DNA of 64,000 nucleotides from Bdellovibrio sp. ArHS (GTDB lineage: Bacteria; Bdellovibrionota; Bdellovibrionia; Bdellovibrionales; Bdellovibrionaceae). The first letter of the stretch is position 1. Every line of letters begins with the position of its first letter. The notes under the pieces are model-generated. The model worked only from the letters and a program-made list of their open reading frames with translations. It was not told where the DNA came from and ran no database searches. Of this stretch, positions 1-64,000 are shown in pieces. Location: positions 62,001 through 126,000 of the forward strand of contig NZ_JTEV01000016.1 of NCBI RefSeq assembly GCF_000786105.1. Direction: 5' to 3'. Made by a program: the position numbers and the translations under genes.

Positions 1-2
1 AT

Positions 3-110
3 CTTGAGTACCTTAATGAAACTTTCACAGAACTTGATGGCAATGACCTAGGCACCGATGGCAAGAATGACTCTTACGTTCTTTCTGTATCTTTGCCACT
101 AGAATTCTAA
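3..110 (+). CDS. C-terminal end of an outer-membrane beta-barrel protein (partial)
   Basis: The reading frame is open from the window edge and ends at TAA 108-110. The visible 35 residues end in YVLSVSLPLEF. An amphipathic strand finishing in a terminal Phe is the usual C-terminal signal of outer-membrane barrel proteins recognised by the BAM machinery. A strong hairpin terminator follows 20 nt later, so this is the last gene of its unit. The family cannot be named from the tail alone. Confidence 0.55.
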   Translation, partial: LEYLNETFTELDGNDLGTDGKNDSYVLSVSLPLEF

Positions 111-130
111 AAGCCGCAAGCGCCCAAACG

Positions 131-162
131 AAAAAAGGAGTTGGTTTTCCAACTCCTTTTTT
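131..162. terminator. Rho-independent terminator, probably bidirectional
   Basis: A 14-bp perfect stem (AAAAAAGGAGTTGG with its complement) closes on a four-T loop and is flanked by A and T runs on both sides. It directly follows the outer-membrane protein gene. The 195 nt from here to hutH contain no gene that I can support. Confidence 0.85.
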
Positions 163-357
163 ATTTCAAGATACGGTCTGCGACAGTCCCTGATCCGACT
201 TGTCCTTGCTCAGAATCCCCCTCAAACAGGCATCCCCCTCTGAACGCCGCGACAGCGCCCGGAATTGCAGATTTACGCAAGGCGCAAACAGCACAGAAAG
301 TACCTAAACTAGAGTCCTTGCGCTAGGATGCGGGTCGTTTTTAAGGGAGTCAGTTCT

Positions 358-1893
358 ATGCAAATTAACGGTGAAAACATCACTTTGGAAAACCTTTATC
401 AAATCGCCACCACACCTAGCATGAAGGTTGAGTTGTCAGCCAGTGGTAAAGCGGCGATGCAAAAATCTCGTTCGTACATTGAAGGCCGTATTTCCAGTGG
501 CGAAGTGATGTATGGAGTCAACACAGGTTTTGGTGCCTTTTCTTCCGTTCGTATCTCTGACGCTGAAATTGAACAGCTGCAAAGAAATCTGATTCGTTCG
601 CACTCGGTGGGGGTTGGCACTCCTTTCACGAAAAAAGAAACTCGCGCCATGATGGTTCTTCGCGCCAACGCTTTGGCCAAAGGTCACAGCGGGATCCGTC
701 CGGTCGTTGTCGAAAAAATTCTTGAGTTCTTAAACAACGACATCATTCCCGTAGTGCCATCGCAAGGTTCGGTTGGGGCGAGTGGCGACTTGGCTCCGCT
801 TTCTCATTTAGCACTGACGATCATTGGCGAAGGCTTGGCGTGGGGAAAAGACGGTCACCCCGTTGACGTGCGCGAGCTACTCAAAGAAAAAAACATCGAA
901 CCTTTAGAGTTGAAAGCCAAAGAAGGTCTTTCCATGATCAACGGTTGTCAGGTGATGACGTCCGTCGGTCTGCTGTCTTTGTGGGAAGCTCGTCGCTTGT
1001 TGTGGCTTGCTGATATTGCGGGAGCGATGTCTTTAGAGGGTTTGCGCGGGACGCGAAAAGCTTTTGATCCTTTGATTTCAGCAACTCGTCCTCATCCCGG
1101 TGAGGCGAAAACCGCGCGCAACTTGATGAAGCTTTTAGGCGAGACCAGCCAAATTTCCGAAAGCCATTCTATCAACGACCATCGTGTGCAGGATGCGTAT
1201 TCACTTCGCTGCATGCCCGCCGTTCATGGTGCGGCAAAGGATGCGCTTCGCTACGTCGTCAAAGTTTTGGAAACAGAAGCCAATTCTTCGACAGACAATC
1301 CATTGGTATTCGCCGACGAAAACAAGGTTCTTTCATGTGGTAACTTCCACGGCATGCCGGTGGCGCACGCCATGGACTTTGCGGGGATCGCGCTGTCATC
1401 ACAAGCAAGCATCAGTGAATGCCGTATTTCAAAGATGATCTCGACCCAGATGAGTGAGCTTCCTGCGTTCTTAACACCGAACGGTGGTTTGAATTCAGGT
1501 CACATGATTGTGCAAGTGGCGGCGGCTTCTTTAGTGAGCGAGAACAAAGTTTTGGCGCATCCTGCTTCGGTGGACTCTATTCCGACATCGGCAGAAAAAG
1601 AGGATCATGTTTCCATGGGAACGATCGCCGCCAGAAAGTTTGCGCAAATTCTTAGAAACGCGGAACACGTTGTGGCGATGGAGTTGCTATCCGCATGTCA
1701 GGCGATTGACATGTTGGCACCTCTTCAACCAAACGCCGGAGTGAAAGCGGTGTTTGAGCATATTCGTAAAACAGTTCCTTACGCTAAAGAAGATCGTATC
1801 TTCTACAAGGACATTGAAGCTATTAAAGCGATGATGCTTGGAAACGAGCTTGTGACTGTGGCTGAAAAAGCTATCGGTCCGATGGAGTGGTAA
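358..1893 (+). CDS. hutH: Histidine ammonia-lyase
   Basis: Deaminates L-histidine to trans-urocanate and ammonia, the first step of histidine degradation in the cytoplasm. The protein has 511 residues, the normal family length. The Ala141-Ser142-Gly143 triad in the GSVGASGDLAPLS context cyclises to the MIO electrophile in this family. The YGVNTGFG block and the C-terminal QP-rich segment are also typical. I chose ATG 358 because AGGGAG sits just upstream; an in-frame ATG at 328 would add ten residues without a ribosome site. hutU follows after 63 nt, so the two are probably co-transcribed. Confidence 0.97.
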   Translation: MQINGENITLENLYQIATTPSMKVELSASGKAAMQKSRSYIEGRISSGEVMYGVNTGFGAFSSVRISDAEIEQLQRNLIRSHSVGVGTPFTKKETRAMMVLRANALAKGHSGIRPVVVEKILEFLNNDIIPVVPSQGSVGASGDLAPLSHLALTIIGEGLAWGKDGHPVDVRELLKEKNIEPLELKAKEGLSMINGCQVMTSVGLLSLWEARRLLWLADIAGAMSLEGLRGTRKAFDPLISATRPHPGEAKTARNLMKLLGETSQISESHSINDHRVQDAYSLRCMPAVHGAAKDALRYVVKVLETEANSSTDNPLVFADENKVLSCGNFHGMPVAHAMDFAGIALSSQASISECRISKMISTQMSELPAFLTPNGGLNSGHMIVQVAAASLVSENKVLAHPASVDSIPTSAEKEDHVSMGTIAARKFAQILRNAEHVVAMELLSACQAIDMLAPLQPNAGVKAVFEHIRKTVPYAKEDRIFYKDIEAIKAMMLGNELVTVAEKAIGPMEW

Positions 1894-1956
1894 TTTAATT
1901 TTTTATTTTGACGCTGGTGGGTTGGAAAAAGTCCCCTGGCACCTTTTGGAGGGAAA

Positions 1957-3603
1957 ATGTCTCGTGTTGTTAGGGCTCCTACGGGGAATAAGATGGTTTG
2001 TAAGGGCTGGTTGCAGGAAGCGGCTTACAGAATGATTCAAAACAACTTGGACCCGATGGTGGCGGAGCGTCCAGAGGACTTGGTTGTTTATGGTGGTATT
2101 GGTAAAGCGGCGCGCAACTGGGAAAGCTTCGATAAGATTCTAGAAGCTTTGAAAAATCTTGAAAACGACGAAACCTTGTTGGTTCAATCCGGGAAGCCGA
2201 TTGGAATTTTGAAAACGCACGAGGATGCGCCTCGGGTTCTTTTGGCAAACTCAAACCTGGTGCCTAAGTGGGCGACCTGGGAACACTTCAATGAGCTCGA
2301 TAAAAAAGGTTTGATGATGTACGGTCAGATGACGGCGGGCTCTTGGATCTACATTGGCACTCAAGGTATCATCCAAGGAACTTATGAGTCTTTCGTTGAA
2401 GCCGGTCGCCAACATTTTGGCGGAAATCTTAAAGGCCGCGTGATTTTGACTGCGGGCTTGGGCGGAATGGGTGGAGCACAGCCTTTGGCTGGTGTGTTTG
2501 CCGGTGCCACTGTTTTGGCGGTGGAAATCGATCCGACGCGCATTCAAAAACGTCTTGAAACAAAGTACGTCGACGAAGTGGCGACAGATCTTGATGATGC
2601 TTTGGCGCGCGTGAAAAAATACACGGCCGCGGGTGAAGCGAAGTCTATCGCTCTTCTTGGAAATATGGCGACAGTCATTCATCAAATGATTGAAAAAGGA
2701 TTCACTCCGGATCTTTTGACAGACCAAACTTCAGCGCATGATCCATTGGTGGGTTATATTCCTGAAGGTTACACGGTCGAGACAGCGAAGGAATTCCGTG
2801 AGCGCGATCAAAAAGCCTACTTGGACGCGGCTTACGCATCCATGGCCAAACATGTGCGCGGCATGTTGGCGATGAAAGATAAAGGGGCTGTGACCTTTGA
2901 CTATGGTAACAACCTTCGTGCGCGCGCTTATGAGGCGGGTGTGACCAATGCTTTTGACTATCCAGGATTTGTGCCGGCCTTCATTCGTCCGCTTTTCTGT
3001 AAAGGCAGTGGTCCCTTCCGCTGGGTGGCCTTGTCAGGCGATCCGAATGATATCAAAGTGACCGACGATGCGATGAGAAAACTTTTCCCTCACAAAAAAG
3101 ATCTTCTTCGCTGGTTGGATATGGCGGAAGAACGTATCGCCTTCCAAGGTCTTCCTGCGCGTATCTGCTGGCTTGAATATGGTGAGCGCGCCAAGGCGGG
3201 CTTGATGTTCAATCAACTTGTTGCTGAGGGCAAAGTGAAAGCGCCGATCGTGATTGGTCGCGATCATTTGGATTGCGGTTCTGTGGCAAGTCCAAATCGT
3301 GAAACGGAGGCGATGAAGGATGGTTCTGATGCCGTCAGTGATTGGGCTTTGTTAAACGCCCTCGTAAATACTGCTTGCGGAGCGACTTGGGTGAGCTTGC
3401 ATCATGGCGGTGGCGTAGGCATGGGCTACAGTCAGCATGCAGGGCAAGTCATTGTTGCCGACGGAACCGAAAAAGCCGCTCGTCGTTTAGAGCGTGTTTT
3501 AACGGCCGATCCAGCGATGGGTGTCTTTAGACATCTGGATGCAGGTTACGAGCTTGCCAAAGAAGTCGCGCAAGAGCGTGGCGTAAAAAGCCTTTGGTTG
3601 TAA
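1957..3603 (+). CDS. hutU: Urocanate hydratase
   Basis: Converts urocanate to 4-imidazolone-5-propionate using tightly bound NAD+, the second step of histidine degradation. The 548 residues match the family. Visible landmarks are the glycine-rich dinucleotide segment [13 protein letters not shown], the DQTSAHDP block and the [15 protein letters not shown] stretch that carries the conserved cysteine near the active site. A strong GGAGG site precedes ATG 1957. It forms a two-gene unit with hutH. The next enzyme, imidazolonepropionase, is encoded about 22 kb away at 25416, and no enzyme for the last step is in the window. Confidence 0.97.
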
Positions 3604-3622
3604 GAGTTAAGTCCCGATCCAC

Positions 3623-3647
3623 CCCCACAGAAATTTTCTCTGTGGGG
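3623..3647. terminator. Hairpin after hutU, possible terminator
   Basis: A perfect 9-bp stem (CCCCACAGA with TCTGTGGGG) and a 7-nt loop start 20 nt after the hutU stop. There is no T-run on the plus side, so it may act as a 3' RNA-stabilising hairpin or a weak terminator. Confidence 0.4.
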
Positions 3648-3659
3648 ACTGTGCGTACA

Positions 3660-3686
3660 AATTCACTGCCACGGTGGCAGTGAATT
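3660..3686. repeat. Perfect 27-nt palindrome
   Basis: Two 13-nt arms (AATTCACTGCCAC and its exact complement) flank a single central base. It sits between the convergent ends of hutU and the histone-like gene. No U-tract follows on either strand. It could be a protein-binding site or a shared 3' hairpin; its function is unknown. Confidence 0.6.
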
Positions 3687-3755
3687 ATCGTCCAGGAACG
3701 TATTTCCTGCGAAATCTTTTCGTCGCAGTTCCCGGTCTTTCGACGGCGATCGTTG

Positions 3756-4112
3756 CTATCGTCTTCCCGCGGGATTGACGGCATTCGGTTGTGACGTTGA
3801 TCTTTGTCTTTCACGAAAGTCACGAGATCCTTTTCGGGAAAGCTTCATCTTAGGTTGCGCGGTCAGGCCCTCTTCAAGTTCGCGGGCCGGTTCACGCGGA
3901 GAATCCATGGTGGTTTCAACACCCGCCTTGGCCCGCGATTTTTTAGGTGATGCAGGGGCCGCTTTTTGCGTCGAACGATTCTTCTTCATTGCCATTTTTG
4001 CCGGTGCAAGCTGCGAAGTCTTTTTTGTTTTTGCTGATGCCGATTTGGCGTTCTTTCTAGAAGTTGTTTTCTTTTTCGCCGACGTCGTCGCAGAGCGAGT
4101 TTTTTTGGCCAT
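3756..4112 (-). CDS. Lysine/alanine-rich basic protein, histone H1-like
   Basis: This 118-residue protein is extremely rich in Lys, Ala, Ser, Thr and Arg (it starts MAKKTRSATTSAKKKTT) and has no hydrophobic core. Composition resembles the disordered tails of bacterial H1-like proteins that bind DNA or RNA nonspecifically. AAGGAG lies six bases before the ATG, which supports real translation. The opposite strand also has a long open frame here, but that frame encodes a hydrophobic peptide without a ribosome site. The role as a nucleoid protein is inferred from composition only. Confidence 0.7.
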   Translation of the reverse strand: MAKKTRSATTSAKKKTTSRKNAKSASAKTKKTSQLAPAKMAMKKNRSTQKAAPASPKKSRAKAGVETTMDSPREPARELEEGLTAQPKMKLSRKGSRDFRERQRSTSQPNAVNPAGRR

Positions 4113-4285
4113 GGCTTCTCCTTAGTTAATTACAGTATCGCGGAAGACATGCGTTTAACAAAGTTTCAGAAATGACATTTGTAAAGCGACAGTAAAAAGC
4201 GCTGTCATAAGACTTATTGCGAGTCGGGTCATCGAGGCGTTAACTGAAATGGCCGTAGCTGCGGTACTTTAAGGGAGGCTCGTTT

Positions 4286-5296
4286 ATGCAACACCTTGGA
4301 ATCAAGAAGAATAGCAAGAACTCAAAGTTGATTGTCAGTTTCTTCTTCCTCTTACTGCTGAGTATTTTCAACCTGGATGCCAAAGCGGCGCCGGATCTGG
4401 TTAGAGTGGGGAACCTGAAGTTTGCCCACTACGGAGCCATCAGTTATCTTTCCGAACATTGTGGCAAATACAATCTCAATGTCCAGGAACGTGTCTTTGC
4501 CAAAGGCTTGGATATTGTGCCAGCCATCATCGCTGGCGAAATTGATGTCGCTGCCAGCGCCGCTGATGCGGCGATCGCAGGACGGGCTGGCGGAGCCCCG
4601 GTCTATGCCGTCGCGGGATTTTCTAAAGGCGGAGCCCGCATCGTCGTCGCCAAGGATTCAGGTATCAAGTCCGTCAAAGATCTGAAAGGAAAAAAAGTCG
4701 GCGTGGCCCGCGGGGGCGCGCAGGAACTTCTTTTATATGCGGAACTGGCGAAGCACAACCTAACCTGGTCGGACCAACCCGGAAAAGATGTGCAGATTGT
4801 CTTCATGGCTTTTGCCGATCTCAATCAGGCGCTACAATCTAAAAACATCATGGCCATGTCACAAAGTGAGCCTCAGTCGTCACAGGCGATTAATAAAGGT
4901 TTTGGTGTTGAACTTTTAAAGCCCTACGACACGCCGATGGGCGAACCGATTCGAACCATGGTCATGACCGAGAAAATGTATAAAGAGCGTCGTCCCGTCG
5001 CGGAACGTTTTATGAAATGTTTTGTGGAAGCCACTAAGCTCTTCATAGAAAAACCCGAGATCGCGGAAAAATTCGTGATTCAGAAAATGTTCAAGGGCCA
5101 GATCACCCCTCAGGACTTCAAGGATGCCATGGACAATGCTCAGTACACTTACGATCTGACCGTAGAGCACATGCAGATCACCACGGACTTGATGGCCAAG
5201 TATGGCGTAGGGCGTATGAAAAAACCACCCAAAGCGGCTGATTGGGTGAAGCTGGATCTATTAGCCGAGGCAAAAAAAGCGGTGGGAGTTCCGTAA
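4286..5296 (+). CDS. ABC transporter substrate-binding protein, NitT/TauT type
   Basis: Periplasmic binding subunit of an importer of the nitrate/sulfonate/taurine/thiamine-precursor class (336 residues). A Lys/Asn-rich start is followed by a hydrophobic signal segment (VSFFFLLLLSIF) and a likely cleavage site near AKAA. The mature part shows the two-lobed NMT1-like pattern: VGNLKFAHYGAISYL, AGEIDVAASAADAAI, and DLKGKKVGVARGGAQ. GGGAGG precedes the ATG. The permease and ATPase genes follow directly, so all three core parts are present. The substrate cannot be read from the sequence, and no thiamine riboswitch was seen upstream. Confidence 0.88.
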   Translation: MQHLGIKKNSKNSKLIVSFFFLLLLSIFNLDAKAAPDLVRVGNLKFAHYGAISYLSEHCGKYNLNVQERVFAKGLDIVPAIIAGEIDVAASAADAAIAGRAGGAPVYAVAGFSKGGARIVVAKDSGIKSVKDLKGKKVGVARGGAQELLLYAELAKHNLTWSDQPGKDVQIVFMAFADLNQALQSKNIMAMSQSEPQSSQAINKGFGVELLKPYDTPMGEPIRTMVMTEKMYKERRPVAERFMKCFVEATKLFIEKPEIAEKFVIQKMFKGQITPQDFKDAMDNAQYTYDLTVEHMQITTDLMAKYGVGRMKKPPKAADWVKLDLLAEAKKAVGVP

Positions 5297-5311
5297 GACG
5301 AGGAGTTCACG

Positions 5312-6124
5312 TTGAAGCACTGGTCATCCTCAATCAAGGGAGTTTGGGTTCCTTTTCTGGTCGTCGCCCTTTGGGAGTCGGTGGTGCGCGCAGGCTGGGT
5401 GAATCCTCAGGTCTTGCCGGCCCCTTCGGCTGTTCTCAGCAAATGGTATGAGTATCTTTTGCCCTTTGAGCAGTACGATCCCGCCAAAGAATCCTATCTC
5501 GCGTGGGTTTTTTCCGGCGAACTCATTCGTGATTTAATTTCCAGTACCTATCGCGTGGCCGTGGGCTTTTTGATCGGCGCCGGCCTGGCGTTGCCGTTAG
5601 GTCTCATCATGGGAGCCAGCACGCACGTGTACGACTATCTGAATCCCTTGATCCAGGTATTAAGACCTATCCCGCCGATTGCATATATTCCACTGGCTAT
5701 TCTGTGGTTTGGTCTGGGCGATCCACCCGCCGTTTTTCTAATTGCCTTGGGCGCCTTCTTTCCCGTGCTAATGAATACGATTGTTGGCGTGCGCGCCGTA
5801 GACAGCATTTATATTCGCGCGGCAAAAAATCTGGGTGCGACACCTGGAGTGATGTTTATGAAGGTCATTCTTCCGGCGGCAATGCCTTACATCTTAAGCG
5901 GCGTTCGCATTGGCATCGGCACAGGATTTATATGTATGATCGTGGCCGAGATGATTGCCGTGAATAACGGCCTTGGCTATCGCATTCTAGAAGCGCGCGA
6001 ATTCTTTTGGTCCGATAAAATTATTGCGGGGATGTTTTCCATCGGACTTTTGGGCCTGGCCATCGATTCAGGCGTCAGCCGATTGAACAATTATTTGTTG
6101 CGATGGCATCGGGGGCTGGAATGA
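5312..6124 (+). CDS. ABC transporter permease, NitT/TauT type
   Basis: Inner-membrane channel subunit of the importer (270 residues, about six membrane segments). The cytoplasmic coupling region AAKNLGATPGVMFMKVILPA matches the EAA loop that docks on the ATPase. Translation most likely starts at TTG 5312, because AGGAG lies six bases upstream and the N-terminus MKHWSSSIKGVWVPFLVV fits the family. The gene begins 15 nt after the binding-protein stop and overlaps the ATPase start. Confidence 0.9.
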   Translation: MKHWSSSIKGVWVPFLVVALWESVVRAGWVNPQVLPAPSAVLSKWYEYLLPFEQYDPAKESYLAWVFSGELIRDLISSTYRVAVGFLIGAGLALPLGLIMGASTHVYDYLNPLIQVLRPIPPIAYIPLAILWFGLGDPPAVFLIALGAFFPVLMNTIVGVRAVDSIYIRAAKNLGATPGVMFMKVILPAAMPYILSGVRIGIGTGFICMIVAEMIAVNNGLGYRILEAREFFWSDKIIAGMFSIGLLGLAIDSGVSRLNNYLLRWHRGLE

Positions 6125-6921
6125 GTTCTTTGCCCCATATTGAAATCGAGCACGTGCATAAAGTTTTTAAAGGTGAGGGCGGTGATGTTGTCGCCTTAAA
6201 AGATATCACCTTCAATATTCAACCGGGTGAATTTGTCTGTCTGTTGGGACCGTCTGGCTGTGGTAAGAGCACACTTTTAAATGCGATCGCGGGCTTTTCT
6301 CTTCCCAGCGAAGGGAACATCAAGGTAGAGCAAAAAATCGTATCCCTTCCCGGACCTGATCGCGGTATGGTCTTCCAGGAATATGCTTTGTTTCCCTGGA
6401 TGACGGTTGCGGAAAATATCGTTTTCGGTCTGAAAATTCGCAAAGAAAGTCCCGAAAAAATGTCCCGGAAGTTGGAGGAACTGCTCTCGATTCTGAAGTT
6501 AACAGATTTTCAAAACCGCTTTCCTAAAGACCTTTCCGGCGGGATGAGGCAACGGGTGGCGATTGCACGCGTGCTCGCGTTGGATTCACCGATCATGCTT
6601 ATGGACGAACCTTTCGGGGCTTTGGACGCCCTGACTCGGCGAAGTTTGCAGGATGAGCTTCTTAAAATCTGGAGCGAGTTTAAAAAGACGATTGTCTTTG
6701 TCACGCACTCGATTGAAGAGTCCATCTATCTTGCTGATCGAATTATTGTGATGAGTTATCGCCCGGGAACAGTGAAGCGGGATATCCAGGTTGCAATTAC
6801 GCGGCCACGCAATCCCGCCTCGCCCGAATTTAATGCGTTGAAAAAAGAACTTTCTGAATTGGTCATGGCCGAACAAAATAGATTTGAAGAGGCGCAGCTA
6901 AAATCGACAACAGGGGATTAG
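6121..6921 (+). CDS. ABC transporter ATP-binding protein, NitT/TauT type
   Basis: Energises the importer. Walker A (GPSGCGKST), Q-loop (VFQEYALFPW), signature LSGGMRQRVAIARVL, Walker B (IMLMDEPFGALD) and the switch histidine (FVTHSIEES) are all present. I chose ATG 6121 because it forms an ATGA overlap with the permease stop; an in-frame ATG at 6103 would add six residues. 266 residues is the usual length. The 3' end overlaps the convergent membrane protein gene by four bases. Confidence 0.93.
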   Translation: MSSLPHIEIEHVHKVFKGEGGDVVALKDITFNIQPGEFVCLLGPSGCGKSTLLNAIAGFSLPSEGNIKVEQKIVSLPGPDRGMVFQEYALFPWMTVAENIVFGLKIRKESPEKMSRKLEELLSILKLTDFQNRFPKDLSGGMRQRVAIARVLALDSPIMLMDEPFGALDALTRRSLQDELLKIWSEFKKTIVFVTHSIEESIYLADRIIVMSYRPGTVKRDIQVAITRPRNPASPEFNALKKELSELVMAEQNRFEEAQLKSTTGD

Positions 6922-7364
6922 TCGTCCTGTAAAGCGCGCGTTGTGATTTTGCCGCGGGATGCACGCAGAATTTTGTGACGAGCCCAGCGCAAGGCATAAC
7001 CTAAAGATGAAAACACCACGCCAAAAGCCAGCGTCGTGCCGGTGGAAACCAAACCCAAATGCAAAAAATCTTTCATTGAAGGCGCCTCTGAATACGACAG
7101 CTTTAAAGAATTGCGAATCAACAGGGGCAGAATATAACCCAACGTCACCAGAACGGCATTTTCCAAAATGTGCAGAAATTTTTTCGCGGCAAAACCATGG
7201 ATTACGAACAACAGACAAAGGAAGTTCACAGAATCGCCAAGAACGGACCATCCCAATGCCTGATATAGAAGCACGAGGGACCCTGAAAAGAAAAGCAGGT
7301 AATAGGCCCACAAGCCGCGGGAATGTAAAAATGAATGCTCATTGGAAGAGTGTTCGCCTGGCAT
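6918..7364 (-). CDS. Small integral membrane protein, unknown function
   Basis: 148 residues with about four hydrophobic segments: YYLLFFSGSLVLLYQALGW, VNFLCLLFVIHGF, ENAVLVTLGYILPLLI and TTLAFGVVFSSLGYAL. The C-terminus is basic and probably cytoplasmic. I do not recognise a family. AGAGGGA lies about ten bases before the ATG. It is convergent with the ABC ATPase gene. Confidence 0.65.
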   Translation of the reverse strand: MPGEHSSNEHSFLHSRGLWAYYLLFFSGSLVLLYQALGWSVLGDSVNFLCLLFVIHGFAAKKFLHILENAVLVTLGYILPLLIRNSLKLSYSEAPSMKDFLHLGLVSTGTTLAFGVVFSSLGYALRWARHKILRASRGKITTRALQDD

Positions 7365-7454
7365 AAAACAAAGTCCCTCTGACTTCCACTGTATCAGAGG
7401 AACTGCGATTTGAAATAAAGTGACAGGAAGTTAATGCGGACCTGGACTAAAGAA

Positions 7455-8153
7455 CTAGGGGCACTGACAGGTGCTGAAGCGGCAGGAAAGAACTTTGCCA
7501 TGATTGTTATACTGAAACTCATAGGCACGTTGGTCGTGCATCTCTAAATTCACGGTGGAGCCATCCTTCAGTTCAAGCTTTGATTTGACCTCGTGCTTAG
7601 TGACTGTGCCTTGGGCAAGCAAAGACTCGACGGTTTCATCACCCTTTAACGGAAGGCGTTCGGGGTAGCCCTCAGCATCCAGTTTAAAATAGCGAATCTC
7701 TTTTTTTTCAGGCGAGTTCGTGTTGTCCGACGCAATCACATGGATGCGGCGAAGAGTGCCGTCCTTTAACGTCAGGTGATAGTTCTCTACCGAGATGTCT
7801 TCGTGCGCTACACCCACACTTTTTTGCAGGTATTCCATTAAGGCTTCCGGTGTCGCAATCGCTTGCGCCGCCACTTCAGGAGCGCAGGATTTTAATGCCG
7901 CCAAAAAATTGTTTCGCGGGGCTGGCTCTTGAGAAGTGCGTTCATCGGCGTCGCGATCCAGAAAGGAAGAGTCCACGCCGGATTTGGCCGCTGACACTTC
8001 GGAAGTAGGTGGCAACACCGCTTCCACCGCAGGTTCGTTGCCGTTCTGTTTTTCATGAAAAAGAATATGCAGAAAATAAAAATCAGCCAGGACGCCGAGT
8101 GCGAAAAGCACCAGCGCCCAAATAATCCAAACTTTAAGAGTGATCGGTTTCAT
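7455..8153 (-). CDS. Membrane-anchored hypothetical protein
   Basis: 232 residues. An N-terminal transmembrane anchor (VWIIWALVLFALGVLADFY) is followed by a Pro/Ala/Glu-rich linker to about residue 85 and a mixed alpha/beta periplasmic domain containing LKDGTLRRIHVI and the similar LKDGSTVNLEMHD. It ends in a Cys-rich tail, CRFSTCQCP. No family is recognised. The gene lies 9 nt downstream of the next minus-strand gene, so the two are probably co-expressed. Confidence 0.65.
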   Translation of the reverse strand: MKPITLKVWIIWALVLFALGVLADFYFLHILFHEKQNGNEPAVEAVLPPTSEVSAAKSGVDSSFLDRDADERTSQEPAPRNNFLAALKSCAPEVAAQAIATPEALMEYLQKSVGVAHEDISVENYHLTLKDGTLRRIHVIASDNTNSPEKKEIRYFKLDAEGYPERLPLKGDETVESLLAQGTVTKHEVKSKLELKDGSTVNLEMHDQRAYEFQYNNHGKVLSCRFSTCQCP

Positions 8154-8162
8154 AAGTCCTAT

Positions 8163-9470
8163 CTAGTTGTTTGAAAGATCCGGACTCCAAGAATCCCACG
8201 ATTGACATGATCTTGCACGCTGCGAAGGTCCACGGGCTTCGCCCCAGCGATATTCCATGTCGTCATGAGGGTTGTTTGAGATCAGACCCGCGAACATGCG
8301 ACGTTTGAACTCGGCCACATCCATTTTGCGACCTGGGTAGTATTCAGTGACGCAAACAGAAGACCCGGTGATTCCCTGGGCGGGCATGTAAGATGCCTCG
8401 TAGGCCGCCGATTGCTGAATGTACGGAAAAATTTTGTTTAACTGTTGCGTGGAAGAAGCACTCAATTGATTTCCGCCGTTGATTTGCAGAATCTCGCGAT
8501 AAGCGCGACGAAGCGACATCATATCGTCAAAGATCCGTTGGTCGCGGTTTGGCGTGGAGTAGTTGTCATAAGTTGCGTAATTCATGCAACGAGGATTTTT
8601 ATTAATATAGTCGATGCCTTCGCGCGCATAGTTCACGCGGTCTGCAAACCCAACGCAAATTGTTTTCAACATACGAGCCACCATTTGGTCGTCCGTTTCC
8701 TGGCGCAGAGCCAGGCGGTTCTGCACGTATCGCACCCATTTATTCAAAGGCAGGCGATATTGTTCCTCGCTGTAGCCGGGCACTTGCCATACGGGAATAT
8801 TCAATGCAGAAGCGGGTCTCCAGGCCCGGAAACCGGCGTGTCCAGAAGCGGCATATTCACCTTCGAAAACCCACTCAGGATTTGGCCAAGACTGACGTTC
8901 TTGCAGAGTCAGGCCGGTGGTTGCACCCACGACAGAGTTGTAAACCAAATGGGGAACACCGATGGGCAGGATTTCTTTGACGGTCCATGAGTGGTGATTC
9001 TTTTTCGTGGTTAAGATCAAGGCTCCAGAGCGAATCACATTGCGATTGATCGCAACGGGATAAGTATCGTTCGGTAAAGAACGAGTGCTCATGGTTTCAT
9101 AGATGTACCACAGGAAGTTGCGAACGCGGTTGATCTCACTTTGCGAGTCCCAACGACTCATCTTGTTGGAAATTGTTTTTCCTGCCGCGGTGGGATCTTG
9201 AGCGACGAAAGGAAGGCGGTTTTCATAGGCAAAAATAATGCGCATAGAATAGACCGTATCCGCACAATCCACCTTTAAACCGTAGTAGGGGTTGCTTTGC
9301 CCATTGGGCAAAGTTCGACGCGCAAAAAAGTCCGTGCGCCATTCAGTGCGAACCCATTCGGCGTAGCGATCTTCATAGGCAGGCGACCATTCATTCATTG
9401 TCGGCCAAACTGCCGCAGACGCGGACAAACTGGAAAGGAATGAAACCGTCAATATAAGTAAGCGAAACAT
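8163..9470 (-). CDS. Exported protein with Cys/His pair, possible papain-fold hydrolase
   Basis: 435 residues with a clear signal peptide (MFRLLILTVSFLSSLSASA). I chose the start at 9470 because AAGGA lies upstream and the signal peptide begins there; the open frame extends 18 residues further without support. Residues 67-80 (VDCADTVYSMRIIF) look like the nucleophile Cys at a helix start in NlpC/P60 or transglutaminase-like enzymes. His159-His160 (KKNHHSWTV) followed by HLVYNS near 174-179 could supply the rest of the active site. The C-terminal half is helical and not recognised. Enzyme activity is inference. Confidence 0.7.
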   Translation of the reverse strand: MFRLLILTVSFLSSLSASAAVWPTMNEWSPAYEDRYAEWVRTEWRTDFFARRTLPNGQSNPYYGLKVDCADTVYSMRIIFAYENRLPFVAQDPTAAGKTISNKMSRWDSQSEINRVRNFLWYIYETMSTRSLPNDTYPVAINRNVIRSGALILTTKKNHHSWTVKEILPIGVPHLVYNSVVGATTGLTLQERQSWPNPEWVFEGEYAASGHAGFRAWRPASALNIPVWQVPGYSEEQYRLPLNKWVRYVQNRLALRQETDDQMVARMLKTICVGFADRVNYAREGIDYINKNPRCMNYATYDNYSTPNRDQRIFDDMMSLRRAYREILQINGGNQLSASSTQQLNKIFPYIQQSAAYEASYMPAQGITGSSVCVTEYYPGRKMDVAEFKRRMFAGLISNNPHDDMEYRWGEARGPSQRARSCQSWDSWSPDLSNN

Positions 9471-9869
9471 GATACCGTCCTTACGAGTGTTACAAAAAAG
9501 CAGGGGTATATTGCGAGCAGGCAAGGATCAATGAATACTTTTTTACTGCATCGCGCACCCTGTGGAATTTTCCAATGCGCAGCGTTGTCTATTGCATTGC
9601 TCTTCGAGATTCCGAAGCAAAGCCGGATTTATCTTCGGATATTCGCTGGACCAGTCAAAAGAAGAACCATGACACCGGGAAAATGCACTTTTTAGTGCTT
9701 TCTTATGTGGGATGACGGACGCGGAAGTTTTCCGTCTCAAAACGATCCGTGCTTTCTGAAAACCCGAAAAAAAGTTCACTAAATAAAAGAAGTAACTGGA
9801 CCTTCGGGCCTTTAGTTTTGCTTTGAATAAACAGATAAGAAGCTGATGCACTATCAAAAGGAGAGTAGA
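9471..9869. other. 399-nt gap between divergent genes, no supported gene
   Basis: This gap separates the minus-strand exported protein from the plus-strand transglycosylase-like gene and must hold both promoters. A long minus-strand open frame crosses it, but it runs into the coding part of the plus-strand gene, lacks a ribosome site and uses many rare codons. A short GCACT/AGTGC hairpin followed by TTTCTT near 9684-9702 is the only structure that I see. Confidence 0.4.
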
Positions 9870-11306
9870 GTGAAGCAATCGAGGACATCGTTCTGGCTTT
9901 ACACATTTTGTTGTTTTACTTGCTTCGCTGTTTTCGGCTGGTACGGTTTGTATTATCGCCCCGATAGCAGTGACTTCGCATCTTCTACGGAAGAAACCGT
10001 CATTCAAAAAATCAATTTGGCGAATCAATCAGTTTCGACCATGACGACGGCACAGCAAAAAGACGATATGACATGTAATTGTCAATTTGGTTCCACGCCC
10101 AATATCTTGAGCTTTGAAAAGCCTGAAGATTGCGGCAAGGATCGAAATTATCTGCAAGAGAAATTTGAATCCTTTAAAAAAGCGGACACGCAAGGTCTTT
10201 TTGCGGCTCCTCGTGATTATTCCAAAACCGCGGATATTCTTCCGCGTAAATGTGCGCTTTATATTATGAGACGTTTCTGGAAAGATCGTGCGCTGACACC
10301 GGAAGAAAAAAGGGAAGCCGATATCGCGTACAATCGGACCAAGGGCCCCACTGAGCAACGTGAAGTGAAGGACGTGAAAGACTACCGCCCAGATCCACAG
10401 TTGTTTTCAAAGTGTGATAAAGATGCTGAAGGCACTCCCACACGTTATGGCCATAAAGCCTGTGTGACGGAAGATTACGTCAACCTAGTTTATAACTCTT
10501 TGATTGATGTGGCGGACTGTCTGGATGTTCCGGCTAAGTTTATTGCGCCGAAACTTTCCAATGAAAGTGGTCTGCATGTCAATGCATTCGGTCTTGTGAA
10601 TGACGGGGGCATTGGTCAGTTTACCGATCAAGCTTTGGTCGATGTAGCGCAAAACTATCCAAGCTTTAAGGGTCGCATCACCAACAGTGAAAAGGAATCC
10701 TGTAAGCGGCTGATGAAGATTCCTGGTGCGGTTCCCAAAACGGCGGCAGATATTAAATCTGCGGACGCCCACCGCTGTCATGCGATCTCAACACCGCCGA
10801 ATCCACTTCGCAGCTTGGTGTACTATGGCATCTTCTATCACGCGACGAAGCGCAATTCGAATAATGCCTTTGCTCGTTCAACAGATTCCAAAGATCCCAA
10901 CTTCAAAGGGGCGGAAGCTCTGATGAAAGAGGCCGGTATTGATCACTTCGATAAAGAGACTATTAAAGAGATGCTCTTCGTGATGGCTTACAACTCGGGC
11001 CCTGGGCGTCCGCCGATGTTCTTCCGTGAATGGTTGAAATATCGTCTGACAACGATCAAAAAATATCCGATCACCAAAGCGGATTTTGACATGAATTATT
11101 GGTTTGAGTCTGGACAGAATAAGTTGAAAGCCGGTGAAGCTCGCGCGAAGGCGATTTCCAAAGGTGGTAAACCACTGACGTTGGCGCAATACTTGTTCGC
11201 CTATAAAGACTCAATTTACATCCCGGCAGTAAAAGCCCAAGCACGGTTGTTGGATAAAGGTTTAGGAGCAGGAACATGCACAGAGCAAAACTTCTTAGAG
11301 CTATAA
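9870..11306 (+). CDS. Membrane-anchored transglycosylase-like (SLT) protein
   Basis: 478 residues. An N-terminal anchor (WLYTFCCFTCFAVFGWYGL) is followed by a Cys-rich region and an SLT-type core: KLSNESGLHVNAFG with likely catalytic Glu232, GGIGQFT, and the late MAYNSGPGR motif. This order (E-S, GxxQ, AYNxGxxR) is that of soluble lytic transglycosylases that cleave murein glycan strands. GTG 9870 has AAGGAG six bases upstream and is preferred over ATG 9846, which lacks a site. The spacing of the core is longer than in classical enzymes, so activity is probable but not certain. It overlaps the next gene by 31 nt. Confidence 0.75.
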   Translation: MKQSRTSFWLYTFCCFTCFAVFGWYGLYYRPDSSDFASSTEETVIQKINLANQSVSTMTTAQQKDDMTCNCQFGSTPNILSFEKPEDCGKDRNYLQEKFESFKKADTQGLFAAPRDYSKTADILPRKCALYIMRRFWKDRALTPEEKREADIAYNRTKGPTEQREVKDVKDYRPDPQLFSKCDKDAEGTPTRYGHKACVTEDYVNLVYNSLIDVADCLDVPAKFIAPKLSNESGLHVNAFGLVNDGGIGQFTDQALVDVAQNYPSFKGRITNSEKESCKRLMKIPGAVPKTAADIKSADAHRCHAISTPPNPLRSLVYYGIFYHATKRNSNNAFARSTDSKDPNFKGAEALMKEAGIDHFDKETIKEMLFVMAYNSGPGRPPMFFREWLKYRLTTIKKYPITKADFDMNYWFESGQNKLKAGEARAKAISKGGKPLTLAQYLFAYKDSIYIPAVKAQARLLDKGLGAGTCTEQNFLEL

Positions 11307-11692
11307 TTTCTGTTGCTTTATTAACAGCGGGAAATCCGGTCGCAGCTGCGAAAGTGGATGTGTTTTCGGAGTTCAATAAGAAAGTAGCCACTTTGGAAAC
11401 AGAGTTGAAAAAAGAAAAGGACGTGAACAAACGGTTTGCTGCCTTTTTAAAAAGCTACAAGGATTTAAGCGACCTGCGCGCCAAAAATCCCCGTCAGGCT
11501 GAAGAAAAAGAGCTCAACATGAGTTTATTCATGGAGTCTTTGTCTTATCTGCCGGATAAAAAGGAATTTCAGGCGAAGAAATGTCCTGAGTACAAAAAAG
11601 AAGTGAATTCCATGATGAAGTCTTACGACAAAAGCCAAAAAGAGCCCTATGTCGATAAGGCTCTGAATGTCGTGGATCTAATTTGTAAATAA
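11276..11692 (+). CDS. Small exported protein, paralogue of the one at 12390
   Basis: 138 residues: signal peptide (RAIISVALLTAGNPVAAA), a charged helical middle, then SLSYLPDKKEFQAKKCPEY and a final LNVVDLICK. The last two blocks align with the C-terminal half of the protein at 12390, so the two are paralogues. Two Cys remain in the mature part. AGGAG precedes the ATG, which lies inside the end of the transglycosylase-like gene, indicating coupling. The function is unknown. Confidence 0.75.
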   Translation: MHRAKLLRAIISVALLTAGNPVAAAKVDVFSEFNKKVATLETELKKEKDVNKRFAAFLKSYKDLSDLRAKNPRQAEEKELNMSLFMESLSYLPDKKEFQAKKCPEYKKEVNSMMKSYDKSQKEPYVDKALNVVDLICK

Positions 11693-11705
11693 GCGCTCAG
11701 AAAAA

Positions 11706-11734
11706 TAAAAAGCGCGGAAGCCCCGTGCTTTTTT
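11706..11734. terminator. Rho-independent terminator between convergent genes
   Basis: AAAAGC-G-CGG pairs with CCG-T-GCTTTT around a short loop and is flanked by A and T runs. It lies between the convergent genes ending at 11692 and 11747 and can serve both strands. Confidence 0.75.
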
Positions 11735-11746
11735 ATTTGGAAAAGC

Positions 11747-12280
11747 CTATTTCAGAAGATGCTTGCGAAAAAAGCGATCCGGTTGACAGTCTTCACCATG
11801 ATAGGTCATGGGAATGGAATAGCTGACTTTATCCACGTCGAATTGCACCGCAACCTTGTGATACATAAAATCACCGGCAAAATTTTTCTCTCGGATTTCT
11901 GCCGAGCTGAAGGCCCAACCGCTGACTTTCGCGCCGTTGATATCCTGTCCGTCTGTAATTCCCATACAAGATTTGACCAAAGGTCCCACGTACTCACACT
12001 TTTCACGGGGCCATTCAAAACGTAAAATCGTTGGTAGTTTGCCAACGACGCTTGCGCGCTGGGCGATGATGCTCACATCATGAGGAGTGACCAGTCCCTC
12101 AAACACGGGACGATATTGGGGGCCATTATGATTGAAAATCTCAACAATCACAGAGTTGCCCGACTCACGTACCACAAAGCTTGTCGATGGGTACTCTGTA
12201 ACGCAAGCCATATCCATTTTGTTCGCGGCGGCTGATGCAAGTGAAAAAAGAATAATACTGATAGTAAATAGACATTTCAT
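11747..12280 (-). CDS. Exported hypothetical protein
   Basis: 177 residues with a signal peptide (MKCLFTISIILFSLASAAA). The mature protein is beta-rich and has four Cys (ACVTEY, EKCEYV, KSCMG, EDCQPD) that could form two disulfides. No family is recognised. GAGGAA precedes the ATG. It lies convergent and divergent to the two small paralogous exported proteins, within a cluster of secreted products. Confidence 0.7.
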   Translation of the reverse strand: MKCLFTISIILFSLASAAANKMDMACVTEYPSTSFVVRESGNSVIVEIFNHNGPQYRPVFEGLVTPHDVSIIAQRASVVGKLPTILRFEWPREKCEYVGPLVKSCMGITDGQDINGAKVSGWAFSSAEIREKNFAGDFMYHKVAVQFDVDKVSYSIPMTYHGEDCQPDRFFRKHLLK

Positions 12281-12389
12281 TGTGGTTCCTCAAACGTTCT
12301 TAATTAAAAAAGTATCAGTATTTGGTTTTTTGCTACAGTCGAGATTGCTAAAAAAGGGAAGTCATAAGATAAAAATGCTGGAGGCGAGC

Positions 12390-12821
12390 ATGAAAAGTAT
12401 CTTATTAACGGCAGTTGCATGGCTCTTGGTCGGGGAGGCTTCCGCAGCGATTCGGCAGGAAGTGCCCATTCAAAGTCAGCGCAGTCTTCGTCAACAAGTG
12501 GATAGTTATGCTGAACTTCTGCAAAAAGAGGTGGTGAAGGCCAAAAACAATCAAGAACGCTTCGGATCAGTGCATCGGGTCTTAGGACAAATTAAAACTC
12601 TTCGGGACAATAGTGCTCCTCAAGGGGCCCTGGATGAGGCGCATATGGATCTGATGGTTTCGGTTCTGGAAAGCCTTCCGCAGCAGAAAAATTTCAAGCG
12701 CCGGGACTGTTATAAATATGAAAATGATCTGGTCAGTCAGTTTGAACCCACGGCGGAAGAAACACCGATGGAGCCCGCAGTGCAGCCGGGGTGGAATGTT
12801 CTTCAGTCTTTGTGCCAATAA
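12390..12821 (+). CDS. Small exported protein, paralogue of the one at 11276
   Basis: 143 residues: signal peptide (LLTAVAWLLVGEASA), a charged helix, then SVLESLPQQKNFKRRDCYKY and a final VLQSLCQ. These match the corresponding segments of the 11276 protein in order and spacing, including both Cys. An in-frame ATG at 12132 is far upstream and overlaps the minus-strand neighbour; ATG 12390 has GGAGG five bases before it. A strong terminator follows directly. The function is unknown. Confidence 0.75.
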   Translation: MKSILLTAVAWLLVGEASAAIRQEVPIQSQRSLRQQVDSYAELLQKEVVKAKNNQERFGSVHRVLGQIKTLRDNSAPQGALDEAHMDLMVSVLESLPQQKNFKRRDCYKYENDLVSQFEPTAEETPMEPAVQPGWNVLQSLCQ

Positions 12822-12823
12822 AA

Positions 12824-12854
12824 AAAAAGCCTTCAGGATTCCTGAAGGCTTTTT
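12824..12854. terminator. Rho-independent terminator, bidirectional
   Basis: A 14-bp perfect stem (AAAAAGCCTTCAGG and complement) with a three-base loop and A/T flanks on both sides lies between the small exported protein gene and the convergent lpd gene. It can end both transcripts. Confidence 0.9.
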
Positions 12855-12874
12855 CAATTTTAAAGTCTTTAAAA

Positions 12875-14284
12875 TTACATCTGTCTTACGCGTTTTTCCA
12901 CACCCAACGCGGCTTCGCGAACGGCTTCGCTTAAAGTCGGATGTGCGTGGAAAGAACGTGCCAGGTCTTCACTGCTGCCACCGAACTCCATGCAGACAAC
13001 CACTTCATGAATCAGCTCGGAAACGCTGGGGCCGACCATGTGGGCGCCCAGGATGCGGTCTGTTTTCTTGTCAGCGATGATTTTAACAAAGCCGTCGGTG
13101 AAGCCCTTCGCACGAGCACGGCCATTCGCCATAAAAGGAAACTTTCCGACATTGAACTCGATGCCTTTTTCCTTCAATTGCTCTTCGGTCAGACCGACGG
13201 CTGCGATTTCGGGATGAGTGTAAATGATGCCAGGAACGGTGTTGTAGTTCACATGGCCGGCATGACCAGCCAGGATTTCCGCAAGGGCCACGCCTTCCTC
13301 TTCGGCTTTATGCGCTAGCATAGGGCCTGTGATCACATCACCAATAGCGAAGATGCCGGGGATGTTCGTTTGGAAGTGTTTATCAACGACGATACGTCCT
13401 TGAGGATCTTTTTGAATGCCCATCTCCTCGCAGCCGACGCCGGTTGTGAAAGGCTTACGGCCCGTGGCGACTAACACGACATCTGCTTTCATGGACGCTG
13501 TTTTGCCGTCGGTCAAAGACTCGTAAGTCACTTCAACGCCATCATTTAAAGTTTTGGAGGCGGTGACTTTGGTGGATAGCAGGAAGCTCATGCCTTCTTT
13601 TTCCAGACCGCGTTTTAAAACGGTCATGCATTCCTGATCCATCGTGCCGCCCAGGCGATTGGCGTACTCGATCACGGTCACTTTGGCACCCAGGCGTTGC
13701 CATACAGAACCCAATTCAAGGCCGATCACACCGCCGCCAACGACGATCATTGTTTTTGGTACTTGAGTCAGTGCCAAGGCGCCGGTGTTAGAGACAATAC
13801 GTTTTTCATCAAATTTCAGGAAGGGAAGTTCGACGGGGGCAGAGCCCGTCGCAATCATGATGTTCTTTCCGGTCAGAACCTGTGTGTTGCCATCAGCGCC
13901 CTTCACTTCGACTTTTCCCGGAGCGATAATTTTACCGAAGCCGGTAAAAGGCGTGATTTTGTTTTTCTTGAAAAGAAAAGCAATACCTTCGGTATTCTGT
14001 TTAACGACTTTATCTTTGCGCGCCATCATTGTTGGTAGGTCCAAGTCCACTTTGGAAACTTTAATTCCGTGCGCAGCGAAGTCGTGTTGAGCCGCAACGA
14101 AGTGTTCAGAACTTTCAAGCAGAGCTTTGGAAGGAATACAGCCGACGTTCAGGCAGGTTCCGCCGTAAGTTTTATCCTTTTCGATAATTGCAGTTTTAAG
14201 TCCCAATTGCGCCGCACGAATCGCGCCCACGTAACCACCGGGTCCGGAACCAATAACGATCAGATCAAATTGTGTCTCGCTCAT
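12875..14284 (-). CDS. lpd: Dihydrolipoyl dehydrogenase (E3)
   Basis: FAD flavoenzyme that re-oxidises dihydrolipoamide on E2 with NAD+. 469 residues. The FAD site (VIGSGPGGYVGAIRAAQLG), redox disulfide Cys44-Cys49 (GGTCLNVGCIPSK), NAD site (VVGGGVIGLELGSVW) and C-terminal catalytic HAHPTLSE are all present. It is the last gene of sucA-sucB-lpd. The 78-nt gap to sucB holds competing hairpins that could lower or tune its expression. E3 can also serve pyruvate dehydrogenase. Confidence 0.97.
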   Translation of the reverse strand: MSETQFDLIVIGSGPGGYVGAIRAAQLGLKTAIIEKDKTYGGTCLNVGCIPSKALLESSEHFVAAQHDFAAHGIKVSKVDLDLPTMMARKDKVVKQNTEGIAFLFKKNKITPFTGFGKIIAPGKVEVKGADGNTQVLTGKNIMIATGSAPVELPFLKFDEKRIVSNTGALALTQVPKTMIVVGGGVIGLELGSVWQRLGAKVTVIEYANRLGGTMDQECMTVLKRGLEKEGMSFLLSTKVTASKTLNDGVEVTYESLTDGKTASMKADVVLVATGRKPFTTGVGCEEMGIQKDPQGRIVVDKHFQTNIPGIFAIGDVITGPMLAHKAEEEGVALAEILAGHAGHVNYNTVPGIIYTHPEIAAVGLTEEQLKEKGIEFNVGKFPFMANGRARAKGFTDGFVKIIADKKTDRILGAHMVGPSVSELIHEVVVCMEFGGSSEDLARSFHAHPTLSEAVREAALGVEKRVRQM

Positions 14285-14306
14285 AGAAGCATCCTTATAA
14301 TGAAAA

Positions 14307-14351
14307 AAAACGGGCGTTCAATAAATGAAGGCCCGTTTTGAGGCGGGCCTT
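14307..14351 (-). promoter_or_regulatory. Mutually exclusive hairpins between sucB and lpd
   Basis: Reading the minus strand, AAGGCCCG (14351-14344) pairs with CGGGCCTT (14335-14328). Alternatively AAAACGGGC (14339-14331) pairs with GCCCGTTTT (14315-14307), which continues into four further Ts and makes an intrinsic terminator. The two stems share CGGGC and cannot both form. This is the layout of an attenuator, but no leader peptide or ligand domain is visible. Confidence 0.45.
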
Positions 14352-14362
14352 ATAACTTAAAT

Positions 14363-15625
14363 TTAGACTTCCAGAAGCAAACGTTCTGGATCTTCCACAA
14401 GCTCCTTGATTTTCACCAGGAAGCTGACGGCCTCTTTGCCGTCGATGATGCGATGGTCGTACGTCAATGCCACATACATCATCGGACGAATTTCCACTTT
14501 GCCATCGATCGCCATCGGGCGGTCCTGGATTTTGTGAAGGCCCAAGATTGCGGATTGAGGATAATTCAGGATCGGTGTTGAAAGAAGAGATCCGAATACA
14601 CCCCCATTTGTGATGGAGAAGGTGCCGCCACCCAAATCATTCGGAGTGATCTTGCCGTCACGACCTTTCGTCGCCAAATCGCGGATCGCCATTTCAATTC
14701 CCGCCAATGAAAGAGTGTCAGCGTCTTTCACGTTGGGAACCATCAGACCTTTCTCGGTCGATACGGCAATGCCGATGTTGTAGTAGTTGTGGTATTCGAT
14801 GTCTGTTCCTGTGATCCAGGCATTGACCGCCGGGTAAGCTTTCAAAGCCTCGACCGCTGCTTTTACAAAGAAACCGTTGAAGCCCAAATTCAAGCCGTAT
14901 TTTTCCTTGAATTTGTCTTTGTATTTCGCACGAAGCTCCATCACTTTCGTCATGTCGATTTCGTTGAAAGTCGTTAAAAGAGCTGCGGTGTTTTGTGCTT
15001 CTTTTAGTTTTTCCGCGATACGTTTGCGAATGGTCGTCATCGCCACAAGTTTTTTATCACCTTGTTTGGAAGGACCACGAGCCGTCATAACGTCAGCCGC
15101 AGATACCTGCGGAGCTGCCGATTTAGCCGGAGCGGCTGCTGGAGCCGCCTTCGCTTGAGGTTGCGCCTCAAGAACATCACCCTTCGTCAAGCGACCGTCT
15201 TTGCCAGTGCCTTGGATAGCCGAAGGATCGAGGTTTTTCTCAGTCACAATTCTTTGCACAGCAGGGGACAGGTGCGCAGAGGCATCTTTACCAGTCGCAG
15301 CGGCTTGTTGAGGCGCTGCGGGTGCTGGGGATGGAGCCGTCTCTGCTTTTGCAGGTTCTGCAGCGGCTCCGGCCGCAGGTTTCGCGTCTGTATCCAAAGT
15401 GGCGACTGTCGCCCCGATTTTCACCACGGCGCCAGCTTCACTGCCGGGAAGAATAGTCAAGACACCGTCATTTTCTGCGACAACTTCAACGCTGGCTTTG
15501 TCTGTTTCAAGCAGCATTAAAACTTCGTTGCGCTTTACAAAGTCGCCGGATTTTTTGGTCCAGCTACCGATGGTTGCTTCTGTGATGGATTCCCCAACCG
15601 TAGGAACTTTAATCTCTTGTTTCAT
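14363..15625 (-). CDS. sucB: 2-oxoglutarate dehydrogenase E2, dihydrolipoyl succinyltransferase
   Basis: Carries the succinyl group from E1 to CoA in the citric acid cycle complex. 420 residues in the usual order: lipoyl domain with Lys43 in [10 protein letters not shown], an Ala/Pro-rich linker, a peripheral subunit-binding domain ([19 protein letters not shown], about 117-150), a second linker, and the catalytic domain with [12 protein letters not shown] near the C-terminus. One lipoyl domain and the ETDKASVE context favour succinyl- over acetyltransferase, as does the neighbour sucA. Confidence 0.95.
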
Positions 15626-15647
15626 TTACAAAGTCCTAAACTGCGCC

Positions 15648-18359
15648 TTAAGCGCCAAAAATAGATTTAATGATCTCAGCCTGTTCGATCGCGTGACGGT
15701 ACGTAGAGCCTGTTGCTGGAGAAGATCTCTCTGGACGACCCGCGTATTCAAAACCCAGCTTCATGCCGGCTTTTCCAACCACATCGACAAACTTGAAGTA
15801 CACATTCTGGAAAGCGCCCATGTTCTTAGGTTCTTCTTGAGCCCAGATCAAAGTTTTTGCCTTCGGATAAGACTTCAAAACTTCGGTGACTTGTTTTGCC
15901 GGGAAAGGATAGATCTGCTCGAGACGAACCAAAGCGATGTTATCCTTTTTCGTTTTTTCTCTTTCTTCCAACAACTCGTAGTAAAGTTTGCCGGAAACAA
16001 ACACCACTGTATCCACTTTGGATTTATCAACAGTGTCTGCAATCACTTCTTGGAATTGGCCGTTAGCCAATTCTTCCAAAGTTGAAACCGCACGCGGATG
16101 GCGAAGTAAAGACTTCGGAGACATCACGACGAGAGGTTTGCGGAAATCGCGGTGCATTTGGCGACGAAGAGCATGATAAATCTGCGCCGGAGTCGTTAAG
16201 TTGCACACTTGCATGTTGTTCTGCGCGGCCAATTGCAAAAAGCGCTCAAGACGAGCGGAAGAGTGCTCTGGACCTTGCCCTTCGTAGCCGTGAGGCAGAA
16301 GCATCACAAGACCACTCATCTGCTGCCATTTGGATTCGGCGGCCGCGATGTACTGGTCAATGACGATTTGGGCTCCGTTAACGAAGTCACCGAATTGGGC
16401 TTCCCACATCACCAGTGAACGAGGATCTTGATTCGAGTAACCATATTCAAAACCCAGTACGCCGTATTCAGAAAGAATACTTTCAGCGACCAGCAAGTTT
16501 GCTTTTGGATTCAGATCGGCCAGAGGGAAGTAAGCCTTGCCCGTTTTGAAATCGTACATACCCGCATGACGATGAGTGAAGGTGCCGCGCACGCAGTCTT
16601 CGCCAGTCAGACGAACACTGGAGCCCTCATGCAGAAGGGTTCCGTAAGCCAGAAGCTCGCCCATTCCCCAATCGATAGGATCTTTACCGGCACCCATGTT
16701 TTTACGGGTTTCCAAAAGTTTGATCAATTTTGGATGAGGAGTGAAGCCCTCGGGGAAAGAGCCGATCTTTTCACCGATCTTTTTCAGAGTGTTGATGTCA
16801 AATTTTGTGTTTGCCGGTTTTTCAAAGTCGGCATCTGTCGCGCGACGAAGACCCTGCCAAGGACCTTCGAACTTGAAGTTCTTAAGTTTCGGCGGCGTTT
16901 TCTTTGTTTCTTCAAAGATGGTTTGCAAACGATCCATCGCTTTTTGGTAAAGATCATCGACGGACTTCTGATCCAGGCTGCCTTCAGCAACCAGTTTTTT
17001 GCCGTAGATCTCACGCACGGTCGGGTGAGTTTTAATAATCTCGTACATTTGCGGTTGGGTGAATGCTGGCTCGTCACCTTCGTTGTGGCCGTACTTACGG
17101 TAACAGATCAAGTTGATTACGACGTCTTTACCGAACTCTTGACGGTAACGAAGAGCGATGTCCATCGCGCGCACGGCGCTTTCGACATCGTCACCATTTA
17201 CGTGTAGAACAGGCGTGAATGTCATTTTTGCAGCGTCAGAAGAATAACGAGTGGAGCGGGTGTCAAAACCATTGGTGGTGAAACCCACTTGGTTGTCCAG
17301 GATCACATGAATAGTTCCGCCGACGGTGTGGGATTTGACTCCGGCCATTTGCAAAACTTCCTGCACGATGCCTTGACCGGCAAAGGCCGCGTCACCGTGG
17401 ATAAGAACAGGAACCACTTTCTTACGAGTGCTGTCACCCAAAGTGTCCTGTGCTGCGCGCGCCATACCGACAGCCACCGCATTCACAGTTTCTAAGTGAG
17501 AAGGGTTGTAAGCCATCGTCACTTTGCAAGTGCCATTCGCGGTTTTCTTTTCAGAGACATAACCCAAATGATATTTGACGTCGCCATCGAAGCCTTCAAC
17601 CGGCTCGGCCAATTCCAGCGGACCGTTGAAATCTCCGAAGACGTACTCTTCACCTTTACCGAAGAAGTTCACCAGAATATTCACGCGTCCCCGGTGTGCC
17701 ATGCCGACGAAAACTTCCTGAACTTGCAGGCCCGTGCCTTTGTTCACCAACGTGTCCATCATCGGCAGAATGGAGTCAGCGCCCTCGACAGAGAAACGTT
17801 TTTTACCCACGTAACGAGTGTGGACGAATTTTTCTAAAGTCTCTGCTTTCGTCAAAGACGACAGCGCGTTTTTTTTGTCATCCAAAGAAAGTTTGCCCGC
17901 GCTGGCTGTTTCAAACTCTGTCTGCAACCATTGCACTTCTTTTGGAGAAGCATCGGAAGCCTGCAAAGCCAAAGTGCCACAATAGATTTTTTTAAGTTGG
18001 GCAATGATGTCTGAAAGAGTCGCGCCTTGTTTGCCGATCAAGGAGCCTACCTGGAATTTGGCCGATAAATCTTTTTCGCTCAAACCGAAACGCTTTAAAG
18101 ACAGCAGCTCGCTGTCTTTCGGAGCGTAAAGAGGATTCAAGTTCGCTTCCGTGTGGCCGTCAGCGCGATAAGCTTGAATCAGTTGGTAAACCGCGAGCTC
18201 TTTGTCTGACATTCCGAATTTGCCTTCTTGAGCAAACTCGACTCCCTCAAAGAAACTTCTCCATTCAACGGCAAGCGAATCCGGATTGGATTTGAAATCT
18301 GCATAAAGCTGTTCAATGTATTCAAGGTTGGCGCGATTGATGCCACTGTTATTGTTCAC
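15648..18359 (-). CDS. sucA: 2-oxoglutarate dehydrogenase E1
   Basis: Thiamine-diphosphate decarboxylase of the 2-oxoglutarate dehydrogenase complex. 903 residues, a normal length. The N-terminus (YIEQLYADFKSNPDSLAVEW) is the E2-contact region of this family; GMAHRGRVNILVNF, the ThDP/Mg loop GDAAFAGQGIVQE and LLPHGYEGQGPEHSSARLE are diagnostic. Start is GTG 18359, with GGAGA upstream. It is first in the sucA-sucB-lpd operon, divergent from gpmA over 152 nt. Confidence 0.97.
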   Translation of the reverse strand: MNNNSGINRANLEYIEQLYADFKSNPDSLAVEWRSFFEGVEFAQEGKFGMSDKELAVYQLIQAYRADGHTEANLNPLYAPKDSELLSLKRFGLSEKDLSAKFQVGSLIGKQGATLSDIIAQLKKIYCGTLALQASDASPKEVQWLQTEFETASAGKLSLDDKKNALSSLTKAETLEKFVHTRYVGKKRFSVEGADSILPMMDTLVNKGTGLQVQEVFVGMAHRGRVNILVNFFGKGEEYVFGDFNGPLELAEPVEGFDGDVKYHLGYVSEKKTANGTCKVTMAYNPSHLETVNAVAVGMARAAQDTLGDSTRKKVVPVLIHGDAAFAGQGIVQEVLQMAGVKSHTVGGTIHVILDNQVGFTTNGFDTRSTRYSSDAAKMTFTPVLHVNGDDVESAVRAMDIALRYRQEFGKDVVINLICYRKYGHNEGDEPAFTQPQMYEIIKTHPTVREIYGKKLVAEGSLDQKSVDDLYQKAMDRLQTIFEETKKTPPKLKNFKFEGPWQGLRRATDADFEKPANTKFDINTLKKIGEKIGSFPEGFTPHPKLIKLLETRKNMGAGKDPIDWGMGELLAYGTLLHEGSSVRLTGEDCVRGTFTHRHAGMYDFKTGKAYFPLADLNPKANLLVAESILSEYGVLGFEYGYSNQDPRSLVMWEAQFGDFVNGAQIVIDQYIAAAESKWQQMSGLVMLLPHGYEGQGPEHSSARLERFLQLAAQNNMQVCNLTTPAQIYHALRRQMHRDFRKPLVVMSPKSLLRHPRAVSTLEELANGQFQEVIADTVDKSKVDTVVFVSGKLYYELLEEREKTKKDNIALVRLEQIYPFPAKQVTEVLKSYPKAKTLIWAQEEPKNMGAFQNVYFKFVDVVGKAGMKLGFEYAGRPERSSPATGSTYRHAIEQAEIIKSIFGA

Positions 18360-18511
18360 GGTGTTTTCTCCACGTTTTAGACGCCTGCTAATTTTTCAAA
18401 AAGTCGGGAGTTTGACACGCCTTAATGCGCGGCAATATCGCAAGCTTTTGATGTAAAAGAAGGCCTTGCCATGATAGCTCTTTTTCTATGTAAATTGAAG
18501 GAGTTTAAACT

Positions 18512-19258
18512 GTGTATAAGTTAGTTCTAATTCGGCACGGTGAGAGTGTGTGGAACCAGGAAAACCGATTTACCGGATGGCAAGACGTTGATCTTTCAGA
18601 AAAAGGTCGAGCCGAAGCTCTAAAAGGCGGGAAAGCTCTCAAAGATAAGGGCTTTAGCTTTGATGTCGCCTATACCAGCATGTTGAAAAGAGCGATCAAA
18701 ACTTTGAACTTCGTTTTGGATGAAGTAGACCAAGTGTGGCTTCCAGTCCACAAAGACTGGCGCTTGAACGAGCGGCATTATGGAGCTCTGCAAGGTCTGA
18801 ACAAGGCCGAAACTGCGGCTCGTCATGGCGAAGATCAAGTGCAGATTTGGCGACGAAGTTATGATGTTCCGCCTCCCGCAATGGATGTGAACGATCCTCG
18901 CCATCCTTCTCACGATCCGCGTTACAAAGACGTCGACCCCAAAATTTTGCCTAGCCAAGAGTCATTGAAAGACACAGTCGCACGCTTTCTGCCTTTGTGG
19001 AACAACACGATTGCACCAACAATCAAGTCTGGGAAGAACGTTTTGATCGTGGCGCACGGAAACAGTCTGCGGGCTTTGATGCAGCACCTGGAAGGGATGA
19101 CTCCTGAAGAAATCATGGGCGTCAACATGCCGACGGGTATTCCGATGATGTATGAGTTGGACGCAAACTTTAAGGTCCTGAAAAAAGAATTTATCGGTGA
19201 TCCCGAGGAAGTGAACGCCGCCATCGCGGCCGTCGCCAATCAGGGTAAAGCCAAGTAA
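18512..19258 (+). CDS. gpmA: 2,3-bisphosphoglycerate-dependent phosphoglycerate mutase
   Basis: Interconverts 3- and 2-phosphoglycerate in glycolysis and gluconeogenesis. 248 residues. The phospho-acceptor His9 lies in [29 protein letters not shown] and [10 protein letters not shown] give the other active-site residues. It starts at GTG 18512 with GAAGGAG eight bases upstream. It is a single gene followed by a 12-bp hairpin. Confidence 0.97.
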
Positions 19259-19313
19259 AGGCCTTCTTTCTCTATTCGAAACGAAGAGTGTCTCAGAGTG
19301 AAGCGATAAGAGT

Positions 19314-19349
19314 GAAAGTCCGGTAAAACAGGGGGTGTACCGGACTTTC
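19314..19349. terminator. 12-bp hairpin after gpmA
   Basis: GAAAGTCCGGTA pairs perfectly with TACCGGACTTTC around a 12-nt G-rich loop. There is no T-run after it, so it is either a rho-dependent or stabilising 3' structure of gpmA, or a leader element of the pilin-like operon that begins 53 nt later. Confidence 0.45.
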
Positions 19350-19402
19350 GTATCTTAAGTTTGATATCCTGTGTGTCGATAGGGGCAGATAGGAGATTCG
19401 CC

Positions 19403-22156
19403 ATGAAACCACTCTTCTGGCTAGAACGTTCTATCTTGAAGCAAAATAATAAAGGAAGCGCTTTTGTTCAGGCCCTTCTCGCCGTCGGTATTGTCGGCGT
19501 CATGCTTTATTTTCTATCTCCGCAAGTCATTAAACATCGTCAACAGGTGACCAAAACAGCGTCAATCATCACGGCCCGTCTGGCTTTGCACTCAATGATG
19601 GATTTTACCTTATTTGGTATCAAACAACGCTGGTGTTTTTCCAAAGACTGGATGCCGGAAAAATGCGGTGACTCGATGACGGCGGTCTTGGCGCATCCTC
19701 GCTCTATTGAGCGGATGTTGATGAAGGCCGAAACGGTGAATTTCCTAAGACTGGCTGGCGTCGCGAATCCGGATAAGGCGCCGCTTTATAGTTTTGGCGA
19801 AACCATTTCATTGAAATCTTTCAGTGCTCTTCATCCAGTTTACAAAATCGTGTCTGAGTTAAAGGGCTATAAGACAGAGGCCGTGCGGATTGAAATCACT
19901 CGCGATAGCCGCGGTATTATTCCTGAGTATGGGCGAGAACTTTATTTAATCGTCAAGATCAGTCTTCTGGATGGTGTCGGCAAGCCCCTGCAAGTCGGAG
20001 GCAGCGAGCTCACTACGACGTCGAAAGTGGGTGTGTATCCACGCGAAGTCGGCAGTTTTGCTTTGTTAGTCGCTGGTGATCTGCATCTGGATAAAGAAAA
20101 TCGCAGTGGCGTTCCCGAAGCAAAAGGGGATGCGGCTTTAAAACAATTTCCTTCGCGGAATGACCGCGTGAAGTATCCCGGACTGATTTTTGAAAGTCCG
20201 GTCTTTGTGAACGGAGCGGTTCGTTTGCCCGAAGCTCCCGATGTGGAAACTGATGAAAAAGGTCTTGATACTATTTATACTCCGGTGACCTTCAAAGATA
20301 AGCTTGTCCTGGGAGAAGGTCCGATCCTTCGTCAGAATGTTGAATTTCAACCGCGCACCGCGGGTTCTTCGACGGACCAGTTTTGGGCGAATATTCGTCA
20401 GTTCGGCGGCTTTCAAAAAGGTGTCGAGCTGGATGGAACGCGAGATTTGGGTCTGGATTTTCTTTCCGGAGCCCAGACTAGCGGCCAAACGGTGGACCCT
20501 TCGGATCTTAAAAAATGCGTTGAGTACAACCTTTCAAAATATGATCTGAAAAGCACCTTGAATAGTGAGTTGCGCGGGCAGATTTTGCAAAATACAGGTA
20601 GCAAGCATCAGTACCGTCTGGGATTGACGGATAAAAATCGTTTCAATCCGCAGACGGGCGAAGTGGATTCGCCGAGTGTGATCAAGGGCTTTTTGAACGC
20701 GTGGAATTTGGATAAGAAGGAATCGGCGGTGGCGAAATTCCGGATGAATTTCGGAGACTCTGTGATCGTCACGGGTGAGATCCCAGATAATGGCACCGTG
20801 ACGTTAGAGCCCAAAATCGACCTTTCGGGACTAAAAAACACAATCAAGCGAAATTTGGCAGACGCCCAATTGGCTAAAGACCGATACGAGCAGGACCTCC
20901 GAGAAATTGAAAATGCCTTGGCGCGTGCCAAACAAGACCTGGATCAGGCGGAAGATCAATTGCGCGAGGCTCGCGACAAAAAAGACCGCGATCGTATTGC
21001 GCGTTTGGAAGACCGAATTAACGATATCGAAAGACAGATCCGCGAAATCGAAAGAGCCAAAGAAAACAAAAAGAACGACATTGCTCGCGCGGAAGAGCAA
21101 GTGACAATGTATGAAAGACAATTGGCGGCCGTTGAATCCAAGCAGGGGATTCAGCCGAAAGTTCGTATCGCGGTGAAATACCCCAAAGATCCCAATAATC
21201 CCAACACCGATGCTGTTGGGAATGCCTCTTTCCGTGATTTAGAAGTGACTTTTGAAAATGAAGAGATGCTGGTCGATAGCAACGGCAATCCTTTATCACT
21301 AAATATGCGTTTGGAAGCGTATGACGTCTCGTATTTCAAAAAGTATTCGTTACGTCCCTGGTCTTCAAACAACGTGGGCACTTTGCAGTTCAACCGTGAA
21401 GGCGGCGCCATCAAGGGGTCTCAGTATCTGACCGACAAAGATGGACGGTACCGTGGTGATCTGCCGACTGAAAACGCCTATAAAAACTACGATTTGATTT
21501 GTAAGACGCCAGAAAACTCTGCCTTCGGCCTGAGCGATTGGGGACTGTCGTTTGCGCCAAATTCGCGTTTCTCGTGGGCGTTTACGGATAAGTATGAAGA
21601 TCGCACGGATATCATCTTGGATGGCAATAACTCTTATAGATCGAGCGGCTATTCGAAAGTCGATTTCATCGTAAAGTCCGTGGCGCGCCGATGCATCATT
21701 AAAAGCACGGCCAACTTTGTCACGGGATTTTTCACTTGTGAAAAACTGGTGATTGAACCGCGCTCTTCCGAGTTAAGAATCATCGGAAGCTTCATCGTGA
21801 CTAATGGAATAGAAATTGACGACACGGCCTACGATGCAGGTATTCGCTGGAGTACGATCTATCACCCCATGGCAACTTACGAGCTGCGCCAGGCCCACGT
21901 CTTAAAGGGTGTGAACGGGCAGGATTGTTCGACGATCGCCCGCTATCCCGTATGGCATCCGTATCCTTCGATGTTAAATGTCGCGAATCTTTATCGCTGT
22001 AATTCCATCGTGCTTCGTTCAAAGGCCGATCCTTTCCGTTGGACTTCGGTGGACCCGGACTGCGGCCTTTCGTCATCAACGGGTACCGCGACTACTTGTA
22101 AGAACCGTCTGGTGCATTTTTACGTCTTGGAAATCTCACGGGAGTCCGGCATATGA
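19403..22156 (+). CDS. Giant prepilin-type protein with central coiled coil
   Basis: 917 residues. The N-terminus has a type IV prepilin layout: a short basic leader, Gly18, then a hydrophobic helix SAFVQALLAVGIVGVMLYFL. Position +5 after the cut is Gln, not Glu, as in tip-type pseudopilins that lack Glu5 (GspK is the known example). Residues about 476-582 form a strongly charged coiled coil. The C-terminal third is beta-rich with several Cys. AGGAG precedes ATG 19403. Two further prepilin genes follow with start/stop overlaps. It is about three times the size of known GspK/PilX proteins. The exact role is unknown. Confidence 0.75.
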   Translation: MKPLFWLERSILKQNNKGSAFVQALLAVGIVGVMLYFLSPQVIKHRQQVTKTASIITARLALHSMMDFTLFGIKQRWCFSKDWMPEKCGDSMTAVLAHPRSIERMLMKAETVNFLRLAGVANPDKAPLYSFGETISLKSFSALHPVYKIVSELKGYKTEAVRIEITRDSRGIIPEYGRELYLIVKISLLDGVGKPLQVGGSELTTTSKVGVYPREVGSFALLVAGDLHLDKENRSGVPEAKGDAALKQFPSRNDRVKYPGLIFESPVFVNGAVRLPEAPDVETDEKGLDTIYTPVTFKDKLVLGEGPILRQNVEFQPRTAGSSTDQFWANIRQFGGFQKGVELDGTRDLGLDFLSGAQTSGQTVDPSDLKKCVEYNLSKYDLKSTLNSELRGQILQNTGSKHQYRLGLTDKNRFNPQTGEVDSPSVIKGFLNAWNLDKKESAVAKFRMNFGDSVIVTGEIPDNGTVTLEPKIDLSGLKNTIKRNLADAQLAKDRYEQDLREIENALARAKQDLDQAEDQLREARDKKDRDRIARLEDRINDIERQIREIERAKENKKNDIARAEEQVTMYERQLAAVESKQGIQPKVRIAVKYPKDPNNPNTDAVGNASFRDLEVTFENEEMLVDSNGNPLSLNMRLEAYDVSYFKKYSLRPWSSNNVGTLQFNREGGAIKGSQYLTDKDGRYRGDLPTENAYKNYDLICKTPENSAFGLSDWGLSFAPNSRFSWAFTDKYEDRTDIILDGNNSYRSSGYSKVDFIVKSVARRCIIKSTANFVTGFFTCEKLVIEPRSSELRIIGSFIVTNGIEIDDTAYDAGIRWSTIYHPMATYELRQAHVLKGVNGQDCSTIARYPVWHPYPSMLNVANLYRCNSIVLRSKADPFRWTSVDPDCGLSSSTGTATTCKNRLVHFYVLEISRESGI

Positions 22157-22647
22157 TGGCGCAGATCAAAAACCAAAAAGGTCTATCTATCTTAGAGTCG
22201 CTGTTGGGAATGGCGATGATCACGCTGGTGGGGTCTTTCTTTATTTCCGGCACCATCAATATGCGTAAAGTGGCGAAGGAAAGCGGAACGAAAAATTCGT
22301 TGTACAAACAAATCAATGACGTCATTGAAAATATCCGTCCCAACGTGCGCATGTATCAGATCAATTATTTTACTTCTGACAAATCTCGCAGTGAAGCTTT
22401 GGCCTTGGAAAAACTGCCAATGGCTTGGGGAAATGGAAAGATTTTACCAGCGAAAGACTGCACAGAGTGTCCAGGCCGTTATGGCTTTGTGGTGCAAGCC
22501 TCACCGGACTTTAAAGGCTTGTACATTGTGACTGTGCGCCTGAGCCACAAGGATTGGGCGCAGGCTCAGTCCGGAGGCGATATGAATGCTATTCAGGCGG
22601 GGAACTATGGTTTCGTGGACTATCAATTTGTGGTGAATTCACAATGA
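22153..22647 (+). CDS. Prepilin-type protein (minor pilin/pseudopilin)
   Basis: 164 residues. The leader MMAQIKNQKG is followed by LSILESLLGMAMITLVGSFF, with the conserved Glu at +5 of the predicted prepilin peptidase site. Size and position resemble PilV/GspI-type minor pilins. Two Cys (DCTECPG) suit a pilin disulfide. The start overlaps the stop of the giant prepilin gene, and its stop overlaps the next start, so translation is coupled. ATG 22156 is an alternative start. Confidence 0.8.
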   Translation: MMAQIKNQKGLSILESLLGMAMITLVGSFFISGTINMRKVAKESGTKNSLYKQINDVIENIRPNVRMYQINYFTSDKSRSEALALEKLPMAWGNGKILPAKDCTECPGRYGFVVQASPDFKGLYIVTVRLSHKDWAQAQSGGDMNAIQAGNYGFVDYQFVVNSQ

Positions 22648-23609
22648 GTTTAAATCAAAAAGGTTTTTCTTTAGCAGAGATGGTAGTCGGTGTTGCCCTT
22701 CTGGGTATCATGGGCATGGTTGCGGCTTCGTTCTTCGTCTTCACGGCAAAAACCAAAGAAGAAATCACGAACGAGATCGAAGACAAAGTTGATAACATTA
22801 TCGCCGAGCGAATGATTTTGAAGGATCTGAAATTTTCCGAGCCTTCGTTTAATAACGTGCTGATTACCGACGACACAGGGTTTCGATTTTTCGACTACGT
22901 TTCTGATGTCAGCGGAGACCCCGAGTATGAATCTCCACGCAAGCTGACTTTAGAGTTCGGGCGTCGTAACGAGTTCGTCTTTATTACCACCAACGATAAG
23001 TTGGGCACGATGATGTACACGCCGGCGGTGGCTTATGAGCTTGGGGCTTTGCCTGCGAGTGCCATGGAAGAAGCGTCTTTGACTTTCAAATCTTTGAATA
23101 AAGGCAATGAAGTTTCCAAATCCAGTCCGGCCATTTGGCAGGTGGGAAATCTTCTGATGTTGGATTCTCCCGCAGCTGTTCGTGAAATGACGGCGACGGG
23201 TCCGAATTACAAAGTTCCTGCGCGTTCACCGATTTTCGTGGGGTCCGTGATTGCTCCAGGGGAATCTCGATTAAGCCCTTTGAATCTTCCCGGCTTTCTG
23301 AATCGGACTCATCCACTGTATCCAAACGAGACAATTCAAGACGAAGATAAGTTCTTAAGGGATATACCGCCGATGGGGGGCGCGGCTCCTCTTGTGCGCT
23401 TGAAAGCCGTGAATATTATCAAGTATTATTTAGACAAGGACCCGCAAACGAAGACAGTCAATCTTTTGCGTTCTGTTTATAAGAACAATACGTTTTCGCA
23501 GGGTCAACTATTTGCAGCTGGCGTGTCTAGAGTTGTCTTCTCTAGAAATAACGCACGAGATTCTTTGATTTATTATCAAATTATTCGTCCACAAGATGTG
23601 GGCAAATAA
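22644..23609 (+). CDS. Prepilin-type protein (PilW/GspJ-like)
   Basis: 321 residues. The leader MSLNQKG is cut before FSLAEMVVGVALLGIMGMVA, with Glu at +5. Length and order fit larger minor pilins such as PilW or GspJ. I chose ATG 22644, which overlaps the preceding stop as ATGA; the open frame continues 30 codons further up inside the previous gene. Export and assembly would need a prepilin peptidase and a pilus or type II machine encoded elsewhere. Confidence 0.8.
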   Translation: MSLNQKGFSLAEMVVGVALLGIMGMVAASFFVFTAKTKEEITNEIEDKVDNIIAERMILKDLKFSEPSFNNVLITDDTGFRFFDYVSDVSGDPEYESPRKLTLEFGRRNEFVFITTNDKLGTMMYTPAVAYELGALPASAMEEASLTFKSLNKGNEVSKSSPAIWQVGNLLMLDSPAAVREMTATGPNYKVPARSPIFVGSVIAPGESRLSPLNLPGFLNRTHPLYPNETIQDEDKFLRDIPPMGGAAPLVRLKAVNIIKYYLDKDPQTKTVNLLRSVYKNNTFSQGQLFAAGVSRVVFSRNNARDSLIYYQIIRPQDVGK

Positions 23610-23641
23610 GGTTCGTTTAAGGGGAAAACAAGGGGGCTTGT

Positions 23642-24784
23642 ATGTTTCTTAGAAGATGGCTATCGCTGCCACTTTTGTTCGGCATCGGGGTTTACGCACA
23701 GGCGGAACAACAACCCGCAGCCGTGAATTCCGGCGTCGGTGGTACAGCGGGATTTCAAGGTGTCGTGCTTTCGGGGCAAGTAACCCGGGCAGCACAAAAC
23801 TCAATCACAGTGAATATTACGAATACGTGTTTCGGGACGAACCTGCGTTCGGTGTCCAATCCGATCGCCAGAAACGCGACCGTCGAATTGAATCTGGCAA
23901 TTAATGACAAAGGGACGGTGAAACAGTACTTTGTTAGATATCCATCGGACGTGGTTTCCAAAGCGGGGAATGACACGGTTGTGGCTCTGACCGGGGAAAA
24001 TGTAACCTCGGGGGTTGTCGCCTCTTATGCGGGAAACAGCGTGCGCATGGTGATCCCGGTGACAGTGACAAGCATGGTCGATGAAGAGGGAAATATCAGT
24101 GAGGACTTCGATGTGAAGTTGCACGGAACCTCGTTCACGCAAAAATTTGCGCCGCATGCAGGCCAGCAGTACATGGGAACTAACGGTCCTCTGTCAGCCA
24201 GTGTCTATACCAGTGCTTCCAAAGACGGACGTCAGTACAATGTGTCCGCGTTCTTTCCTGGGGAAAACGGCTACTGTGGCGGCTATTATTCGCCACTGAT
24301 GGTGTTCTTTGATGATCAGCGCCCACGCTTTGAAGGGAAGTCTCAATTCCCATTGAATCCTTCGGGCAAAACGTCTTGGCCAGAAGCCAAAGCTCCCGGA
24401 GCCTTCGTGGCTTTGGATCGTGATGGCGATAAAAAAATCACCAAAGCGGACGAGTTGTTCGGTAATGAAGGTGAAAAATTCAAGAATGGTTTTGAAGCTC
24501 TGAAAGAGCTCGATTCCAACGGCGACGGCGTGATTGATAAAAACGACAAAGACTTCGCCAAGCTTCTTTTGTGGTTCGATAAAAACGGAGATGGCAAGTC
24601 ACAGGCATCAGAGCTGGTGCCGTTAAAATCCCGTATTAAATCCATTTCTTTGCAATACGATGAAAGTGCAAAAACGCCGTTCGGTGCGCGAGCTGAAGCT
24701 CGGGAAAGAAGTACTTTTGTCTTTATTGAAAAAGGAAAAGAGAAGCAGGGATCTATTGTCGATGTGTGGTTCTCGCCAGAATAA
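23642..24784 (+). CDS. Secreted EF-hand calcium-binding protein
   Basis: 380 residues with a signal peptide (MFLRRWLSLPLLFGIGVYAQA). An N-terminal beta-rich region (about 30-240) is followed by three calcium-loop motifs: DRDGDKKITKADE, DSNGDGVIDKNDKDF and DKNGDGKSQASEL, giving dockerin/EF-hand-like sites. It starts 32 nt after the third prepilin gene with an AAGGGGG site and ends at a terminator, so it is probably the last gene of the pilin-like operon. The link to the pilin-like proteins is inferred from position. Confidence 0.8.
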   Translation: MFLRRWLSLPLLFGIGVYAQAEQQPAAVNSGVGGTAGFQGVVLSGQVTRAAQNSITVNITNTCFGTNLRSVSNPIARNATVELNLAINDKGTVKQYFVRYPSDVVSKAGNDTVVALTGENVTSGVVASYAGNSVRMVIPVTVTSMVDEEGNISEDFDVKLHGTSFTQKFAPHAGQQYMGTNGPLSASVYTSASKDGRQYNVSAFFPGENGYCGGYYSPLMVFFDDQRPRFEGKSQFPLNPSGKTSWPEAKAPGAFVALDRDGDKKITKADELFGNEGEKFKNGFEALKELDSNGDGVIDKNDKDFAKLLLWFDKNGDGKSQASELVPLKSRIKSISLQYDESAKTPFGARAEARERSTFVFIEKGKEKQGSIVDVWFSPE

Positions 24785-24808
24785 ATTCTGATCGCAAATT
24801 CCCAATTA

Positions 24809-24833
24809 AAACGGCGCTTAGAAAGCGCCGTTT
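24809..24833. terminator. Rho-independent terminator of the pilin-like operon
   Basis: AAACGGCGCTT pairs perfectly with AAGCGCCGTTT around a three-base loop, followed by a T-rich stretch. It closes the unit ending with the EF-hand gene. Confidence 0.8.
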
Positions 24834-24884
24834 CTATTTGTCCCTCATCAGTCTTTAACTTTTAACAGAAACGTCGGCGTTCTG

Positions 24885-24912
24885 TTGACGCCTTTGATGA
24901 GCGTTCGATAAT
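24885..24912 (+). promoter_or_regulatory. Candidate sigma-70-type promoter for hsp20
   Basis: TTGACG and GATAAT are separated by 16 nt and end 26 nt before the hsp20 start codon. No clear heat-shock sigma or CIRCE-type element was found. Confidence 0.4.
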
Positions 24913-24938
24913 CAGAGTCCAATATCAAAGGAGGACTT

Positions 24939-25367
24939 ATGCCGATGCGTTCACTCTCACCTTGGAGTCAGCGTTCGCAAAGAGATTTGGTCAGTCAACT
25001 GGAAGAATTCATGAACGAGTTTGATCGTTTTCCCGCAACTCGGGGGATGGCGGATTTTTCGCCAGCTGTCGACATGGAAGATAAGAATGACATGTATCTT
25101 GTGACCGTGGATTTGCCGGGAATGAAGAAAGATCAGATCAAAATCGATTTAAATGACAATATCCTGACAATTTCTGGAGAGCGCAAACGCGAAACTAAAG
25201 AAGAGGGCAAATACACGGAAAGATCTTATGGCCGTTTTATGCGCAGTTTTACTTTGCCCTCGATGGTGAGTGCGGAAAAGATTGAAGCTCGTTTTGAAGA
25301 CGGTGTTTTGCACATTAATCTTCCCAAAGCGGAAAGCTCAAAAGGCCGCAGTATCAAGATTATGTAG
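24939..25367 (+). CDS. Small heat shock protein, Hsp20 family
   Basis: 142-residue ATP-independent holdase chaperone that keeps unfolding proteins soluble. An N-terminal arm precedes an alpha-crystallin domain (about 43-135) with VDLPGMKKDQIKIDL, ILTISGERK and the hallmark FEDGVLHINLPK. The C-terminal RSIKIM carries the I-x-I motif that docks oligomers. GGAGG precedes the ATG. It is transcribed alone from a candidate promoter after a terminator. Confidence 0.95.
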   Translation: MPMRSLSPWSQRSQRDLVSQLEEFMNEFDRFPATRGMADFSPAVDMEDKNDMYLVTVDLPGMKKDQIKIDLNDNILTISGERKRETKEEGKYTERSYGRFMRSFTLPSMVSAEKIEARFEDGVLHINLPKAESSKGRSIKIM

Positions 25368-25415
25368 TCCGATTGTTTTTACTTGATCCTTGATGCCCAT
25401 GTGTTTGAATGAATC

Positions 25416-26657
25416 ATGGGCATTCTTTTAAAAAATATTTCCACACTTCTGACCTTGCAGGGCGCCGCCATGAAAGGCGGGCGTCACGTGCAGGAAGAAG
25501 ATCTTAGTATTCTGTCCAATGCGTCTGTGCTTATGGAAAAAGATCGCATTGCCTGGGTCGGTCCTCATAAAAAACTGCCGAAGCAGTGGGCGCAAAAGAA
25601 AAACATAAAAGAATTCGACATGAAGGGGTTGACTGTTCTTCCCGGATTTGTTGAATGCCACACTCATTTGATTTTCGCCGGGGATCGGGCCGCAGAATTT
25701 GAAATGCGCAATCAGGGCGTCAGTTATCAGGAAATCGCCGCTCGCGGGGGCGGGATTCTTTCCACCATGAAGAAAACGCGTTCGGCGAAACTCATCGAGC
25801 TTGCGAAGCAAGGGCAGGCACGGGCAAATCATTTTATTTCTCAGGGTGTAACCACTGTCGAGATCAAGTCCGGTTATGCATTGAATCTTAAAGATGAACT
25901 GAAGATGCTTGAAGCCGCACAAAGTATTAAAAATTTGCGCACAGTTTGTACCTTTTTGGGGGCTCACGCGTTGCCGCCGGAATTCAAAACCTATGAAGAG
26001 TATCTGAGCTTCCTGGGTGAAAAAGTATTGCCGGTCGTAAAAAAAAGAAAGCTGGCGCGCCGGGTGGATGTCTTTATTGAAAAAGGTTTTTTTCCAAAGG
26101 CCGAATCTGAAGTGTATTTGCGGAAAGCGCAAGAGATGGGATTTGAAATTCTGATTCACGCGGATCAAATGTCTCTCAGTGGCGGCAGCGACGTCGCCGT
26201 GCGTTTGGGGGCTTTATCCGGAGACCACCTTTTGCAAGTCACGGAAAAAGAAATTCAATCTTTGGCGAAGTCGGAAGTGACTTGTGTTCTGTTACCGGCG
26301 GCAGATCTTTATACAAAAACAAATTATCCTCGGGCGCGCGAGATGATTGCCGCGGGGGCGCGGGTGGCACTGGCGACGGATTTTAATCCCGGAACCTCGC
26401 CCACGCAGGATTTGAACTTGGTAGGACTGTTAGCGCGCTTGGAAATGAAGATGACCCTGCCCGAGGTCCTCGGAGCTTACACCGTGGGGGCGGCCCATGC
26501 GTTGAACCTGCAACAAGAGGTGGGCTCAATTGAAGTGGGTAAGTCTGCTGATATTTTATGCACTGAAAGAGACTGGCAAACCCTTTTCTACAGTATAGGG
26601 GAGGCCTCTAAGAAGGCGGTTTTTTCGAGAGGAAAGAGGGTTTTTAATAGTCTTTAA
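25416..26657 (+). CDS. hutI: Imidazolonepropionase
   Basis: Amidohydrolase that opens 4-imidazolone-5-propionate to N-formimino-glutamate, the third step of histidine degradation. 413 residues. Metal-binding HTHLIFAGDRAAEF, the substrate loop YQEIAARGGGILST, the GAHALP and HADQ histidine motifs, and ATDFNPGTSP are typical. The ribosome site is weak. It is separated from hutH-hutU by 22 kb, so the pathway is not one operon here. The enzyme for formiminoglutamate is not in the window. Confidence 0.95.
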   Translation: MGILLKNISTLLTLQGAAMKGGRHVQEEDLSILSNASVLMEKDRIAWVGPHKKLPKQWAQKKNIKEFDMKGLTVLPGFVECHTHLIFAGDRAAEFEMRNQGVSYQEIAARGGGILSTMKKTRSAKLIELAKQGQARANHFISQGVTTVEIKSGYALNLKDELKMLEAAQSIKNLRTVCTFLGAHALPPEFKTYEEYLSFLGEKVLPVVKKRKLARRVDVFIEKGFFPKAESEVYLRKAQEMGFEILIHADQMSLSGGSDVAVRLGALSGDHLLQVTEKEIQSLAKSEVTCVLLPAADLYTKTNYPRAREMIAAGARVALATDFNPGTSPTQDLNLVGLLARLEMKMTLPEVLGAYTVGAAHALNLQQEVGSIEVGKSADILCTERDWQTLFYSIGEASKKAVFSRGKRVFNSL

Positions 26658-26674
26658 TTAATCTGCTGCGTCAG

Positions 26675-26687
26675 AAAATTTAAGATT
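26675..26687. repeat. 13-mer shared with the subtilase upstream region
   Basis: AAAATTTAAGATT occurs here, 73 nt before the gene at 26761, and again at 57418-57430, 70 nt before the subtilase start. Both copies are followed shortly by an ATTT(T)CCT stretch. It could be a regulator site or an AT-rich coincidence. Confidence 0.3.
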
Positions 26688-26760
26688 CTTAAAATTTCCT
26701 TTGAATAAACATGGTATTTCTTCCTAGTCTTGAGCTGTGTCGTGGGAGGGGAACTACAAC

Positions 26761-27192
26761 ATGAGATCGTCATATACCACTTTAATGCAGTCGAAGTATT
26801 TTAATCCTGCGTTTAACAGTGCCATCTTTGATGGTCCCGTTCGCATTTACTTTGCGCAGTTTCACGAAGCTCTGGCTTTGAAGATTTATTTCTTAATCCA
26901 GCAAAAGTTGAGCGCGGAAATGACCAAAGCCAAGGAAATTTCCAAAGCTTCTGGCGCAAATATTCTTCTGATGGTTTATCCCACGGTGGACAGCTTCCTT
27001 CTTTCTTTTGAAAATGCCGGCGCAAAACCAGGCCCTTTGGAAGTGGAAAAGTGGCACGATGACGTCGTTATAGGACTGCGCGGTCCTATCGAGGACGAAA
27101 ACCTGGATCTTTTGGTAGAAACTCTTCGTCTCACAATGGAAAACTGGCGTCCAGCTATGCCAGCCCCTGCTTTAGGTCTTGCGGAAGTGTGA
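26761..27192 (+). CDS. Small cytoplasmic hypothetical protein
   Basis: 143 residues with no signal peptide or membrane segment. I do not recognise it. Mixed alpha/beta features (ANILLMVYPTVDSFLLSF, DLLVETLRLTMENW) suggest a compact globular fold. ATG 26761 has GGGAGGGG upstream; a GTG at 26737 would add eight residues. It lies 13 nt before a tiny prepilin-like gene and may be co-transcribed with it. Confidence 0.65.
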   Translation: MRSSYTTLMQSKYFNPAFNSAIFDGPVRIYFAQFHEALALKIYFLIQQKLSAEMTKAKEISKASGANILLMVYPTVDSFLLSFENAGAKPGPLEVEKWHDDVVIGLRGPIEDENLDLLVETLRLTMENWRPAMPAPALGLAEV

Positions 27193-27205
27193 TACTATTT
27201 AAGAC

Positions 27206-27388
27206 ATGAATAAACGTGGTCAAATCGTGGTGGAGTACGTGCTCCTCCTCACCATCGCCGTCGGACTCTCTGCCTTGCTGATTAAGCAACTGGCCAGCCG
27301 TAACGCTGACGAACCCGGCATCCTTGTCTCAAAGTGGCACAATATTCTAAGGGTGGTCGCTGAAGACGTGCCCGATAAGCGTAAATAA
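27206..27388 (+). CDS. Tiny Flp-type prepilin-like protein
   Basis: 60 residues: MNKRG, then QIVVEYVLLLTIAVGLSALLI. Cutting after Gly5 puts Glu at +5 and Tyr at +6, the Glu-Tyr pair that marks Flp pilins and TadE/F pseudopilins made by Tad systems. The rest is a short charged tail. No tad genes are nearby. The ribosome site is weak. The prepilin assignment is from the motif only. Confidence 0.65.
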   Translation: MNKRGQIVVEYVLLLTIAVGLSALLIKQLASRNADEPGILVSKWHNILRVVAEDVPDKRK

Positions 27389-27393
27389 AAAAA

Positions 27394-28164
27394 CTAAAGA
27401 AAGGGATTTCCACGTTTGGAAAGCTCTTGCTGAATGGCTTCCTGCATTTTTTCCTGAATGTCCTGGGCGATTTCATGCACCAGTTCTGTGTCATCCACTG
27501 CGTTGGGCTTGTAAGGCAGATAAATCGGCTCCAAAAAATGAATGCGCCATTTCGCAGGCAAAGGAACAATATTCAATGGCAGCGGAATGACACTGCCTTT
27601 TAAGAATTTGGTGAACTTCAATTTCTTTAAATTAATATGTGTTTCTTCCGCTCCCAAAATGATCGCAGGAACGATCGGGCACTGACTTTCCAAAGCCATG
27701 CGGACAAATCCGCGCTTAAACTCTTGAAGCTGATAGCGCTCGGTGGTGGGTTTGAAGTTTCCTTGTTCACCCTCAGGAAAAAGCACGATGGCATTTCCTT
27801 TTTTTAGAGCATTAAGGCCATTTTCAAAAGTCGCTTCGGTAAAGCCCATTTTCTGAGCGGGAATCGCAGTTGTTTCCGTTAAAAACCAAAAGTGATGGGT
27901 GAGGACGCGAGGGACCCGGCGAGCTTCTTGTTGCACGATATGGCCCAAAAGAAAGGCATCAAAGCCGGTGTAGCCGGAATGGTTCGGTGCGATTATGACG
28001 GGTCCGCGGCGAGGAATATTTTCCGCACCGGTGATTTCTAAGCGAAAGTATTTACGCAGAATTTCCAGAAGGAATCTGGGCAGCACACGAAAAATCAAAG
28101 TGTCCCGGTCAAGGTTCCGAAGACCAAAAATTTTTTCGTTGGGTTTCTGCAAGAAATTCTTCAT
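27394..28164 (-). CDS. 1-acylglycerol-3-phosphate acyltransferase-like protein (PlsC family)
   Basis: 256 residues. The acyltransferase motifs are NHSGYTGFD (His62, with Asp69 six residues on rather than the standard four) and FPEGEQGNFKP (Glu131). It probably acylates a glycerolipid at the inner membrane. I chose ATG 28164; the open frame runs 69 residues further but would overlap the divergent glpK. The widened HxxxxD spacing occurs in a subgroup of PlsC-like proteins, so the acceptor may differ from lysophosphatidate. Confidence 0.75.
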   Translation of the reverse strand: MKNFLQKPNEKIFGLRNLDRDTLIFRVLPRFLLEILRKYFRLEITGAENIPRRGPVIIAPNHSGYTGFDAFLLGHIVQQEARRVPRVLTHHFWFLTETTAIPAQKMGFTEATFENGLNALKKGNAIVLFPEGEQGNFKPTTERYQLQEFKRGFVRMALESQCPIVPAIILGAEETHINLKKLKFTKFLKGSVIPLPLNIVPLPAKWRIHFLEPIYLPYKPNAVDDTELVHEIAQDIQEKMQEAIQQELSKRGNPFL

Positions 28165-28200
28165 GATGTAGTAACGTCCATCTGAACTTTTGGGGTGTAT

Positions 28201-29685
28201 ATGTCTTCTTCTTTTATCATGGCGATCGACCAAGGTACAACCAGCTCTCGGACTTGTATAATCAATCAAGCCGGAGGTCTTGTCGCAGAGGCCCGTGAAA
28301 CATTCAAGCAGATTTTTCCTAAGCCGGGGTGGGTGGAACACGACCCTGAGGACATTTGGTACTCTACGCAAAGATCCATGCGAATGGCTTTAGAGAAGGC
28401 CGGGATCAAAGGATCGCAAATTCAGGCGATCGGCATTACCAACCAACGTGAAACCGTCATGCTGTGGGATGCTAAAACCAAAAAAGCTCTGCATAATGCG
28501 ATTGTTTGGCAGTGCCGTCGCACGCAGGAAATCTGCGAACGCCTAAAGAAGGCTAAAAAAGAAAAAATGATCACCGCAAAAACGGGATTGGTTTTAGACC
28601 CTTATTTTTCTGCCACCAAGATTCAATGGCTTTTGAAGAACGTCCCTAACGCCAAAAAGAAGGCGCGTGAAGGCCACGTTTTAGCGGGCACTGTGGATAC
28701 GTTTCTTTTGTGGAAGCTGACCAATGGTCAATCTCACAAAACGGATGTCAGCAACGCCTCTCGCACGATGTTGATGAATATTCACATGGGCTGGTGGGAT
28801 GATGACTTGCTAAAGCTTTTTGGTGTGCCACCGGGAATTCTTCCCGAGATCTGTCCTTCGAATGCTGATTTTGGGCGTACGCAAGGCTTGGGTTTTCTGC
28901 CCGACGGAATTCCTATAACAGGAATTCTTGGCGATCAGCAGGCGGCCCTTTTCGGTCAGACTTGTTTTGATGTGGGCGATTCGAAGTGCACATTTGGAAC
29001 AGGCAGCTTCCTTTTGCTTAATACGGGAACGAAGGCCGTGAAGTCGAAGAACAAACTTTTAACGACCATCGCCTGGAAACTGAAAAACGGAGACCTGGTC
29101 TATGCTCTTGAAGGCGGAGCCTTCGTATGCGGAGCCGCCGTTCAGTGGCTGCGCGACGGACTCGGATTGTTTCAACACTCATCCGATATCGAAGCTTTGG
29201 CAAAAACCGTCGAGGACACCCAGGGCGTGGAGTTTGTTCCCGCTTTGACGGGGTTAGGCGCGCCTCACTGGCGTCCTGAAGCCCGTGGTGTGATCAGTGG
29301 CCTGACGCGTGGAACGACCAAAGCCCACGTTGCCCGGGCGACGTTAGAAGCGATGGCTTTGCAGAATGTCGATATTCTGGTGACGATGCAAAAAGACCTG
29401 GGCAAAAAAATTCGCAGTGTGCGCGTTGATGGCGGAGCCGCGGCCAACGATCTGCTGATGCAAATACAAGCGGACTATTGCGGCGTGAATGTGGTTCGTC
29501 CACAAAACCTGGAAACAACCGCTTTAGGAGCGGCTTTCATTGCCGGGCTGGGGGCGGGAATATGGAAAGATTTAAAAGAGATTCGTCGGGTCTGGAAGAC
29601 TAACAAGGAATTCAAAGTGAAGATGACGGCGGGGGCGCGCAAAGCGCGTCTGCACCGTTGGGCAAAGGCTTTGGAGAAAGTTTAA
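28201..29685 (+). CDS. glpK: Glycerol kinase
   Basis: Phosphorylates glycerol to sn-glycerol-3-phosphate with ATP in the cytoplasm. 494 residues of the FGGY fold: DQGTTSSRT at the start, GITNQRETVMLWD, ATKIQWLL, GILGDQQAALFGQ and the C-terminal DGGAAANDLLMQIQAD. A GTG two codons upstream is an alternative start. The divergent neighbour is an acylglycerophosphate acyltransferase, a functional fit, since prey phospholipids could supply glycerol. The stop overlaps the next ATG. Confidence 0.96.
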   Translation: MSSSFIMAIDQGTTSSRTCIINQAGGLVAEARETFKQIFPKPGWVEHDPEDIWYSTQRSMRMALEKAGIKGSQIQAIGITNQRETVMLWDAKTKKALHNAIVWQCRRTQEICERLKKAKKEKMITAKTGLVLDPYFSATKIQWLLKNVPNAKKKAREGHVLAGTVDTFLLWKLTNGQSHKTDVSNASRTMLMNIHMGWWDDDLLKLFGVPPGILPEICPSNADFGRTQGLGFLPDGIPITGILGDQQAALFGQTCFDVGDSKCTFGTGSFLLLNTGTKAVKSKNKLLTTIAWKLKNGDLVYALEGGAFVCGAAVQWLRDGLGLFQHSSDIEALAKTVEDTQGVEFVPALTGLGAPHWRPEARGVISGLTRGTTKAHVARATLEAMALQNVDILVTMQKDLGKKIRSVRVDGGAAANDLLMQIQADYCGVNVVRPQNLETTALGAAFIAGLGAGIWKDLKEIRRVWKTNKEFKVKMTAGARKARLHRWAKALEKV

Positions 29686-30401
29686 TGAACTCGTCGAATC
29701 CAAATGCTCCGCAGATGATCTTTAAAAAGGTAGCGCTTTCGGAAAAGAAAATGCTTTTTCGCGAAGTGGCTCACGATAAGTTGCAGGTGGCGGTGAAAGG
29801 ATCTTCGCAGGAAGAACTTTTTCATTTAATCGCCGTGCAGACGGAAAAAGACGAGGCCTTGTTGTGTCATCATACTGCGGACTCGAAAAGTATTACGACG
29901 GCGCAAAAGTGTGTGGTGAACTTCGCCTTTAATAACGAACGCTATTTCATTCAAACGGAACTATATTTTGAAGCGGGTTGGGCCGTATTAAAAATTGATG
30001 GTGACTTGTTTCAGCTGCAAAGACGGGCCAATGCACGCCTTGATTTACCAGAAAAGTACGATGCTCTTTTTATCCTGACTAAAGCCGTCGGTAAGTCTTT
30101 ATTTTTAGATTGCCGAGTCAAAGACATCAGCGCTGGTGGCATTAAGATTGAGCTTCCCCAGACGGCCCCGGAAGTAAAAATCGGGGACATCTTAAAAGGA
30201 AATTTAAGATTGGGCGCTCGCCGTGCGATCGAGTTCGAAGTGGAAGTGCGTTTTGTCCAGAAGAAGGAACATGGTGGCGGATTGACCACGCAAATCGCCG
30301 GAGTGCAATTTCTTCACGTCGACACTCTTCTAGAAGGGCGTCTTTTAAGTTTAGTGATGGATTTGCAACGCGAAATTTTCCTGAAATACCCTAAAAAGTA
30401 G
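29685..30401 (+). CDS. PilZ-domain protein, probable cyclic-di-GMP receptor
   Basis: 238 residues. The PilZ signature is complete: RRANAR (residues 113-118) and DISAGG (147-152), which contact cyclic di-GMP in this family. The N-terminal 100 residues form a separate YcgR-N-like beta domain, as in flagellar brake proteins. The start codon overlaps the glpK stop (TAATG), giving translational coupling to a metabolic gene, which is unusual. The output is unknown. Confidence 0.82.
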   Translation: MNSSNPNAPQMIFKKVALSEKKMLFREVAHDKLQVAVKGSSQEELFHLIAVQTEKDEALLCHHTADSKSITTAQKCVVNFAFNNERYFIQTELYFEAGWAVLKIDGDLFQLQRRANARLDLPEKYDALFILTKAVGKSLFLDCRVKDISAGGIKIELPQTAPEVKIGDILKGNLRLGARRAIEFEVEVRFVQKKEHGGGLTTQIAGVQFLHVDTLLEGRLLSLVMDLQREIFLKYPKK

Positions 30402-30485
30402 GCGCCGACGACTTGGGTTGGTGTCATCTTGTCCGGCACGAATCTTGGAATAAGGCCTCCTTGTCTGTTTCAACAAGGAGTTTTT

Positions 30486-31223
30486 ATGAAACCACTTTTA
30501 ACAAGTCTTTTAGTCTCCGCAGTTCTTTTCCAGGCTCCGGTGGCATTCTCTCAAGATCGCGGCGGCCGCGACAATCATGGCCCCGTACGCCCTGGTGACA
30601 GTCGTCCTGGTGACCGCGGTGATCGAAATGATCGCGATAACGACCGCGTCGAAAGAGATCGTCGCGATCGTGAAGAACGTGATCGCCGTGAGCGTGAAGA
30701 GCGTGATCGTCGTGAAAGAGAAGAACGTGGCCGTGGTCGCTACAATCCGCCACCGCGCCATGGGCACAACCCTCCGCCAAGATACCCGGATTACCCGCGC
30801 AATCCAACTTATCCAAACTATCCGACGTACCCGAACTATCCTTCTTACCCAACACCGCCGTCATCTTATGACAACAGTGTTTATTTCTCTGATATCACTC
30901 GTCGCAGTGGTGGTGAATGGGTGCGCGTCAGCTTCAGCTATCCTGCGTATGTCGACTATGTTCGTGCGAGTGTTTCGAACGCGTCCATCCTGGTTCACGA
31001 GGCTGTTTTGCATACAGAAAGTGGTCGCCAATTGGTTCTTCGTAATTTGGCTTCTCAGATGTTGTATCCCGGAAACTCATACACATCTGAATACATCACG
31101 GCCGGTGAGCGCATCGTAGCTATCGATCTTCGTTTAGAATCATACGGTAATTATGGTGATATTCGTTTGACGGTGACCTCTGGAAGCGGAACACCGCAAA
31201 TCCGTGCGGAGCGCTTTCCCTAG
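30486..31223 (+). CDS. Secreted Arg/Asp-Glu and Pro/Tyr repeat protein
   Basis: 245 residues with a signal peptide (MKPLLTSLLVSAVLFQAPVAFS). The mature part begins with a charged low-complexity stretch of RDRREREER units (about 23-100), then a PPRYPDYPRNP/PTYPNYP segment to about 140, then a beta-rich domain of about 100 residues (VYFSDITRRSGGEWVRVSF onward). AAGGAG precedes ATG 30486. The repeats leave long open frames on other strands, which I discount. The function is unknown; a surface or matrix protein is possible. Confidence 0.75.
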   Translation: MKPLLTSLLVSAVLFQAPVAFSQDRGGRDNHGPVRPGDSRPGDRGDRNDRDNDRVERDRRDREERDRREREERDRREREERGRGRYNPPPRHGHNPPPRYPDYPRNPTYPNYPTYPNYPSYPTPPSSYDNSVYFSDITRRSGGEWVRVSFSYPAYVDYVRASVSNASILVHEAVLHTESGRQLVLRNLASQMLYPGNSYTSEYITAGERIVAIDLRLESYGNYGDIRLTVTSGSGTPQIRAERFP

Positions 31224-31246
31224 GCCACTCTGGATTGATTAAAAAT

Positions 31247-31282
31247 AAAAAAAGCCCCAAGTTTTCTTGGGGCTTTTTTTTG
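31247..31282. terminator. Rho-independent terminator
   Basis: A 15-bp stem made of a seven-A run plus GCCCCAAG, with a TTTT loop and a trailing T-run, follows the repeat protein gene. Confidence 0.9.
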
Positions 31283-31325
31283 TTCAAAGTCTATCTGTTG
31301 CAGAGTTCTTATTTACGAAGGCCCG

Positions 31326-31691
31326 TTAATTTCCAGAGCATTGACGGACCCGCACTTCTGCGGCTTGCGTACCTTCATCAAGAATAAGTTCAACGGCACA
31401 CTTCTGAGAAAGCTCACGAGCATTGATCCGTCCTTGATCGCAAGCTTCCAAGGATTTGAAGAAAAAAGTTTTTCCATCCAGATCCTGATAGCGGCTATCG
31501 ACGAAGAGGACCTGCGGGGCCTCGGCGTGGCAAAAGACCGTTCCAAAAGCGTTCCCATCTTTCGCATAAAGCCGGTCTACTAGGGTCGTAATGCGTTTAG
31601 ATTGAGCGACACGGAATGAGCGTTCCGCAGAGTGCCCAGGAAGGGAGCTGAAAAGGCTCAAAATAGTCACAAAAACGGCTAGAGTGCGCAT
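31326..31691 (-). CDS. Small exported protein
   Basis: 121 residues with a signal peptide (VFVTILSLFSSLPGHSA). The mature part has four Cys (TVFCHAE, EACDQG, QKCAVE, RQCSG), which could form two disulfides. No family is recognised. AAAGGAG lies five bases before the ATG. Confidence 0.7.
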   Translation of the reverse strand: MRTLAVFVTILSLFSSLPGHSAERSFRVAQSKRITTLVDRLYAKDGNAFGTVFCHAEAPQVLFVDSRYQDLDGKTFFFKSLEACDQGRINARELSQKCAVELILDEGTQAAEVRVRQCSGN

Positions 31692-31778
31692 AAGAACTCC
31701 TTTGATTTGAGATGATAGTCACACTTCAAGTTCCAAGCCAAAAAGCCCACGCTGACCTTTGTTAAAAGGCGGTAACGG

Positions 31779-32171
31779 TTACTCCCGTTTTTTAAACTGT
31801 TCCAGCTCCCGCATTTTTTCGGTCATATTCTGCAGGCGGTCCACAAAGGACTTCAACATGCACTCGGCCCAAGTGGGAAGCTCTTCCAAAAGCTGTTGAA
31901 AGCCCTCTTCGGAAACTTTGACCAAGACGACGTCCGTGACCGCTTGAGCCGACGCACTTCGCGGCATTTTAGAAATCAAAGCAAACTCGCCAAAAGACTC
32001 TCCGTCGACAATATCCGCGATGGGAATGCGTGTTCCCATCTGATCTTTAGTGAAAATACTGACGACGCCAGTTTCGACGATGTAAAAATGATTTTCGATG
32101 TCGCCTTCGAAGAAAATATAATCTCCAGGCTTGTAGCTTTCTTTCTGAATGGCACTCATGGCGTCTGTCAT
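31779..32171 (-). CDS. Cyclic-nucleotide-binding domain protein
   Basis: 130 residues made almost wholly of one CAP-type cNMP domain: FEGDIENHFYIVETGVVSIF, then the phosphate-binding cassette GESFGEFALISKMPRSASA with the Glu and Arg that hold cyclic nucleotide. There is no DNA-binding or enzyme domain; a C-terminal helix ends in RELEQFKKRE. It follows radA by 13 nt and is likely co-transcribed. It may be a stand-alone sensor acting by protein contact. Confidence 0.88.
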   Translation of the reverse strand: MTDAMSAIQKESYKPGDYIFFEGDIENHFYIVETGVVSIFTKDQMGTRIPIADIVDGESFGEFALISKMPRSASAQAVTDVVLVKVSEEGFQQLLEELPTWAECMLKSFVDRLQNMTEKMRELEQFKKRE

Positions 32172-32184
32172 TGTGGCAACCTCT

Positions 32185-33576
32185 TTAGATGAGTTTACTC
32201 AAATCTTGAACATTTCGTATAAAAGAAATTTTCTTATCTTTAGAAAGTTTTAGATCCGCAAGATGGCGTTTGTTCGAATAAGGGATAACAAAATGTTGGA
32301 AACCTAATTTGTCGCCCTCTTTAATGCGATTTTCAACGAAAGATACGCCACGCACTTCGCCGGTTAAACCGATCTCGCCAAAGAAGCAAGTCTTCGCATC
32401 TAGATCACGACGGCCTTCGGTGGAAAGAATCGCGGCTGCCACGGCCAAGTCTGCCGCCGGCTCCACAAGTTTCAAACCACCCACAACATTGATAAAAATG
32501 TCGTTGTGACCTAAGCGAATATCCAGATGGCGATCTAAAACCGCCGTTAAAAGATGTAGACGGTTCACATCAATACCCAAAGCCGTGCGACGTGGCATCG
32601 CCATGGGACTGGAAAGAGTCAGCGCTTGCACTTCGCACAGCAAAGGGCGGGTTCCTTCCATCGAGGCAAAGACTGCCGAACCGATCAATTGGTTGCCTCG
32701 TTCCTCCAGAAAAAGTTCTGAAGGATTGGAGACTTCTTCCAAACCTTTTTGATTCATTTGAAAGACACCCAATTCCTGAGCGGCGCCGAAGCGATTCTTC
32801 AGGGCGCGCAACAGGCGGAAGTTGTAGGAAGCATCACCATCAAAAGAAAGCACGCAGTCCACCATGTGCTCTAGCACTTTGGGACCGGCGATATTGCCAT
32901 CTTTCGTCACGTGACCAATCAGGATCACGGTGATGCCATCTTGCTTCGCTAATCCCATCAAATGACCTGCACACTCTCGCACTTGCGAAACGGAGCCGGG
33001 AGCGGCCTGCAAATCCGGAAGATACATCGTCTGAATCGAGTCTACGACTAGAACATCCGGTTTTTTATGACGAGCGAGTTCCATGATGCTATGAAGATTG
33101 CTTTCGCAACCGATCTCAATGAGCGGGGAGCGAATGCCCAAGCGATGAGCACGCGATCCGGTTTGCGAAACGCTTTCTTCGCCCGAGATGTAAAGAATCT
33201 TGTTCTTGTTTTTGGCAAGGCCGCCGGCCATTTGCAGCAGCAAAGTGGATTTTCCAATCCCCGGCGAGCCGCCCAAAAGGACGAAGCTGCCACGGGCTAA
33301 GCCGCCGCCTAAAACGCGGTTCAGCTCTTCATAGCCCGTATCAAAACGATCCAATTTGATTTCCTCAAGACTTTGGTCTAGGGAGACTGGCTTCGTCGAA
33401 GCGGAGCCTTTTTCAGATGTTCCTGTAGACCAACCGCGAGTTTTAACCTCGGGAAGCTGCAATTCTTCGACATAGGAGTTCCACGCGCCGCAGTCAGAGC
33501 ATTTCCCTTCCCACCTTGGTCGTTGGGCCCCACAATTTTGACAGGTATAGATACTTTTCGCCTTCGATTTTGCCAT
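32185..33576 (-). CDS. radA: DNA repair protein RadA (Sms)
   Basis: DnaB-like branch-migration helicase that acts in recombination with RecA. 463 residues: zinc finger Cys12-Cys15-Cys26-Cys29, Walker A GGSPGIGKST, the RadA-specific KNRFGAAQELG motif, and a C-terminal Lon-protease-like domain. It is divergent from the lytic transglycosylase gene. Confidence 0.97.
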   Translation of the reverse strand: MAKSKAKSIYTCQNCGAQRPRWEGKCSDCGAWNSYVEELQLPEVKTRGWSTGTSEKGSASTKPVSLDQSLEEIKLDRFDTGYEELNRVLGGGLARGSFVLLGGSPGIGKSTLLLQMAGGLAKNKNKILYISGEESVSQTGSRAHRLGIRSPLIEIGCESNLHSIMELARHKKPDVLVVDSIQTMYLPDLQAAPGSVSQVRECAGHLMGLAKQDGITVILIGHVTKDGNIAGPKVLEHMVDCVLSFDGDASYNFRLLRALKNRFGAAQELGVFQMNQKGLEEVSNPSELFLEERGNQLIGSAVFASMEGTRPLLCEVQALTLSSPMAMPRRTALGIDVNRLHLLTAVLDRHLDIRLGHNDIFINVVGGLKLVEPAADLAVAAAILSTEGRRDLDAKTCFFGEIGLTGEVRGVSFVENRIKEGDKLGFQHFVIPYSNKRHLADLKLSKDKKISFIRNVQDLSKLI

Positions 33577-33622
33577 AGATATTCGGTATCATTATTGGAT
33601 GAGAGATACAAGGACTGTACAT

Positions 33623-35992
33623 ATGAAGATTGCACATACGTGCTTAGCTGTTTCTTTGTTCGTGGGCTCCATGGCCGGAGCGCAAACACCCAAATCCGAT
33701 TTAGAATCTTTTAAAAAGGCGTTGGAACAGTTCCGTTCCTCGAAATACGAAGAAGCCATCTCTGGTTTCGAAGGTATTTTAAAAGAAAAGACCACGTTGG
33801 AAGAATACGCGCGTTTTTATTTAGCGCAGTCGTTCATGAAATCTAACAAGTTGGATCAAGCCGAAGGGGAGCTTAAAAAAATCCTGGAACTCTCGCCGAA
33901 TGTAAAGATGTCCATTGAGGCGTCGAATCTTTTGGGCCAAGTGGCTTTGGAAAAAAAGAATTTCAAGTTAGCCAGCAACTATTTCGTCAAACTCGAAAAA
34001 AGAACGCGCAACACGGAAGACTATCCGGATGTGATTTACAATTTGGCAGTGGCTGAAAAAGGTCTGACTCGTCACGGTCAGATGTGTAAATGGTTGGTGA
34101 AATTATACGAGCGTTATCCCGCATATTCCAAAGTTCAGGATTGGAGTGTCGATCTTTCCAAAAATGAATTTGAAGGCAAACCCACGGACTGTAACGTGAC
34201 GACGGAAGACTTCCGGACACGCGTTCGCTATCTTTTGTGGTCGGGACTGGATCAAAAAGCCCAAGGCGAAATCAATATCATGAAAGAAAAGTTGGCCAAG
34301 ACAGATAAATATCTGGCTGACAAACTGCAAGCGCAGTTCTTCCTGCAAGAAGGGGAAGTGAACAAAGCCGTTGATATTTTAAAGCCTTACTACGAAGCGA
34401 ATAAAAGAAACTTCGACTACTTGATTCTTTTCGCCTCGGCGTCAGCGCGGGCCGGAGAAGTGCAATTGGCTGTGGGATCTTATTACTCGGCCTATAAACT
34501 CAGTCCTCGTTCGAAAACAGGTCGTCAGGCGCTTTATCAGTCCGCCTTCTTAAGCTATCAGTTTCAGGACTATGACGGCGCCGCGCGCCGTTTTCAAGAG
34601 TTCATGAAAGTGTATCCGAAATCAGGTTTGAACAGAGATGCACAATGGCATCTGGCTTGGCTGCAATACCTTAAGGGTGACTACCAAGGCTCTTACAAAG
34701 CCTTTTCGAAATTGAATACTTTGAAAAGTAAAAATAGAAGAGCTTGGAAGGCTTTCCCGCAAGACCGTTTGGACTACTGGATGGCAATGAGTCTTTTCCG
34801 CCAAGGGAAAGTGGATCAGGCCAAGGAAATCATGGAGGAGTTGTCGAATGATCCTTTAATGGGTTATTACTCTATCGCAGCTCAAGCCCGTTTAAAGAAG
34901 ATGTCCGAGATCAAAACTCCGAAGTTGGCGGTATCCCCCTTACCCACGCAGCCGCGGGTGATTTCTCGTTTTTCAGCCAGTGAATTCCTCATGCCGACAA
35001 ACGCTGAAGACTATCGCGGGGATGAAAGCGAGTCGGAAGAAAATCTGGTTCTGACTCAATATTCCGCTGATGACGAAAAGAGTGAAGACGAAGAAGCCGA
35101 TGCGGTTGACAACCCGGATTTGAAATCTGTGGAGGTTGTCACGGATGAGGCCCTTCCGGATGTCAGCGGCGAAAAAGTTACGACCTTCTCAAATCCCGCT
35201 TTGATGAAACGTTTTGAGCGTGCTCGCGATATGATGATCTTGGGTGAGTACGAGTGGGCTCGCTGGGACTTGTATGACATCGAAAGAAAGACGTCCAACC
35301 GCGAATACTTGCGAACTCTGATGAGTGAATACAATACGGCCGGACACTTCAACCGTTCCTCTTATATCGCGCAGATCAACTTTGGCGGTCAAAGAGCGGC
35401 ACACGGCATGGACGGCATTCGTTATCTTTGGGAGTTCGCTTATCCACGCGCCTACAGTGAATTTGTCGAAAGATACACCAAGAAGTTCTCAGTACCAGAA
35501 GAACTGGTTTGGGGAATCATGCGGGCAGAGACCAACTACCGCCGCGATGCGATTTCCCCGGTAGGAGCTTTGGGCTTGATGCAGGTCATGCCTTTCACCG
35601 GCCACAAAGTCGCGGTTCTTTTGGGCGAAAAAGAGTTCAAAGCGCCTTTGTTATTGCAACCTGAAACCTCTGTTAAAGTGGGCTCTCGGTATCTAAAACG
35701 TTTGATGGATCGTTTCGAAAATGCGATTCCTTTGGTCGCGGCAGGTTACAATGCCGGACCTCATCGGGTTAAAAACTGGTTGGCTAGTTTTGGCAATTTG
35801 GAAACTGACGAATTCATCGAACACATTCCGTTTTTAGAAACACGCAACTACGTGAAGCGCGTGGTTTCCAACGCTTATATTTATTCTAACTTGTACGGCA
35901 ACAAAAAAGATCTTTTCCCTTACATGGCGGGATCTGTGCCAGCGAAACACATGGCCGATCTTGCAGGAAAAGAAAATTGGGATGACATTTGA
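33623..35992 (+). CDS. Soluble lytic murein transglycosylase with TPR-like repeats
   Basis: 789 residues with a signal peptide (HTCLAVSLFVGSMAGA). The long N-terminal part is an alpha-helical superhelix of tetratricopeptide-like repeats, with an acidic linker at about 470-515. The C-terminal SLT domain has catalytic Glu636 (MRAETNYRRDA), GALGLMQVMP and AAGYNAGPHRV. It cleaves murein glycan to 1,6-anhydro products in the periplasm. I chose ATG 33623 because AAGGA lies upstream. The stop overlaps the start of an oligopeptide-type permease gene. Confidence 0.93.
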   Translation: MKIAHTCLAVSLFVGSMAGAQTPKSDLESFKKALEQFRSSKYEEAISGFEGILKEKTTLEEYARFYLAQSFMKSNKLDQAEGELKKILELSPNVKMSIEASNLLGQVALEKKNFKLASNYFVKLEKRTRNTEDYPDVIYNLAVAEKGLTRHGQMCKWLVKLYERYPAYSKVQDWSVDLSKNEFEGKPTDCNVTTEDFRTRVRYLLWSGLDQKAQGEINIMKEKLAKTDKYLADKLQAQFFLQEGEVNKAVDILKPYYEANKRNFDYLILFASASARAGEVQLAVGSYYSAYKLSPRSKTGRQALYQSAFLSYQFQDYDGAARRFQEFMKVYPKSGLNRDAQWHLAWLQYLKGDYQGSYKAFSKLNTLKSKNRRAWKAFPQDRLDYWMAMSLFRQGKVDQAKEIMEELSNDPLMGYYSIAAQARLKKMSEIKTPKLAVSPLPTQPRVISRFSASEFLMPTNAEDYRGDESESEENLVLTQYSADDEKSEDEEADAVDNPDLKSVEVVTDEALPDVSGEKVTTFSNPALMKRFERARDMMILGEYEWARWDLYDIERKTSNREYLRTLMSEYNTAGHFNRSSYIAQINFGGQRAAHGMDGIRYLWEFAYPRAYSEFVERYTKKFSVPEELVWGIMRAETNYRRDAISPVGALGLMQVMPFTGHKVAVLLGEKEFKAPLLLQPETSVKVGSRYLKRLMDRFENAIPLVAAGYNAGPHRVKNWLASFGNLETDEFIEHIPFLETRNYVKRVVSNAYIYSNLYGNKKDLFPYMAGSVPAKHMADLAGKENWDDI

Positions 35993-36921
35993 CGGCTTAC
36001 GTTTTTCAGTACGTTTTTAAAAAAATATTTGAAATTATAGCGTCGCTAGTGGTCCTAGCGGCGCTAACGTTTTTTTTGCTAAAAGCCTTGCCCGGCGGAC
36101 CTTTCGACGAAGAAACGGCCTTGAATCCTGTCGTCAAAGAAAAACTGCAAGAACATTGGAAGGTCGATCAGTCATGGGTGGGGCAGGCCACCTCCTATAT
36201 TTCTTCAGTGGCGCAAGGGGACTTGGGTGTTTCAATGACTCGTCCCGAACGCACGGTGACGGAGATTATTTCCCAAGGCGTGGCCAATACTTTGACGTTG
36301 AATGCCTTGGCTCTGGTTTTTATTTTGACGGGGGCCTTCGCCATTTCTTTAGTGGCCGTTCGATGCAAAGACACGTGGGTTGAGCACCTGATTGACCAGT
36401 CTGTGATCGCATTTCTATCTTTACCCAGCCTTTTCTGGGGGCCACTATTAATTTATTTTTTCGGCTTCTATTGGAATGTGTTCCCCGTGGCATTTTTGAC
36501 AGGCCCGTCGCACTATGTGTTACCACTTTTGACGTTGTGCCTGCGTCCCTTGGCGGTTTTGATTCGTCTGTTGAAAAATTCGCTCAACGAAAATCTGCAA
36601 CAAGATTACGTGCGCACGGCGCGCGCTAAGGGCGTGAAAGTTTGGAACATCCTTTTTCACCATGTTCTTAAAAACTCTTTGATTCCTTTTTTAAGTTACG
36701 TCGGCCCGTTGATCGTGTCTTTGCTTTCAGGTTCCTTTCTGGTGGAAGTCCTTTTTGCTGTGCCGGGATTAGGAACCGAATTTATCTCGGCCTTGAATGA
36801 CCGCGACTACACTTTGATTGTCGGCCTGACGTTGTTTTATGGCACGCTGCTGGTTTTAGTGAACTCGCTGATTGATGTCTTAATTAAAATTGCCGATCCG
36901 CGCTTAAGGGAGGAGGCATGA
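35989..36921 (+). CDS. Oligopeptide-type ABC permease, OppB/DppB-like
   Basis: 310 residues with about six membrane segments. VRTARAKGVKVWNILFHHVLKN is the EAA loop typical of OppB/DppB, and GGPFD near the start is common in this family. The start is TTG 35989, overlapping the transglycosylase stop (TTGA). The overlap links peptide uptake to murein cutting. No binding protein or ATPase gene lies nearby. Confidence 0.88.
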   Translation: MTAYVFQYVFKKIFEIIASLVVLAALTFFLLKALPGGPFDEETALNPVVKEKLQEHWKVDQSWVGQATSYISSVAQGDLGVSMTRPERTVTEIISQGVANTLTLNALALVFILTGAFAISLVAVRCKDTWVEHLIDQSVIAFLSLPSLFWGPLLIYFFGFYWNVFPVAFLTGPSHYVLPLLTLCLRPLAVLIRLLKNSLNENLQQDYVRTARAKGVKVWNILFHHVLKNSLIPFLSYVGPLIVSLLSGSFLVEVLFAVPGLGTEFISALNDRDYTLIVGLTLFYGTLLVLVNSLIDVLIKIADPRLREEA

Positions 36922-37742
36922 AGAAGCTTCTTCTGATTTTCGCGATCAGTTTTCTTCTGGTTTTGATGTTCCTGACAGTGTGTTACCCCTGGCTGGGGTT
37001 GGGAACGGGGTTAGAACAAAATGTCGAAAACATCCTGCTTCCCGCCAGCAAAGACCATCTTTTCGGAACAGACACCTTGGGCCGCGAGCTTCTTTCCCGG
37101 GTTCTTCTTGGGGGCAGAATTTCACTTCTGGTGGGGCTGGCCTGTTCGGTGCTGTCCTTTCTTTTTGGTTTTACTTATGGGGCCGTTGCCGGATGGTTTG
37201 AAGGAATCACAGATCGTGTGTTGATGCGTTTCTTGGATATTCTGATGGCGATTCCCAGTTTCATTCTGGTTTCTATTTTGTGCATGAGTCTGCAAGTGGC
37301 CTTGCCTTTTGAGGACATCTTTATCAAGGCACTGTTTTCTTTGTGTCTGGGGATTTCTGCAACCCACTGGATGAGCTTAGCCCGAGTCACGCGCGGCATG
37401 GTTTTGGAAATTAAACGAAAGCCCTTCGTTGAAGCGGCCGTAGCTTTGGGCGGCACCAGGACCCACATTCTTTTGCGCCATCTTCTGCCTAATATGCTGG
37501 GCACGTTGCTCATTTTAATGGCCCTTCAGATTCCCACAAATATTCTGTACGAAAGTTTCATGAGCTTCATCGGCTTAGGCATTCATCCCCCTTACACAAG
37601 CTGGGGGATTCTGGTGCGTGAAGGCTGGAAAACTCTTTCAAGTTTTCCACACCTCATTCTGTATCCTTCGCTGATTCTGTTTTTAACAGTCTGGAGCTTT
37701 CACATCATCCTCGATGCGCTAAAAACCAAATTCCGTCTTTAA
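36918..37742 (+). CDS. Oligopeptide-type ABC permease, OppC/DppC-like
   Basis: 274 residues. It shows the OppC features: a periplasmic loop HLFGTDTLGRELLSRVLLGG after the first membrane segment and the EAA loop FVEAAVALGGTRTHILLRHL. The ATGA overlap with the OppB-like gene and a GGAGG site give coupled translation. It forms the partner half-channel. Confidence 0.92.
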   Translation: MKKLLLIFAISFLLVLMFLTVCYPWLGLGTGLEQNVENILLPASKDHLFGTDTLGRELLSRVLLGGRISLLVGLACSVLSFLFGFTYGAVAGWFEGITDRVLMRFLDILMAIPSFILVSILCMSLQVALPFEDIFIKALFSLCLGISATHWMSLARVTRGMVLEIKRKPFVEAAVALGGTRTHILLRHLLPNMLGTLLILMALQIPTNILYESFMSFIGLGIHPPYTSWGILVREGWKTLSSFPHLILYPSLILFLTVWSFHIILDALKTKFRL

Positions 37743-37752
37743 GACTTCGGCT

Positions 37753-39213
37753 TTATCTTGGCGGTTGCCAGCCACCGAAGGTGCTTTCAATGAACTCAGC
37801 ACAAGATAAAGTCAGATGATCTTGCATGTGGCGGGCGACGATTTGGATGCCCAAAGGAAGACCTTCATCATTCAGTCCTGTCGGCGTGCACGTCGCCGGA
37901 TGTCCGGTCGTTACAAAGATCGCGGTATAGATGAAATCAAAAGGGGACCACAGCGGAGCACGATGTTTGGGCGCCACGCGCGGATGGGGTGGCAATAACA
38001 AAATCCCTTCTTCACCGAGCAACTCATCAAGGTCCTCTTTCATTTGCGCCAAGGCCTTCATATCATCGGCAAAGTCTTGGCCGCCGATATTTAGCTTTTC
38101 CCCCAAAGAGACAAGAAGGTTGGGGAAAGTGTAATCTCCGCGTCCCAAAGCGACTTTAAGCAGCTCTTTTCCGATGGAAAGCTCTTTTTGCGGTCCCATC
38201 AAGGTTTCATAAAGATGTCTGTTCTTGGAACTCTTCAAGGCCGAGAACCAAAGGTTGGTGGCGTGCACGAAAAAGCGAGGGTCAAGTTCTTGAACATCTG
38301 CACCCAATTCGGAAAATAACTTGCCACAATTTCGGACCACTTGTGCCAGCTCGTAGTCTGTCGAACGGGCGCGGTGAAATATCGGCTCAGGGCAAATTAA
38401 TATTTTTCTTCCCGCCCACTCTTGGGTGCGTTCCTGCAAAACCGGTTTTTCCATGGTGTGAGGATCGAGTCCGTCAGCGCCCATCATCACTTGGAGCATC
38501 GGGTAAAGATCGCTGGCTTTACGACTCATGGGTCCCATTGAGGTGTAAGGATATTTCTCTTCGCTCAGTCCTAAAAGCTCTTCCCTCTCAAAAGGAAAGT
38601 GCCCGGTGAGCGGCACCATTTTACGAGAAGGCTTGTGGCCTGAAACTCCGCAGAAGAAGGCAGGCATACGAATGCTGCCACCAATATCGCTGCCAAGACC
38701 CATGGGGGTGGCGCCGGCACCTAACAGAGCCCCTTCGCCACCACTACTGCCGCCGCAAGTGCGAGTCACATCGTAGGGGTTGTTGGTACGGCCATAGACA
38801 GGATTGAAGGTCTCAAACCAAAATCCCAGTTCGGGCACATTGGTTGTACCTACGGGAATAGCGCCGGCATCTTTCATCCGCGCAACAACGGTTGCATCCC
38901 AATCTAAAACCAGGTCGCGCTTATGAATACTGCCGCCCGTGCGTCGCATGCCCTTATAGGCAAACATTTCTTTCACGGTAAAAGGAACTCCAAAGAAGAC
39001 GGGAAGGTTGGTGTTGTCCTGAGCCACCCGTTCATCTTGTTCTTGCGCGAGTTTGCGAGCGCGTTCGTAATCTTTTTCTACCATCGCATTTAAAGCTGGG
39101 TTCACCGCTTCGATGCGCGCAATATGTGCTTCTAAAACTTCAGAGGGTTTGACTTCACGACGAGCCACTTTCGCGGCGATTTCCAAAGCAGAAAGTTTCA
39201 GCAATTCATTCAT
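37753..39213 (-). CDS. Amidase-signature family hydrolase
   Basis: 486 residues. The Ser-cisSer-Lys triad is complete: Lys81 (GVPFTVKEM), Ser156 (CGGSSGGEG) and nucleophile Ser180 (SDIGGSIRMPA); the 24-residue gap between the serines equals that of fatty-acid amide hydrolase. It hydrolyses amides, but the substrate is unknown. It is not GatA, as no gatB/C is near and the C-terminus is FAAH-like. A terminator precedes it, so it is transcribed apart from ychF. Confidence 0.88.
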   Translation of the reverse strand: MNELLKLSALEIAAKVARREVKPSEVLEAHIARIEAVNPALNAMVEKDYERARKLAQEQDERVAQDNTNLPVFFGVPFTVKEMFAYKGMRRTGGSIHKRDLVLDWDATVVARMKDAGAIPVGTTNVPELGFWFETFNPVYGRTNNPYDVTRTCGGSSGGEGALLGAGATPMGLGSDIGGSIRMPAFFCGVSGHKPSRKMVPLTGHFPFEREELLGLSEEKYPYTSMGPMSRKASDLYPMLQVMMGADGLDPHTMEKPVLQERTQEWAGRKILICPEPIFHRARSTDYELAQVVRNCGKLFSELGADVQELDPRFFVHATNLWFSALKSSKNRHLYETLMGPQKELSIGKELLKVALGRGDYTFPNLLVSLGEKLNIGGQDFADDMKALAQMKEDLDELLGEEGILLLPPHPRVAPKHRAPLWSPFDFIYTAIFVTTGHPATCTPTGLNDEGLPLGIQIVARHMQDHLTLSCAEFIESTFGGWQPPR

Positions 39214-39218
39214 AAACT

Positions 39219-39240
39219 AAAAAGGGGCCTTGCGGGCCCC
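39219..39240 (-). terminator. Rho-independent terminator after ychF
   Basis: On the minus strand GGGGCC pairs with GGCCCC around a five-base loop and runs into TTTTT. It ends the rplY-pth-ychF transcripts just before the amidase gene. Confidence 0.8.
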
Positions 39241-39254
39241 TCTCCTAAAAGATG

Positions 39255-40355
39255 TTAAACGTTGAAGCGGAAGAATAAGATGTCGCCGTCTTTCACGACG
39301 TACTCTTTTCCTTCCAGGCGATATTTGCCGGCTTCTTTAACGGCTTGTTCGGACTTGTAGTTGAACAGATCTTCACAGTGATAAGTCTCGGCACGGATGA
39401 AACCTTTTTCAAAGTCCGTGTGAATGACACCCGCCGCTTGCGGCGCCTTAGTGCCGGCACGGATTGTCCATGCACGAACTTCTTTTTCTCCGGCCGTGAA
39501 GTAAGTTTGTAGTCCCAATAAAGAGTAAGCTTCACGGATCAAACGGTTCAAGCCGGGCTCTTCGGCATTCATCGCTTCAAGGAAGTCTTTACGTTCTTCT
39601 GGTGGCAGAAGAGCGATTTCGGCTTCCATCGCCGAACAGATCAAGATGGTTTTATTGTTTTCTTCCGCCGCACGTTTTTCGACGGATTTTGTCCAGTCAT
39701 TTCCGCCAGCCGCAAAATCTGTGTCTGACACGTTCATTGCGTAAAGAACCGGTTTAGCCGTCAATAAGTGCATTTCACGCAAGATCGGCGCTTCAAGATC
39801 ATCGACAGTCACCGAACGCGCGGGAAGACCTTTGCCCAAGGCCTCTTGCACACGTTTCGCAACTTCGACTTCCATTTTCAATTTTTTATCGGTCGAGTTC
39901 TTTGCTTGTTTTTCAATACGTTGAAGACGTTTTTCAACAGAGTCTAAATCCGCAAGCAAAAGTTCCGTATTGATAATTTCAATGTCACGAAGTGGATCGA
40001 CCGATCCTGCCACGTGAACAATGTTTGGATCGTCAAAACAACGAACCACGTGAACGATCGCATCAGTTTGACGGATGTGGGAAAGAAATTGATTTCCCAA
40101 ACCTTCACCTTGCGAGGCGCCCTTAACGATACCTGCGATATCCACGAACTCCATGGTCGTTGGAATCACTTTCTGAGGTTTAATGAATGTTGTGATTTTA
40201 TCCATACGAGGATCTGGAACTGTGACCACACCCACGTTTGGATCAATTGTACAGAAAGGGTAGTTCGCCGCTTCCGCTTTTGCTGAAGTTAACGCATTGA
40301 AAAGCGTACTTTTACCCACGTTGGGCAGACCAACGATACCAACCTGTAAAGCCAT
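39255..40355 (-). CDS. ychF: Ribosome-binding ATPase YchF
   Basis: Obg-family P-loop protein that prefers ATP and binds 70S ribosomes. 366 residues: G1 GLPNVGKSTLFNALT, the NYPFCTIDPNVG switch, DIAGIVKGASQGEGLGN, a coiled hairpin, and the C-terminal TGS domain ending FRFNV. The Gly-Leu-Pro-Asn form of G1 is normal for YchF. The pth-ychF pairing is conserved in many bacteria. Confidence 0.97.
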   Translation of the reverse strand: MALQVGIVGLPNVGKSTLFNALTSAKAEAANYPFCTIDPNVGVVTVPDPRMDKITTFIKPQKVIPTTMEFVDIAGIVKGASQGEGLGNQFLSHIRQTDAIVHVVRCFDDPNIVHVAGSVDPLRDIEIINTELLLADLDSVEKRLQRIEKQAKNSTDKKLKMEVEVAKRVQEALGKGLPARSVTVDDLEAPILREMHLLTAKPVLYAMNVSDTDFAAGGNDWTKSVEKRAAEENNKTILICSAMEAEIALLPPEERKDFLEAMNAEEPGLNRLIREAYSLLGLQTYFTAGEKEVRAWTIRAGTKAPQAAGVIHTDFEKGFIRAETYHCEDLFNYKSEQAVKEAGKYRLEGKEYVVKDGDILFFRFNV

Positions 40356-40398
40356 GAAAACCTCATTTTTCGAGAGTCAAAAATCAACTGACTCTAGC

Positions 40399-40962
40399 TT
40401 AACCGTTGAATTTTGTCGAAGCTTTTTGAACTCCATCAAGGATAATGCTTTCGATCGCATCCAGCCCGCGATTCAGAAAGTCGGGGAGTTTGTCGAACTC
40501 CTCTTTTGTGAATTTCCCTAGGACATGGTCAGGGACGGGGATGTGGGGGTTTTCAGGGCGTCCCACGCCCATTTTCAGACGTACGTAGTCAGCCGATCCC
40601 AACAGTCCAGAGACGCTCTTGATACCGTTGTGGCCGCCGTGCCCACGATTTTTGTGAATGCGGATGGCATTGAAAGGAATATCGATTTCATCGTGAATGA
40701 CGATCAGGTGATCCAGTGGGATTTTATAGAACCCCATCAAGGGTTGAACTGATTCCCCGGAAAGATTCATATAAGTCTGAGGCTTGCAGAAAAGAAGCTG
40801 ATGGTCTTTCCATTTCACCTGGGCAACTTCGGCTTTAAATTGATTTTTGATAGGGGGATTTCCCACGCCTTGCAGAAAGTAATCAACGGCCATAAAGCCG
40901 ATGTTATGACGAGTGAGTTTGTATTCGCCGCCGGGATTTCCTAAACCAACAATCAACCACAT
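40399..40962 (-). CDS. pth: Peptidyl-tRNA hydrolase
   Basis: Releases tRNA from prematurely dropped peptidyl-tRNA. 187 residues. LIVGLGNPGGEYKLTRHNIGF carries the catalytic His, and PQTYMNLSG and GHGGHNGIKS complete the site. I chose ATG 40962; a TTG two codons upstream, closer to GAGGAA, is possible. It lies 43 nt before ychF and just after a terminator that follows rplY. Confidence 0.96.
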   Translation of the reverse strand: MWLIVGLGNPGGEYKLTRHNIGFMAVDYFLQGVGNPPIKNQFKAEVAQVKWKDHQLLFCKPQTYMNLSGESVQPLMGFYKIPLDHLIVIHDEIDIPFNAIRIHKNRGHGGHNGIKSVSGLLGSADYVRLKMGVGRPENPHIPVPDHVLGKFTKEEFDKLPDFLNRGLDAIESIILDGVQKASTKFNG

Positions 40963-40983
40963 AGACAAGATTCCTCAAAAACA

Positions 40984-41009
40984 AAAGGCAGCTCGGGTGA
41001 GCTGCCTTT
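40984..41009 (-). terminator. Rho-independent terminator between rplY and pth
   Basis: AAAGGCAGCTC pairs perfectly with GAGCTGCCTTT around a four-base loop; on the minus strand it is followed by TTTTGTTTTT. It would limit read-through from the highly expressed rplY into pth. Confidence 0.85.
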
Positions 41010-41038
41010 GTGGTGTTTTACTAAAACGCTGAAGCGAA

Positions 41039-41686
41039 TTATTTTTTCGCAGCAGGAGCTTTTGCAGCAGCAGGTGTCGCAGCAGCTGGAGCAGCAGCCG
41101 GAGCCGCAGCTGGAGTAGCAGCAACTTCTTCTTCTTGAGCGTTTACAACTACGATAGTTTGTTCTGCGCCAGTGATAATTTTCACAGAGCCAGAAACTTG
41201 CAAGTCAGAAACGTGAAGAGCGTCACCTACGCCCAAGTTAGAGATATCAGCAGTGATGAACTCTGGGATATCTGTAGGCAATACTTCAACCTCAACAGAA
41301 CGAAGAACAACGTTCAACAAACCGCCTTCAGATAGACCGATTGGTTTACCTTCAAGACGAACTTCAACGTTAACGCGAACAGCTTTCTTAAGATCCAACG
41401 CGAAGAAGTCAACGTGTTGAGGGCGGCGAGAAAGTGGGTGTACGTCTACTGATTTAACAAGAACAACGATACCGTTGGCTTTTTTGTCTTCAGATTTCAA
41501 AGTGAAAAGAGCATTCTCGTAAGCACGAGTGTTGTATTTCACGATTTCTTTTTCACCAACTGATACGTTGATAGGTTCTACAGCTCCGTAGATAACTGCA
41601 GGTACGTTGCGAGAGTTGCGAAGTGCGCGGCTGTTGTGTTTACCAGTCTCACGAGTTCCAACAGCAAGTTCAATTCTGTTTTTCAT
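41039..41686 (-). CDS. rplY: Ribosomal protein L25, long CTC form
   Basis: 5S-rRNA-binding protein of the large subunit. 215 residues: the N-terminal L25 domain (to about 95), then the CTC beta domain. It ends in an unusual tail of Ala-Pro repeats finishing KAPAAKK, about 30 residues long. Codon choice differs from neighbours (many T-ending codons), as expected for a highly expressed gene. It sits in the order prs-rplY-pth-ychF, which is widely conserved. Confidence 0.95.
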   Translation of the reverse strand: MKNRIELAVGTRETGKHNSRALRNSRNVPAVIYGAVEPINVSVGEKEIVKYNTRAYENALFTLKSEDKKANGIVVLVKSVDVHPLSRRPQHVDFFALDLKKAVRVNVEVRLEGKPIGLSEGGLLNVVLRSVEVEVLPTDIPEFITADISNLGVGDALHVSDLQVSGSVKIITGAEQTIVVVNAQEEEVAATPAAAPAAAPAAATPAAAKAPAAKK

Positions 41687-41726
41687 TTTGTCTTCCTTCT
41701 AGTCCAATAGAGGATTGTTGTTAATT

Positions 41727-41749
41727 TTACTCCGGTTAACCCGGAGTAA
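41727..41749 (-). promoter_or_regulatory. Hairpin in the rplY leader
   Basis: TTACTCCGG pairs perfectly with CCGGAGTAA around five bases, 41 nt before the rplY start. Two more small hairpins lie between it and the prs stop (GCGCTG/CAGCGC at 41774-41787 and GGCC-GAAA-GGCC at 41799-41810). The first could be a protein-binding leader; the last may mark the prs 3' end. Confidence 0.35.
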
Positions 41750-41809
41750 GTTTTAAAATCTATTTCAGCCTACGCGCTGTGCAGCGCTTCGGCACCGTGG
41801 CCTTTCGGC

Positions 41810-42754
41810 CTAATCAAACAAAGAACTGACGGAGTCGTTGCCGTGAATTCTCTTAATTGCTTCCGCTAAAACCGGTGCAACTGAGACCACTTCAATTTTT
41901 CCACAGTTTTTCGCCGCTTCAGACAGCGGGATCGTGTCAGTAACCCATACTTTTTCAATAGGGCTTTCTTTCAAACGATTGATCGCGGGACCCGATAAAA
42001 CGGGGTGTGTAGCAACGGCGAACACACGTTTTGCCCCATTTTTCAGAAGGCTGTCAACTGCTTGTGTAAGAGTTCCAGCCGTATCAATCATATCGTCCAC
42101 GATAACGGCCGTTTTGCCAGTGACGTCCCCGATAAGATGCAGGGCTTTGGCCTCATTAGGGCCGGAACGGCGTTTATCAATGATCGCCATCGAGGATTCG
42201 ATGCGTTTTGCGAAGGCGCGGGTTCTTTCGACCCCGCCGGCATCTGGACTCACTGCGACAAACTCGGTCCCTTGGCCGTAGGCGTCTCTCCAGGCGCGAG
42301 CCAAAGTCGGAATGGCGAACAAGTGGTCCACAGGAACGTTAAAGAAGCCCTGAATCTGGGCCGCATGCAAGTCGACGGAAACAACCCGGTCCGCGCCGGC
42401 GGTGGTAATCAGATCAGCCATCAGTTTCGCCGAAATGGGAGCGCGCGGGGCGACCTTGCGGTCCTGGCGGGCATACCCATAATACGGGATGACGGCGGTG
42501 ATGGAGGCGGCAGAGGCTCGGCGTAAAGCATCGAGCATCACGAACAGCTCCATGTAGTTCTGATTCACGGGTGGGCAGGTACTTTGGACAACGAATACAT
42601 GTTGTCCCCGTACGCTTTCGTGAATTTCGACTTGGATTTCCCCATCGGCAAAGGTGCTGACTTCACAGTAACCGAGCTCTACTCCAGCAGCTTCGGCCAC
42701 CTTTTTTGCCAGGGTCGGATTGGCATTGGCGGTAAAGATTTTTAGGCCCTTCAT
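41810..42754 (-). CDS. prs: Ribose-phosphate pyrophosphokinase
   Basis: Makes PRPP from ribose-5-phosphate and ATP for nucleotide, His and Trp synthesis. 314 residues. Landmarks are FADGEIQVEI, the flexible-loop PYYGYARQDRK, the metal site DLHAAQIQGFF and the PRPP loop VIVDDMIDTAGT. I chose ATG 42754, after CAGGAG; the open frame extends 36 codons upstream without support. A 241-nt structured leader separates it from rdgB. Confidence 0.97.
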   Translation of the reverse strand: MKGLKIFTANANPTLAKKVAEAAGVELGYCEVSTFADGEIQVEIHESVRGQHVFVVQSTCPPVNQNYMELFVMLDALRRASAASITAVIPYYGYARQDRKVAPRAPISAKLMADLITTAGADRVVSVDLHAAQIQGFFNVPVDHLFAIPTLARAWRDAYGQGTEFVAVSPDAGGVERTRAFAKRIESSMAIIDKRRSGPNEAKALHLIGDVTGKTAVIVDDMIDTAGTLTQAVDSLLKNGAKRVFAVATHPVLSGPAINRLKESPIEKVWVTDTIPLSEAAKNCGKIEVVSVAPVLAEAIKRIHGNDSVSSLFD

Positions 42755-42995
42755 CACTCGTAGTCTCCTGAGTGTTAAATGGTTTTCAGAACGGTAGCAA
42801 AGGCCCGGGGGGTTGTCCACTTTTTCGCAGAAGGCAAAAGGATTTTCCCTCTGAAAGCGCATTTAATTATGCTGATAAAATCGGCATCGAAGCGTCAGAG
42901 GGATGAGATGGAAAAAATTACGGAGTTCGAAGGCGCAAGCCAGGGTGAAGGGGGCTTTCGCGAGGGCGGCAACCTTCACCGACTAGTCGGAAAGG
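42755..42995 (-). promoter_or_regulatory. Structured leader region of prs
   Basis: This gap holds an 8-bp stem CCCTCTGA/TCAGAGGG (42847-42902) with further pairing inside, an 8-bp stem GGTGAAGG/CCTTCACC (42944-42980), and the 12-nt palindrome CCGACTAGTCGG (42979-42990). A prs promoter is likely here. No known riboswitch class is recognised. Confidence 0.35.
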
Positions 42996-43589
42996 TTACA
43001 TCTTTTGTAGGCGCTCTAAGAAAGCTTTTGTCGCCTGAGCCCGGTGCGAGTGCTGCGCTTTAAACCCCGCGCCCAGTTCCGCCAAAGTCTGCGTCTGGCC
43101 TTCGGGAATAAAAACGGGGTCATAGCCAAAGCCATGCAGTCCCGCAGGTTTTGCTGCGATGGTGCCCTTCATTTCGCCTGTGAAAATCCATTCTTCGCCT
43201 GTCGGTGTATAAACGACCGTTGTACATACGAATTTGGCATTTTTATTAGGCATGGGCTTTAAAGTGATCATTTTTAAAAGCTTTGCCACATTTTCGCTGT
43301 CCGAAGCTTTGGGGCCCGCGTATCGTGCCGAGTGAATTCCCGGAAGTCCGTTCAAGCCCTCAACCACAAGGCCCGCGTCTTCCCCAAGCACCCACACATT
43401 GTTTTTCACCGCGCGCAAAGTTTTGGCTTTGATGCGTGCATTGTCCTCAAAAGTTTTTCCGTCTTCAGGACGGGGAGTGAAAGAGGGGATATCACCCTGT
43501 GAAAAAATCTTTAGTTCCGCGATTTCGCGCAGAAGCTGTTTGTATTCGGCCAATTTTCCCTTATTGCCAGTCGCAATCCACAGTTCCAT
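42996..43589 (-). CDS. rdgB: Non-canonical purine NTP pyrophosphatase (RdgB/HAM1)
   Basis: Removes dITP, ITP and XTP from the nucleotide pool to protect DNA. 197 residues: IATGNKGKLAEYKQLL, the catalytic GEDAGLVVEGLNGLPGIHSA block and GFGYDPVFIPEG. I chose ATG 43589, one base after the rph stop (TAAAATG), with AGGA upstream; the open frame starts ten residues earlier. The rph-rdgB pair is common in bacteria. Confidence 0.95.
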   Translation of the reverse strand: MELWIATGNKGKLAEYKQLLREIAELKIFSQGDIPSFTPRPEDGKTFEDNARIKAKTLRAVKNNVWVLGEDAGLVVEGLNGLPGIHSARYAGPKASDSENVAKLLKMITLKPMPNKNAKFVCTTVVYTPTGEEWIFTGEMKGTIAAKPAGLHGFGYDPVFIPEGQTQTLAELGAGFKAQHSHRAQATKAFLERLQKM

Positions 43590-43590
43590 T

Positions 43591-44322
43591 TTATCGTCCT
43601 GCCAAGCGGTAGATTTCATTTACGACAGAAGCTTGGTGAATGAAAAGTTCACGACAGCCTTTTTCCGCCACATCCATCATTGTAAAAAGTTGCTCGCGCG
43701 AAAAGGGTGTGTGTTCGGCGGTGCCCTGAACTTCGACGAAGTGACCTTTGTCAGTCATCACGAAGTTCATGTCCGTGCCAATGGCCGAATCTTCATCGTA
43801 ATTCAGATCCAGAAAAACATTGTTGTTATGAAGTCCCACACTGATCGCCGAGACATAATTGATCAAAGGAAAAGTTTTAATCTCGCTGACGTCCACTAGC
43901 TTTTTACAAGCCAAAGCCAGCGCGACAAAGCCGCCGGTGACAGAAGCTGTGCGTGTTCCGCCGTCAGCATTTAAAACGTCACAGTCGACGATGATCTGTT
44001 TTTCACCCAGAAGTTTTAAATCTACAGCCGCGCGCAAAGAACGGCCGATCAGACGAGAGATTTCTTGTGTGCGTCCGCCCGTCATGGATTTTTCACGCTT
44101 GATGCGCGTGTGGGTCGAGCGGGGCAACATTCCATATTCTGCGGTCACCCAGCCAGCGCCGGTTCCCATCAGCCATTGCGGAGCTTTGGATTCGTAAGTG
44201 GCGGTGCAAAGAACTTTGGTTTTTCCAAACTCGACAATGCAAGAGCCTTCGGCATATTCAGAGACATGAGGAGTGATTTTAACTTGTCTTAATTGATCAA
44301 AAAGACGGCCGTCGGCGCGCAT
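43591..44322 (-). CDS. rph: Ribonuclease PH
   Basis: Phosphorolytic 3' exoribonuclease that trims tRNA precursors. 243 residues. It has EGSCIVEFGKTKVLCTATYE, RSTHTRIKREK, EISRLIGRSLRAAVDL, VDCDVLNADGGTRTASV and DLNYDEDSAIGTDMNFVMT. GGAGG precedes the ATG. It is translationally linked to rdgB. Confidence 0.97.
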   Translation of the reverse strand: MRADGRLFDQLRQVKITPHVSEYAEGSCIVEFGKTKVLCTATYESKAPQWLMGTGAGWVTAEYGMLPRSTHTRIKREKSMTGGRTQEISRLIGRSLRAAVDLKLLGEKQIIVDCDVLNADGGTRTASVTGGFVALALACKKLVDVSEIKTFPLINYVSAISVGLHNNNVFLDLNYDEDSAIGTDMNFVMTDKGHFVEVQGTAEHTPFSREQLFTMMDVAEKGCRELFIHQASVVNEIYRLAGR

Positions 44323-44347
44323 GAATAACCTCCAGGTGGGAATGGGG

Positions 44348-45133
44348 CTAATCTAATGTCTTCGCTGTGCGATTGTCCATCTTTTCTTTGTAAGAGAGCA
44401 GGGCGCTGTAGATTTTTTGCGCAAGATCGCTCTGATATTCCGAGGTCAAAAGCCTTTTTGCTTCACGAGGATTCGTCAAAAATCCGATCTCAATCAAAAC
44501 GGAAGGCATCGATGTTTTTGAAATGACATAGAAGGGGGCCTGCTTGATGGTCGCGTGTGTAGCGCTGCTGTCGGAGTTCCACACTTGCGTCAGAGTTTTC
44601 GTTAAATGCAGACTGCTTTCCATGCGGTTCTGACGTTGCAAGTCCTCGACGATGGCGGCGACGTCGCCTTTTTTGGAAAGTTCGTCTCCGCCGGAAATAC
44701 TGTGCAGTTCTTTGCTGTTCAGAACCATCTGATTTTCCTGACTTGCCAGGAAAAGACTTTCTTCATCCGGAGGAAGATTGTTTTGGAAAAAGAATTCAAC
44801 GCCTTTGGCGCGTTGATCAGAGGCCGCGTTCGCGTGCAGGCTGACGAATAGATCAGCCTTGGCGTCTTCCGCCATTTTAACTCGCGACGGTAAGCTTAAG
44901 TTACGATCGTTATTGCGAGTGATGCTGACTTTGAAAGCGGTGTTTTTTTCAAGATGGCTTTTAAGTCTTTGCGCAACCTTCAAGACCAAATCAGCTTCTT
45001 TGGCCGGACCATGAACTGCGCCGGTGTCGACGCCGCCATGGCCGGGATCAATCATGATGTGCAGAGCTGACGCCGGCAGGCCCCAAGCGATAAGCGCCAA
45101 AGCAACGAGCTTTCTGGTTTTGCATAGATTCAT
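44348..45133 (-). CDS. N-acetylmuramoyl-L-alanine amidase (Amidase_3, AmiA/C type)
   Basis: Zinc enzyme that splits the stem peptide from MurNAc in murein. 261 residues with a signal peptide (LVALALIAWGLPASA). Zinc ligands are His32 (DPGHGG), Glu46 (KEADL) and His100 (SLHANA); the catalytic Glu is Glu215 (SVLIEIGFLTN). There is no AMIN targeting domain. In AmiA/C a helix occludes the site until EnvC or NlpD binds; the stretch at about 125-172 is the matching insertion. The ribosome site is poor. It sits between the fibre genes and rph. Confidence 0.92.
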   Translation of the reverse strand: MNLCKTRKLVALALIAWGLPASALHIMIDPGHGGVDTGAVHGPAKEADLVLKVAQRLKSHLEKNTAFKVSITRNNDRNLSLPSRVKMAEDAKADLFVSLHANAASDQRAKGVEFFFQNNLPPDEESLFLASQENQMVLNSKELHSISGGDELSKKGDVAAIVEDLQRQNRMESSLHLTKTLTQVWNSDSSATHATIKQAPFYVISKTSMPSVLIEIGFLTNPREAKRLLTSEYQSDLAQKIYSALLSYKEKMDNRTAKTLD

Positions 45134-45203
45134 TTTTTTAGAATAGAAAAGCGTCTGAATCCTGTCGAGTCCGTGCCTGACCTAAGACGGGAATTATTCC
45201 GCA

Positions 45204-47804
45204 TTATTCATCGCGGACGATGGAAACTTCGATTGAGTAAATGCCATAAGACTCATTGATGTCATTGCCCCAAAATATAAGTTTTAAGGCATTGTTAAGA
45301 TTAAGAGCCGTCGGCATAAATCCGCGGGCCGGTGTTACGTTGCCCTCGACTTTAGTGCTGGCCCAGATGTTGCCGTTTTTAAGAATCAGATCCATATGCA
45401 GTGTTTCCCAGTTCGAGGATGTGGTGGGATTGTTACTGTGCCCCGTTGCCGGAAAGCCGTAGGTGGCGGTTTCTGTCGTTGTATTCCATAAGCCCAGCAT
45501 GTTGTTGGCGGAGTCATAGCGTTGAAAAACCACCACGGTGGTGCCATCAGAAATTCCTATGGCGATGTCATTGTCCGCAGTCAGAATACCTTGATGATAG
45601 CGAATTTTTAAGTGATAGGTTCCCGTAGCAGAAAGCTGACCTGCTGTTGTGAGTGGAATCTGCGTCAGTTTTTGGCCGGTGCTGATGACAGTGTAGTCGC
45701 AGCGATCGGCGGTATAGGTCGGTGTTAGGCTATGCACGCCATTATCACAGATCCACTTCGCATTCATCAGGCGATGGAAAACGGTAGGCTGAGGAGGATT
45801 TAGTAAAGCCCATTCTGAGCCGTTACAAAATTCCATCAGCTTTCTTGTCGAGTTATAGCGCATACTGCCTTCCGCGGTCGCATCACACGAAATGGCAGTA
45901 CCTAGTTTAACAGCTCCATTCACATCCAAGGCAGCGGCTGGCGTGGCAGTGCCAATTCCCACCTTGCCGTTGCTGAGTACGGTCATTCGGTCAGTGCCTG
46001 CCGTAACCAAACGAAGGGTGTCATCATTTGTAGAACGCTCCACCTCTATCTTGGTATTTCCGTCGGCGTCCCCTAAGACTGTGGTGCCTGCAGAGTTGAG
46101 TTTGATCACTGTCAGAGCAATTCGATGAAGTCCGCCCGTTGGACCGTTCTGGGAGTCATAAAGTGTCATCGTCACTTTGTCCCCGACGGTGAGACTTTTT
46201 GTGATTGACGTCGTTGTGGTTTGGCATCCTTGCGCGATGGGCATAGTGGAGCTTTGCGCGAAGGCTCCATTGACGTTGATTTTTACGACAGAATAATGCG
46301 TTGTCTGCGGGCAGAAGGTGGCTTGTGCTTCCAGCAGGTAAACTCCATCTGAGGGAATGTCGACTCGATCTGCCGCCAGGTTGGCGCCGCCCAACGTGTT
46401 CAAGGTCGCGATATTTAGATCAGGTGAAAACTCAGTTGTCGCGGGGTAGGCGCCCGTTGAAATGTCGCTGGCTTCAAGACGACTGACCAAAGGAGTGGTC
46501 GATGCGCTTCCCGCGGCGGGCCAGGAAGATCGGCAATCTCCCGCGATACAAATTTTTTGTGCATTTGCCTCTCCACTGACATCGAGCTTGTAACTTGGCG
46601 AGGCTGTGCCGATACCTACATTGCCCGCGTCATAGTGAATTCTTCCCGTTCCGGCATCTTGCCACAACATCGCGCTAGCGGGGAGCCTAGCACTGTCAAT
46701 GACTCCCGCAGTGATCTGGCTGGCATCGATACTGAGGCTCTGACATTTAAAGGTGTCGGTCGCAGACTGATAGTAAAGAGACTCTGCAGCGGAACATGTC
46801 GCGCTGGCAAACGCGCCACCAAAAGGGGAAACGATCGATTTGATGTCGGCTAATCCTAAAAATGCTGGTGTCCATTGCGATGTTTGATAGCGCAGCACTT
46901 GTCCCACCGCGCTCGGGGTAGTGGATGACACCGAGGTGCCCTGAATTTTCTGAACTGTGGGCGCAGGATAGCTGCCGCTGAGATCTCCGCTCGCGAAGCC
47001 ACCAGGGGTGACTCCCGAAATACTCACCGAAGAAGCATTTGTTAAACGCCCTTGCGCATCGACAGTGATGGCCGGAACTTGTGTCGCGGATCCGTAAGCC
47101 CCCGGAGTCACCGTCGTGTTTGTCAACGATACCGTTTTTGAATCCGTGCCCGTGGCACTGATCCCCGTGCCGGCAAGAATGTCGGTGATAACGCCAGCGC
47201 CCCCGGCATCGGTCACGCAGGTGAAGCTATTTCCATCCCAGCTGATCACTTGGCCAGCGGCACATGCCGTGCCAGGGACGGCATTTTTTAGCAATAGGTC
47301 GTTTAAAGTTTTATCCGCGATTTTTTGCGCGCTATAGGCCGTGTATGAAAACGGCACCGAGCGAATGACGTTGGCGGGACTAATAATTCTCCAGCCAGAG
47401 CCGTCATGGAACTGAACTTTCAGTTGTCGATCGGCAATACTTGCGGCCATCCAGGAACCACTGCCAGCACACGCGTGCGACACTCCGTTGACAAAGACAT
47501 CAGATAAAGAAAAAACGGGACCGGTAGGAAACAGGCGACTGCCATTTCCGATAGATACATCAAAAACTCCGTTAGAGTTTTGCATGTTCACGGCGTCTTT
47601 TTGCTCGCGATAAAGAACGCAGGTTCCGTCGGAAGAGGTGATTTCAAATAGAAAACTGACATTATTGAAATCCAAAGGACTTCCGTCAGATTTTAAAATG
47701 CGCCCCTGATAACTCAGGCTTTGCGGCGACGACATCGCTACGTGGCATGAGAAACTCAGTATCAAGAACAGCAGAAGATGAAATACGTTCCAAAGGGTCT
47801 TCAT
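45204..47804 (-). CDS. Long surface fibre protein, MAT-like, with lectin-like tip
   Basis: 866 residues with a signal peptide (FHLLLFLILSFSCHVAMS). Order: N-terminal domain (SPQSLSYQGRILKSDGSPL onward, about 25-175), a Gly/Ser/Thr-rich beta shaft with one VDAQGRLT..GDLSGSYP repeat, a C1q/TNF-like jelly-roll domain (about 441-570), a RYNSTRKLMEFCNGSEW knob, and a beta-sandwich tip from about 685. The layout resembles the mosaic adhesive trimer proteins of B. bacteriovorus, which bind prey surfaces. Trimerisation and ligand are inferred. I chose ATG 47804, after AAGGA. Confidence 0.75.
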   Translation of the reverse strand: MKTLWNVFHLLLFLILSFSCHVAMSSPQSLSYQGRILKSDGSPLDFNNVSFLFEITSSDGTCVLYREQKDAVNMQNSNGVFDVSIGNGSRLFPTGPVFSLSDVFVNGVSHACAGSGSWMAASIADRQLKVQFHDGSGWRIISPANVIRSVPFSYTAYSAQKIADKTLNDLLLKNAVPGTACAAGQVISWDGNSFTCVTDAGGAGVITDILAGTGISATGTDSKTVSLTNTTVTPGAYGSATQVPAITVDAQGRLTNASSVSISGVTPGGFASGDLSGSYPAPTVQKIQGTSVSSTTPSAVGQVLRYQTSQWTPAFLGLADIKSIVSPFGGAFASATCSAAESLYYQSATDTFKCQSLSIDASQITAGVIDSARLPASAMLWQDAGTGRIHYDAGNVGIGTASPSYKLDVSGEANAQKICIAGDCRSSWPAAGSASTTPLVSRLEASDISTGAYPATTEFSPDLNIATLNTLGGANLAADRVDIPSDGVYLLEAQATFCPQTTHYSVVKINVNGAFAQSSTMPIAQGCQTTTTSITKSLTVGDKVTMTLYDSQNGPTGGLHRIALTVIKLNSAGTTVLGDADGNTKIEVERSTNDDTLRLVTAGTDRMTVLSNGKVGIGTATPAAALDVNGAVKLGTAISCDATAEGSMRYNSTRKLMEFCNGSEWALLNPPQPTVFHRLMNAKWICDNGVHSLTPTYTADRCDYTVISTGQKLTQIPLTTAGQLSATGTYHLKIRYHQGILTADNDIAIGISDGTTVVVFQRYDSANNMLGLWNTTTETATYGFPATGHSNNPTTSSNWETLHMDLILKNGNIWASTKVEGNVTPARGFMPTALNLNNALKLIFWGNDINESYGIYSIEVSIVRDE

Positions 47805-47850
47805 ACATTCCTTCAATTTTTAAAAAAGCGGCTTTAAAAAACAGAGCTTC

Positions 47851-50800
47851 TTAATTCGAACATTCGTAAACAGCGCGAACCCACACTCCATTACAGGGGG
47901 TCGCCATCGACCAAGAGATTCCTCCGTTGGCGCCAACGGCAACGCCACCGTTGTAGGGAGTTTCATTCGGTCCCAAAGCGGCCCAGTCACTGTCGGAACC
48001 GCAGGCTACGGCTTTTGACAAATAGCCGATGCATCCCGAACTGGGGTATCCGTTGTCACATTGGCCTGCACTCCAATTAATCAAATTTTGGCCATTCACT
48101 TGCGTGCTGTAAGAGGCGTTATCATAAGTGCAAACAGTACGTCGTGTAGTGGAGCTCACCGGGCGCCAAGTGCTGCCGTCACAGAATTCCAATTTTTTAG
48201 TTGCACTGTTATAGCGGGTGGCGCCTTCTATCATGGCGCCACAGCTGGCACCGGTGTTGCCGATACGCACCTCACCGCGAGCATCCAAAGTCGTGACAGG
48301 TGTGTTGGTGCCGACACCTACATTCCCTGATGCCGCAATGCCGAGACCCGTGTTTGAGCCATCTCCGGAAAGAAAGTGATTGCCCAAAACTAGGTTGCTT
48401 GTTGCGACATGATTTCCGAGGTTGTCAGAGGACTCTGCAGGTTTTTCCATGCGGTAAAGACTTATTTTGAAAGTTTGTCCCGCCCCGTAGTCCACGGCAT
48501 TGCTGATGGCGCACGCGCCAGAGCCGGTCCATCTGCGAATCTCGATTTTATAAGTAATGACGGATTGGTCGACGGTGTAATTGAACTCGCCGACAAGCTG
48601 GCTTGTGCGATCTGTGGTCAGCGAATGTGTATTAGCGACTTCGGAGACTTGGGTGCCATCGGTAATCCGGAAGAAGCAGCTTCCCGTATTTGAATAAAAA
48701 GAACCATACGCGTAAACCACATAGCGGCCAGCTTTAAGATTGGCGAAACGAACTGCGGGAATTTTTCCTTCACTGGGGGCCAAGGCCGAGCCGTCAAGAA
48801 CGGGAGCATTACAGTTTGCGTTGGCCGTATTCAAAGTTGCAAACGTGGTGCTATCCAAACTCCAGGTGCAATTTGCGGAGGAAATTGTTTTTGCAGAGCC
48901 GATGAAGGCACTGCCACCCGCCGTGATGCCATTCGCGGAAGCCAAAGTGCTACCATCGGGGAATTTGATACCTCCGACCGTGGATTCGATTTGTCCCGCG
49001 ACCGAGACCGCACCGCTACTATAGACGATTTTCCCTGAACCCCCATCTTGCCAATAAGTCGCACTCGCAGGCAGACGGGCGGCGGCAATTTGACCGCTAG
49101 TAATTTGTGAAGCGGCCATCGCGATGTTTTGACACTTAAAAGTATCTGAAGAGGATTCATAGTAGAGGGATTGATCTGCGGTGCAAGCCGAGTTGGCAAA
49201 CACGCCACCGAAAGGTGTGATCGTAGCCCGCAGATCACCGATGTTCAAAAAGGCGGGTGTCCATTGACCACCTTGATAGCGCAGAGCTTGTCCGACAGAA
49301 GAGGGGCCTGTTGCTGAAATATTTGTGGATTGAAGTTTGGCCACTGTGGGATTGGGATAGCTTCCGGAAAGGTCGCCACCGGCGCTTCCCGCTGGAGCGA
49401 CACCAGAGATTGTCACATTCGCTGCCGTCGTCAAACGACCTTGGGCATCGACAGAGAAGGTGGGAACTTGCGTGGCCGAACCATAGGTGCCAGCGGTAAC
49501 TGCCGTGTTGGTCAGACCAAGACTGACGGTACCAGAGGTTCCGCCCCCCGACAGGCCCGTGCTTGCGGTCACTCCGGTTAAGGTCGCTGCGTTGGTGCCG
49601 GATTCTGTGGCGATGCGCACCCAGGTGCTGCCATTGTCGCGATAAATTTCTTTACTGTCGGTAGAAATATAAATTCTTCCCGCCGAACCCGCGACCGGCT
49701 TGGAAGAGTTCAGTCCCGACTGCAACGAAACCACATCTGTAGCTGTGTCAGTACCGGCATTACCGATAAGTTTGTCAGTGATTCCGTAACCTCCAAGAGT
49801 TGTGGGTTTTCCTGCGGTGATCTGCGACCAATTAAGTCCGATATTGCTACAGGTCCACGAACCACTCGGCGACACGAAAGTCAGAGTCTGGTTCACCGCA
49901 CAGGTCGCTGGCATTTGCGAAGATTTTAAAAGAGCTCCTGCGTCCGTTAAGTCGGCTGATGACAAAGCCGTGTTGATCCATTGGCTGCCGTCATACTTTA
50001 AGAAGTGACCATTTGTTGGCGTCGAAATCATCAGATTTTTTCCAGCGATTTTGACGACCGAGGGATTAGGGTAAGAACCTGAAAGGTCGCCACCTGCTGC
50101 TCCGCCAGGAGAAACTCCGGAAATGGTTTGTGCACTCGCCGCAGTCAGACGGCCCTGAGCGTCCACGGTGAAGACGGGAACTTGCGTTGTCGATCCGTAG
50201 CTTCCGGCCGTCACGGTCGTATTGCCAAGCGCGATATTTTTTGTCGATGTGCCGGTGACGGAAATACCCGCGCCACCAGTGACATCGGATATAACGCCGG
50301 AGCCCCCAGCATCGGTGACACATACGAACTGAGTTCCAGTCCAACTAAGAACTTCGCCGGAAAGACAGGCCGTAGACGGGGTCGCGTCTTTAAGCAAAAG
50401 ATCATTCAAGGTTTTGTCGACAATTTTTTGGGCGCTGTAAGAGGTGTAAGAAAAGGGTACGGAGCGGATCATGTTGGCTGGTGAAATAACCTTCCAGCCA
50501 TTGCCGTCGTGGAATTGAACTTTCAATTGTCTTTCAGATGAATTGCTGGCACTCCAACTGCCACTGCCATAGCAGCTATGGGATTTGCCGTTGACGAAGA
50601 CGTCAGAAAGTTCGAAAACGGGAGATGTGGGGAAAAGGCGAGTGCCGGTGCCAATGGGAACATCGAAAACGCCACTGGAGTTTTGCATGTTCACGCCATC
50701 TTTTTGTTCGCGATAAAGAACGCAGCTTCCATCTGATGAAGTGATTTCGAAAAGAAAACTGACGTTGTTATACTCTAACGGTGAACCGTCGATTTTTAAA

Positions 50801-50907
50801 ATTCGCCCTTGATAGCTCAGACTTTGCGGCGATGCATGGCCGGTGCTGGATAAAATTCCCGCGAATATGGACAGCACGATAAAAGAGACGTTCCGAAGTG
50901 TGACCAT
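47851..50907 (-). CDS. Long surface fibre protein, MAT-like, with Cys-rich tip
   Basis: 1018 residues with a signal peptide (FIVLSIFAGILSSTGHAS). The first 175 residues are closely similar to the neighbour at 45204. The shaft carries the VDAQGRLT..GDLSGSYP repeat twice (DNA 49368-49511 and 50079-50224). A TNF-like domain follows at about 686-820, then a RYNSATKKLEFCDGSTW knob and a different, Cys-rich 100-residue tip (VCTYDNASYSTQ to the end). So the pair share base and shaft but not the tip. No good ribosome site is visible. The gap to the next fibre gene is 46 nt. Confidence 0.75.
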   Translation of the reverse strand: MVTLRNVSFIVLSIFAGILSSTGHASPQSLSYQGRILKIDGSPLEYNNVSFLFEITSSDGSCVLYREQKDGVNMQNSSGVFDVPIGTGTRLFPTSPVFELSDVFVNGKSHSCYGSGSWSASNSSERQLKVQFHDGNGWKVISPANMIRSVPFSYTSYSAQKIVDKTLNDLLLKDATPSTACLSGEVLSWTGTQFVCVTDAGGSGVISDVTGGAGISVTGTSTKNIALGNTTVTAGSYGSTTQVPVFTVDAQGRLTAASAQTISGVSPGGAAGGDLSGSYPNPSVVKIAGKNLMISTPTNGHFLKYDGSQWINTALSSADLTDAGALLKSSQMPATCAVNQTLTFVSPSGSWTCSNIGLNWSQITAGKPTTLGGYGITDKLIGNAGTDTATDVVSLQSGLNSSKPVAGSAGRIYISTDSKEIYRDNGSTWVRIATESGTNAATLTGVTASTGLSGGGTSGTVSLGLTNTAVTAGTYGSATQVPTFSVDAQGRLTTAANVTISGVAPAGSAGGDLSGSYPNPTVAKLQSTNISATGPSSVGQALRYQGGQWTPAFLNIGDLRATITPFGGVFANSACTADQSLYYESSSDTFKCQNIAMAASQITSGQIAAARLPASATYWQDGGSGKIVYSSGAVSVAGQIESTVGGIKFPDGSTLASANGITAGGSAFIGSAKTISSANCTWSLDSTTFATLNTANANCNAPVLDGSALAPSEGKIPAVRFANLKAGRYVVYAYGSFYSNTGSCFFRITDGTQVSEVANTHSLTTDRTSQLVGEFNYTVDQSVITYKIEIRRWTGSGACAISNAVDYGAGQTFKISLYRMEKPAESSDNLGNHVATSNLVLGNHFLSGDGSNTGLGIAASGNVGVGTNTPVTTLDARGEVRIGNTGASCGAMIEGATRYNSATKKLEFCDGSTWRPVSSTTRRTVCTYDNASYSTQVNGQNLINWSAGQCDNGYPSSGCIGYLSKAVACGSDSDWAALGPNETPYNGGVAVGANGGISWSMATPCNGVWVRAVYECSN

Positions 50908-51043
50908 ACATAATATATCGGAAGCTTTAAGAAATATCTGAGTGACGGATTTTTAACAGCTGAACATCCCCGCAAAATCCATCTCAGTCTGAAACGACCG
51001 TCTAAAGTCGAGACACTTCGTTGATTTTTTTGCAAATATTTTT

Positions 51044-51247
51044 ACTCAGCCAAAGCCAAGAATGAGTCGCAAACAAGCGCCCGCAATTGTCAGTTATCGT
51101 CTAAAGACTAGGCAGCAGCCTCGGTCTTAAAGCGCATTTTATTTATTTTGACCAGGATCTAGTCGTGGCACCACCGTTGCTTTAGTACAAGTCAACCCCC
51201 CATGGCGGCCAGGACCCTCCCCCCCCAATCCTGGTCGCTTTTTTTTT
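51044..51247 (+). ncRNA. Candidate small RNA or long leader with orphan terminator
   Basis: The 391-nt gap between the divergent fibre and coiled-coil genes holds a strong plus-strand terminator with no gene to end. Upstream are a hairpin at 51104-51128 (AAGAC-T-AGGC, AGCA loop) and GACCAGGAT at 51150-51158, which can pair with the 3' arm of the terminator as an anti-terminator. A 22-codon basic frame (ATG 51062) lies inside but has no ribosome site. Either a small RNA or an attenuated leader of the gene at 51299 would fit. The 5' end is a guess. Confidence 0.4.
51205..51247 (+). terminator. Orphan rho-independent terminator
   Basis: GCGGCCAGGA pairs with TCCTGGTCGC (one G-U) around a C-rich 14-nt loop and is followed by nine Ts. 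No coding gene lies upstream on this strand. Confidence 0.85.
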
Positions 51248-51298
51248 GCCCAAAATTTCTATATCCTTATTGCTGTTAAACATCGTAAGGAGACTCCC

Positions 51299-52501
51299 AT
51301 GCAGTTGAAACCTCTTGGTCTACTTCTTTTGGCAGCGTTGATGACTCAAGGCTTACCGCAACACGCGTTCGCACAAGCTGATAGTACACAAATCGAAGCT
51401 GAAGAAGCGACCGCCGACGCCGAAGCCGCTAAAGCCGAAGCGAATGAAGCAAAAAAGCGTGCTGAAGAAGACCGTCGCCGTCGCGACAAGGCTCGTTCAG
51501 AGGCCCAGTCCGCAATCAATAAGGCCCGTGCTTTAGAAAACGAATCAAAAAAAGAACAGGCTGAGTCCGAAAGAGAATCCGCAAAACTCAAAGCTGAAAC
51601 GGCAGACAATGAACGGCAAAAAAGCACGGCGGAAAAAGAGCAGGCTTTAGCTGAGGCGCGCATAAAAGCGGCCCAGGAAAAAACCAAAAAGGCCACGCAA
51701 GTTCGTGACGAAGCTGTGGCGAAACGAAAACAAGCGGAAGCCAGAGCCGACGAGCTCAGAGATCAGGCGAAGGATCAAGAAAAGCAGGCCCAAGCCGCCA
51801 CAGAGGCAGGTCAGCAAGCCAGCAAAGAAGCTGAAATCGCAAAAGCGGACGCTAATAAAGCAGAACAAAATCTTTCAAAAGCCAAATTGTTGACGCAAAA
51901 AGCGGTGGCGGAAGCGAAAGCTCGTGAAGCTAAGGCGAAACAGGAAATCGCCAGGGCGGAAGCGGATAAAGCCAAAGCCGAAGCCGAAATCGCGCGTCTA
52001 AAGGTGCAAGAAGAGCAAGCCAAAGCGATGATTGAAAAAGTCGAAGGTGAATTGAAGTCGGCGGTAGCAGCTTCTAAAGAAGCCAATCAACAGGCGGACT
52101 CTGAGCGTAAAAAGGTGAGCGAGATTAAAGCTCAGGAAGAAAAGGCCAAGCAGGCCGCCGCCAAGGCTCGGCAGGAGCTGGAAGGCAATCGCAACAACTT
52201 GAAGAAAGAACAGGCGACAGCCAGTTTGGAAATCGCCCGAGCAAAAAAGGTGATTGCTGAAAGCGAAGCGGAAACCCTGCGGGCGGATGCAGATTTAAAA
52301 CGCCTGCGCGATGAAGCTGAAAAAGCTAAAACAGAAAGAGAAAAACTTGAGCAACAAATGGAAGTCGCGCAAAACAAAGCCGAAGAGGCTAAAATTAAAC
52401 TGGATACCGGCAAGGCCGAAGCGGAAGCAGAGAAGATGAAGCTAGAGGCCGCAAAAATCCGCGCTGAATCTGGATTGTCTTCGAAAAAGAAAAAGAAATA
52501 A
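51299..52501 (+). CDS. Exported Ala/Lys/Glu-rich coiled-coil protein
   Basis: 400 residues with a signal peptide (LGLLLLAALMTQGLPQHAFA). The rest is one nearly continuous charged helix, rich in AEA, KAE and KKA patterns, like TolA helical stalks or periplasmic spacers, and it ends in SSKKKKK. There is no globular domain. AAGGAG lies six bases before the ATG. The antisense strand gives several Ala/Ser-rich open frames that are artefacts of the composition. The role is unknown; a periplasm-spanning spacer is possible. Confidence 0.8.
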   Translation: MQLKPLGLLLLAALMTQGLPQHAFAQADSTQIEAEEATADAEAAKAEANEAKKRAEEDRRRRDKARSEAQSAINKARALENESKKEQAESERESAKLKAETADNERQKSTAEKEQALAEARIKAAQEKTKKATQVRDEAVAKRKQAEARADELRDQAKDQEKQAQAATEAGQQASKEAEIAKADANKAEQNLSKAKLLTQKAVAEAKAREAKAKQEIARAEADKAKAEAEIARLKVQEEQAKAMIEKVEGELKSAVAASKEANQQADSERKKVSEIKAQEEKAKQAAAKARQELEGNRNNLKKEQATASLEIARAKKVIAESEAETLRADADLKRLRDEAEKAKTEREKLEQQMEVAQNKAEEAKIKLDTGKAEAEAEKMKLEAAKIRAESGLSSKKKKK

Positions 52502-52512
52502 AAGAACCTTAA

Positions 52513-52543
52513 AAGAAACCGCAGCTCTCCGCTGCGGTTTCTT
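52513..52543. terminator. Rho-independent terminator
   Basis: A 13-bp perfect stem (AAGAAACCGCAGC and complement) with a five-base loop begins 11 nt after the coiled-coil gene. The T-rich tail is short. Confidence 0.8.
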
Positions 52544-52659
52544 CGTCTAGGGCTCCGGCACAGCTCTTCCTAAGTCCGGCAATTTTTTACTGTCTTAGTG
52601 CTCATCCATACTTTGATGCTAACATAAAAGAATCCTGAACATTTAACCGGAGCCCTTTT

Positions 52660-53535
52660 GTGAAACTAATGACCCTTCTGTCGATCGTGTGTTTATCCTC
52701 TGCCGCCCAGGCCTTTGAAAATCCTTCGATGTTAAAAAAATACTACTGGGGAGATTTTAGTTTTGACGGCTCTAAGATCCGCGCTAACTCGGCCGGAACA
52801 AATTTCAACAACACGGAAAAATGGGTCAAAAGTAAAGAAGGCAATAATCAATACAGTATGAAGTGGGGCACTGAAGACATTGAGGGCTCTGAGGTGTTGA
52901 CGATCTCTGAAACGCTTCTGACGAATGGAAAGGAAAAAGGAAAGTCTTCGGTCTATGCCCGCACCTCTAGTTTTTATAAAGACAAACTGCGCGCTTCGAC
53001 CATTTGTTATGGTCATGCCGCGGACGGGTCGTGGGCCAATCCCTCGAAGAATGAATTAAAGTGTGTGACGGCGACTCGCCGGGCCTGCGAGCGCTTGATG
53101 GATTCCTATTTCAAGGAAGCCGATAAAAACAACATGATTTCGACGAAGGCGGGGGGGGTAAAAGAAACTCAGAAAAAGGCCGAACAATGCGCAAGCTTTC
53201 TGGATAGTTATGCCAAGATGGCGTTGGCCTTCGGGAATCAGTCTTCACAGCTTGAAAAGCGTCAGAAGGATGTCATTGATCAGGACACCGACCGCTTAAA
53301 AGCGCAAATCAAAGAAGCGACCGGAAACAAGCTTTGGAACATCACGGATTTAAATTCAGCAAACTCTGCTTCCGAATTGGAAAAAACAGCCCAAAACTTT
53401 TCCGGTTCGATGGAGGGGATGCGTGCTTTGAACGCCGCCTTGGAAGCCTGTGTGAGCGCTTCTGGGGATTTCGAAAGCAATTCAGTTCGTGGTGGAGCCC
53501 CCGGACCTGCCGCCGCCGCGACTGGCAAAAAATAA
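52660..53535 (+). CDS. Exported hypothetical protein
   Basis: 291 residues with a signal peptide (LMTLLSIVCLSSAAQA). The N-terminal half is beta-rich, with Cys in TICYGHA and ELKCVTATRRACERL; the C-terminal half is helical and ends in an Ala/Gly/Pro tail. No family is recognised. It starts at GTG 52660, where GGAG lies seven bases upstream. It is followed 18 nt later by a DUF3617-like gene and is probably co-transcribed. Confidence 0.7.
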   Translation: MKLMTLLSIVCLSSAAQAFENPSMLKKYYWGDFSFDGSKIRANSAGTNFNNTEKWVKSKEGNNQYSMKWGTEDIEGSEVLTISETLLTNGKEKGKSSVYARTSSFYKDKLRASTICYGHAADGSWANPSKNELKCVTATRRACERLMDSYFKEADKNNMISTKAGGVKETQKKAEQCASFLDSYAKMALAFGNQSSQLEKRQKDVIDQDTDRLKAQIKEATGNKLWNITDLNSANSASELEKTAQNFSGSMEGMRALNAALEACVSASGDFESNSVRGGAPGPAAAATGKK

Positions 53536-53553
53536 AACGAGAAGGTGCCTTTC

Positions 53554-53967
53554 ATGAAATACGCAATCATCCTGACGGTGTTTCTTACGTCTTTTGCGCA
53601 AGCGCAAAAGCTTGAGCCGGGACTATGGAAGACTAAGAGTGTGCTGATCTTAAATGGGATTCCCCTGCCTCCAGCTGAAAATGAAGAGTGTATTTCCAGC
53701 ACCCAAACAAAGAATCTCAAAGAGACCATTACCAAGGAACTTAAGAAGAACGACTGTCAGTTAAATCACTGGCAGTTAAAGGGCATGCAGCTTCAAGCTT
53801 CCTTAAGCTGTCAGAAAAGTGAATTCAATGCCAAAGGGACTTTGCGCGGCAAAGTCACAGCGAAAAGTTATGATTTAAGTGGCGAGGCGGAAGGCACCTA
53901 TAACGTCATTCCTTCGCAAGCTACATTGAAGCTCACGGGCCGATGGACCCGTGTCTGCAAGAAATAA
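53554..53967 (+). CDS. DUF3617-like exported protein
   Basis: 137 residues with a signal peptide (AIILTVFLTSFAQA). The start of the mature part, LEPGLWKTKS, followed by paired Cys (EECISS, NDCQLN, LSCQKS, RVCKK) and a final beta-sheet, resembles DUF3617, a periplasmic family of unknown function. I chose ATG 53554, at the signal peptide, over the GTG three codons upstream. The stop abuts the convergent ClC gene with no gap. Confidence 0.75.
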   Translation: MKYAIILTVFLTSFAQAQKLEPGLWKTKSVLILNGIPLPPAENEECISSTQTKNLKETITKELKKNDCQLNHWQLKGMQLQASLSCQKSEFNAKGTLRGKVTAKSYDLSGEAEGTYNVIPSQATLKLTGRWTRVCKK

Positions 53968-55323
53968 TCAGTGTTTTTTCTCTAAAAGTTCAGGGGCATT
54001 TTGGCGTATAAGATTATGCGCCACTTGCTCATAAAATGACGTCGAATTCACCAGACGAGCCATGACATTTGCAACCAATGACGACAGCATCAGATACAAT
54101 ATAATTTCGTGCGAATCGCTCATTTCCAAAACTAAAACAAAAGAAGTAAATGGCGTGCGCGTGATTCCCGTTAAAAAGGCAACCATCCCCACCATAATCA
54201 TCAGCTTGACGTATTCAAACCCAAAACTCTGCGCCAGAAACTGACCTAAGGTGGCGCCGCTGGCAAGAGCCGGAGCAAACACGCCGCCAATCACGCCGCC
54301 GACGTAGGTAAAAAAGTTTCCCAAAATTCGACCGATCGGCAAGCTGGCTTCCGTCGGATTTAATGGGTGATCTAAAATGGAAACCATCACGGTCTTTCCC
54401 GCGCCGACCGTGCTCGGGCCACAAAGATAAATTGTCAGACTTAGGCAGGCGCCAAAAAACAGTGTAATAAGCACTTTCACCCAGAAGGATTTTTTGTTTC
54501 GCCAGGAAGAAACCCGAAAAAGACTTTCCGCAAAGAAACTTCCGACGACACCGACGATAGCGGCAATGGCCACGGTTTGATAAAGGGCGTGCCAGTTGTA
54601 TGCCTGGAATCGGGCATCACCCAAATAAAGATAGTTACCTAAAAATACCTGCGCCAAAATCCCGGCGATGATGACTGCTTGAAAGACGGCAGTGCGAATC
54701 ACGCTGATATGAGTTTTTGACATCTCTTCAATGGCGAAAACAATTCCTCCCAAAGGCGTGTTGAAGGCCGAGGCCAAGCCCGCAGCGCCGCCGGCAAGAA
54801 TCATGGAAGGAAGCTGTGGTTGAGGAAACTTTTTGGGCCAATACTTAGAAAACTGATAGAACACAGCGGCTGAAACTTGCAAGGTGGGACCTTCACGTCC
54901 CGAGACTCCGCCCCCGAAAATGCAAAGGCATGAGCCGATAATTTTCGCGATGACCATGCGGATACTTAAAAGTTTTTTCAAAAATGGATGATTGCTGGGG
55001 GCCATCTCGGCGGCCGCAAGAACTTGAGGAATGCCGCTGCCTAGGGCCTCTTTGGAAAAAAAGTGCCCGATAAGAAAAGATGCTAGCACCGCCAGAGGTG
55101 CTGTGAAGAGTAACAAGTGAGAGTTGGCATGCTGCAAAGCCCATTCTTCACAGATTTTAAATAGAACATTGTAAAGCACCGAGATGCCCGCAGCTGCTCC
55201 CGCAGCCAGCCAGAAGGGGAGGTTGAAGAAAATTTTATTTTGCGCAGTTTTGACGTGCTCGTGCTGAAGAAGATCGGATGGACGCATTCGTTCATTAGTA
55301 ACAGCATTTCGGTACGGGCGCAT
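53968..55323 (-). CDS. ClC-family chloride/proton antiporter
   Basis: 451 residues with about ten membrane helices. Chloride-site motifs are GSGIP, GREGPTLQ (gating Glu) and GGIVFAIEEMSK; the last keeps the Glu that carries protons in transporters such as E. coli ClcA, which favours an antiporter over a channel. There is no CBS domain. ATG 55323 has GGAG four bases upstream; an ATG four codons earlier lacks a site. It is last of uppP-mscS-clc. Confidence 0.9.
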   Translation of the reverse strand: MRPYRNAVTNERMRPSDLLQHEHVKTAQNKIFFNLPFWLAAGAAAGISVLYNVLFKICEEWALQHANSHLLLFTAPLAVLASFLIGHFFSKEALGSGIPQVLAAAEMAPSNHPFLKKLLSIRMVIAKIIGSCLCIFGGGVSGREGPTLQVSAAVFYQFSKYWPKKFPQPQLPSMILAGGAAGLASAFNTPLGGIVFAIEEMSKTHISVIRTAVFQAVIIAGILAQVFLGNYLYLGDARFQAYNWHALYQTVAIAAIVGVVGSFFAESLFRVSSWRNKKSFWVKVLITLFFGACLSLTIYLCGPSTVGAGKTVMVSILDHPLNPTEASLPIGRILGNFFTYVGGVIGGVFAPALASGATLGQFLAQSFGFEYVKLMIMVGMVAFLTGITRTPFTSFVLVLEMSDSHEIILYLMLSSLVANVMARLVNSTSFYEQVAHNLIRQNAPELLEKKH

Positions 55324-55375
55324 ATCACTCCGCATCGAAACGCTGCATTAGTGGTCTTGTAAAATCACAAGCCGC

Positions 55376-56512
55376 TTATGTCGAGACCGAAGCGCTTTCA
55401 GGATTTTTGTAATACACAGTTTGTGTAGGGTAAGCAAAATCCACTTTTAGCTGTTCCGCGATCTTTAGAATTTCTAAAAATATTTTCTGCTGCAAGGCAA
55501 GTTCTTCAGCGCCGGTAGACACATTGATATGAAAGTTCAAAAGAACATCCAGTGACGAGGCATTGTAGTTATTAAAGGCCACCGTGATGGTGTCTGGATT
55601 CACTTCTGGGTGCTGGCGTAAAATGTAGCGAACATGTTCACAGAACTCTTCAATCTTTTGGGGCGTGGTCTCATAGGTCAGACCCAGAATCTGACGAATG
55701 CGGCGGGCGGGGCGAACTCCCATGTTGTCGATGGTTTCTTTGGCCATCATCGCATTGGGGATGGTGATTACCGAGTTGTAGAAGGTGCGAATGCGAGTTG
55801 AGCGGAAGCCGATCTCTTCCACGGTGCCTTCCATGTCTTTCACTTTCACCCAGTCGCCGATTTTAAACGGGTGATCGACCAGAATTGTGATGGAACCAAA
55901 AAGATTGGCGGCGGTGTCTTGCGCTGCCAAGGCTAAAGCCAAACCTCCCAGTCCCAGACCGGCGAGTAGAGACATCACGTTCAGGCCAAAACTTTGTAAA
56001 GCGATCAGCACGCCGAGCACCACCACGACGACTTTCATCGCGCGCGAGGCAAAGGGCACAAGCTGGTCATCATAGGTGCTTTCCGTCTTCGCGGCCATAT
56101 CCATAAAGACCGTACTTAAGGCATCGACGGCATAGTAAATCACACGTATCAAATAAAGTGCTACCAGCCCTTTAAGAACGTGGTCATAATAAGTTCCGAA
56201 TTTTCCCGACAACTCAATGGCGTCACCAATCGCAAACCAGAAAAAGATCACCAAAAGCCAGGCCATCGGGCGCTCGATAGGCAGAGCCAGGAAATAAGCC
56301 GAAAAGCTTTTCGGGAATTTTTTAATAAAAGGATTGTGTCTTTTGAATTCCTTTAAAATGAATTGAAAGACGGGGCGAAGAAAGAAGCCGAGTACCAGAG
56401 CTAAACCTAAAGCTCCCCACTTCCAGTTGGGAATGACAAAGACGGTGGCTTTCAAAGCCACGGTCAGATCGTGCGAGAAGAGTTCGGTTTGTTCAAAAAG
56501 AAACTTTTCCAT
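55376..56512 (-). CDS. MscS-family mechanosensitive channel
   Basis: Releases solutes when membrane tension rises. 378 residues: four N-terminal helices, then the pore helix GLGLGGLALALAAQDTAANLFG and the beta domain (GDWVKVKDMEGTVEEIGFRST). The pattern fits an YnaI/YbdG-like extended MscS. AGGTGA lies before ATG 56512. It is 23 nt from uppP. Confidence 0.93.
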   Translation of the reverse strand: MEKFLFEQTELFSHDLTVALKATVFVIPNWKWGALGLALVLGFFLRPVFQFILKEFKRHNPFIKKFPKSFSAYFLALPIERPMAWLLVIFFWFAIGDAIELSGKFGTYYDHVLKGLVALYLIRVIYYAVDALSTVFMDMAAKTESTYDDQLVPFASRAMKVVVVVLGVLIALQSFGLNVMSLLAGLGLGGLALALAAQDTAANLFGSITILVDHPFKIGDWVKVKDMEGTVEEIGFRSTRIRTFYNSVITIPNAMMAKETIDNMGVRPARRIRQILGLTYETTPQKIEEFCEHVRYILRQHPEVNPDTITVAFNNYNASSLDVLLNFHINVSTGAEELALQQKIFLEILKIAEQLKVDFAYPTQTVYYKNPESASVST

Positions 56513-56535
56513 GGATCACCTCAAAGAATGCAAAT

Positions 56536-57327
56536 CTAAGTCAGCTGAAGATTGTGTCCGGTATAAATCATAATAAGGATGATGATGCCAAGGACGATGC
56601 GATAGTAGCCAAAACCTCGGAAACCGTATCGTGCGACTATATTAATGAAGAACTTAATGGCCAGCATGGCGACGAAAAAAGCCACCACGCAGCCCACGGC
56701 CAAAACTCCCAGTTGTCCTGCCTCAATTGTTTTGTAGACCTTTAACAATTTATAACCCGTGGCTGCGGCCATTGTCGGTACGGCCAAGAAAAATGAAAAT
56801 TCGGCTGCTTCCTTTTTATTCATGCCAAGCGTCAATCCGCCCATGATTGTGGCTGCGGACCGCGACACTCCGGGGATCATGGCCAAGGCTTGAAACAGCC
56901 CCAGCTTCACCGAGTCACCATAGGAAAGATCATCGGTTTTGCGCCCCATCGCCGTGAGGTGCGCAAAAATTCGATCGGACCATACCAAAATGCCGCCGCC
57001 GATGATCAACGCCCACGCGACCACCTGAACGCTGCCCAACATTTGATCGACCAAGTCTTTCACCAAGAACCCGATAATGCCAGTCGGCAGGAAGGCGACG
57101 AAAAGTTTTTTATAGAAATTCCAGTCGGGAAGGAAGCGTTTCCAGTACAACACGAGCACTGACAAAATCGCGCCGAACTGAATGATGACTTCGAAGTTCT
57201 TAACAAACTGATCGTCATGAATGCCCATCACCGAACTGGCGATCACCATGTGTCCCGTGGACGAAATCGGCAGAAATTCAGTGATGCCTTCGACGATACC
57301 GAGGATGATCGCATGCAGATAATTCAT
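56536..57327 (-). CDS. uppP: Undecaprenyl-diphosphatase (BacA/UppP)
   Basis: Recycles undecaprenyl diphosphate to the phosphate carrier used for murein and surface polysaccharide synthesis. 263 residues and about eight membrane helices. The catalytic motifs IVEGITEFLPISSTGH and PGVSRSAATIMGGL are both intact. It is the first gene of a three-gene minus-strand unit with mscS and clc, all membrane-stress or envelope functions. Confidence 0.96.
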   Translation of the reverse strand: MNYLHAIILGIVEGITEFLPISSTGHMVIASSVMGIHDDQFVKNFEVIIQFGAILSVLVLYWKRFLPDWNFYKKLFVAFLPTGIIGFLVKDLVDQMLGSVQVVAWALIIGGGILVWSDRIFAHLTAMGRKTDDLSYGDSVKLGLFQALAMIPGVSRSAATIMGGLTLGMNKKEAAEFSFFLAVPTMAAATGYKLLKVYKTIEAGQLGVLAVGCVVAFFVAMLAIKFFINIVARYGFRGFGYYRIVLGIIILIMIYTGHNLQLT

Positions 57328-57417
57328 TGAGGAGTTCCTTAGTTGGCTGTTGGAAATCAGTGCGCTTCATTCTTAAGAATTGCCTTCGTGGGTTCAATGT
57401 TCGATGGAATGTGTCAA

Positions 57418-57440
57418 AAAATTTAAGATTTATTTAAGAT
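57418..57440. repeat. Tandem TTTAAGAT repeat before the subtilase
   Basis: Two ATTTAAGATT units lie ten bases apart, one helical turn, about 60-80 nt before the subtilase start. The first is part of a 13-mer also found at 26675. A 12-nt palindrome ATTCTTAAGAAT lies just upstream at 57369-57380. This may be an operator. Confidence 0.35.
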
Positions 57441-57500
57441 TTTCCTAACATTTGGGGATGAAATCTGAATATGATTTTTTTACCACGGAGGGGGTTTAAT

Positions 57501-59057
57501 ATGAAACGTGCATTATTATTAGGTGCATTGTTGTTCGGTTCACAGGCGTTCGCTGGCGAATACTTGGTGAAATATAAGAACACAAGCGCGCTCAACATGC
57601 TTAACACAATGACAATGTCTAAAGTTGCGACTGTTCAAATGACTGATCACAACGCAACGGCAAGTCTTGTAAAAGTGAACATCGTAAAAAGCCACGAAGC
57701 ACAAGCTTTGGCGAGTCTTCTTTCTCAACCAGGCGTTGAGTACGTTGTTCCGAACTTCAAATTGAAAGCCTTCTCGGCTCCTGTTGATGCTGCGGCATTA
57801 AAAGAGCAATGGGCGATCGCAAAAGTTCAAGCTGAAAAAGCTTGGCAACGTGCGGGTAATAAGGGGAACCGCAATGTGATCGTGGCAGTTATCGATACAG
57901 GTGTTGACTACCGCCATCCATCTTTGGCTCCGAACATGATCCCAGGTTATGACTTCAAAGAAAACGATGCCGATCCAATGGATAAAACAGGATTCCAAAA
58001 TCCAGGTCACGGTACTCACTGCGCGGGCGCAGTAGGTGCAACTGGTTTGGTTGACGGTGGTATCATCGGTTTGGCTCCGGAAGTTTCTATGATGCCACTT
58101 CGCTTCTTGGGTGAAGATGGTTCTGGTGACTTGAATAACGCGATCAAAGCTATCGACTATGCGGTCGAAAAAGGCGCGCATATTATCTCTGCATCTTGGG
58201 GTGCGGCGGTTCCTCGTTCTACAGCGGCTCCTCTTCTTGAGGCGATCAAACGTGCTGATGATAAAGGTGTTATCTTCATCGCAGCAGCGGCGAACGATGG
58301 TAAAAACAACGACAAAACTGAGATGTATCCAGCAAACAACGGTTTCCCTAACTCTATCACAGTTGCGGCTTCCGGTGCTTCTGATGCAAAACCATCTTGG
58401 TCTAACTACGGTACAGCGACTGTTCACGTAGCGGCTCCTGGTGAAAACATCATGAGCACATTGCCAAACAATAAGTACGGAAATCTTTCTGGTACTTCCA
58501 TGGCGACTCCGCTTGTATCTGGTCTAGTGGCTTTGATGAAAGCTCAAGATCCTTCTTTAACTGGTGCGCAAGTTCGTGCGATTCTACAAACGACAGGTGC
58601 TAAAGTTTCTATCGAAACTGCATGTAACTGCCGCGTTGACGCTTACGAAGCTGTTGAAGCCGTGATGTCTAAGAAAATGGTTGTCGTTCCTGCTGCAGCA
58701 ACGATCCAACCTTCTTCGACTTTGGCACTTTCTGTTCTTAACGGTAAGTCACCATTTAAATTCGCTTCTTCCAACACTTCAGTTGCGACTGTCGACAACA
58801 ACGGAACTTTGACGGCTGTTGCGAACGGTTCAACAACTGTGACTGTGACGGATGCTAACGGTAAAACAGCGACTACTTTGAACATCAACGTAGGTGCTAA
58901 ATCCGGCGGTTCAAATCCGAACCCTCCACCAGATGACGGTGGCGGTCTTCCTGATCCAGGCAACCCTGGCGAGCCAGGCGAATGCCCACTGGGTGATCCA
59001 ATGATCTGTCAAATCATCTGCCAGATCCAACCAGATCTACCATTCTGCCAACAGTAA
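57501..59057 (+). CDS. Secreted subtilisin-like serine protease (S8) with Big2-like domain
   Basis: 518 residues: signal peptide (MKRALLLGALLFGSQAFA), an inhibitor I9-like propeptide (to about 95), and an S8 domain with Asp132 (VIDTGVDYRHP), His170 (GHGTHCAG), Asn265 and Ser333 (SGTSMATP). A Big2-like domain (about 395-475) follows, then a Pro/Gly-rich linker and a Cys-rich end (ECPLGDPMICQIICQ). GGAGGGG precedes ATG 57501. Codon use is biased toward T-ending codons, as in highly expressed genes. It may digest prey protein; that role is inferred. Confidence 0.94.
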   Translation: MKRALLLGALLFGSQAFAGEYLVKYKNTSALNMLNTMTMSKVATVQMTDHNATASLVKVNIVKSHEAQALASLLSQPGVEYVVPNFKLKAFSAPVDAAALKEQWAIAKVQAEKAWQRAGNKGNRNVIVAVIDTGVDYRHPSLAPNMIPGYDFKENDADPMDKTGFQNPGHGTHCAGAVGATGLVDGGIIGLAPEVSMMPLRFLGEDGSGDLNNAIKAIDYAVEKGAHIISASWGAAVPRSTAAPLLEAIKRADDKGVIFIAAAANDGKNNDKTEMYPANNGFPNSITVAASGASDAKPSWSNYGTATVHVAAPGENIMSTLPNNKYGNLSGTSMATPLVSGLVALMKAQDPSLTGAQVRAILQTTGAKVSIETACNCRVDAYEAVEAVMSKKMVVVPAAATIQPSSTLALSVLNGKSPFKFASSNTSVATVDNNGTLTAVANGSTTVTVTDANGKTATTLNINVGAKSGGSNPNPPPDDGGGLPDPGNPGEPGECPLGDPMICQIICQIQPDLPFCQQ

Positions 59058-59070
59058 TTTTGGCGGTAGG

Positions 59071-59098
59071 AAAGGCTCCCTTCGGGGGGCCTTTTTTC
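59071..59098 (+). terminator. Rho-independent terminator of the subtilase gene
   Basis: AAAGGC-T-CCC pairs with GGG-G-GCCTTT around a TTCG-type loop, followed by a T-run, 13 nt after the stop. Confidence 0.85.
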
Positions 59099-59121
59099 GT
59101 TTTTGGGGCGGTCTTGCGACG

Positions 59122-59279
59122 GATTTGCTGAGGGGAACTGCGACTAGGTGTGGGCCGCTTCGGTCGGCACGCCTTCCGGGCTCAATCGCCGCCGCGCTTT
59201 GCGCGGTTCGCGCCATCGTGGCGCCGGCTAAGGCCGAGCCTTCGGACCCACACCTAGTCGCAGTTCCCCTCAGCAAATC
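59122..59279. repeat. 158-nt inverted-repeat element
   Basis: Perfect 33-nt arms (59122-59154 and 59247-59279, starting GATTTGCTGAGGGGAACTGC) enclose a 92-nt GC-rich centre with more small hairpins (for example GCGCTTTGCGC and GCGCC..GGCGC). It is the only copy in this window. There is no transposase and no obvious target duplication. Open frames on both strands read the same arms and are not genes. It fills most of the 410-nt gap between the subtilase and the crotonase. Confidence 0.8.
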
Positions 59280-59373
59280 TTTGCTAGATGCAAAGTTCAT
59301 TCGAATAAAAGACCGAGGGAGTTTGGGGTTGTTTGGTGGTTGGTAGGTTTTGGTGTTATTGCGTTTTTTTTTG

Positions 59374-59395
59374 GGGAGCCTTTGGCTCCCTTTTT
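59374..59395 (+). terminator. Rho-independent terminator after the inverted repeat
   Basis: GGGAGCC pairs with GGCTCCC around TTT, followed by five Ts. The only thing upstream since the subtilase terminator is the inverted-repeat element, so it may end a noncoding transcript or mop up read-through. Confidence 0.75.
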
Positions 59396-59467
59396 AGTTT
59401 TTGGGGGTTCTTGTTGTTGCTGGGGGGTGGGTCTTCTGGTTCAATCTTAGGGGTAGGGGTTTTTAAT

Positions 59468-60283
59468 ATGGATTTCTATTTGCAGAAGTTTACGCATCTT
59501 AAGGTTTCGCTTTCTGGGGCGGTGCTTTGGTTGAGGTTGGATAATGTTGAACAGAGCAACGCTATTTCGTTGGAGATGGTGGACTCTTTGACTCGGGTTT
59601 TGCGGTATGCGGATTTTGATTCTGGCGTGCGTGTGATTGTGATTCAGGGTGAGGGTCCTTCTTTCTGTGCCGGTGGCGATGTGAAGGCTATGCAGAATAA
59701 GACGGGGATGTTTGCTGGGGAAAGCAATGAGCTTCGTATGCGTTACATTCATGGGATTCAGCAGATTCCGAAGTGCATTGAAGAGCTTTCGACGCCTTTG
59801 ATTGCCATGGTGAACGGGCCGGCGATTGGGGCTGGTTGTGATTTGGCGATGATGTGTGATCTGCGTGTCGGCAGTGCTAAATCCAAGTTTGGCGAGACTT
59901 TTGTGAAGCTCGGACTGGTCCCCGGTGATGGCGGGACTTTTTTTCTTCAGCGGGTGATTGGTTTTTCTAAGGCGATGCAAATGTCTTTGACCGGTGATTT
60001 GATTGCGGGTGAACAGGCTTATCATTGGGGACTTTTGAATTATTTTGTCGAAGAAGCTCAGCTCGAGGCGGAAACTCGCAAGGTGGCTGAAAAGATTGCG
60101 GCAAATGCTCCTGTGGCGGTGCAGATGACGAAGAAGGCGATGAAGATGGCTTATCTTAATGATCTGCACACGGTCTTGGATGTGTCGGCGGCTTATCAAG
60201 GGATCACCCAACGCACGGCGGATCACTTCACGGCTTTGCAGGCCATGAAGGACAAAAAAACGCCCGAGTTTTCAGGGTATTAG
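59468..60283 (+). CDS. Enoyl-CoA hydratase/isomerase family protein
   Basis: 271 residues of the crotonase fold. The oxyanion-hole segments are SFCAGGDVKAM and NGPAIGAGCDLAMMCD. The two Glu of classical hydratases (Glu144 and Glu164, rat numbering) align with Asp and Phe here, while GLVPGDGGTFF places an Asp where PaaG-type isomerases have one. It therefore acts on an acyl-CoA but may be an isomerase rather than a hydratase. I chose ATG 59468, after AGGGG. The region upstream and the 5' half are strikingly G/T-rich on this strand. Confidence 0.85.
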   Translation: MDFYLQKFTHLKVSLSGAVLWLRLDNVEQSNAISLEMVDSLTRVLRYADFDSGVRVIVIQGEGPSFCAGGDVKAMQNKTGMFAGESNELRMRYIHGIQQIPKCIEELSTPLIAMVNGPAIGAGCDLAMMCDLRVGSAKSKFGETFVKLGLVPGDGGTFFLQRVIGFSKAMQMSLTGDLIAGEQAYHWGLLNYFVEEAQLEAETRKVAEKIAANAPVAVQMTKKAMKMAYLNDLHTVLDVSAAYQGITQRTADHFTALQAMKDKKTPEFSGY

Positions 60284-61095
60284 TTGTAGCGCGCGATACT
60301 TTCCAGGTCTTCTGCGCGGGAAGAAAGATTTTCTTTCAGGGTGTCTTTCTGACTTTTGCTGACCGTGCCCCAGAACTCGTCGATAAGAAACTTTTGAAAC
60401 GCTTTTTTGTGGGCATTAAGGGCTTCCGTGTAAGCGGGCAGTCGCACGGATTCGTAATCGGTAAAGAAGTCTTTCACGAATTTTTTCAGGTTTTCCTGAT
60501 TCTTTTTAGCTTCCAAAAACTGGTTTAAGACATGCTCTTTGCTTTCCTTTTCCAGTTTGATCGGAAAGGGATGGGCCTTTAAGAAGTTTTGTATTTTCTC
60601 TTTCTGAAGTGACGAAATCCCACCGATCCAAAATTCCACCGAGCGTTTGTAGCGTTTTTCTATTTTCTCCCGCGCTTTAGCTTCAGAGTCTTTTTCGATG
60701 TCCTCGCGCACGTCTTTGGCGAAATGAAAGAATTGCGATGGCTCCAAAGACAAAGAGGTTTTTACGGCGGTATCGCCAAAATAGCTTGAAAGTTTTTTGA
60801 AATAGTTTTGAAACTCTGCCATCTGTGCGGCCAGAAGTTCCGCGTCCGGTTTGTCTTTGTGAACTTGCGGTTCCAAAGAGCGAAGACTTTTGGCGATTTG
60901 TGGAAGCAGCTCTTTACGAGCAACGTCGACGTCTTTTTGCAGATCTTTTTTAAGCTCTTCACGCTGTTTGCTGGTCAGTTCGAAGTAGTCATCGGCCTTT
61001 GATGTCGCCAGATCATCAAACATCCGAACCATGATGCCAGAGCGGCTACAGGCTGACGCTAAAAGCACAAATGACAGAAGGATTAAATATTTCAT
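60280..61095 (-). CDS. Helical lipoprotein, DUF6279-like
   Basis: 271 residues. The signal peptide ends in a lipobox-like LLASAC (Cys16). The mature part is all alpha-helical and strongly charged; YFELTSKQREELKKDL near the start resembles the DUF6279 lipoprotein family. It is the last gene of a three-gene minus-strand unit, one base after the YciB-like gene, and overlaps the crotonase stop by four bases. The function is unknown. Confidence 0.7.
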   Translation of the reverse strand: MKYLILLSFVLLASACSRSGIMVRMFDDLATSKADDYFELTSKQREELKKDLQKDVDVARKELLPQIAKSLRSLEPQVHKDKPDAELLAAQMAEFQNYFKKLSSYFGDTAVKTSLSLEPSQFFHFAKDVREDIEKDSEAKAREKIEKRYKRSVEFWIGGISSLQKEKIQNFLKAHPFPIKLEKESKEHVLNQFLEAKKNQENLKKFVKDFFTDYESVRLPAYTEALNAHKKAFQKFLIDEFWGTVSKSQKDTLKENLSSRAEDLESIARYN

Positions 61096-61096
61096 A

Positions 61097-61675
61097 CTAT
61101 CTTTGTTTTAAAACGGCCCGGCGTAAAAGAACACCCTCCATGACGAGATACAACACGAAGCTGATCGTGACCCCTAAACCCTTCAGTAAAGCCCAGGCCG
61201 ATGTGCTCCATGCCAAAGCGGCCCAGACCGCAAGACCTGTGTGAATGGCAAAGAAAAGACCAGAGCGAAAAGTGATGCCCTTCATTTTGCTTTTTACAAA
61301 GTCAGGAAACTGGTGGCCCTGTTGTTCTGCCAGGTACACCAGCAGGGGTTTCCCCATAAGAATGGAACCCCACAATGCCAGCGCAAAGATTCCTTCCATA
61401 AGGGCGGGTTGAAGTTTGAACCACAGGCCTTCAGAAGAAATCAGCGAGATGCCACCTAAGACAAAAAGCATCCCATTGCCGAACCATGTGATCTTCGAGA
61501 CTTTTTTGTATTTATAAAGTTCATAAGAAATTTCGCCGACACCAAAAACCATCCCGGCAATCAGACCCGCCATGGTGCCGTAATATTCTTCAATCAATGT
61601 AAACGCGATGACGGGCAAAAGGCCTGCGAAAAAGACGCTGGCCGCTTGCGCTTTGGGACTTCCGGCAGGATTCAT
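61097..61675 (-). CDS. YciB/IspZ-like inner-membrane protein
   Basis: 192 residues with about five membrane segments. Its pattern (FFAGLLPVIAFTLIEEYYG, then FGVGEISYELYKYKK and ALMEGIFALALWGSILMGKP) resembles YciB, an inner-membrane protein linked to septation and envelope integrity. The match is partial. Its ATG overlaps the stop of the dihydroorotase gene. Confidence 0.6.
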   Translation of the reverse strand: MNPAGSPKAQAASVFFAGLLPVIAFTLIEEYYGTMAGLIAGMVFGVGEISYELYKYKKVSKITWFGNGMLFVLGGISLISSEGLWFKLQPALMEGIFALALWGSILMGKPLLVYLAEQQGHQFPDFVKSKMKGITFRSGLFFAIHTGLAVWAALAWSTSAWALLKGLGVTISFVLYLVMEGVLLRRAVLKQR

Positions 61676-63027
61676 GAATGCGTGTCCTTAAAATTCACGG
61701 GCTGACCTTGATGCGGCAAAATAACTTCGTCGTTTTCCATCACCAATTTTCCACCCACAATCGTGTGTGTCATCCAGCCCTGCACCGGCATCCCGTGGAA
61801 GGGTGTCCACCCACAGCGACTGGCGATCCAAGAGTTATCAATGGTCGTTTGTTTTTTTAGATCCACCAATGTCAGATCGGCATCAAAGCCCTGTTTTAAG
61901 AACCCTTTGTTGACGACCCCAAAGACGCGGGCGGGGTTCATTGTGACCATCTCGACAAAACGGGAAAGACTTAAGCGACCTTCGTTGACGTGATTCAACA
62001 TGATTGGGATAAGCGTTTGAACGCCCGGAACTCCTGAAGGACTGGAAGGATAAGGCTTTTCTTTTTCCTCTTTGGTGTGAGGCGCATGATCTGAGCCAAT
62101 CACATCAACGGTGCCGTCCAAAACGGCTTTCCAAATGCGATCCAGGTGGCGCTTTTCTCGAATAGGAGGATTTTGTTGCGCATAAGTTCCCAGTTTGTCG
62201 TAACAGTCAGGCGCATACAAAGTTAAATGCTGTGGAAGCACCTCGACCGTCGCGATGTCTTTTTGATCTTTTAAAAGGTCCATCTCTTCGCCGGTCGACA
62301 CGTGCAAGACATGAATCTTACGACCGGTTTTGCGGGCCAGTTCTAAAAGACGGGTGGTCGAGTTCACCGCAGTTTCCACGTCTCGCCAAACGGGATGATA
62401 GTGGGGATCAGCCATTTCCGTGGCGATGTGCTTGCGTTCGCGCAAGCGCATCTCGTCTTCGGAGTGAAAAATCACCCGGCGATGGCCCTGGCGAAGGATT
62501 CTTTCCAAGGTTTCGTCATCTTCCACAAGCAGCGTTCCGGTGGAACTTCCCATGAAAATTTTTATCCCGGAGCAATGAGGTAAAAGTTCCAGTTCCGCGA
62601 TGTTATTGACGTTGTCGTGGGCGCCGCCGATGAAGAAGGCATAGTTGCAATGCGCCCGGTTTTTAGCGCGGTTCAGTTTATCTTGAAAAGCTTCGACGGT
62701 CGTGGTGCCTGGGTTGGTGTTTGGCATTTCAAAGATGCTCGTCACTCCACCGAGGATGGCTGCCCGGGTTCCGGTTTCCAGATCTTCTTTATGAGTCAAC
62801 CCCGGCTCGCGAAAGTGGACCTGGCTGTCGATGACTCCCGGTAAAACATGAAGGCCCATAGCTTTGATGGTTTTTTGCGCGGGCTCTTGGATGGAGGTGG
62901 CGATTTTTTCGATGCGGCCATCACGGATGCCGATGTCGGCCTGTTGTTCGATCAAACCTGTAGAGGTTGGGTGGGGCAGCAGGCAAGTTCCGCCTTGGAT
63001 GAGTAGGTCAAAAGGGCGTTGAGACAT
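61672..63027 (-). CDS. Dihydroorotase-type cyclic amidohydrolase
   Basis: 451 residues. It probably closes carbamoyl-aspartate to dihydroorotate in pyrimidine synthesis. Lys in SGIKIFMGSSTG is the usual carboxylated metal bridge, with HSEDE, LHVST and SDHAPHT as further metal motifs. The first metal motif reads DSQVHFREPG, so Gln replaces the first His of HxH, as in a subgroup of these enzymes. Allantoinase or hydantoinase is the alternative. No other pyr gene is close. Confidence 0.82.
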   Translation of the reverse strand: MSQRPFDLLIQGGTCLLPHPTSTGLIEQQADIGIRDGRIEKIATSIQEPAQKTIKAMGLHVLPGVIDSQVHFREPGLTHKEDLETGTRAAILGGVTSIFEMPNTNPGTTTVEAFQDKLNRAKNRAHCNYAFFIGGAHDNVNNIAELELLPHCSGIKIFMGSSTGTLLVEDDETLERILRQGHRRVIFHSEDEMRLRERKHIATEMADPHYHPVWRDVETAVNSTTRLLELARKTGRKIHVLHVSTGEEMDLLKDQKDIATVEVLPQHLTLYAPDCYDKLGTYAQQNPPIREKRHLDRIWKAVLDGTVDVIGSDHAPHTKEEKEKPYPSSPSGVPGVQTLIPIMLNHVNEGRLSLSRFVEMVTMNPARVFGVVNKGFLKQGFDADLTLVDLKKQTTIDNSWIASRCGWTPFHGMPVQGWMTHTIVGGKLVMENDEVILPHQGQPVNFKDTHS

Positions 63028-63143
63028 GTATCACCTCGATAAGGGCTACCCTATCACTACCTTCATTCAAAGGTCCAGTAGACTTCCAGAATGTACATAG
63101 GTTGACGGAGGGGATGGGATAAGGGACAATTTTGACTGTGACA

Positions 63144-64000
63144 ATGGATAAATTCCTCTCCTTCTGGGATCATTATAATACGCTCATCATCGAGGGCTTG
63201 ATTGCTCTTGTGATTCTTCTGTCTCTTTTCCTGGCCTATCGCAGTTTTTTTGCGAAAAGATCCAAAGAGGAAGGAGCCGAATCTCATAGTGGATTGGATG
63301 CGGCTCAATTGGAAAAAACCTTACAAAAAATTTTAGAAAATCAACAAGTCTCGGGCGGAGTAAGCAAAACCTCGCGCGCCGCTTCGACGGATGATTTAAG
63401 CACCGATGTTGATTTAGAAGCGATGGAACGAACACCTGTTTCTGACGCAGGGGGTGAGGCCGCTTCTGCAGAATCTGCGGCAGAGGTCGCACAGCTGCGT
63501 GCCTCATTAGGTGAAAGCTCCAAGAAAGTGGAAGCTCTTCAAGCGCAGTTGAAAGAAGCCTTGCGTGCAGCGGAAGCCGCCGCGACGGCTCAAGCGCCGG
63601 TTGCCAGTGGTGGGGAAAGTGGCGGATTGAGTGCAGCGGAAAAAGCCGAGTTGGATGGTAAGCTGCGTGATCTTGAAGCCCGTTTGGCGGAATATGAAAT
63701 TATCAGCGAAGACATTGCTGATCTATCTCGCTATCGTGAAGAAAACGAAAACCTAAGAAAAGAAATCGAAGCTTTGAAGGCGGGGGGCGCAACATCGACT
63801 GCGGCGGCTCCGCAAGAAGAGCCCGTACCAGTTCAGCCTGAAGAAGCACCCGCAGAACCAAGCGTTCCCAGTGAGCCTGTGGCCGAGGAACCTCCTCCTG
63901 TCGTAGCTGTGGATGTGGCGGCGCCGGAAGCTCCAGCAGCTCCTGCCGAAACAGGTTCTGCTGATTTGATTGATGATGAGTTGATGAAAGAGTTTGCAGC
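63144..64000 (+). CDS. Membrane-anchored coiled-coil protein (partial, runs off the window)
   Basis: The frame is open to the window edge (285 codons seen). A transmembrane anchor (LIIEGLIALVILLSLFLAY) comes first, then a charged helical region with heptads (VAQLRASLGESSKKVEALQ; YRYREENENLRKEIEAL-like part at about 195-215), then a Pro/Glu/Ala-rich stretch and the start of another domain (DLIDDELMKEFA). GTG 63138 is closer to the AAGGGA site and may be the true start. No family is recognised. Confidence 0.7.
   Translation, partial: MDKFLSFWDHYNTLIIEGLIALVILLSLFLAYRSFFAKRSKEEGAESHSGLDAAQLEKTLQKILENQQVSGGVSKTSRAASTDDLSTDVDLEAMERTPVSDAGGEAASAESAAEVAQLRASLGESSKKVEALQAQLKEALRAAEAAATAQAPVASGGESGGLSAAEKAELDGKLRDLEARLAEYEIISEDIADLSRYREENENLRKEIEALKAGGATSTAAAPQEEPVPVQPEEAPAEPSVPSEPVAEEPPPVVAVDVAAPEAPAAPAETGSADLIDDELMKEFA

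Follow-up and report, generated by a model that had tools for sequence, protein, structure and literature searches.

The four genes at positions 19403-24784 (+ strand) of the window, the whole 64,000-nucleotide stretch of Bdellovibrio sp. ArHS DNA that was analysed, probably encode a tip or priming complex that caps a type IV filament; the likeliest candidate is the type IVa pilus of attack-phase cells. Bdellovibrio pili are needed for predation, and the way in which this predator grips its prey is an old question. If this operon and its paralogue do encode pilus tips, the attachment factor narrows to a defined target of four proteins.

The first gene (19403-22156, +) encodes a giant prepilin of 917 aa with the leader NNKG/SAFVQALL (slash, cleavage site) and Gln at +5, belonging to the Bd2726/Bd2212 family. 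It is followed by the genes of a small prepilin of 164 aa (22153-22647, +; NQKG/LSILE; Bd2725/Bd2211 family) and of a middle prepilin of 321 aa (22644-23609, +; NQKG/FSLAE; Bd2724/Bd2210 family), both with Glu5; the latter matched the N_methyl profile above cut-off and is weakly GspJ-like. The three genes are joined by 4-base overlaps at ATGA junctions, and their products carry a class III prepilin leader with Gly at -1 and a hydrophobic helix. The fourth gene (23642-24784, +), starting 32 bases past the middle prepilin gene, encodes a secreted protein of 380 aa (Bd2723/Bd2209 family) with calcium loops at D259-E271, D291-D302, and D313-E324. A hairpin between gpmA and the operon (19307-19357, +; -24.5 kcal/mol, z -5.6), with no T run after it, probably marks where the gpmA transcript stops, and an intrinsic-terminator-like hairpin closes the operon (24809-24833, +; z -5.4); for neither hairpin did any of 200 shuffles reach the same stability. 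No pilus assembly gene adjoins the cassette. The original prediction had described overlapping prepilin genes led by a 917-residue Gln5 pilin, Glu5 in the other two, a closing protein with three calcium loops, flanking hairpins, and no neighbouring assembly genes, and all of these features are present. So is the long coiled coil that it assigned to the giant pilin (20825-21139, +; residues 475-579), which the AF2 model (pLDDT 85.8) predicts to be an antiparallel helical hairpin formed by residues 475-525 and 529-579.

Across its family, the giant pilin is 835-1066 aa long, and the helical hairpin is optional, being reduced to 4-8 residues in 11 of 47 members and spanning 65-224 residues in the other 36. 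Many invariant cysteines were seen in the conserved C-terminal part of the family alignment. In fold searches with the whole model, the coiled coil filled the results and no other part had a match, and searches of PHROGs and NCBIfam returned only coiled-coil or weak matches.

Glu5 is needed by a pilin subunit for pairing with the N-terminus of the subunit above it, and what is known of GspK indicates that the top of a filament is the one place for a subunit that lacks it. In the corresponding alignment column, Glu was absent from 46/46 giants and present in 42/42 small and 44/44 middle pilins, and the Gly at -1 is conserved family-wide. The giant would thus be placed at the apex because Glu5 is missing. 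The original prediction had named Gln5 as a feature of such subunits; it is indeed present here, but the trait conserved throughout the family is the missing Glu5 and not Gln5 itself (Q in 29 of 46, L in five, Y and T in three each, M in two, and N, A, I, and S in one each). The T2SS GspK of the host genome, which has Val at this position, also lacks Glu5.

Their conservation shows the four genes to be a module rather than a chance cluster. A giant-pilin search of 60 relatives found homologues in 28 genomes, several with two to four copies, and the quartet occurs at about 48 loci of Bdellovibrionota, in nearly invariant order and down to about 25-30% identity, one member being undetected in a few contig-edge or divergent loci. 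A second cassette, likewise complete, lies on contig C4 of the host genome (3.54 Mb). Cassettes A and B were separate splits in all four gene trees, with weak support for A in the middle-pilin tree, and the pairwise distances among the four proteins correlated at 0.86-0.92, a value to which shared ancestry contributes. This recurrence, together with the matching trees, indicates that the calcium protein belongs to the unit. A contig scan with two peptide patterns gave matches in Bdellovibrionota loci alone, and the giant pilin was present in 49 of the 241 genomes sampled from this phylum. Most carriers are metagenome-assembled genomes of unknown lifestyle. The cassette was not found in the complete Bdellovibrio genome G014 or in genome G025, which we take to be the epibiotic predator P. 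exovorus JSS; given the latter, the module does not mark predators in general.

A candidate FliA (sigma-28) promoter, TTAAG-N16-TCGATA, lies at 19355-19381 (+) and ends 21 bases upstream of the start codon of the giant pilin. It fits the attack-phase FliA consensus TTAAG-N16-CCGATA (PMC3627812), and TTAAG-N16-YCGATA has this single exact match in the window. A one-mismatch search in the window alone was not significant, and the weight of the observation lies in position and conservation: sites scoring at least 9/11 were found in 12 of 14 orthologous upstream regions, vs. 13 of 280 shuffles, and in 11 of 12 paralogous upstream regions, vs. 8 of 240 shuffles. The TTAAG/TCGATA pair is also the best-conserved block upstream of both orthologues and paralogues. 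These results suggest that the cassette is probably driven by an attack-phase FliA promoter.

The counterparts of the module in B. bacteriovorus HD100 are Bd2723-Bd2726 and Bd2209-Bd2212, an orthologous and a paralogous operon with the same four genes, gene order, and protein lengths, for which the available portion of Abulude 2025 (PMC12034629) reports AlphaFold-Multimer complexes of the four proteins (ipTM 0.837 and 0.852) with the giant as the hub, expression of both operons in attack phase, and a link of Bd2210, Bd2211, Bd2212, and Bd2723 to predation loss. Microscopy and flow cytometry showed that a Bd2210 transposon mutant attached poorly and neither killed nor rounded the prey, and Bd2726 was confirmed by mini-Tn-seq (Duncan 2019, PMC6561027). 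The original prediction had supposed that involvement in prey contact would be a novelty; the HD100 counterparts were, on the contrary, already tied to predation by Tn-seq (PMC6561027). Since genes of both operons are individually needed, the cassettes are not fully redundant, with the caveat of insertion polarity, as Bd2210::tn is possibly polar on Bd2209. We found no paper that names these two operons a pilus tip; PMC12034629 gives predicted complexes and expression with no such label in its available portion, where no mention was found of the Glu5 pattern, the FliA site, the disarming of the SPM-like domain described below, or the spread of the module. What was already known, as far as that portion goes, is thus that the HD100 genes are needed for predation and that four-protein complexes are predicted; the new points here are the spread of the module, its strict division into Glu5 and non-Glu5 pilins, the probable FliA promoter, and the disarming of the SPM-like domain.

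The nature of the carrier fibre was considered in the light of the other filaments of the cell. PilT is encoded by 239/241 genomes of the phylum and GspG by 19/19 of those tested, and these nearly universal presence patterns cannot pick the fibre; co-occurrence with GspJ was likewise uninformative, and many genomes encode pili but no cassette. An alternative tip of the T2SS pseudopilus, in which the giant, small, and middle pilins would replace GspK, GspI, and GspJ in order to load or expel enzymes or the calcium protein, is rather unlikely. The ubiquity of GspG in the genomes tested would agree with it, as would the combination of one large pilin without Glu5, as in GspK, with two that have it, and local hhalign of the full-length middle pilin placed it nearest to GspJ, at 96% across 58 columns in the helix region. 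However, the sequence homology ends at the N-terminal helix, past which no similarity to GspG-K, including GspI and GspK, was detected (trimmed-profile hhalign <2% probability for all pairs), and the cassette has a calcium protein in addition. The host genome also has its own GspG-K set, with a full GspH-I-J-K in the gsp operon on another contig (G000:C21), and the published phenotype is a loss of attachment, in a class that includes pilT. The giant pilin itself was ruled out as the T2SS GspK, as the genome has a separate GspK with the T2SSK_1st domain.

It is quite unlikely that the cassette forms a Tad (type IVc) pilus tip comparable to the KilL-KilM-KilN complex of Myxococcus xanthus. The available portion of PMC12075869 describes a killing pilus that ends in a large pilin combining two long helices with a beta scaffold, and the architecture is similar, with paralogous clusters of small, middle, and large pilins that act in predation, long helices, and disulfides. 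KilN-like complexes were also reported there in B. bacteriovorus from a structure search, with gene numbers given in a figure and not in the text, and they may or may not be the products of these operons; in addition, the type IVb (flp) pilins of Bdellovibrio are required for predation (PMC5430801). Against this, KilL, KilM, and KilN are homologues of TadE, TadF, and TadG, and no SPM-like fourth protein is described in that portion of the paper, whereas 32/42 of the small and 43/44 of the middle pilins matched N_methyl, the T4a/T2SS-type prepilin profile, with no TadE match among the matches listed. No cassette protein reached the cut-off for the TadE/TadG-type N-terminal domains (PF07811, PF13400; best E 0.46, for PF13400). 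A strong PF13400 match, to a TadG-like protein, was found elsewhere in the host genome (G000:C19) and at 132 kb in G006, presumed to be HD100. Moreover, flp knock-outs still adhere to prey (PMC5430801), whereas Bd2210::tn does so poorly. As the T2SS and the Tad system have candidate tip genes of their own and the cassette pilins match N_methyl and not TadE, the type IVa pilus is the most likely carrier. The attachment phenotype of the Bd2210 mutant is in line with this carrier; it falls in the same class as pilT::tn, although this class also includes the TadC and AglS mutants (PMC6561027), and the shared class is thus weak evidence for a type IVa pilus.

A complex anchored by prepilin-like helices at the surface or in the periplasm that never enters a fibre, for instance an adhesin or sensor at the cell pole, is quite improbable. 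The place of these proteins in a fibre is itself putative, and Bd2726 has been named among putative c-di-GMP binders (PMC6561027), but such a complex would hardly explain the strict Glu5/non-Glu5 split and the conserved cleavage Gly.

The C-terminal half of the calcium protein (residues 215-380; 24284-24781, +), which holds the three EF-hand-like loops, is predicted to have the fold of the self-processing module (SPM) of FrpC. The family profile matched this module with E 2.3e-26, and the AF2 model (pLDDT 83.2) matched it in Foldseek with E 1.9e-8 and in VIA with Z 20.1 (2.4 A over 152 residues), the best unrelated chain reaching Z 6.6. The likeness to the FrpC structures (PDB 6sjw/6sjx, PMC7078468) extends over the whole fold, the calcium loops, the Trp pair, and the equivalent of Asp579. 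All 44 homologues share D291, N293, D295, and D302 of the middle loop; Pro218, Trp246, Trp311, and Asp374 are conserved, and Pro218, both tryptophans, and the Asp579 equivalent are invariant. By contrast, the cassette domain is not embedded in an RTX protein and has Ser-Pro where FrpC has the cleaved Asp-Pro: residue 218 aligns with Pro415, the first residue of the mature FrpC module, so that Ser217-Pro218 replaces Asp414-Pro415. Asp414 is the residue that is released and linked to lysine in FrpC (PMC7078468). The equivalent position is Ser in 43 of the 44 members and Asp in one, and calcium binding without cutting or cross-linking is thus expected. We infer that the fold was retained for calcium-dependent folding and that the clip-and-link activity was lost. 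That the calcium protein clips itself and forms isopeptide bonds with prey surface proteins by the SPM chemistry is very improbable indeed, for all the likeness of its fold and the conservation of Pro218, Trp246, Trp311, and Asp374, given this Ser and the Ser-Pro likewise found in the solitary SPM-like domain of G014. If the proposed reading is true, an autocatalytic cross-linking module has been redeployed as a calcium-folded tip domain.

The sole member of the 44 that retains Asp-Pro at the cleavage position (L095:3588-4832) is a natural test case for the clip-and-link activity. The solitary domain of G014, the Bdellovibrio genome without the cassette, lies in a 1133-codon frame (L176, G014:C4). 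In VIA, the N-terminal domain of the calcium protein weakly resembled pilus proteins of Gram-positive bacteria (Z about 6), and it may be Ig-like.

The best reading of these data is that of two non-redundant type IVa tip complexes with a PilY1-like calcium cap, in which tip position, carrier fibre, and direct prey binding are what we infer. The three prepilins would insert in the inner membrane, be cut after Gly, and bundle via their N-terminal helices, with the giant at the apex and the Glu5 pilins beneath, linking it to the growing fibre. The giant would bear a large cysteine-rich head with the helical hairpin, on which the Sec-exported calcium protein would dock as the outermost, PilY1-like part, made up of a putative Ig-like N-terminal domain and a calcium-folded SPM domain without the clip-and-link Asp. 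FliA would produce the unit in attack phase, the tip would make or stabilise the grip on the prey, and the second cassette would provide a related tip that is no substitute for the first. The tip complex with an unusually large tip protein that had been predicted thus fits the evidence best, with the calcium protein as part of the unit; its assignment to a given fibre is the less secure part.

Like the minor pilin-PilY1 tip/priming complex of type IVa pili in Pseudomonas and Myxococcus, the cassette combines several prepilins with one Sec-exported calcium-binding non-pilin, and several clusters occur per genome. It differs in the size of its large pilin, in the SPM-like nature of its calcium protein, and in the operon having no FimU-like fourth pilin. 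PilY1 (PF05567) had no match in the cassette proteins or in the 241 genomes, with a weak control (only Haloferax at E<=0.1); this would fit a replacement of PilY1 by the SPM-like protein, the control being too weak for a claim of absence. Tentatively, and with some doubt, the cassettes may represent a type IV pilus tip of a separate class that occurs in Bdellovibrionota alone, with a disarmed SPM protein in place of PilY1 on a giant apex pilin and with at least two non-interchangeable tips per cell that serve successive steps of docking on and entry into the prey.

Other pilin and fibre loci were also observed. A further pilin trio (L051:5264-9283, G000:C10) comprises proteins of 684, 261, and 419 aa, of which the first has a TIG domain and the third lacks Glu5, and is a candidate tip set. 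An 887 aa prepilin with Glu5 adjoins a 320 aa prepilin near a contig end (L050:12680-16305, G000:C42). Solitary pilins were found near large secreted fibre-like proteins in L053 (6083-11381), L054, and L057, and the fibre-like protein of L053 has a Hint domain at its end. In the window, a PilZ-domain protein (29658-30401, +) precedes one that carries PF18820, the 'Bdellovibrio beta-sandwich' domain (30429-31223, +). Finally, two adjacent large secreted proteins of 870 and 1018 aa (45204-50907, - strand) have in common 'SLSYQGRILK.DGSPL..NNVSFLFEITSSDG' and matches to phage tail-fibre PHROGs, and they resemble the MAT fibre adhesins that have been described in Bdellovibrio.
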